In this document: positions 1 to 27,940 of the stretch, one piece after another
Numbering within the stretch: the stretch's first letter is position 1
Layout: each line of letters starts with the position of its first letter
Source: Candidatus Eiseniibacteriota bacterium
GTDB taxonomy: Bacteria; Arandabacterota; Arandabacteria; JAGLYR01
Direction of reading: 5' to 3'
NCBI GenBank assembly: GCA_023132135.1
Contig: JAGLYR010000020.1
Location: 1-27,940 of the forward strand
Length of the DNA stretch: 27,940 bases
Program-made: the position numbers and the translations under genes
The notes under the pieces: generated by a model
Databases searched by the model: none
Seen by the model: only the letters and a program-made list of their open reading frames with translations
What the model was told of the DNA's origin: nothing

Positions 1-24
1 GGGATTCATGAATAACCCAGGCTA
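1..24 (-). repeat. MITE-like dispersed element, copy 1 (cut by window edge)
   Basis: The first 24 bases match the terminal part of the elements at 16353 and 26338 with two or fewer differences to at least one of them. Read on the minus strand it starts TAGCCTGGGTTATTCATG. The TAG at 24-22 is also the stop codon of the phosphodiesterase gene. The rest of the element lies outside the window, so its length and second end cannot be judged. Confidence 0.75.
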
Positions 25-1716
25 CGAGATATAGCCGAGACCCTTGAGGCGATCAATGATCTCGCCTTCTTGCTGATCATCGTACGATCGATCGCCGCCG
101 GTTGCATTCGTCCCGCCTCCCCTGGTCGTGCGGACGGGTCTCTGCCGGAGGAATTCGGAACCGAGAGCGACGGTCAGGACGTTGCCATCCATGTCCGAGG
201 GAACGGGCATGCCCATCAAATGGAGAACCGTGGGGGCAACATCGGTGATGTGGACCCCGTCCAATCTCTTCCCCGCTTCCACCCCGGGACCCCGGACCGC
301 AAGGACTCCCTCCATCCGATGCTGGCAGGAGATGGCCGGAGAGGTGGGCTCCAGCACCCGGTTGGACGAGAATTCGAAATCCCCGAACACCGCACACCGC
401 TCGTCGGCCGGAGCATAATACAAGTCCGGCGCCTCCGCAGTGAACGGGCCAGCAAAGAGATCCTCCCGAAACCAGACCTTGTCCACCAGAGGTCCGTTGC
501 TTTCCGGATCCGTGCTGCTCCGCAGCGCATCAGCGATTTCTTCGCGCACGCGCTCGTAGTCCCCGCCCGTTCGGACCTTTCCCGCGGGCTCCCTGCCCTC
601 GAGGTTGATGTAGATCCCTCCCACTACTCCTCCACCCAACCCGTATGCCACCGTTCGATCCCAGTCCACATCCCCAAAGGAGAGGAACCCGCTTCTCAGA
701 AACGCATAGCCTCCCGCCGTCCAGCGCAGTTTCGTCTTCACGCGGCCCAACCCGGCCCGGGCGGTCCGATTGTACAGGTTCATCGGTGTGAACCCCCGCC
801 GGAACAGCCAGTGCTTGAACCTCGATACGGCATGCTTCCGGATTCTCAGAAAACCATGCTCGATCAGCCACAGATTGGTGTGCAGGAATCGGTACAGAGG
901 CCCGGCCCCGTGGTCGGAGACCAGCGCTAGTGTCGAGTTCTCAGGCATCCGATCCAGCACCTCTCCCAGGGTTTCATCCAGACTTCTGTAGAATTCAAGC
1001 AGGACATCCCCCAAGTGCGACGCCTCCCGGGGATCGTGGTTCGGATGCTGTGGATCCGCAAGATGCCAGAGAGCATGCTGGAGGATATCGGTCTCGTTAA
1101 AAACCTGCATCAGAAAGCGCCAGGGTTTCTCGGCCATCAGCCAGAGAAGAACACGGCGCTTGTGCTCGAACGTTTGTCTCAAGTCCGCGAGGAAGTCCGC
1201 CGCGCGCCCCGGTGCATACACCTCGGTGGGCATCACAGCGTAGCCGGGTTCCCGGGCGAGAAGGGTCTCACGGAAATCGGCGGGATATGTAAAGCTCCCG
1301 GCGGATCGGGGAGTGAGAATGCCAGAGATCAAGGTACCGGCAACCTGGCGCGGTGGATAGGTCATGGGAATGTTCAGCAGAACCACCTCCCCACCCTGGT
1401 TTCCCACCCGGTCCCAGATCGTCTCCGCCCGGAGAGCCGTGCCATCCAGGGGCCCGATCCGGTAGCTTCCCCGCCGCCTCTCCATGAATTCGAAGACCCC
1501 GTGCTTCCCGGGATTCTTGCCCGTCACCATGGAGGACCATGCGGGGCCCGTACCTGGAGGAATCACGGTTCTCATCGGACCCCAGGCACCGTCCCGCATC
1601 AACCCAGCCAGAACGGGAAGATCTCCCGCATCGACCCAAGGCTTGAGCAGGTCCCACGTCGCGCCATCCCAGCCCAGAATCAGCACGCGTTGGTCGAAAT
1701 TGACACGATCGCTCAT
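22..1716 (-). CDS. Alkaline-phosphatase-superfamily phosphodiesterase (type I phosphodiesterase/nucleotide pyrophosphatase fold)
   Basis: A 564-residue protein of the metal-dependent phosphodiesterase/phosphatase superfamily. Visible family motifs are GWDGAT (metal ligand D17), PPGTGPAW with probable nucleophile Thr56, the GKNPGKHG segment following it, TDILQH (D211, H215), SDHGAG (D269, H270) and a late His near residue 466 in the CQHR segment. The C-terminus GLGYIS is typical of the family. There is no signal peptide, so it is probably cytoplasmic; the substrate cannot be read from sequence. Starts at ATG with AAGGA about 6 nt upstream, 26 bp after the DUF2723 gene, and is the last gene of the envelope run. 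Its TAG stop is shared with the repeat at 1-24. A role in phosphoglycan or lipid-headgroup turnover is inference from context. Confidence 0.88.
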   Translation of the reverse strand: MSDRVNFDQRVLILGWDGATWDLLKPWVDAGDLPVLAGLMRDGAWGPMRTVIPPGTGPAWSSMVTGKNPGKHGVFEFMERRRGSYRIGPLDGTALRAETIWDRVGNQGGEVVLLNIPMTYPPRQVAGTLISGILTPRSAGSFTYPADFRETLLAREPGYAVMPTEVYAPGRAADFLADLRQTFEHKRRVLLWLMAEKPWRFLMQVFNETDILQHALWHLADPQHPNHDPREASHLGDVLLEFYRSLDETLGEVLDRMPENSTLALVSDHGAGPLYRFLHTNLWLIEHGFLRIRKHAVSRFKHWLFRRGFTPMNLYNRTARAGLGRVKTKLRWTAGGYAFLRSGFLSFGDVDWDRTVAYGLGGGVVGGIYINLEGREPAGKVRTGGDYERVREEIADALRSSTDPESNGPLVDKVWFREDLFAGPFTAEAPDLYYAPADERCAVFGDFEFSSNRVLEPTSPAISCQHRMEGVLAVRGPGVEAGKRLDGVHITDVAPTVLHLMGMPVPSDMDGNVLTVALGSEFLRQRPVRTTRGGGTNATGGDRSYDDQQEGEIIDRLKGLGYIS

Positions 1717-1742
1717 GCTACTGTCCTTCCACCGGCGCTTCC

Positions 1743-4076
1743 CTACGATTCCGGTTCCTCATCGGCCGTTCCAGCCCTGTCCAGCTCGGTTTCGAGACTG
1801 CGAATGAGCTTCTTTGAGCCCTCGTCGTCCGGGTGCAGGACAATCCACCGATTCACAATGTCCAGAACCTTCCCCTTCTCGCCGTGCTTTTCGTACAGGA
1901 TCATGAGATCATTGTAGAGAAGTGGGTCGTCCGGGACAAACTCGATGGCTTCCTCCAGAGCCGCAGCCGCTTCTTCCCACCGTCCCCTCTGCTCCAGAAC
2001 GTAGGACAGCTTGCGGTAGCCTTCCATGTCGTTGGGGTTCCGCTCCAGCAGACGCCGCGCGAACTCCTCCGCCTCGTCCAGCATCCCGGCGTTCACGTAG
2101 ATCGGGACCATCAGTTGTTTGTAGGGAGGGTAGTTCGGAGTGATCATGCCCGCTATCTCGCACTCCCGGACGCTCTTCTCGTATTCGCTGCGCTGGCTAT
2201 GGAGGTACGCCAGCCGGATGAACGCGGCCGAGTAGTTTGTCATCAGACTCCGCGTGTTTGAGTCGCGGTAGACATCATCCCTCAGATTCCAGTTTTCATC
2301 CAGAAGCCCGCGGAACTTGTACTTCTCGAAAAGATTCTCCTCCGTCTTGGCCAGGTCAATCTCCTCGGTCCGCGACGGCACCACCCGGAACACGAGTCCC
2401 TCCAGGATCAGATTGTCCCCGAGACCCATTTCCTCCAGGGAAGGAACCGTCACGGCGAAGTAGACGGGGCGTTTCCAGCCGTCTTCCCCGATTGCCATCA
2501 GGATGTCCCGGACCCCGATGTCCCTGACCAGGACAATCTGTCCGTCGGCCAGGCGTACAGGCATGAGCTTCTTGATCTCCTCGTCCGACAGACGCATTGG
2601 AACCGTCGGCTCCGCGTGCTTCAGCTGCAGGATGTACCAGGGTGTGTTGAGAAGACTCAGGTTCACGACGCGGACATCCTTCCGAAACCCCTTGACCTCC
2701 TGCAGAAACCACAGCGGGAAGGTATCGTTGTCCCCATTGGTGAAAATCACCGCGTCGGGTTCCAACCCAACCAGAATATTGTGCGCGTAGTCGTGAGCGT
2801 TGAAGTCCCCGCGGCGGTCGTGCGAATCGAAATGGGTAGCCGCGACACCCAGAGGAAGAAGTGCGAGGATCACAGCCAGGACCGTCGCCGGGACTCGCGG
2901 ATTCCATCCTCCGCGCGAGAGACGCTGCCAGAGCCGACCAATGAGCTCTCCACCGCCGATTCCCATGTAGCCGCTGAACAGGAAGAACGCGTAGGTGTAG
3001 AAGTAGTCCCGTTCCCGGACTTCGTGGGCCGTGAAGTTCATGTAGACGATGAGCCAGAGCCCCGAGAAAAGGAACAGAGACCCCAGCATCATGAAAGTTC
3101 TTCTCTCCCTCTTCAGATGAATCCAGAGACCCATCAACCCGAGGGCCGGCAGGAATCGCGCGATCAGCCGGGTAAGGGTCGTCCCATCTCCCATGTACTG
3201 CTCCAGGAAGTACCGCCAGAAATGCCCGAACTGAAACGCCCAGGATGCCTGCCGGTGGAACAGCGTCATTGGTTTGTACTGTTTCCGGTTCACGAAATCG
3301 AAGAAACTCGTGAAGGTCTGCGGGCTGGACTCGTCGATGCCCGGCTGGAGAGCGGAGCGGATGGGCAGGAAAATGTGAACGAGAGCGCCCAGCACCGAAA
3401 GAGCAATGACCATCCCCATGAACTTCGAGTCGAGCAGCAGCCGCCAGTCAATGACAATAATGAACGCAAGGAACGAGAAGGCGGCCAGATACGTTCCCAG
3501 GTGAAGGCCGATTCCCAGAGCCATGAGGTACGCCACGACAAGCACCAGGTTTTTCCTGCCTGGTTCGCGCGGCCCTTCTCCCCACTTGAGCATCAACCAC
3601 ACGCCGAAACTCTGGAGCAATCCACTGGCCGCGTAGACCTCCGCCTCGATGGCGTTGGTCCAGTAGGTGCTTGCAAAGGCTGCAAAGAGCCCACCCGCTG
3701 CGGCCCCCGAGTACACGACCAGGTTATTGCGGAAATCGCGCTCGGGGCGCCACATGCGAACGATCCGAACGAGCGAAAGGTACAGGAACAGGACGGCCAG
3801 CGCCCCGGTCAGCGCGGAGAACCAGTTCACCCCCAGTGCCGCCTCCGGGAAGGGAAGCATCGAGAACAGCCGCCCGACCAGAACATAGAGAGGCGTCCCG
3901 GGAGGATGGGGGATCCCCAGGGTATAGGCTGTTGCGATGAACTCCCCGCTGTCCCAAAAGGACACCGTCGGCGAGATGGTAATCCCGTACAGGATGAGCA
4001 CGATCGCTGTCACCGCACTGGCAACAATGCTGTTGATCCAATCCCTCTCTTCACATTTGTCGAGATGGTTCTCCAA
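1743..4076 (-). CDS. DUF2723 multipass membrane protein with C-terminal TPR-like tail
   Basis: 777 residues. The N-terminal half has many membrane segments and the DUF2723 signature: an acidic residue in the first loop (VSFWDSGEF, about residues 37-45) followed by GIPHPPGTPLY (about 53-63), resembling the GT-C glycosyltransferase fold of protein O-mannosyltransferases. A soluble middle region contains NGDNDTFPLW, and the last ~130 residues are TPR-like helical repeats. Start is TTG at 4076-4074, preceded by an excellent GGAGGT Shine-Dalgarno 8 nt away; it overlaps the end of the preceding UPF0104-type gene by 26 bp, suggesting translational coupling. Likely role: transferring sugar from a polyprenyl-phosphate donor to an exported acceptor. 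Family assignment is firm; substrate is unknown. Confidence 0.87.
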   Translation of the reverse strand: MENHLDKCEERDWINSIVASAVTAIVLILYGITISPTVSFWDSGEFIATAYTLGIPHPPGTPLYVLVGRLFSMLPFPEAALGVNWFSALTGALAVLFLYLSLVRIVRMWRPERDFRNNLVVYSGAAAGGLFAAFASTYWTNAIEAEVYAASGLLQSFGVWLMLKWGEGPREPGRKNLVLVVAYLMALGIGLHLGTYLAAFSFLAFIIVIDWRLLLDSKFMGMVIALSVLGALVHIFLPIRSALQPGIDESSPQTFTSFFDFVNRKQYKPMTLFHRQASWAFQFGHFWRYFLEQYMGDGTTLTRLIARFLPALGLMGLWIHLKRERRTFMMLGSLFLFSGLWLIVYMNFTAHEVRERDYFYTYAFFLFSGYMGIGGGELIGRLWQRLSRGGWNPRVPATVLAVILALLPLGVAATHFDSHDRRGDFNAHDYAHNILVGLEPDAVIFTNGDNDTFPLWFLQEVKGFRKDVRVVNLSLLNTPWYILQLKHAEPTVPMRLSDEEIKKLMPVRLADGQIVLVRDIGVRDILMAIGEDGWKRPVYFAVTVPSLEEMGLGDNLILEGLVFRVVPSRTEEIDLAKTEENLFEKYKFRGLLDENWNLRDDVYRDSNTRSLMTNYSAAFIRLAYLHSQRSEYEKSVRECEIAGMITPNYPPYKQLMVPIYVNAGMLDEAEEFARRLLERNPNDMEGYRKLSYVLEQRGRWEEAAAALEEAIEFVPDDPLLYNDLMILYEKHGEKGKVLDIVNRWIVLHPDDEGSKKLIRSLETELDRAGTADEEPES

Positions 4077-5121
4077 GTCCTTTTACCTCCATCACCTTTT
4101 CACGTTCCACTCGGCCTCTGACGAGGAACAGAACGCCCCCGACAAGACTCACCACGACGCCGACTACGTAGGCGAGAAATCCCATGGAAAACGCCTCGGG
4201 AGCGGTAACCCCCACCTGCCGGAAAAAGAAAACACCGGCATTTTCCCGGACCCCGATCCCGTTGATCGATACGGGAAGGGCTATCAGTATTGCGATCACT
4301 GGTATGAAGAGGAAATAGTACCGCATCGGGATATCTATGCCCAGCGCAACCGCGACCTCATAATGGACCAGCACTCTCAGGATCTGAACCACGATTGCGA
4401 TTCCCGTCACTGCCCAGAGGAGCTTCGGCTGGCTCCGGTAGGCATAGGCGGATTCATAGATCGCCTTGAGCCGGGTCCGGATAGACTTGAGTCCAAGTGG
4501 CCGAAGCGCCCGATCCGCCTGCCGCGCCAGGGAACGGTTGAAAGTTACGCACAGGACGATCGCCAGCACAGCTGCCAGTCCAAGACCGCTTGCCATCACT
4601 ACTTCGTTCTGCAGAACCGAGAGCGAGCTCAGTGCAGCCAGGACAGCGAGAATCGCCAGAGCCACCAGCCCGAACAGCCGATCAAAAAACGTGGCCGCAA
4701 CGGCCCCCTCAGTATTCCCGGCGCTGCGGTGCACGTCATACACGCGAATCACATCCCCGCCAAGATTCGCCGGCAGGAAGTTGGAGAAGTACAACCCTAC
4801 GAAGTAGAAGGACATCACCTTCCTGAGAGGCAGCCGGATTCCCTGCCCCTTGAGCAACAGATCCCACTGGTACGCGCCGACGATGTTGCTCAAGGCGAAC
4901 AGGGCCGTTCCCCAGAGCGCGTGCTCCAACTTGAATTTTCCAAACTGGTGAACGACCTGCGCGAGATCGGCTTTCCAGAGGATGAATGCAAAGAGGAGAC
5001 CGCTGATCCCGATCTTCAGCGCGCGGCTCACCGCGGGGCGGCGCCAGAACCGTCCACGGCCGGTCTTCCTGCCGCCTGAGTCCGCCGCCATCCGCGCTGT
5101 CCCCTGATCCTGACCTCTCAT
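4051..5121 (-). CDS. Lysylphosphatidylglycerol synthase TM-region / UPF0104 family membrane protein
   Basis: 356 residues from the chosen ATG. The body is almost entirely hydrophobic helices with family features such as GAYQWDLLLKGQGI, YFSNFLPANLGGDVIRVYDV and a late INGIGVRENAGVFFF segment. These match the MprF/AglD-type flippase-synthase TM domain, without the soluble aminoacyl-transferase domain of MprF. The ATG at 5121-5119 overlaps the TGA of the YfhO-type gene as ATGA, the reason for preferring it over the longer open frame that begins at 5178. Such stand-alone proteins are often linked to glycolipid or polyprenyl-lipid handling; the exact substrate here is not known. Confidence 0.86.
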   Translation of the reverse strand: MRGQDQGTARMAADSGGRKTGRGRFWRRPAVSRALKIGISGLLFAFILWKADLAQVVHQFGKFKLEHALWGTALFALSNIVGAYQWDLLLKGQGIRLPLRKVMSFYFVGLYFSNFLPANLGGDVIRVYDVHRSAGNTEGAVAATFFDRLFGLVALAILAVLAALSSLSVLQNEVVMASGLGLAAVLAIVLCVTFNRSLARQADRALRPLGLKSIRTRLKAIYESAYAYRSQPKLLWAVTGIAIVVQILRVLVHYEVAVALGIDIPMRYYFLFIPVIAILIALPVSINGIGVRENAGVFFFRQVGVTAPEAFSMGFLAYVVGVVVSLVGGVLFLVRGRVEREKVMEVKGLGEPSRQM

Positions 5122-7445
5122 CTCTGAAATCCTGACCTTCGTCTTCCAAATATGCAACCGATCCCGGCCAGCAGGCAAATCCCGCTCAGCATCAAGCCAT
5201 TTCGAAAAGCCGCAGACTCGTACGCCAGCACCACCCGGTGATCCCCGGGTTCCAGCCGCACGGCGCGCAGCGCGTAGTCAGCCCTCAGGACGGGCGTCCG
5301 GACTCCATCCACGTAGGCGATCCAGCTCGGGTAGTAGATCTCCGAGAAAACGAGGATGCCGGGACCGTCCAGCCGCGCATTCACCTCAATACGGTTCGAT
5401 CGATAGGAGACGACATCCACCCGGGAGAGCCCGGGAGTCCATGGCCCACTGCCATCCCGGCCCTGCTGAAGAATCACCGTCCGGCGCGGATCAAAACCTT
5501 CCTCCTTCATCCACTCAAGGGTCTCTTCGTCGCTCCCGGCAACGCGGGCCTCCGGCACCAGGAACACTCTGGGCAGGTAGTTCGGGGCTTCCACAAGGTT
5601 GAACTCGTTGCCCTGGTATTGTTCGATCCGGTACCGGACGTTGAGGAGGTCGAGCTTCAGATCCCGTCCCACATCAAAGGTCTTATACAGGCTGAGTTTC
5701 AGCTGGTTGTACCCATCTACATTGAAAACCCCGTTGATCTCGCCCTGGTTCCGGCGCATCAGCATCACACCACCCGGCGCGCGGGTCTGTACCCGGAAGA
5801 GCGGTTCCCCCTCGCCGGGTCTGAGCACCTCGACAGTACTGTCCGGGGCGTAGTACCGCTCGATGGAAATCGCTCCCGGGTTGTGGCTGCGCCCGAAGAC
5901 AAAGAGATCGGCCACCAACAGCCCAACCACCAGCAATCCGGCCACCGTATCCGGAAGACGTCCCCGTCCCCTCAGCACCAGCAGCACTGTCCCAGCCACA
6001 CCGAAAACCATGAAGGGCACAGCTCGCGACAGGAAGAAGTCCCAATCCACCGGCGCGCCCGACCGGAGAACCTTCCCGGACCCCAGGAAATGAAACAGCA
6101 CGGCGCCCGCGGCCAGCACACAGACCAGGAACACCGCCCAGCGCCACGCCAGCCGTCTGAACCACGGGGCAAGGGACTCCCGCCCGCCAGTCACGAGCAC
6201 ATCCGCTCCATACCCGGCCAGCACCGACACCGAAAACACCAGCAGTATCAACGCCCGCGAGGGAATCCTGAACCGATCATAACCCGGGACAACGGCGAAG
6301 AACAGGCGGTGAACACCGCCGTACTTCCCCGCCGCCATCAGGAGAGAGATCAGCAGGAGCCCCACAAGAAACCCGCGGTACGGTCGATTCGATTTCCTGA
6401 GCCCAATCCAGGCCATCAGAAGACCAACGATCCCGACGTACCCGCACATCTCCCAGAAGTAGTAGTATCGCCCGACACCCCAGTACGACAGGAAATCACC
6501 CCCTCCCGTCCCACCGAAGAAATGGGGAATGAAGAGAGTAATCAGGTTCCAGGGAGGGAACGAGGCCTCGACAGATTGCTGGTAGCCGAGCTCCGGCCGA
6601 ATGGAGAGTCGAGAGAGCTCATAGCTGGGGAGAAGCTGGAACAGGCAGAGCCCGAGAGAAAATGCCACCGCCGCCGCTCCAAGGGCCGGGATTTTCAGCC
6701 ATGAGGCAACACGGCACCCGGTCCGGCGAATCTCGTTCCCCGTCATGTACAGGGTGAAGAAGCCGAGACCGATGTAGACAAGAAGAGAGATCTGGGGAGA
6801 TCCGCCCAGGAACGCAACAGCCAGAACCGCCCCCGCAGCCAGCGCGTGGACGAGAGAACACCGCGTGAAGGCCAGATGCAGGAAGAGAAAGGCGAGCGGC
6901 AGCCAGACCGCGACCTCCAGGATGTTGAGGTGGATTACGTGAGTCACCATGAACCCGGAGAACATGAAGGTGATCCCACCGGCCCACCCCCCCCACACCG
7001 AGGCCCCCAGTCGCCGAACCAGCAGGAACATCCAGCACCCAGCCAGCATCAGATGGACGGCGGCCAGAGCCTCAACCGCTACCAAACCCAGGTGCCCGTC
7101 CCGGACAAACAGATTCAGCGCAAGATTCAACGGGTACAGAACGGCCGACTGGATATCCGCCAGGAATGGCATCCCCGCGAACACATAGGGATTCCAGAAG
7201 GGAATCTCGCCGGCGGCTATGGAGGAGGCGGCGAAGTATCGCGTAGGGTACGTGAACTCGAGGAAGTCGTCCCAGAAATAGCGATACTCACCCGCCCAGC
7301 CGAACAGCACTTCCCAGAAGAACACGAGACACAGGACCACAAAGGGGACCCAGACTGTCCGTCTCCACACTCCGGCCAGCACCCCGCGCTCCCGACTCCC
7401 CGTGGATCCGGGCTTATTCGCGCCTGCTCTGCCACTATGTACCAT
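5118..7445 (-). CDS. YfhO-family bacterial membrane protein
   Basis: About 775 residues, polytopic, with a C-terminal extracytoplasmic domain. Family marks include the early acidic loop FWDDFLEFTYPTRYF followed by GEIPFWNPYVFAGMPFLAD, repeated TM helices, and a C-terminal part with EIYYPSWIAYVDG and LEPGDHRVVLAYES. YfhO of Bacillus is implicated in lipoteichoic-acid glycosylation; this homologue probably moves sugars from a lipid carrier onto an exported polymer. Start is uncertain: ATG at 7445 has only a weak ribosome site, while GTG at 7382 follows CGGGAG with good spacing and lies just before TM1. The open frame continues to 7631, but that part overlaps the methyltransferase and contains a hairpin, so it is unlikely to be coding. 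Confidence 0.86.
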   Translation of the reverse strand: MVHSGRAGANKPGSTGSRERGVLAGVWRRTVWVPFVVLCLVFFWEVLFGWAGEYRYFWDDFLEFTYPTRYFAASSIAAGEIPFWNPYVFAGMPFLADIQSAVLYPLNLALNLFVRDGHLGLVAVEALAAVHLMLAGCWMFLLVRRLGASVWGGWAGGITFMFSGFMVTHVIHLNILEVAVWLPLAFLFLHLAFTRCSLVHALAAGAVLAVAFLGGSPQISLLVYIGLGFFTLYMTGNEIRRTGCRVASWLKIPALGAAAVAFSLGLCLFQLLPSYELSRLSIRPELGYQQSVEASFPPWNLITLFIPHFFGGTGGGDFLSYWGVGRYYYFWEMCGYVGIVGLLMAWIGLRKSNRPYRGFLVGLLLISLLMAAGKYGGVHRLFFAVVPGYDRFRIPSRALILLVFSVSVLAGYGADVLVTGGRESLAPWFRRLAWRWAVFLVCVLAAGAVLFHFLGSGKVLRSGAPVDWDFFLSRAVPFMVFGVAGTVLLVLRGRGRLPDTVAGLLVVGLLVADLFVFGRSHNPGAISIERYYAPDSTVEVLRPGEGEPLFRVQTRAPGGVMLMRRNQGEINGVFNVDGYNQLKLSLYKTFDVGRDLKLDLLNVRYRIEQYQGNEFNLVEAPNYLPRVFLVPEARVAGSDEETLEWMKEEGFDPRRTVILQQGRDGSGPWTPGLSRVDVVSYRSNRIEVNARLDGPGILVFSEIYYPSWIAYVDGVRTPVLRADYALRAVRLEPGDHRVVLAYESAAFRNGLMLSGICLLAGIGCIFGRRRSGFQR

Positions 7446-7472
7446 ATGCACATCACGCTCTGGGCTGTACTG

Positions 7473-7498
7473 TGCACGGATCCTGCCGGATCCGTGCA
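7473..7498 (-). other. Perfect inverted repeat / RNA hairpin before the YfhO-type gene
   Basis: Eleven-base arms TGCACGGATCC and GGATCCGTGCA (7473-7483, 7488-7498) pair perfectly around a 4-base loop. It lies in the 77-bp gap between the methyltransferase stop (7523) and the YfhO-type start (7445). No T-run follows on the minus strand, so it does not look like an intrinsic terminator. An mRNA stability, processing or translation element is possible. Confidence 0.7.
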
Positions 7499-7522
7499 TC
7501 CCACGCTCACCTGCAAGACCGG

Positions 7523-8278
7523 CTAGCCCTGTCGAGATCGGTCTTCGCGTTTCTGTCCCACGCAGACAACCGATACCCCGAACGGCAACCTGGAGAAACG
7601 CATCCACCGCGCCTCGAGGCACAGCAGCCAATAGAAAAACGTGTTCAACGGACCCGGGACCGGCTTCAGCGTCGTCTCCGGTTCGCTCCGGCTCCCCACC
7701 AGTTTCTCCAGCAGACGATACAGGGCAATGGGAAAGAACAGCAGGGATACAGCGTAGCTCAGTTTCAGAATCGCGAATCCCGCGTCCTCCATCAGCCGGG
7801 CTATCTCACCCGCACGATACCGGCGCAAGTGGTGCAACGCCACATCGTGCCGACTCCACAGAAACTGGAAAGCGGGCACTGTAACCAGCGTCAACCCACC
7901 GGGCCGGACGACCCGATGAATTTCCTGGAGGACGCTTTGCTCATCGGACACGTGCTCCAGAAGGTCCAGCGCAACCGCCGCATGGAATGTCCCGTTCTGG
8001 AAGGGAATCCGCCCGGCGGGGGACCGAACCAGCAGACTGAGATTCCGGTTCCGACAGAACCGGAGCGCCTCGGGCGACGCGTCCAGTCCCACCGTCGTCC
8101 CAAGATCAGAAAGCGCCGCCAGAGTAGATCCCGTCCCACAGCCCACATCCAGAATGCGATCCCCGTCCCGCCAGACCCCAAACCGCGAGAGCAGACTCCT
8201 GGCCAACTCGCGCCGCCCCCGGAACCACCAGTAGCGGTCCTCGAGGTCAAACATTCGGGCATACTCCTCCAGCTTCAC
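7523..8278 (-). CDS. Class I SAM-dependent methyltransferase
   Basis: 251 residues from GTG at 8278. The Rossmann SAM-binding motif I is ILDVGCGTGS (about residues 37-46), followed by GLDASPEAL, then a conserved DLLEHVSDE and a VVRPGGLTLVTVPA segment; this is the UbiE/Methyltransf_11 type. A C-terminal hydrophobic stretch LLFFPIALYRLLEKL may attach it to the membrane. The GTG overlaps the TGA of the upstream GT4 gene as GTGA, which decides the start and indicates coupling; the longer frame to 8374 would overlap GT4 by 100 bp. Context suggests methylation of a glycan or polyprenyl-linked intermediate, but the acceptor is unknown. Confidence 0.87.
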   Translation of the reverse strand: MKLEEYARMFDLEDRYWWFRGRRELARSLLSRFGVWRDGDRILDVGCGTGSTLAALSDLGTTVGLDASPEALRFCRNRNLSLLVRSPAGRIPFQNGTFHAAVALDLLEHVSDEQSVLQEIHRVVRPGGLTLVTVPAFQFLWSRHDVALHHLRRYRAGEIARLMEDAGFAILKLSYAVSLLFFPIALYRLLEKLVGSRSEPETTLKPVPGPLNTFFYWLLCLEARWMRFSRLPFGVSVVCVGQKREDRSRQG

Positions 8279-9408
8279 ACCCGATCCCCCATCCGCGCCG
8301 TTTCGGACACCACCTCCTCGATCACTTGAAGCGTCTGGTGGGTGGCGCGGTCCCAACTGAATCCTCGCGCCCACGCAATTGCCCGGCGCGAGAACTGTTC
8401 TCTCACCCGCGGATTCCGCAGCATGACAACAACACTCGAGGCGAGACTCCGTTCGTCACCGTACCCGACCAGGATCCCGGTTTTTCCATCCTGCACCGCA
8501 TCCCTGAGACCTGGAACATCACTGGCGATCACGGGCGCGCCACAGGCATTGGACTCAATCACGGTCACGCCCCAACCCTCTTTCCGGGACGGATTCACAA
8601 CAACCTGAGCGCTCTGGAGAATCCCGATTTTCTCCCTTTCGGAGACTCGTCCCGTGAAGCGCACGGATCCTGTCATGCTTATCTCGCGGGCTATCTTCTC
8701 CAGTCTCGGCCGGTCGTCCCCGTCTCCAACTATCGTGAGCTTGGCCTCGGGGATTTTCTCCAGCACACGCTTCATCGCACGGAGTACAAGATCGATACTC
8801 TTGTACTTCTTCAGCCGCCCCAGGTACACGACGCTCGGTTCCGGAAATCTCCGGCGCGTCTCCGGCCGGTATCGGCTGAGATCAATCCCGTTATGAATAA
8901 CCGCAATCCGCGATGCGGATACGCCCCGACTTACCAACTCGTCCCGCGTGCTTTCAGAAACCACCGTGAACCTGGTTCGCCGGTAGACAGTTGGAATCAG
9001 ACGCTCGGAGGCATACACATACGAAGCGAACGGGAACGCCGTCTCATGGAAGATGCTTCCGCCGAACATGTGATGCATGACGGCCAACAGCGGGGTGTGA
9101 ACGTAGAGGGGCGTGTAGAACGGGATCTTGTTTATGTCGTCCACTACGATGTCGAAGCCCTGGTGCCGGAGATCGGAGAGATACGCTCCCGGGACTGCGA
9201 AGTTGAAGTTCCACCAATTGCCCCGGCGGACAACCTGAATCCCGTCGATTGTCTCCTCGCGCGGACACCCGGGGTACCCCGATGCCAACAGCACAACCCG
9301 GTGTCCCCTGGACGCGATCCTCCGGAAGATCTCATGCAGGTGAAGCTCCGCCCCACCCGCCTCCGGGTTTCTGATATCCCGCCAGTTGATAACCAGAATC
9401 CGAAGCAT
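8275..9408 (-). CDS. GT4-family (GT-B fold) glycosyltransferase
   Basis: 377 residues from ATG at 9408. The N-terminal domain has the GT4 acceptor-side pattern (NPEAGGAELHLHEIF). The C-terminal donor domain has IHNGIDLSRY, VVYLGRLKKYKSIDLVLRA, IVGDGDD and the E-x7-E motif region EGWGVTVIESNACGAPVIA (about 290-310). It should transfer a nucleotide-activated sugar to a lipid-linked or glycan acceptor at the inner face of the membrane. The ATG is preceded by GGTGGGTGGAGCGC. It is the first gene behind the promoter at 9483-9512 and overlaps the methyltransferase by 4 bp. The specific sugar cannot be inferred. Confidence 0.9.
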   Translation of the reverse strand: MLRILVINWRDIRNPEAGGAELHLHEIFRRIASRGHRVVLLASGYPGCPREETIDGIQVVRRGNWWNFNFAVPGAYLSDLRHQGFDIVVDDINKIPFYTPLYVHTPLLAVMHHMFGGSIFHETAFPFASYVYASERLIPTVYRRTRFTVVSESTRDELVSRGVSASRIAVIHNGIDLSRYRPETRRRFPEPSVVYLGRLKKYKSIDLVLRAMKRVLEKIPEAKLTIVGDGDDRPRLEKIAREISMTGSVRFTGRVSEREKIGILQSAQVVVNPSRKEGWGVTVIESNACGAPVIASDVPGLRDAVQDGKTGILVGYGDERSLASSVVVMLRNPRVREQFSRRAIAWARGFSWDRATHQTLQVIEEVVSETARMGDRV

Positions 9409-9482
9409 GCGCTCCACCCACCGTCTCTCAACAGACCACAATCACTCAATCGCCACGGTCGTGTAACATCAAAATCCACCGC

Positions 9483-9512
9483 ATCTTAGCACCGTACCAG
9501 GCAGGGTGTCAA
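9483..9512 (-). promoter_or_regulatory. Sigma70-type promoter for the GT4-led envelope operon
   Basis: On the minus strand: TTGACA at 9512-9507, an 18-bp spacer, TAAGAT at 9488-9483, with an extended -10 TGC directly before the hexamer. Predicted start of transcription is near 9476, about 68 nt upstream of the GT4 ATG. It lies in the 115-bp gap after the GT2 stop (9524). Confidence 0.7.
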
Positions 9513-9523
9513 CCACTTGCCCT

Positions 9524-10558
9524 CTAATCTTTCAGTGCAATTTCCCTCACAGATATCCCGTGCTCGCGGAACCAGCGCCGGATCTCAGCACCGGGTACCT
9601 TCTTCCGTCCCAGGATCCGCCGCCTCTCTCGGAGCGGATGCTCCAGACCGATCAGCGCCGCCCAGTAGGCTTTCAGGAGCACGCGGATGAGAGACCCCGC
9701 GGAGTACTGCGATGTGAACCGCCCCGCCGCCCCCCGCCCGGTCAGGGCACCGTATGCCTGGAGGGCAAAACGCGCCAGTGTGTGGACCGGGCTGACAACC
9801 AGCATGGACAAGGGCAGGATCTTCACCGCCACCCAGACCCGGTTCCGCTCAACCAGGAACGCCTTGGCCGGGGAATACTGGCCGGTGGTGGCGGAATACC
9901 GATGATACACGCGGGCAGCGGGAACGAAGACGCACTGCCATCCTGCAAGTCTGCCCCGGAGCCCAAGATCCGTATCGTCGCCGTACGCGAAGAAAGTCTC
10001 GTCGAAAAGGCCGATCTCATCCAGCATGGACTTGCGGTACAAGGCGGCGCAGCCACTGGGGAACAGACACTCCGACGCGTCGTCGTACTGACCCACATCC
10101 ACCTCCAGGCGCCCCCGCCCCCGGTTGAGACCATCACGGTAGATGAGATGTCCTGTGTTGTCGATGACGTCACGGCGGTCGAAGTTCAGGATCTTGGACG
10201 CGCACATCCCCGCCGATGGGGCTGCCTCCGCTGCCGCCACCAGCGCACCCAGCCAGCGTTCATCAGCTTCCGTGTCATTGTTGAGCAGGACTATGTACCG
10301 CCCCCGCGCCCGGACGATGGCCTGGTTGTTGGCGATCCCGAACCCCAGGTTCTTCTCGTTCTCGATGATGGACACGACCCACGGAAACCGTTCCCGGACC
10401 ATGGCCACCGATCCGTCTTCGCTTCCATTGTCTACAAGGAGGACTTCGAAACTGCGGAATTGCTGGGTTTCGAGAGACTGCAGACACGTCTCGAGGAAAT
10501 CCCGCCCGTTCCAGTTCACGATGATGACCGAGGCCGATACCGTCTCCCTATTTCCCAT
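9524..10558 (-). CDS. GT2-family (GT-A fold) glycosyltransferase, rhamnosyltransferase-like
   Basis: 344 residues from ATG at 10558. The N-terminal GT-A fold shows VIIVNWNG, LLVDNGSEDGS, the NLGFGIANNQAI segment and the metal-binding LLNNDTEAD (DXD-like). Further on are FPSGCAALYRKSMLDEIGLFDETFF and YGDDTDLGLR, typical of the WbbL/rhamnosyltransferase-like branch, and a hydrophobic C-terminal segment. The chosen ATG overlaps the metallophosphoesterase end by 11 bp; upstream in-frame extension (to 10702) falls inside that gene. Last gene of the riboflavin-nusB transcription unit by spacing, with a new promoter right after it. Confidence 0.88.
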   Translation of the reverse strand: MGNRETVSASVIIVNWNGRDFLETCLQSLETQQFRSFEVLLVDNGSEDGSVAMVRERFPWVVSIIENEKNLGFGIANNQAIVRARGRYIVLLNNDTEADERWLGALVAAAEAAPSAGMCASKILNFDRRDVIDNTGHLIYRDGLNRGRGRLEVDVGQYDDASECLFPSGCAALYRKSMLDEIGLFDETFFAYGDDTDLGLRGRLAGWQCVFVPAARVYHRYSATTGQYSPAKAFLVERNRVWVAVKILPLSMLVVSPVHTLARFALQAYGALTGRGAAGRFTSQYSAGSLIRVLLKAYWAALIGLEHPLRERRRILGRKKVPGAEIRRWFREHGISVREIALKD

Positions 10559-11276
10559 GTTGCAATCTCTCCGCAAGGGACGCGGGAAGCCCCGCATCGA
10601 GAATCGCCCGGCCGGCCGCCGCCGTGTCGTACGGAACCCGCTCGATACTGGCCCGACCTTCCCCTGTATCCAACACAAGGAAGCTGGCCCGCGGATCCCC
10701 ATCTCTGGGTTGACCCACGCTCCCCACGTTGATGACGTAGCGCAGCTTTTCCCTCAGACAGATCTCGGCTTCCACGGAGAGTTTGCACCGTCTGTCGCTC
10801 TCCTTGGCCGCCACCAGAGGCCGGTGGGAATGACCGATCAGACACAGACGTTCCTGAAACCGCTCGAAGGCCCGCTCAGCACTTTCGGTGGTGACTACGT
10901 AGTGCCACTGCGAGGGCTCCATGGGAGAGGCGTGAACAAAGAAAATCGATTCCTCTTGCGCCACGAGCGGCGCGCCGGAGAGAAACCGCCGATTCGGTTC
11001 CGTGAGCACTTCCCCGGTCCAGAGTACGGCAGCCTGGGCTTGAGGATTGAAATGGCCCGCGCTTGTTCCGCCTACCGCGGCGCGGTCGTGGTTTCCGGCG
11101 ACACACCGATCCACCGAGAGCCGGGTTTCCTCCACGCACTCGTTGGGATTCCCGCCGTATCCGACGATGTCTCCCAGGCAGATCCGGCAACCAATTCCCA
11201 GCTGGTCCATCCGTCGGAGAACGCTCCGGAGCGCCTGGAGGTTCCCATGAACATCCGAGAAAACGGCGTATCGCAA
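10548..11276 (-). CDS. Metallophosphoesterase family protein (calcineurin-like, Metallophos_2 type)
   Basis: 242 residues. The di-metal motifs are all present: FSDVHGN (residues 6-12), LGDIVGYG (39-46), CVAGNHD (58-64), HASP and IGHSHRP. This is the compact YfcE/MJ0936-like phosphoesterase class without extra domains. Starts with TTG at 11276, 5 bp after the nusB stop, behind a G-rich ribosome site. Substrate not predictable; phosphodiester hydrolysis is the family activity. Spacing indicates co-transcription with nusB and GT2. Confidence 0.87.
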   Translation of the reverse strand: MRYAVFSDVHGNLQALRSVLRRMDQLGIGCRICLGDIVGYGGNPNECVEETRLSVDRCVAGNHDRAAVGGTSAGHFNPQAQAAVLWTGEVLTEPNRRFLSGAPLVAQEESIFFVHASPMEPSQWHYVVTTESAERAFERFQERLCLIGHSHRPLVAAKESDRRCKLSVEAEICLREKLRYVINVGSVGQPRDGDPRASFLVLDTGEGRASIERVPYDTAAAGRAILDAGLPASLAERLQHGK

Positions 11277-11281
11277 CCGAA

Positions 11282-11716
11282 TCAGTCCCCCCCCTCCACC
11301 ACCGTTCCCTTCCCCGCTGTGCGCCAGAGGCGATCCAGGATCCCGTTCACAAAAGCCCCGGACTGCTCCGTGCTGTATTTCTTGGCGATTTCCACAGCTT
11401 CGTCGATGACCACTTCCCCGGGAACTCCCGTTCCGTAGAGCAACTCCCCTGTTGCTATCCTCAGGATGCTCCGGTCGATGGCAGCCAAACGCTCCATTTT
11501 CCAGCGTTCCAGGGTCTGGCTGATCACCCGGTCGATTTCCGATCGATGCTCCGAGAAAGCCTCAACCAGGGATCGTGCGTACTCACTTGCATCCGGACCG
11601 GCCTTTCGCTCCTCCAGGATCTGGGCGAGTGCCAGATCTACGGAGTCCTGCCCGTGTTCGCTCTGATAAAGAGCCTGGAAAGCAATCTCCCGCGCGCGCC
11701 GTCGTCTGCTTCTCAT
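11282..11716 (-). CDS. nusB: Transcription antitermination factor NusB
   Basis: 144 residues, the usual NusB length. The helical RNA-binding protein shows the N-terminal RRRAREIAFQALYQSEHG, the central ERWKMERLAAIDRSILRIA and EVVIDEAVEIAKKYSTEQS, and the C-terminal FVNGILDRL, all diagnostic. NusB with NusE (S10) forms the boxA-binding part of the rRNA antitermination complex. The ATG lies 9 bp after the ribH stop; the ribH-nusB pair is a common bacterial arrangement. Confidence 0.95.
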   Translation of the reverse strand: MRSRRRRAREIAFQALYQSEHGQDSVDLALAQILEERKAGPDASEYARSLVEAFSEHRSEIDRVISQTLERWKMERLAAIDRSILRIATGELLYGTGVPGEVVIDEAVEIAKKYSTEQSGAFVNGILDRLWRTAGKGTVVEGGD

Positions 11717-11725
11717 GAAGACGTT

Positions 11726-12196
11726 TTACCCCCGCACCCTGGACATCAGGTCGGCCATCTCCAACGCCGAAAGCGCGGCAGCCCAACCCCTGTTCCCGCT
11801 CTTGGCCCCTGCGCGCTCCAGAGCCTGCTCCAGGGTCTCCGCCGTCAGGATCCCGAAAATAACAGGAATCCCCGTCTGCGCGCTGAGCTGGCCGACCCCG
11901 CGCGTGACCTCGCTGCTTACCCTTTCGAAGTGAGAGGTCGCGCCGCGAATAACGGCGCCCAGGCAAATCACAACGTCGTAGTTCTTGCTCTCCGCAAACG
12001 CGCGGGCCACAAGGGGAATCTCCAGAGCACCCGGGACCCATGCGACATCCACGGCATCATCCGCTACCTCGTGCCGCTTCAGGCAATCCAGCGCTCCATC
12101 GAGGAGCCGGTTGGAAACCAGATCGTTGAACCGGCTGACCACGACGCCAAAACGCTTGCCACGCCCGTCCAGCAGACCTTCAAACACCCTCGCCAT
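11726..12196 (-). CDS. ribH: 6,7-dimethyl-8-ribityllumazine synthase
   Basis: 156 residues, normal length for lumazine synthase. It condenses 5-amino-6-ribitylaminouracil with 3,4-dihydroxy-2-butanone 4-phosphate. Visible signatures are [17 protein letters not shown], the VPGALEIPL substrate loop, [13 protein letters not shown] with the catalytic His, and [17 protein letters not shown]. Starts at ATG, 30 bp after ribBA; fourth of five genes behind the FMN riboswitch. Confidence 0.96.
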
Positions 12197-12226
12197 CGGC
12201 CAACCTCCTCCAGTGCTTGTAACGTT

Positions 12227-13453
12227 CTACCCATCGCTGCTGTCGTCATCTACCAGATTCAGTATGTGCCCCAATTTCGTTCTCTTTGTACTGAGATACC
12301 TCCGGTTGCACTCCGTAGGCTCCATCTCGATGGAAACTCTCTCCACAACCTTCAACCCGTAGGCCTCGAGACCCACGATCTTCCGCGGGTTGTTCGTGAT
12401 CAGGCGGATTTCACTGAGCCCGAGGTCGGCCAGGATCTGGGCCCCGATTCCGTAGTCCCGGAGATCCGCAGCAAAACCCAGCTCCTTGTTGGCTTCCACA
12501 GTATCCAGACCATTATCCTGGAGCTCGTAAGCTCGCACCTTGTTCGCCAAGCCAATACCGCGCCCCTCCTGCCGCATATAGAGGAAGACCCCCACACCCG
12601 CCTCACCGATCATTTTCAGCGCCGCCCTCAGCTGCTGCCCGCAGTCACACCGGAGTGAACCCAGAACATCCCCTGTGAGACACTGCGAATGGACCCGAAC
12701 GAGAGGTTCCGGCGTGCCGGTCGGCTCACCCCTGACCAGGGCCAGATGATGATTCTCCGAATCGGAGCTTCCATAGAGGTGCATCTGGAAGACGCCGAAA
12801 TCGGTGGGGAGCTCCGCTGTCGCCATTCGCCGGACGAGAACCTCCGTCCGGCGCCGGTACTGGATCAGATCCCGGACCGTGATGATTTTGAGACCCCACT
12901 TCCCGGCCAGCGTCAGCAGCTCAGGCACCCGGGCCATGCTGCCATCCTCAGACATGATCTCACACAACACGCCCGCGGGACGGAGACCGGCGAGACGCGC
13001 CAGATCCACCGAGGCTTCCGTGTGCCCCGCGCGCCGGAGCACTCCCCCCTCCACCGCCCTCAGCGGAAACACGTGTCCCGGGCGCGCCAGGTCTTCCGGT
13101 CTTGTTCCATCGTGGACCAGAACCTGGACTGTGCGAGCCCGGTCGTAAGCAGAGATGCCCGTGGTCGTCCCGTCGACCGCGTCCACCGACACGGCAAAGG
13201 GGGTTCCCATCTTGGCCGTGTTGTGGCTCACCATGGGCGCAAGACCCAGTTGGTCCAGGCGAGCGCCTTCCATCGAGACGCAGATCAACCCCCGCCCTTC
13301 TTTCGCCATGAAGTTGATCGCCGCGGGAGTTACCCCCTCCGCCGCCATGACGAAATCGCCTTCGTTTTCGCGTTCCTCGTCATCCACAACAATGACAACC
13401 TTGCCGGCGCGGATCTCCTCGGCGGCATCACGAATCGTGTCGAAGGATTTCAT
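12227..13453 (-). CDS. ribBA: Bifunctional 3,4-dihydroxy-2-butanone 4-phosphate synthase / GTP cyclohydrolase II
   Basis: 408 residues, the normal size of the RibBA fusion. The N-terminal DHBP synthase domain (about 1-205) has [16 protein letters not shown] and the [12 protein letters not shown] segment, plus [14 protein letters not shown]. The C-terminal GTP cyclohydrolase II domain has [18 protein letters not shown], whose three cysteines bind zinc, [12 protein letters not shown] and ITNNPRKI. Both active sites look intact. It supplies both branch precursors of riboflavin. ATG start 18 bp after ribE. Confidence 0.96.
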
Positions 13454-13471
13454 TTCCTCTGCGGGTCCCCC

Positions 13472-14161
13472 TTACCGAGTGTAGCCCTCATTTTTCATCC
13501 AGTCTTCCGTCAGACCACTGCGCGACGTGTGCCCCGTCCGGCTTTCTGTCAGACCACTGCGCGACGTGTGCCCGCTGTCCAGCTGTCTTGCGACATATCG
13601 AGCCAGGATGTCCACCTCCAGGTTCAGATCGTCACCGACCTGCGAACGACCCAAGGTGGTCATGATCCGCGTCTGGGGAACAAGAGCCACCGCAAATGTG
13701 TCTCCGTCCACAGCAGATACCGTCAGGGATACTCCCTCAAGGGCAACCGAGCCCCTCTCCGCGATCATCGGCCCCAGCTCCGCCGGATACCGCAGGCGCA
13801 ACCGGCGCTCTCCAGCACCCACCCCCGTCAACCCGACAATCCTGGCCCGCGCATCCACGTGACCCGTCACGAGATGCCCGCCCACGCGGTCGCCCAGCCT
13901 GAGGGATCGCTCCAGATTGACACTCGCGCCCGGCCGGAGACTCAGGATATTGATCCGGCTCGCTGTCTCGGGTACCATCTCCACAGTGAACCCAGCGTCG
14001 CCCACACTCGTGACCGTCAGACACACGCCCGAAACACAAATGCTGTCTCCCACGCTTGTTCCCGCGAGGACCGTGGTCGCCGCGATCCGCAGCTGCACAG
14101 AGCCGGACTGCTGCACCACTCCATCAACCCGACCCATTTCTTCAATCAGACCAGTGAACAT
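13472..14161 (-). CDS. ribE: Riboflavin synthase alpha chain, with duplicated C-terminal tail
   Basis: 229 residues from ATG at 14161 (MFTGLIEEMG), 4 bp after the ribD stop. Two homologous lumazine-binding barrels are visible: the first includes GDSICVSGVCLTV and RPGASVNLERSLRLGDRVGGHLVTGHVD; the second includes GSVALEGVSLTVSAVD and the QVGDDLNLEVDILARYVARQL end. It dismutates two lumazines into riboflavin. The protein is longer than typical (200-215) because the tail after the second barrel contains GHTSRSGLTE twice, from a 39-bp tandem duplication. The catalytic part appears intact. Confidence 0.95.
   Translation of the reverse strand: MFTGLIEEMGRVDGVVQQSGSVQLRIAATTVLAGTSVGDSICVSGVCLTVTSVGDAGFTVEMVPETASRINILSLRPGASVNLERSLRLGDRVGGHLVTGHVDARARIVGLTGVGAGERRLRLRYPAELGPMIAERGSVALEGVSLTVSAVDGDTFAVALVPQTRIMTTLGRSQVGDDLNLEVDILARYVARQLDSGHTSRSGLTESRTGHTSRSGLTEDWMKNEGYTR
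13509..13573. repeat. Tandem duplication at the 3' end of ribE
   Basis: The 26-bp stretch at 13509-13534 recurs exactly at 13548-13573, an offset of 39 bp or thirteen codons, so the frame is kept. It encodes the repeated GHTSRSGLTE in the RibE tail. Confidence 0.9.
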
Positions 14162-14165
14162 GACA

Positions 14166-15287
14166 CTAGCTCTTCTCCCGGCGCAAGTATCCTTCAACGA
14201 GAATGTCCTCCCCCACGCGACGCGACCTGACCTCGCTGAGAGTCACCGAGCGGGAGATCCGCCGGATACCCAGATCCCCGACGCTGTTCCAGGCATCGCC
14301 ACCCAGGATCCGCGGGGCCAAAACCATCAGGATCTTGTCAGCAATCCGGTCCCTGAGCATCGAAGCTGCAACCTCGCGTCCCCCTTCCACCAACACGGAG
14401 GTCAGTCCCTCCCGACCGAGTCGCCGGATGACGGATCTTGCGTTCACTCGACCACGCGAGTCTGCAGCGAATGGCCAGATTTCCGCGCCAAGCAACCTGA
14501 TCCTGTTCTCACGGCGGGCATCTCGATCCTTTCCACAAGCCACGATGGTCCGGACCCCGGGAAGGTCATTCAGCACTCGCGCATTCAGTGGTGTTTGCAA
14601 CCTGGTGTCCAGGATAACGCGCACCGGGTGACGCGGCCGACGGACTCCCATCCGCACCGTCAACTGCGGATCATCGGCCAACACTGTCCCCACTCCTACC
14701 AGGATCGCATCAACTTCCTGCCGGAGCCGGTGCCCGAGCTTGCGAGACGCCGTGCCACTGATCCATCGTGATTCCCCCGTCGCAGTTGCGATTTTCCCAT
14801 CCAGCGTGGCTGCCAGTTTCAGGACGACAAATGGGCGACCCGTCCCAGCATGCGTCAGGTAGAACTCGTTCAGCCGACCTCCCTCTCCCGCCAGGAGTCC
14901 CAAGTGCACTTCAACCCCGTGGCGGCGAAGCAACCGGACCCCCCTGCCGGCGACAAGGGGATTCGGGTCCAGCACAGACACCCACACCCGGCGGATTCCT
15001 GCATCCAGGATCGCATCGGTACATGGAGGAGTGTGCCCATGGTGACAACAGGGTTCCAGATTCGCGTATAGATCCGCCCCGGCCACTTCCCTCCCGGCAT
15101 CCTCAATGGCCAGAACCTCCGCGTGCGGCATTCCCCTCTGCCGGTGGTAACCTTCCCCGACAATCCGCCCCCGGTTCACAATCACTGCTCCGACCATGGG
15201 ATTCGGGCTTACCCAACCAGCTCCTCTTCGGGCCAGCCGGAAAGCCCGCGCCATGAACCGGCGATGAACCACTTCCTCTTCCACCAC
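14166..15287 (-). CDS. ribD: Bifunctional diaminohydroxyphosphoribosylaminopyrimidine deaminase / 5-amino-6-(5-phosphoribosylamino)uracil reductase
   Basis: About 373 residues. The N-terminal cytidine-deaminase-like domain shows SPNPMVGAVIV, the zinc ligand HAE and PCCHHGHTPPC. The C-terminal reductase domain shows VVLKLAATLDGKIAT, SRWISG, VGVGTVLADDPQLTVR and VLVEGGREVAASML. It performs two consecutive steps after GTP cyclohydrolase II. Start is uncertain: GTG at 15287 has GAGG at good spacing, and GTG at 15284 is also possible; the frame also opens at TTG 15299, only 4 nt after the terminator's T-run and without a ribosome site. First gene behind the FMN riboswitch. Confidence 0.94.
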   Translation of the reverse strand: MVEEEVVHRRFMARAFRLARRGAGWVSPNPMVGAVIVNRGRIVGEGYHRQRGMPHAEVLAIEDAGREVAGADLYANLEPCCHHGHTPPCTDAILDAGIRRVWVSVLDPNPLVAGRGVRLLRRHGVEVHLGLLAGEGGRLNEFYLTHAGTGRPFVVLKLAATLDGKIATATGESRWISGTASRKLGHRLRQEVDAILVGVGTVLADDPQLTVRMGVRRPRHPVRVILDTRLQTPLNARVLNDLPGVRTIVACGKDRDARRENRIRLLGAEIWPFAADSRGRVNARSVIRRLGREGLTSVLVEGGREVAASMLRDRIADKILMVLAPRILGGDAWNSVGDLGIRRISRSVTLSEVRSRRVGEDILVEGYLRREKS

Positions 15288-15303
15288 GCCCGCCCTCAAC
15301 AGG

Positions 15304-15331
15304 AAAACGCCCCGAAGATCGCTTCGGGGCG
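15304..15331 (-). terminator. Intrinsic terminator of the FMN riboswitch
   Basis: Minus-strand RNA: CGCCCCGAAG (15331-15322), loop CGAT, CTTCGGGGCG (15317-15308), then TTTT (15307-15304). A perfect 10-bp GC-rich stem plus a short U-run just before ribD. Its 3' arm is identical to the riboswitch 5' arm at 15478-15469. Confidence 0.85.
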
Positions 15332-15361
15332 GCGCGTTCCTGGCCGTTGCCAGCCTTCCTG

Positions 15362-15480
15362 TCCTTCTCTCATCCAGACTTTCACTGTCGGCTCCGGAAT
15401 CTCACCGGATCAGCAGATGTCCTGAACATCCGCTCGCGGGCTATCACCGCCGGTGGGGATTTTCACCCCGCCCCGAAGGA
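15362..15480 (-). promoter_or_regulatory. FMN riboswitch (RFN element)
   Basis: The minus strand carries the RFN consensus in order: TCCTTCGGGGCGGGGTG, CCCCACCGGCGGTGAT, AGCCCGCGAGC, a variable stem, GATCCGGTGAGATTCCGG, GCCGACAGT, AGTCTGGATGAGAGAAGGA. The P1 helix closes between TCCTTC (15480-15475) and GAAGGA (15367-15362). FMN binding normally lowers expression of riboflavin genes; here a terminator follows 31 nt downstream, indicating transcriptional control of ribD and the genes behind it. Confidence 0.96.
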
Positions 15481-15502
15481 TCAAGGATCTATGACTGGTC
15501 AC

Positions 15503-15531
15503 AGATTAGTGCCAACTCTGCCTGTTGTCAA
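15503..15531 (-). promoter_or_regulatory. Sigma70-type promoter of the riboflavin operon
   Basis: TTGACA at 15531-15526, 17-bp spacer, TAATCT at 15508-15503 on the minus strand. The expected transcription start near 15496 lies about 16 nt before the first riboswitch base. Confidence 0.75.
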
Positions 15532-15548
15532 CTCAATTCCGGAAGCTT

Positions 15549-15592
15549 CACCATGGAGGATTCACCACGGAGTTGCAAAGAGAGCGAAGAAA
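15549..15592 (+). repeat. Degenerate CACCACGGAG/GCGAAGA-type intergenic repeat
   Basis: Reading plus, short purine-rich units follow CACCATGGAGGAT and CACCACGGAGT, then GCAAAGAGAGCGAAGA. It resembles, in the opposite orientation, the stretch at 24878-24933. Imperfect; no coding potential. It occupies most of the gap between the riboflavin promoter and the PAS gene stop. Confidence 0.4.
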
Positions 15593-15614
15593 AGGGGCGG
15601 CTTCGCAGTGCAGG

Positions 15615-16166
15615 TCAGTATGCGGTACTCGCCGTCTCCTCCTGAGAAGGCTCCAAATCAAAAAGAGCTTCCATAGATCGCGAGTCCTCAACGTATTTCA
15701 GGATGTCGTTGGCCGCCTTCTCGGCCTTCTCGTAATTCCCTTTCCCAAGTGCGAAGAGGATGATCTCGGCCTTGCCGGCCATGGGAGCCAGATAATTGTT
15801 GAAGCGATGTTTCATGCGCCGCAGTGCTTCGTGATCCACCCGGCTCCCCTGCTCCAACGGAGTCACGCTTAGGGCATACGAGGCGTTTCCAACCGGGCGT
15901 TCCAGGCGCCCGCCGCTCACTTCGCAGATCCGACCCTGGAGCGCAGCCCGGAACACTCCGGGACTCCCGGCCGATCGATGTTCCAGCGGACAGCTTTCGC
16001 AGGGCTCATCATTCCCACGCAGTACTCGATAGCACGGCGCCTTCGGGTTTTGCAGATCGAATTGGTCCCGAGCCGCCCGGTTTGCGTGGGCAATTCTGCG
16101 ATCCGCATCCAGAAGCAGGACCGGATAGTTCAGCGCATCGAGAATGACATGCTCAGGCGAATCCAT
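15615..16166 (-). CDS. Small PAS-domain protein with Cys motif and histidine-kinase-like helix, no ATPase domain
   Basis: 183 residues from ATG at 16166, behind a strong GGAGAGGAGAGAG ribosome site. A PAS domain (about 5-105) begins VILDALNYPVLLLDADRRIAHAN and contains a cysteine cluster CYRVLRGNDEPCESCP (C45, C56, C59), then ALSVTPLEQ. The next segment, MKHRFNNYLAPMAGKAEIIL (118-137), resembles the dimerisation/phospho-acceptor helix of histidine kinases (H-x-x-N-N form, His120), but the protein ends about 45 residues later with no HATPase domain. It could be a phosphotransfer or sensory partner, or a truncated kinase. The open frame to 16295 is spurious: it begins inside the repeat at 16273-16353. 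Confidence 0.75.
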   Translation of the reverse strand: MDSPEHVILDALNYPVLLLDADRRIAHANRAARDQFDLQNPKAPCYRVLRGNDEPCESCPLEHRSAGSPGVFRAALQGRICEVSGGRLERPVGNASYALSVTPLEQGSRVDHEALRRMKHRFNNYLAPMAGKAEIILFALGKGNYEKAEKAANDILKYVEDSRSMEALFDLEPSQEETASTAY

Positions 16167-16272
16167 TTCTCTCTCCTCTCCAGGAATAAGACTTCTGCTA
16201 CCCCTGATCAATCGGGTTTTCGGCAACCCCGCAGCGTCACTGGAGACAAATCCGAGCGGCATGAACACCGTG

Positions 16273-16353
16273 GAGGGTCGAAATCGGCGGCGCAACGCAG
16301 TCCAGACACATCCTGTGACTCTCGCAGCAGGGATTCATGAATAACGCAGGCTA
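16273..16353 (-). repeat. MITE-like dispersed element, copy 2 (one half only)
   Basis: Eighty-one bases align without gaps to 26258-26338, 72 identical by hand count. The minus-strand end reads TAGCCTGCGTTATTCATG. Homology stops about halfway through the element, and no second inverted terminus is seen down to the PAS gene start. It lies in the divergent promoter region between the PAS and DUF2225 genes. Confidence 0.85.
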
Positions 16354-16425
16354 AAGATAGCGCGGCGCCTGCCGATTGTGGAACATTGAGGGAACGCTCG
16401 TGTCATCCCATTGGAGGTCGTGCCG

Positions 16426-17097
16426 GTGAGTCAAGTCGCTGAGATCTCAGTCGTCTGTCCCCTCTGCCGAGAACCCTTCAAATCCAGCGTTCCCGTGGCA
16501 AACGATGATCCGGGACCGCTTCATACGGATTTCCGGCGGGAGGTGCTCGGGTTTCAGCCCCGGTGCCACCTGATCCATACATGCCCCTTCTGCGGCTACA
16601 CGGCCCTGCAATCCAATTTCCAGAAGAAGGTCGACCGTTCCGTAGCGCGGCGGATGATCCACGCGCTCCGGTACCTGGTGCGCGGCGACGTGCCCCTCAG
16701 TTGTGAGAGGTATGAGTACGCTGCCCGCTGCGCAGAGATGTTGGGAGAGAATCCCGGCGAGATAGCGGATTTCTACCTCAGCGCCGCTTGGAGCGCACAG
16801 GAGGACGGGCAGGTCAGGGAAGAGATCGGCTACCGAAAAAAGGTCATCGAGTTCCTCCAACTGGCCCTTGAGACACCCGACACCATCCCGTCTTCGGATC
16901 GGGCAACGACAACCTACCTGATCGGTGAACTCTATCGCCGGGTTGGCAAGAATGAAGACGCGAGCCGGTGGCTGAACCGGGTGGACAGGGAAATCGTGGA
17001 CCGCAAGCGCCAGGCGTGGATCCTGTCGTTGGCGGAACAGCAGAGGAACTCACCGCAGGAGATCATCGAGCTGCCGAGCTTCCCCGACCGGGCGTGA
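16426..17097 (+). CDS. DUF2225 family zinc-ribbon protein
   Basis: 223 residues from GTG at 16426, chosen because GGAGGT at 16413-16418 is 7 nt upstream; the frame opens earlier with TTG at 16411. Two CxxC pairs (C11/C14 in CPLC, C53/C56 in CPFCGY) flank a FRREVLGFQPRCHLIHTC segment and form the metal-binding site characteristic of DUF2225. The C-terminal ~130 residues are helical and TPR-like (YRKKVIEFLQLALE, TYLIGELYRRVGKNEDASRWLNR). Function is not established for the family; a cytoplasmic metal-binding or protein-interaction role is plausible. It is the only recognised gene on the plus strand and is convergent with ftsY. Confidence 0.85.
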   Translation: MSQVAEISVVCPLCREPFKSSVPVANDDPGPLHTDFRREVLGFQPRCHLIHTCPFCGYTALQSNFQKKVDRSVARRMIHALRYLVRGDVPLSCERYEYAARCAEMLGENPGEIADFYLSAAWSAQEDGQVREEIGYRKKVIEFLQLALETPDTIPSSDRATTTYLIGELYRRVGKNEDASRWLNRVDREIVDRKRQAWILSLAEQQRNSPQEIIELPSFPDRA

Positions 17098-17363
17098 CCG
17101 CGAGCCGCAGCAGGAGATTGACAGCAACCGCGGACATAGAAAGCCCTCGACGCGATCCCCCGAGACCTTCCCCACTCCCCCTCTTGCATAGCGGGTAACC
17201 AGGCCTTGAGGTGTTTGACCCCCGCCATAACGGCCATAGCGCCGAGGGCAGAATTCATCTTCCTCACCCAGCCCTCCATCCCAACTCCACACACGCTCTA
17301 TGCTAGAACGCTCGAACCAGGCGAGTCAAGCTCAATCTTGCTCAAACATCGTAATACATTACC
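17098..17363. other. Convergent intergenic region between DUF2225 and ftsY
   Basis: 266 bp without a convincing gene or intrinsic terminator. A promoter-like pair on the minus strand, TTGACT (17329-17324), 18 bp, TAGCAT (17305-17300), precedes a short open frame from ATG 17279 that runs antisense into the DUF2225 gene; its product is unlike any family recognised. Confidence 0.35.
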
Positions 17364-18263
17364 TCAAGAGAGCAGAGCATCCACGAAAGCTTCCGGGGCA
17401 AATCGTTCCAGATCCCCCACTCCCTCGCCGAGGCCCACGAACCGAACATCCAGCCCCAGCTCTTCGCGGATGGCCAGCACGATCCCCGCCTTTGCCGTCC
17501 CATCCAGCTTGGCGATCACCAGACCCGTCGGCTCGACGGCCTCTTTGAACAGCCGGGCCTGCGAGAGCGCGTTCTGACCCGTCGTGGCATCCAGAATCAG
17601 CAGGACTTCATCGGGCGTGCCGGGTTCGCATTTGTCAAGAACCCGCCGGATTTTCTTCAGTTCCTCCATCAGGTTGTGCTTCGTATGGAGCCGCCCCGCT
17701 GTGTCCACCAGCAACACATCCACGCCGCGCGCTCTGGCCGACTCCAGGGCATCATAGGCCACAGCCGCGGGATCCGCTCCCGACCGCTGGCGCACAAGAT
17801 CCACTCCGACTCTCTCCGCCCAGACTTCCAGTTGCTCCGCAGCAGCAGCCCGGAAGGTATCCGCGGCCGCCATCATCACACGCATTCCCTCCGCCTTATA
17901 GCGGGCCGCCAGTTTCGCAAGGGTCGTCGTCTTGCCCACGCCGTTGACGCCGACCAGAAGGATCACTCTGGGCCTGCCACCGGGGATTTCCGGTTCCTCC
18001 CGAGCGCGGCCCAGAACCTCCAGTAGCGAGTCCCTGAGAGCATTGTGGATAGCGTCTTCCCCAACAGCGTCCGCCTTTTCCAACCGGTCGAGAATACGCT
18101 GCGTGGCAGCCACACCCACGTCGGCCTCGATCAGGATTTCCTCGAGCGCCTCCCGCGATTCGGCGTCCAACCCGGATGCCAGGGCGGCTCTCCTGATCCG
18201 ACCCCAGAACCCGCGGCGAGCTTTGCCCAGTCCCTTGCGAAGTCGCGTGATGGAAAATGCCAT
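17364..18263 (-). CDS. ftsY: Signal recognition particle receptor FtsY
   Basis: 299 residues, a short FtsY lacking the acidic A domain seen in E. coli. The N domain (about 30-95) precedes a complete G domain: P-loop GVNGVGKTTT (105-114), DTFRAAAAEQL, DTAGR (187-191), TGQNALSQA, TKLDGTAKAG-like AKLDGTAKAG, and the closing FVGLGEGVGDLERFAPEAFV. It docks SRP-ribosome complexes at the membrane for co-translational insertion. A basic N-terminus (RLRKGLGKARRGFWGRIRR) may assist membrane contact. ATG start 50 bp after smc; smc-ftsY adjacency is common. Confidence 0.96.
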   Translation of the reverse strand: MAFSITRLRKGLGKARRGFWGRIRRAALASGLDAESREALEEILIEADVGVAATQRILDRLEKADAVGEDAIHNALRDSLLEVLGRAREEPEIPGGRPRVILLVGVNGVGKTTTLAKLAARYKAEGMRVMMAAADTFRAAAAEQLEVWAERVGVDLVRQRSGADPAAVAYDALESARARGVDVLLVDTAGRLHTKHNLMEELKKIRRVLDKCEPGTPDEVLLILDATTGQNALSQARLFKEAVEPTGLVIAKLDGTAKAGIVLAIREELGLDVRFVGLGEGVGDLERFAPEAFVDALLS

Positions 18264-18313
18264 TCTGATCCCAATACCGCGGACGCGGGGCGCAAAGATC
18301 CCATGCGGCCCGG

Positions 18314-21300
18314 CTACGTTGCGTGGTTGGTCAAATCCACAGACACAATCCTCGACACTCCAGGCTCCGACATCGTCACGCCGTACAAGCAGCTCGCCAC
18401 CTCCATGCTCCGCTTGTTGTGCGTGATCATTACAAACTGCGTCTTCTTCTTCAATCCCTTGAGCAGGTTGGCGAACTTGAGCACATTCGCATCATCCAGT
18501 GCTGCGTCGATCTCGTCGAGGAAACAGAAGGCACTCGGCTTCACCAGATAGAGAGCCACCAGGAAGGCAATAGCCGTCAGGGATCTTTCTCCCCCCGAGA
18601 GCAGGCTGATATGCCTCTCCAGTTTTCCCTTGGGCCGGGCGACAATGGCAATTCCCGAATGCAGGGGATCCGATGGATCCTCCAGCCGCAGATCGGCTTC
18701 GCCGTCCTTGAAGAGAGTAGCGAAGGTCTCGGTGAATTTCTCCCGCACCTGAGCAAAGCCTTCGCTGAATCGCTTCCGGGCCGTCTGGTGAATCTGGACG
18801 ATGGCCTGCTCCAGCGATTCCTTGGCTTCCCCTAGATCCTGTTTCTGCGCGTTCAGGAAATCCAGCCGCTCCTTCTCCTGTTCGTACTCCTCCAGTGCAA
18901 TCAGGTTGACCGGCCCCAAGGCTTTGATCTTGCGCCGGACATTCTCGATGTCCCCGGAACCAATCTCCCCAATGTCCTCAGGGATCTCGAACTCGTCCAA
19001 GTCGGCCTCGTACTTCTCACGGATCTGGTCCACTACTGATTTCTCTGCGGCTTCCATCCGCGTTATGTCCATATCCAGCTGATGAATCTGCTCTCCCAAA
19101 CGATCCCTCTCCGCGCCCTGATCCTTCAGCCGCTGTTTGAAACTCACCTCCTCCTCCCGGAACCCACCCCCCCCTTCTCTGAGTCGGTCCCTGGCCACCA
19201 GACTCGAATCCACTTTCCCGGAGACGATTCTGAGATCCGCCGCCATCTGCACCAGAGATTCCTCGTACTCGCGAATCCCGACCTCGGCTCCGGAGATCTC
19301 CTGTACCCGTTGCCGGATCTGCGCGCCCAGGTTCTCCGCCTGTTCCGCCAGATCGCCTGCCCGGCTCCGCAGTCTCATTTCCTCGCCGTCCAGAGCGACC
19401 AGCTCCGTTCTGAGAGCACTCAGGCGCGCCATCTGATTGCGATAGGTCGTTTCCCTCGTCTGTACCTTCTGTTCCAGAGCAGTCGTGAGATTCCCGGCTT
19501 CACTCTCCTCACCGGTGAGCAGCGTCACATCCTCCGCAACGTGGTTCCGCTCCATGTCGATCTGCCGAATCTCGGTTTCCATTCGATCCAGCTGCCCCGC
19601 CAGCATCTGCCGGCTCTGGCCGCACTGCGCCATCTCAACATTCAGCTCGCCCTTCCACTGCTGCTGTCCCGAGAGAGCACCCCGCTTCTCTTCAAGAGCG
19701 ACTGTTACCAGTTGTGAGATCCGGGCCAACCTTTCCCGGACCTTGAGGGCCTTCTGCTCAAACTCCCGGATTTCCCCGAGAAGCGCCTGGATCTCAGACA
19801 TCTCCAACTCGGTTTTCCCGATTTCTCCTTTTCTTCCAACAATGCTCAGGTCTCCTTCCGACCGGCGTCCTCCGGAAAACCGCCCGGGCATCGCCACCGC
19901 ATCCCCATCCAGCGTAACGAAGGTCACATTCCGGCAGCGAGAATCCAGCGACAGGTCCACGGCTGTGTCAAGGGTCTCCGTCAGCACGGTTCTCCCGAGA
20001 AGGTAGTCCACGACAGGCCGAATCCCCTGATCGCACACCACGAATTCCGATGCCTTTCCAATCACACCGGGACTCGAGCAGATGTCCGCAGGGACTCCAT
20101 CTGCCTCGATCCCCTCAAGACCCTCCACAGCCAGGAACCCGGCCACGCCCCCACATCCGGCCCGCAAGTATTCGACGAGGCCACGCGCTGTCTGCAGCTC
20201 CTGGGTCACAATCAGCTGCAGCGATGAGGAGAGAGCAGCCTCCACGGCGGTCTCATAGCGCGGTTCCCGTACAGACACCAGCTCCGCAACGACACCGCAT
20301 ACCTGCGTTTTCTTCTCGGCCAGGACGGTCTTGACACCCGACTCATACCCCTCCAGGCTCTCCTCCAATCCCTTCAGCAGTCCCAGCTTCTCCTGCAACG
20401 CCCCCATCTTTGATTCCAGGGACACACTGCGGGAGCTGATGTTCGAGAGACGCTCCAAGTGCTTCCGGCTCCCCTCGCCCAACCTCTGCCGCCTGGCCTC
20501 CAGACCGCCGATCTCATTGTCCAGCTGCAGGGTAGCCTCATCCAGGGACGATAGATCCTGTTCCATTTCATCCATCCGCGCGCCGAGTTCCGAAACCTGT
20601 TGCAGAATGCAGGTTTTCTCCTCCAGCAACCTCTCCAGGTTCTTGCCCAAGGTGCCCAGCTCGTTGGAACTCCGGACTCGATTCTCGAACACCTTGAGGG
20701 CATGGTCTCTCTTCTCACTCAACAGCGTCTTCCACGCCGCCAGCTGTTTCTCCAGGTCAGCAACCTCAGCCTCGAGGGTTCTATGTTCCTCGCGGCGAGC
20801 GCTCCGGCGACCCTCCAGGGTCACCAGAGTCAGCGAGGCATCTTCCCTCTCGGACTGGACCCGGTTGAACTGCTGCTCCAAGGCCGACTTCTCCTCTGCA
20901 GCCCGCACCAGCAAGGCGCGCGCGCCCTTGAGCCGCTCCCTGAGAACCAGAGTTTCCGCCTCAACGGTCTCGGCCTGTCTTTCGGCTTCGGTCAGCGTCT
21001 CCTGGGCCTGCGCCAGCCGCCTCTCGTGCTCCATGCGCCGGAGACTCAGATTCTCCAGATGTGCTTCGATTTCGGACAAACCCGCCTCAGAGGCCTCGCG
21101 CCGATCCCGCAGCCGGACCATATCTTCCTCAGCCTCAGCGCTGCGCGCAGCGATCGCGCGAACCTCGGCGCGCGCCCTGGCAGCCTCCATGACCCGCAAT
21201 CTCTCCGTGAGACGATTGTAGCGCCTGGCCTTGCCCATCTGGTACTCCAGACTGCGGACCCTTTTCTCCAGCTCCTGGATCACGTCTTTCAGGCGAACCA

Positions 21301-21862
21301 GGTCCTGGTCGGTCAGCTCCAGTTTCCGCCGCGCCCCCACTTCCCGGTCCTTGTACTTCGTGATCCCGGCCACCTCTTCGATGAATCCCCGCCGGGCTCC
21401 GCTCCGCTCGTCGAGAACTTCATCGATCATATCCCGTTCCATGATGGAGTAGGCGTTCGCCCCGATCCCGGTGTCCAGAAAGAGATCCCTGATGTCCTTC
21501 AGCCGGCAGGGCTTCCGATTGAGAAAATACTCGCTCTCTCCCGAACGGAACACCCGGCGAGTCACGCAAACCTCGTCATAGGGCACGGGCAGCAGATTGG
21601 CGCATCCCCCAACCGTCAGGGAGACCTCTGCCATCCCGAGGGGTTTGCGCATCTCACTCCCATTGAAGATGACATCCTCCATCGTCTTTCCCCGGAGCTG
21701 CTTGGCACTCTGCTCGCCCAGGACCCATCGAATGGCATCCGACAGGTTCGTCTTGCCGCACCCGTTGGGCCCGACAACCGCCGTGATACCGGGGCCGAAT
21801 TCGATCTCCAGTTTCTCGGGGAACGACTTGAACCCGCAGATCTCGACTTTTTTCAGGTGCAT
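18314..21862 (-). CDS. smc: Chromosome segregation protein SMC
   Basis: 1182 residues, full SMC length. The N-terminal ATPase half has GPNGCGKTN (31-39; Thr in place of the usual Ser) and the AIRWVLGEQSAKQLRG region. Two long coiled coils flank a hinge at about 505-665 (starting near LEGYESGVKTVL, with GVAGFLAVE and VVDYLLGRT). The C-terminal half has LLSGGERSLTAIAFLVALYL (signature) and FCFLDEIDAALDDANV (Walker B and D-loop). It compacts and resolves sister chromosomes with ScpA/ScpB, which are not in the window. ATG start, 26 bp after the SPOR gene. Confidence 0.97.
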   Translation of the reverse strand: MHLKKVEICGFKSFPEKLEIEFGPGITAVVGPNGCGKTNLSDAIRWVLGEQSAKQLRGKTMEDVIFNGSEMRKPLGMAEVSLTVGGCANLLPVPYDEVCVTRRVFRSGESEYFLNRKPCRLKDIRDLFLDTGIGANAYSIMERDMIDEVLDERSGARRGFIEEVAGITKYKDREVGARRKLELTDQDLVRLKDVIQELEKRVRSLEYQMGKARRYNRLTERLRVMEAARARAEVRAIAARSAEAEEDMVRLRDRREASEAGLSEIEAHLENLSLRRMEHERRLAQAQETLTEAERQAETVEAETLVLRERLKGARALLVRAAEEKSALEQQFNRVQSEREDASLTLVTLEGRRSARREEHRTLEAEVADLEKQLAAWKTLLSEKRDHALKVFENRVRSSNELGTLGKNLERLLEEKTCILQQVSELGARMDEMEQDLSSLDEATLQLDNEIGGLEARRQRLGEGSRKHLERLSNISSRSVSLESKMGALQEKLGLLKGLEESLEGYESGVKTVLAEKKTQVCGVVAELVSVREPRYETAVEAALSSSLQLIVTQELQTARGLVEYLRAGCGGVAGFLAVEGLEGIEADGVPADICSSPGVIGKASEFVVCDQGIRPVVDYLLGRTVLTETLDTAVDLSLDSRCRNVTFVTLDGDAVAMPGRFSGGRRSEGDLSIVGRKGEIGKTELEMSEIQALLGEIREFEQKALKVRERLARISQLVTVALEEKRGALSGQQQWKGELNVEMAQCGQSRQMLAGQLDRMETEIRQIDMERNHVAEDVTLLTGEESEAGNLTTALEQKVQTRETTYRNQMARLSALRTELVALDGEEMRLRSRAGDLAEQAENLGAQIRQRVQEISGAEVGIREYEESLVQMAADLRIVSGKVDSSLVARDRLREGGGGFREEEVSFKQRLKDQGAERDRLGEQIHQLDMDITRMEAAEKSVVDQIREKYEADLDEFEIPEDIGEIGSGDIENVRRKIKALGPVNLIALEEYEQEKERLDFLNAQKQDLGEAKESLEQAIVQIHQTARKRFSEGFAQVREKFTETFATLFKDGEADLRLEDPSDPLHSGIAIVARPKGKLERHISLLSGGERSLTAIAFLVALYLVKPSAFCFLDEIDAALDDANVLKFANLLKGLKKKTQFVMITHNKRSMEVASCLYGVTMSEPGVSRIVSVDLTNHAT

Positions 21863-21888
21863 CGGTCCGCCCGTCTCCTTCCAGTGTT

Positions 21889-23241
21889 CTACCGCTTCCT
21901 TCTCACAATCCGTGTGTAGCCGAATCCCTCTTCCTCATTGAGCTGCCGCGCCAGATCTTCAGCCCCGGCCCGACTGGAGAGACTCCCGACCCAGACGCGG
22001 TGCCAGACCCCCCTGGACCCCAGATCCACAGTGACAACCTCGGTCTCAAACCCCCTGGCGCCCAAACTCCGGACCTCCGCTTCCGCCCGGTCTCTCGACC
22101 TGTATGAGCTGACGTGAACGGCAAACTCTCCTTCCAGCCCACCGTGAATCGCAGTCCGCGACGCGGTTTCCTCGGCGATCCCGGGAACCGGAGCAGGCTC
22201 TTTCTCCGGTTCGTGCGCGCTTGCCTCTTCCTCAACCCGCGCCGCGTCCGTTACGGCCCCCGCAATCCTTCCCGGAGTCGGGCTCACCGCCTCAGGGGGT
22301 CTCACACGTACCTGCAGTTTGGGAAACTGCGTCATCCCCTCCTGCATGGTCTCGGCAGGCTGCCGGGATACCCAGGGTTTGAACTGCCAAACCATCACAA
22401 CCGCAACGACAACAAAAGCCAGCACCAGGTAGACCGTCCGTGGAGCTTTCCAGCGTCGTTCCCCACCCACCCGCGGGACCTCCCGAGCCGGAGGAGCTGC
22501 CACCTGCTCCTTCTCCTCCTCCGCCAGGCGCTCCGGTGTCGGGAGAGCGGGAGTCACTTCCACCCATCCGAAGGAAGGCGCAAACCCGCCGCCCGTTCCC
22601 TCTCCAGCCTGGACGACCTCGACGCGACCATCAACCCACTGCGGCAGCGCAGGGCTCTCCTGCTCAGAGACAGGGAACTCACCAATGAGGAAGGCGACAT
22701 CAAACCGCTCCCGGAGGACGCTGATGAACGTCTCCATTCTCTCGCCGTGCAGTCCGCTCATCGTTTCGGCAGAACCCGCACCGGCGCAGATCAGGGTCAA
22801 CCCCGGGATCGCCGTTTTCCGCTCGATGACCCCGAAGGACGACCCGAACAGGAGGTAGTCCCCCAATCCCTCATCCCGTTCGCCGGCCAAGGGGTCCAAA
22901 AAAACGCCGTCGCCCAGGAACAGGTCGACGACCACAACACGCCTGGATTCGCCCACCCAGCAGGAGGCCAGAGCGAGGGCCACCCTGGCCAGGTCCGCAC
23001 GGCGAACCTTTCCCGTCACCAGCACAACCAGCGATGCAGGAAGCCCACCTTCAACTCCGGCTGCCTCACGGAGACGCTCTCCCAGCGTAGTGCCGGGCAA
23101 TGGATCCATGATATCCACCCGGTCGTCGGCACCGGCGGGCAGGCCTTTCATCTGGCCCAGCTTCCTGGTCAGGTCGCGCGAACCTCCTTCATCAAGTAAT
23201 TCCGACAGAACCTCTCTCCCCTCAGTCCGGACATCCGACAC
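21889..23241 (-). CDS. SPOR-domain membrane protein with degenerate CpsD/ParA-like P-loop domain
   Basis: About 450 residues if GTG at 23241 is the start; ATG at 23151 is an alternative, and the frame to 23394 overlaps selA and is rejected. Residues ~67-215 follow the layout of BY-kinase/MinD-type ATPases: a strand and helix (LVVLVTGKVRRADLARVALA) where the P-loop should be, RRVVVVDLFLGDG as the second strand, GLGDYLLFG, LICAGAG and a late RFDVAFLIGEFP. The GK[ST] Walker residues are missing, so nucleotide binding is doubtful. A Pro-rich linker, one TM helix (269-287), a second linker and a SPOR domain (372-448) follow. SPOR domains bind denuded peptidoglycan strands at division sites. Topology: pseudo-ATPase inside, SPOR outside. 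Lies between selA and smc. Confidence 0.75.
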   Translation of the reverse strand: MSDVRTEGREVLSELLDEGGSRDLTRKLGQMKGLPAGADDRVDIMDPLPGTTLGERLREAAGVEGGLPASLVVLVTGKVRRADLARVALALASCWVGESRRVVVVDLFLGDGVFLDPLAGERDEGLGDYLLFGSSFGVIERKTAIPGLTLICAGAGSAETMSGLHGERMETFISVLRERFDVAFLIGEFPVSEQESPALPQWVDGRVEVVQAGEGTGGGFAPSFGWVEVTPALPTPERLAEEEKEQVAAPPAREVPRVGGERRWKAPRTVYLVLAFVVVAVVMVWQFKPWVSRQPAETMQEGMTQFPKLQVRVRPPEAVSPTPGRIAGAVTDAARVEEEASAHEPEKEPAPVPGIAEETASRTAIHGGLEGEFAVHVSSYRSRDRAEAEVRSLGARGFETEVVTVDLGSRGVWHRVWVGSLSSRAGAEDLARQLNEEEGFGYTRIVRRKR

Positions 23242-23293
23242 AGCACAGCCAGTCCGCCTTATGCACGAACTCCCTGTCGAGGCACTGCAGATG

Positions 23294-24703
23294 CTACCCC
23301 GCCGCTTCGAGAACAGCCCGGACCACCAGGTCTCCTTCTCCCGGCAACAGCGTGCGCGGATCGATAAGCACACGATTGTCCTTGATCCGGGCAATCACGG
23401 ACGGATCCGCTTTTCGAAGCCGATCGGCAAGCTCCCGGGACGTCATTTCCCGAGGCTCCAGGCAGACCAGTACCGTCGGCAAAGCCACATCCGGTGAAGC
23501 GCCACCCCCAACCTCCGATTGTCCCGTCTCAACGGTCACGGCGACACCGTCCCCAATTCCCTCCAGTCCTCCGGCGATCGAACGGGCTACCTGGCCGATT
23601 TCGCCCTTCCCCCTCGCTATCAACCGCAGCGTCGGGATCTCATCTCGTACCCTTTCCGGATCGCGGTAGGCGAGGAGTGTGGCTTCCAACCCGGCCAGGT
23701 TCAGTTTGTCGATCCGGAGCGCCCGGGCCATCGGCGAACCACGTGTCTTTCCAATGACATCGATCTTGCCTGCGATAATACCTGCCTGTGTTCCACCCAG
23801 CAGCTTGTCGCCACTAAAGGTCACCGCATCGACTCCCGCGGCGATGGATTCCCGCGGCATCATCTCATGGCTCAACCCCAGCCGACTCATGTCCATCAGC
23901 GCCCCGCTTCCCAGGTCCTCCACCACCGGGATGCTGTGTTCCCTGCCGAGAGCCACGAGATCCCGCAAGGAAACCTCCGTGACGTATCCGGACATCACGA
24001 AGTTGCTCCTGTGCACTTTGAGAAGCATTCCTGTGTCTGGCCCGATCGCGGCTTCGTAATCTCCCAGGACAGTCCGGTTGGTTGTCCCCACCTCCACCCG
24101 CCTGGCCCCCGAGGAGCTTAGAACCTCGGGGAGACGGAAAGAGCCCCCAATCTCCACGAGTTCGCCCCGGGATACGACGATCTCCCTGCCCCGAGCCAGG
24201 ATGTGGGCCACCAGCATGACCGCGCCCGCGTTGTTGTTCACAACCAGCGCCGCCTGGGCCCCCGTGAGCTCTATGAGCAGAGGTTCCACATGCTGCTGGC
24301 GCGTTGTTCGGCCGCCTTGCTCCAGATCATACTCCAGATTGCTGTAGCCCGTGGCCGCGGCGTGAATGGCTTCGGCAGCCCTCTCGCTTAACACAGACCT
24401 CCCCAGATTCGTGTGGATCACGACGCCCGTCGCGTTCAACACACGCCGGAATCCGGGAATGCTTGCTTTCCTGGCCCGATCCAGGACCATTTCCGCCAGA
24501 GCATCCAGAGAACCCAGAACATTGTCCCGCGCTTCTTCGCCTGCCGACAGGATTTCTTCCCGGATTTCCTGAAGGACCTCGCGGGCCGACCGCACGATCA
24601 CCGTGCGGGGGCAACACCCGCCGGTCTCCCGGAGAAGGGCATGCTGCAAAAGGACTTCTACCGCCGGAAGAGCCCGGAGTTTGTCTTTCCTCTTGGAACC
24701 CAT
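23294..24703 (-). CDS. selA: L-seryl-tRNA(Sec) selenium transferase
   Basis: 469 residues, normal for bacterial SelA. It converts Ser-tRNA(Sec) to Sec-tRNA(Sec) using selenophosphate. Signatures: RRVLNATGVVIHTNLGRS, YSNLEYDLEQGGR, LVVNNNAGAVMLV, the EVGTTNRT segment, VEDLGSGALMD and the PLP-lysine motif TFSGDKLLGGTQAG (Lys300). It begins at ATG 24703 without a strong ribosome site; a promoter-like pair lies 60-85 bp upstream. selB, selD and tRNA(Sec) are not in the window. The SPOR gene starts 52 bp after its stop. Confidence 0.95.
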   Translation of the reverse strand: MGSKRKDKLRALPAVEVLLQHALLRETGGCCPRTVIVRSAREVLQEIREEILSAGEEARDNVLGSLDALAEMVLDRARKASIPGFRRVLNATGVVIHTNLGRSVLSERAAEAIHAAATGYSNLEYDLEQGGRTTRQQHVEPLLIELTGAQAALVVNNNAGAVMLVAHILARGREIVVSRGELVEIGGSFRLPEVLSSSGARRVEVGTTNRTVLGDYEAAIGPDTGMLLKVHRSNFVMSGYVTEVSLRDLVALGREHSIPVVEDLGSGALMDMSRLGLSHEMMPRESIAAGVDAVTFSGDKLLGGTQAGIIAGKIDVIGKTRGSPMARALRIDKLNLAGLEATLLAYRDPERVRDEIPTLRLIARGKGEIGQVARSIAGGLEGIGDGVAVTVETGQSEVGGGASPDVALPTVLVCLEPREMTSRELADRLRKADPSVIARIKDNRVLIDPRTLLPGEGDLVVRAVLEAAG

Positions 24704-24760
24704 AGGATTGCCCGGTATTCCGCCAAGCCCGTGACCGACCAGTCGCCATAACTCGAAGCC

Positions 24761-24789
24761 ACGGTACCAAATATGGTGTCTCAGGTCAA
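24761..24789 (-). promoter_or_regulatory. Possible sigma70-type promoter for selA
   Basis: TTGACC at 24789-24784, 17-bp spacer, TACCGT at 24766-24761 on the minus strand. The -35 is good, the -10 weak. Expected start about 50 nt before the selA ATG. Confidence 0.4.
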
Positions 24790-24877
24790 GCCGTTTTCAA
24801 CATTCTGTGGCAACCTGGACTTTTGTTGCAGTTCCCTGTGTTTTGCTGGCAAGAATCGACGGCAGTGTGGATTATCG

Positions 24878-24933
24878 TCTTCCTGCTCTTCGTGACTTCG
24901 TGGTGAGATCCGCTCGGTGTTCTCGGTGGACTT
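24878..24933 (-). repeat. Degenerate CACCACGAAG/CACGAAGA-type intergenic repeat
   Basis: Reading minus: TCCACCGAGAACACCGAG, then CACCACGAAGTCACGAAGA, a quasi-periodic run of roughly nine-base units. Similar low-complexity runs occur between genes in many uncultured bacterial genomes. It lies in the 245-bp gap between the binding-protein gene and selA, and its translations are artefacts. Confidence 0.5.
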
Positions 24934-24948
24934 CCCTTCAGTGCGGCA

Positions 24949-26172
24949 TCAGAGGAGAGTGGGAACTTCGAGGGCAACTGAATCACTCCCCGCCACGGAG
25001 CGCGGATCAATCCGCTTGATGAACTCGAGACCCTTGACGGAGGTTTTCAGGATCACGGCGCTCTTCACCCCATCACGCCGCGCGTCCAGCGACAGGGTGC
25101 CGGTGAGGCCCCGAAACCCGCGGGTGGAGTTGATGGCGTTCTTCAGATCCTCCCGCGTGTCCACGGAAGCCCGGCCCAGCGCGTCGGCCACCAGAGACAT
25201 CGCATCATACCCAAGGGCGGCCAGTGAGTGCGGACGGTAGCCATATTTCGTCATGAAGAACGCCACGAATTCCGAGACGGCCTCCACAGGTTCATCGGCG
25301 GCGAAATGGGCCACGAAGTAGTGACCCGGCAAGCCACCCTCACAGGACACTGCCACCGCCGGCACATCCCACCCATCTCCACCCAGAACGGGGATCTCCA
25401 GACCTCGCTGCCGTGCCTGCTGGAGGAATGTCCGGATCTCACCATAGTATCCCGGCAGGAACACGGCATCGGCGGAGGTCGCCTCAAGAGAGACGAGGAT
25501 CTCGGCGAAATCCTCCTGGCCCTGGTGGTACTGCGCTCTCCACACAATCTCGCCGCCGGCTCCCGTCACTGCATCCACGAAGAACTCCGCGAGCTCTGTG
25601 CTATAGTACGAGCCGCTCTCGGTCAGAATTGCGAAGCTCCGAGCCCTCAGGAACTCCCGCGCGAAATGCGCGGCCACGCGCGCCTGGAACCCATTCGTGA
25701 AGCAGACGCGGCACACATACTCCCCGGCGCGGGTCACGCCAGTCAAGGTCGCAGCCGGAAGGACAAGAGGGATACCCCTTTCCTGCACGGCCCTGGATGC
25801 CCCCAGTGCATTTCGCGAAGCCAGAGGCCCAAGGATGGCCAGCACACCTCCCGCGTCCAGCTTGGCAATGGCCTGCATCGTCACGTCAGGCCGGCTCTCG
25901 TTGTCAAGGACGATGAGATCTATCTTGCGGCCGCCCACTCCGCCTGATCGGTTAATCATTTCCACTGCAGCCAGGATCCCGTTCATCGCGTCACGGCCGT
26001 AGAATGAACGGTCCCCGCTGAGCGGGAGAACTGCTCCGATCTTGATGGACGGACAACTTGTCTCCTCCTGCCAGCAACCGGGCTGCGCCGCTAACATGAG
26101 GAGAAAAGGCAGGACTGCCGCGGGGAGAAACCATCCTCTTCTGCCGGCAGCATCCTTCATCGCTTGAGTCAC
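24949..26172 (-). CDS. Branched-chain-amino-acid-type ABC substrate-binding protein (Peripla_BP_6)
   Basis: 407 residues from GTG at 26172, chosen because GAGGT sits 6 nt upstream; ATG at 26160 is an alternative. A signal peptide (hydrophobic core FLPAAVLPFLLMLAA) ends at QPGC; the cysteine suggests a lipoprotein, but the lipobox lacks the usual Leu at -3. The periplasmic-binding fold type I follows: KIGAVLPLSGDRSFYGRDAMNGILAAVEMINRSGG-like start, VLDNESRPDVTMQAIAKL, AILGPLASRNALGASRAV, AVFLPGYYGEIRTFLQQAR and RPHSLAALGYDAMSLVADAL. It would bind an amino acid, peptide or similar small ligand. No permease or ATPase gene is adjacent, so transport partner and ligand are unknown. The reading frame up to 26280 enters the MITE-like element and is rejected. 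Confidence 0.88.
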   Translation of the reverse strand: MTQAMKDAAGRRGWFLPAAVLPFLLMLAAQPGCWQEETSCPSIKIGAVLPLSGDRSFYGRDAMNGILAAVEMINRSGGVGGRKIDLIVLDNESRPDVTMQAIAKLDAGGVLAILGPLASRNALGASRAVQERGIPLVLPAATLTGVTRAGEYVCRVCFTNGFQARVAAHFAREFLRARSFAILTESGSYYSTELAEFFVDAVTGAGGEIVWRAQYHQGQEDFAEILVSLEATSADAVFLPGYYGEIRTFLQQARQRGLEIPVLGGDGWDVPAVAVSCEGGLPGHYFVAHFAADEPVEAVSEFVAFFMTKYGYRPHSLAALGYDAMSLVADALGRASVDTREDLKNAINSTRGFRGLTGTLSLDARRDGVKSAVILKTSVKGLEFIKRIDPRSVAGSDSVALEVPTLL

Positions 26173-26183
26173 ACCCTTACCTC

Positions 26184-26338
26184 TAGCCCGCATTATGCAC
26201 AAGTCTTCCAGCCTGGCGCGGGGTCGATTTCGACCGGAGGCGCAGCCACGCTCCGCTGAGGATCGAAATCGGCGCCGCAACGCAGTCCAAGCATATCCTG
26301 AGACCCTCGCAGCAGGGATTCATGAATAATCCAGGCTA
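26184..26338. mobile_element. MITE-like hairpin element, copy 3 (apparently complete)
   Basis: About 155 bp. The left end on plus reads TAGCCCGCATTATGCA; the right end on minus reads TAGCCTGGATTATTCA, an imperfect terminal inverted repeat with 13 of 16 positions equal. The interior is also self-complementary: TCGATTTCGA near 26224 against TCGAAATCG near 26263, with GC-rich flanks. There is no open frame and no transposase. TA at both borders fits a two-base target duplication. The TAG at 26338-26336 ends the DUF151 gene, and the other end touches the ribosome site of the binding-protein gene. Confidence 0.75.
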
Positions 26339-26827
26339 TGGGGATACGTTTCCGAAATCCTCCGGATCCATTCCCTCAAGGAAGTCTCTCAGCTGTTGTG
26401 CGGGGTCGCTGGATTCCATTTTCCGGCCCTGAACCTCGAAGAGATCTTCGGCAACGTAGATCGGCGATCCGGTTCGCAGAGCCAGCGCGATGGAATCACT
26501 GGGGCGCGCGTCGATGCTGAGGATTTCATTGTCCCGCTCGAACACCATCTTCGCGAAAAACGTATTGGTGCGGATCTCCGTGACGGCCACCTTCTCCAGA
26601 TTGACCTTGAGCCCGTCGATGATCATCTTCATCAGATCATGGGTCAAGGGCCGCTCGAATTTCCTCCCCGCCAGTTCAAGGGCAATGGCTCCTGCCTCGG
26701 CATGGCCAATCCATATGGGGAGGACCCGATCCCCGTTCGACTCCCGGAGTATGACCACAGGACTGCGCGCGTTTTCATCCAACCTCAGACCACTTACGCG
26801 CACCTCAACCATCGTCCGCTCGTCCAT
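26336..26827 (-). CDS. Bifunctional nuclease family protein (BFN/DUF151)
   Basis: 163 residues from ATG at 26827, 11 bp after the preceding stop; ATG at 26812 is an alternative. The DUF151 pattern is clear: VVILRESNGDRVLPIWIGHAEA (about 24-45), FERPLTHDLMKMIIDGL, FFAKMVFERDN, and IDARPSDSIALALRTGSPIYV. Members have been reported with DNase and RNase activity, but the physiological role is unsettled. The acidic tail ends at the TAG contributed by the adjacent repeat element. Spacing indicates an operon with the PpiC-type gene upstream. Confidence 0.9.
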   Translation of the reverse strand: MDERTMVEVRVSGLRLDENARSPVVILRESNGDRVLPIWIGHAEAGAIALELAGRKFERPLTHDLMKMIIDGLKVNLEKVAVTEIRTNTFFAKMVFERDNEILSIDARPSDSIALALRTGSPIYVAEDLFEVQGRKMESSDPAQQLRDFLEGMDPEDFGNVSP

Positions 26828-26837
26828 CCGGTTTCTG

Positions 26838-27940
26838 CTACTCCCTAATGCGGACGACGCCGTCCGGTAAGCAGAGATCATCGTCGGGCATGTTATCCTG
26901 GCCCAGGTTCTCCAGCATCCACCGTGCCGACTCAGCCAGATCGCAGTCCGGGTACATCTCGAGGACACTCTCAAACGCTTTCTTCGCGCGAGTGAAATCC
27001 GCCAGTTCCTCGGCATACGTGAATCCGACCATGAACTGTGCTTCGTGGGCTCGGCTGCTATCCGGATAGAGCTCCATAACCTGTTGATAGTACCGGATCC
27101 GCTGCTTGGGTGTCTTGGAGCTCTGCGCGTTCCCGAAGAGCTCTTCCACCGAAGGAAGCCCCAGCTGATCTTCGAAATAGGTGATGCGGAACTGCTCGGT
27201 GAGCTCGATGAACTTCATGTCGTACAGTTCGGCAGCCCGCCTCTCGCTTTCCCGGCGCTCGATCTGGCCCCGGATATCCCCGAGTGGCATAAGTCCACCA
27301 AGGTGAACTTCCTCGGCCTTGATCACGTGAAACCCGATGGCCGACTCAACCACGGGACCCACCTCACCATCCTCCGATAGTTGCACAGCAGCAGCTACCA
27401 GCTCGTTCACCTGCCCAAGAAGAGGAACCTGGTGACCCGGGCTCAGGTACCCGGGAATGAGTCCGCCCTTGTCCTTGGTCTTCTCGTCAATCGAGTAGTT
27501 TGAGGCCAGCTTGTCGAAATGCCGTCCCATCTCCGCCAGTTCCCGAACCCTCTCCGCTTGCTTCCTGGTCTTGGTCAGTACATGGCGGATGCGAACCCTG
27601 GGCTCGGTTCGGAACTCCTCGAGATGCGACCGGTAGTATTCCTCGACTTCCTCAGAATTGGGCTTCGCTTTGTCCCGGATCTCCGCGTTGTAGTAGGCTC
27701 GAAGCATGGCATTCCGACGAACCCGCTCAACCTCTGCCACGACACTCTCATCCTTGGCGTGGCCCGCCGCCTCGGCAGCCTGGAAAAAAGCCTCCTCTTC
27801 CACCAGCTTCCCCAGCAACTGTCTCCGGCCCGCCAGTCCCTCAAACTGATCGCGGGAGAGGGGTGCCATCATTCCAAGGCGTTCATCCAGATCCGTCTCG
27901 TAGAACTCCCGGGATCCCACCTTGGCAAGCGGGGCTCCAT
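26838..27940 (-). CDS. PpiC/SurA-type peptidyl-prolyl cis-trans isomerase with TPR-like C-terminus (5' end outside window)
   Basis: Partial: the frame stays open to the window edge, and the first visible residues (GAPLAKVGSREFYETDLDERL) are what normally follows the signal peptide in SurA-like chaperones, so the true start lies beyond 27940. A helical N-terminal domain precedes a parvulin domain (RVRIRHVLTKTRKQA, then FDKLASNYSIDEKTKDKGG and GEVGPVVESAIGFHVIKAEE). After a helical stretch come two TPR-like repeats (QRIRYYQQVMELYPDSSRAHEAQ and FTRAKKAFESVLEMYPDCDLAE). It would assist folding of exported or outer-membrane proteins in the periplasm. The TPR tail is not part of classical SurA. Confidence 0.85.
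   Translation of the reverse strand, partial: GAPLAKVGSREFYETDLDERLGMMAPLSRDQFEGLAGRRQLLGKLVEEEAFFQAAEAAGHAKDESVVAEVERVRRNAMLRAYYNAEIRDKAKPNSEEVEEYYRSHLEEFRTEPRVRIRHVLTKTRKQAERVRELAEMGRHFDKLASNYSIDEKTKDKGGLIPGYLSPGHQVPLLGQVNELVAAAVQLSEDGEVGPVVESAIGFHVIKAEEVHLGGLMPLGDIRGQIERRESERRAAELYDMKFIELTEQFRITYFEDQLGLPSVEELFGNAQSSKTPKQRIRYYQQVMELYPDSSRAHEAQFMVGFTYAEELADFTRAKKAFESVLEMYPDCDLAESARWMLENLGQDNMPDDDLCLPDGVVRIRE

Follow-up and report, generated by a model that had tools for sequence, protein, structure and literature searches.

A gap element and its relatives in the same genome

What is the 155-bp palindromic element that lies between two genes at 26184-26338 of this bacterial contig, and what enzyme could have moved it? 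The window (the whole stretch of DNA analysed, 27,940 nucleotides) places it between a gene for a bifunctional nuclease domain protein (PF02577; 26336-26827, minus strand) and a downstream gene for a periplasmic ligand-binding protein (PF13458; 24949-26160, minus strand). The initial annotation described a MITE-like element with TAGCC inverted ends. These ends are present, with TAGCCCGCATTATGCA (26184-26199) facing inverted TAGCCTGGATTATTCA (26323-26338) at 13 of 16 identical positions. The element does fill the intergenic gap, as had been noted, but its right border also overlaps the nuclease gene, whose TAG stop codon (26336-26338, minus strand) is made by the element border. The interior folds back as described, although the predicted structure embraces less of the element than had been proposed. 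Folding of the window copy is moderate (-60.1 kcal/mol, z -2.7), and the outermost left 26 bases or so are not in the main stem. A scan of the element for promoters and terminators returned nothing, and no site resembling the suggested outward promoter was found.

Two further family members lie in the window: a half copy consisting of the right arm only (16273-16353, plus strand), and, at the edge of the contig (1-24, plus strand), the terminal part of a third copy, whose TAG at 22-24 on the minus strand serves as stop codon for an open reading frame (ORF) spanning 22-1716. An Rfam search of the window also located an FMN riboswitch (15358-15484, minus strand) 5' of riboflavin genes, an ordinary feature.

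The whole-genome search that the initial annotation proposed gave 41 BLAST matches. Nearly all of them begin at window position 26215 or beyond, and so lack the left 30 bases. Counted over the 3.4-Mb genome, the end core CCYGSRTTATTCA has 150 occurrences (74 forward and 76 reverse), and a reversed-pattern control has 0. These copy statistics for the genome combine search counts with individually retrieved loci. The conserved unit is 180-182 bp long (complete copies L002, L004, L005, L009, L010 and L012), and such copies form one long hairpin that is far stronger (z -11.8) than that of the window copy. Shorter derivatives of 50-68, 32 and 21 bp are also found. The 21-bp form TAGCCTGGGTTATTCAGGCTA would be the expected product of a deletion between two CAGG repeats near the ends. 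With a length of 155-182 bp, many copies, inverted ends and a size too small for a transposase gene, the element is MITE-like and non-autonomous, as first described. Contigs of this draft genome frequently terminate inside a copy, as the window itself does at bases 1-24. The repeats therefore affect assembly and the annotation of gene ends.

The window copy departs from the usual form at its left side. Its core hairpin and right terminus (26215-26338, plus strand), here called AB, share 86-95% identity with the genome's other long copies. The usual left arm of about 56 bp is gone, and a different end type stands in its place. This 36-bp terminus (26184-26219, plus strand; TAGCCYGSATTATGCACAAGT...) is about 75-80% similar to other ends of a sister type C (TAGCCTGGATTATGCACAAGT...), of which the genome holds 32 at no more than one mismatch, against 1 for the reversed control. 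The two parts meet at a short shared stretch. Because the left 36 bp match type C and the remainder is the common core, the window copy is, by sequence comparison, a chimera in which a sister end was fused to an internally shortened IS1380-type MITE.

Other repeats adjoin or resemble these elements. One, in the window's genome, is composed of TAGCCTGGACTATGCACAAATCC, a 44-bp palindrome and then CAGGCAGAGCAATAGAGAAGTAGACAATAGA (L344, L347, L348, L359, L360, L365 and L367), and has the look of a composite that includes an end of IS1380 type. Short repeats like GGGACTACGCACTAGGGACT, which contain CTAG, adjoin element borders at L007, L020, L025, L068 and L072 and may be targets. Half elements at L024 and L027 are followed directly by the common repeat CGTCATCCCCGCGAAAGCGGGGATCCA. 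At L149, an element at CTAG adjoins another inverted repeat, GGAGCTTGTCCGAGAATGA...CATTCTCGGACAAGCTCC.

Shared ends and target duplications across bacteria

The 19-base end TAGCCYGGATTATTCATGA is found in at least 117 genome stretches from Nitrospirota, Planctomycetota, Myxococcota, Acidobacteriota, Armatimonadota, Proteobacteria, Cyanobacteria and other groups, and its spread among relatives is very uneven. Paired ends enclose hairpins at spacings of 165-167, 177-186, about 200 or 211-216 bp, and the interiors vary by lineage. A different relationship is seen between hairpins of the sister end type E in the window's genome (L398 and L399) and those of genome G006 (L086-L091). Their interiors (GACCGGAGGCGTA...TACG..GAGGATC, GCCGCAGCAGA) are clearly homologous (z 25-32) and their termini are unlike, as if the termini had been exchanged.

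The duplication generated by insertion was examined in 64 strict end pairs, with the window's own genome left out, by comparing the bases that abut CC...GG. Identical 4-mers (CTAG, CTAA and TTAG, and also ATAG) flank 34 of the 64 pairs, and none of the 64 agrees over just 2 or 3 bp. Shuffling gave a mean of 21 identical pairs, because CTAG is frequent on both sides, and reached 34 in 0 of 100,000 trials. Matching tetramers other than CTAG number 8 where 1.5 are expected (P 1e-5). One end of each collected locus had been picked for its TAG, and the test therefore draws its weight from the opposite side and the fourth base; the shuffles preserve these margins. Comparison of occupied and empty sites, a check proposed at the outset, gives the same picture. 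Three Nitrospira relatives (L330-L332) have the site empty, with a single tetramer where the occupied site (L164) has the element and two tetramers. The element at L147 is missing from one Dokdonella relative of 91% identity. With 34 of 64 identical 4-mers, no identity confined to 2 or 3 bp and single tetramers in empty sites, the target duplication is a 4-bp YTAR sequence, as in autonomous IS1380 elements, and not the TA that had been proposed.

This duplication is seen at the level of the family. In the window copy, the left border tetramer CTAG (26183-26186, plus strand; the target-site side) and the right border tetramer CTAT (26336-26339, plus strand) match in three of four bases, and the latter is a degenerate target duplication. 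Matching flanking tetramers are seldom seen in the AB copies of the window's genome (2 of 22). Many borders in this genome read GTAG, and in AB copies the fourth base is often unlike between sides. On the A side, conserved sequence often continues past TAG (GCTGCCGTTG); A is therefore unlikely to be where those copies truly end. The scarcity of matching tetramers perhaps reflects age together with this conserved sequence beyond the A end.

An IS1380-family transposase as probable partner

IS1380 transposases are bacterial relatives of piggyBac. Full-length transposons with the same ends, which the initial annotation proposed to look for, are found in cyanobacteria. At L119 (3383-5006) and L121 (4359-5995), the ends stand 1624 and 1637 bp apart, and each pair encloses a single 449-aa IS1380-family transposase (PF13701, NF033539). 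In other genomes, IS1380 genes are preceded by ends like TARCCYGGATWTTTCA (similar in L270, L271 and L295). Autonomous IS1380 elements have duplications of CTAA/CTAA (L121) and TTAG/TTAG (L270). Among 98 genomes, four of the eight that carry the end motif also carry IS1380, versus 0.73 expected (P 0.002). The one end pair spaced 0.7-3.5 kb that was looked at outside cyanobacteria (L142) encloses a host gene and no transposon.

The statement that no transposase is in view holds for the window but not for the genome, which contains one full-strength IS1380 transposase match (C139:3029-4375). This gene is 5'-truncated, apparently by a neighbouring insertion sequence, and it is flanked by an end, TAGCCCGCATTTCTCACCA, that differs from the AB type of the window. 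The resident end type (CCCGCATTTCTCACCA; CCYGCATTTCTCACCA) has 86 and 94 occurrences in the genome, about 180 altogether (control 0), and is found on 175-bp hairpins among others. Duplications of TTAA/TTAA and CTAG/CTAG flank 3 of 12 pairs of resident-type hairpins. Since the CCYGCATTTCTCACCA ends that flank the resident IS1380 gene recur some 180 times, the resident element comes with its own MITEs, to which the window's family is, judged by sequence, a sister. An exact IS1380 partner of the AB end type was not found in the genome's own assembly. PF13701 has no match in several element-rich genomes (G006, G042, Nitrospira, Sedimenticola and Dokdonella). The partner is therefore lost from these genomes or absent from their assemblies.

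The element is thus very probably a non-autonomous MITE, with ends that serve in trans as recognition sites for a DDE transposase of the IS1380 family. The transposase would cut at CC...GG and insert at a YTAR tetramer (CTAG, TTAG, CTAA or TTAA), duplicating 4 bp. Mobilisation in trans by such an enzyme is suggested by the shared ends, and most copies are presumably no longer mobile. The long hairpin consists of two inverted arms. Deletions at short repeats may remove part of the interior of such hairpins and so give the 50-68, 32 and 21-bp derivatives, and recombination with sister types could have produced the window copy. These hairpin repeats are a new MITE group within a known IS family, widespread and with an ordinary mechanism. 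In the portion of the literature searched for both IS1380 and MITE, no IS1380 MITE is described.

Three other origins were weighed against an IS1380-mobilised MITE. A structured RNA or mRNA-processing element, kept between co-directional genes for its regulatory role and not moved, would account for the strong hairpins and for a site between two genes of the same direction. This is very improbable, given the sharp borders with target duplications and the uneven spread among relatives. Nor is there a match to a known RNA family, which the initial annotation had named as evidence against a mobile element, for the window copy or for full copies in Rfam; the best hit of the full copies (E 0.24) is below the gathering threshold and outside the element. 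Individual copies could nevertheless have acquired an effect on single mRNAs.

The initially favoured origin, an IS630/Tc1-type MITE with TA target duplication, draws on the TA at both borders of the window copy, and the fourth base that often differs by side in AB copies is also what a TA duplication would give. Its probability is slighter still, because flanks in other genomes are identical over 4 bp, including CTAA/CTAA, TTAG/TTAG and ATAG/ATAG, same-ended autonomous elements are IS1380, and empty Nitrospira sites have one tetramer where the occupied site has two. As for a candidate partner of that type, DDE_3 has no match in the window's own genome, and the DDE_3 match close to an element of G006 proved to be a piece of an IS630 inside a MITE copy. 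Least probable of all is mobilisation by a RAYT tyrosine transposase, as for repeats of the REP/REPIN type. Y1_Tnp matches occur in 13 of 15 genomes tested, and many borders in the window's genome are GTAG, the REP ending. However, no RAYT locus has these ends on both sides, with just isolated MITE copies or weak matches nearby, and the units, at 165-216 bp, are longer than the 20-40 bp of REPs and differ from them in having target duplications and inverted ends in pairs.

Stop codons at element borders and known systems

Borders with a nearby ORF of at least 120 codons were counted. The border TAG is the exact end of the ORF in 28 of 74 cases in the window's genome and 42 of 150 in other genomes, counts that are indicative because the ORF calls are mechanical and the loci partly redundant. 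With the same reservation, the in-frame position has 40 of 89 cases and the other two frames 7 and 12, and CTAG provides the stop at 23 of 52 borders versus 37 of 210 CTAG sites away from elements (P 1e-4). CTAG is also rare in the window (6 observed, 19 by Markov expectation), where the borders at 26338 and 24 each supply a neighbouring gene's stop codon. The position of copies at gene ends would be explained by the scarcity of CTAG, by its frequent place in stop codons and by the duplication, which retains TAG or TAA at the border, such that the stop codon of the target gene stays intact.

Stop codons supplied by repeats are already known for GTAG REPs (PMC3733652), and the 4-bp duplication offers a mechanism for them here. 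An IS1380 origin also explains the TAG...CTA bounds of these repeats, and 4-bp YTAR duplication at stop codons is a simple rule by which a mobile element could become numerous without gene breakage. A likely partner can now be named for a repeat family that is very widespread and apparently has no name. A broader, tentative proposal, which we consider somewhat doubtful, is a guild of IS1380-type MITEs spread across bacteria, for which stop codons serve as landing pads and in which an old hairpin interior swaps termini and follows different IS1380 subfamilies. If so, YTAR duplication would leave a working TAG or TAA, and hundreds of copies could sit at gene ends at little cost.

Among the closest known systems is the IS1380 family itself (NF033539, PF13701), which shares the terminal sequence, the CC...GG ends and the 4-bp YTAR duplication (L121, L270). 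In contrast to its members of about 1.6 kb, the element is 155-182 bp, lacks a transposase gene and is a hairpin throughout. The piggyBac superfamily likewise has a 4-bp duplication with a central TA (TTAA) and ends starting CCC (PMC10813416), and type E of the window's genome reads TTAA|CCC...GGG|TTAA. Members of that superfamily are eukaryotic and target mostly TTAA, whereas CTAG is commonest for these elements. MITEPye1 of Paracoccus yeei, linked to IS1182 and present in 1-3 copies per chromosome (PMC11578231), is also short and non-autonomous, with inverted ends, direct repeats, a long stem-loop and no transposase gene; here the ends are of IS1380 type and number well over 100 in the window's genome. 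GTAG REPs, which end in GTAG and whose TAG is often the stop codon of a flanking ORF (PMC3733652), are similarly palindromic, extragenic and high in copy number, with TAG as a stop codon, but they are 20-40 bp long and RAYT-associated.
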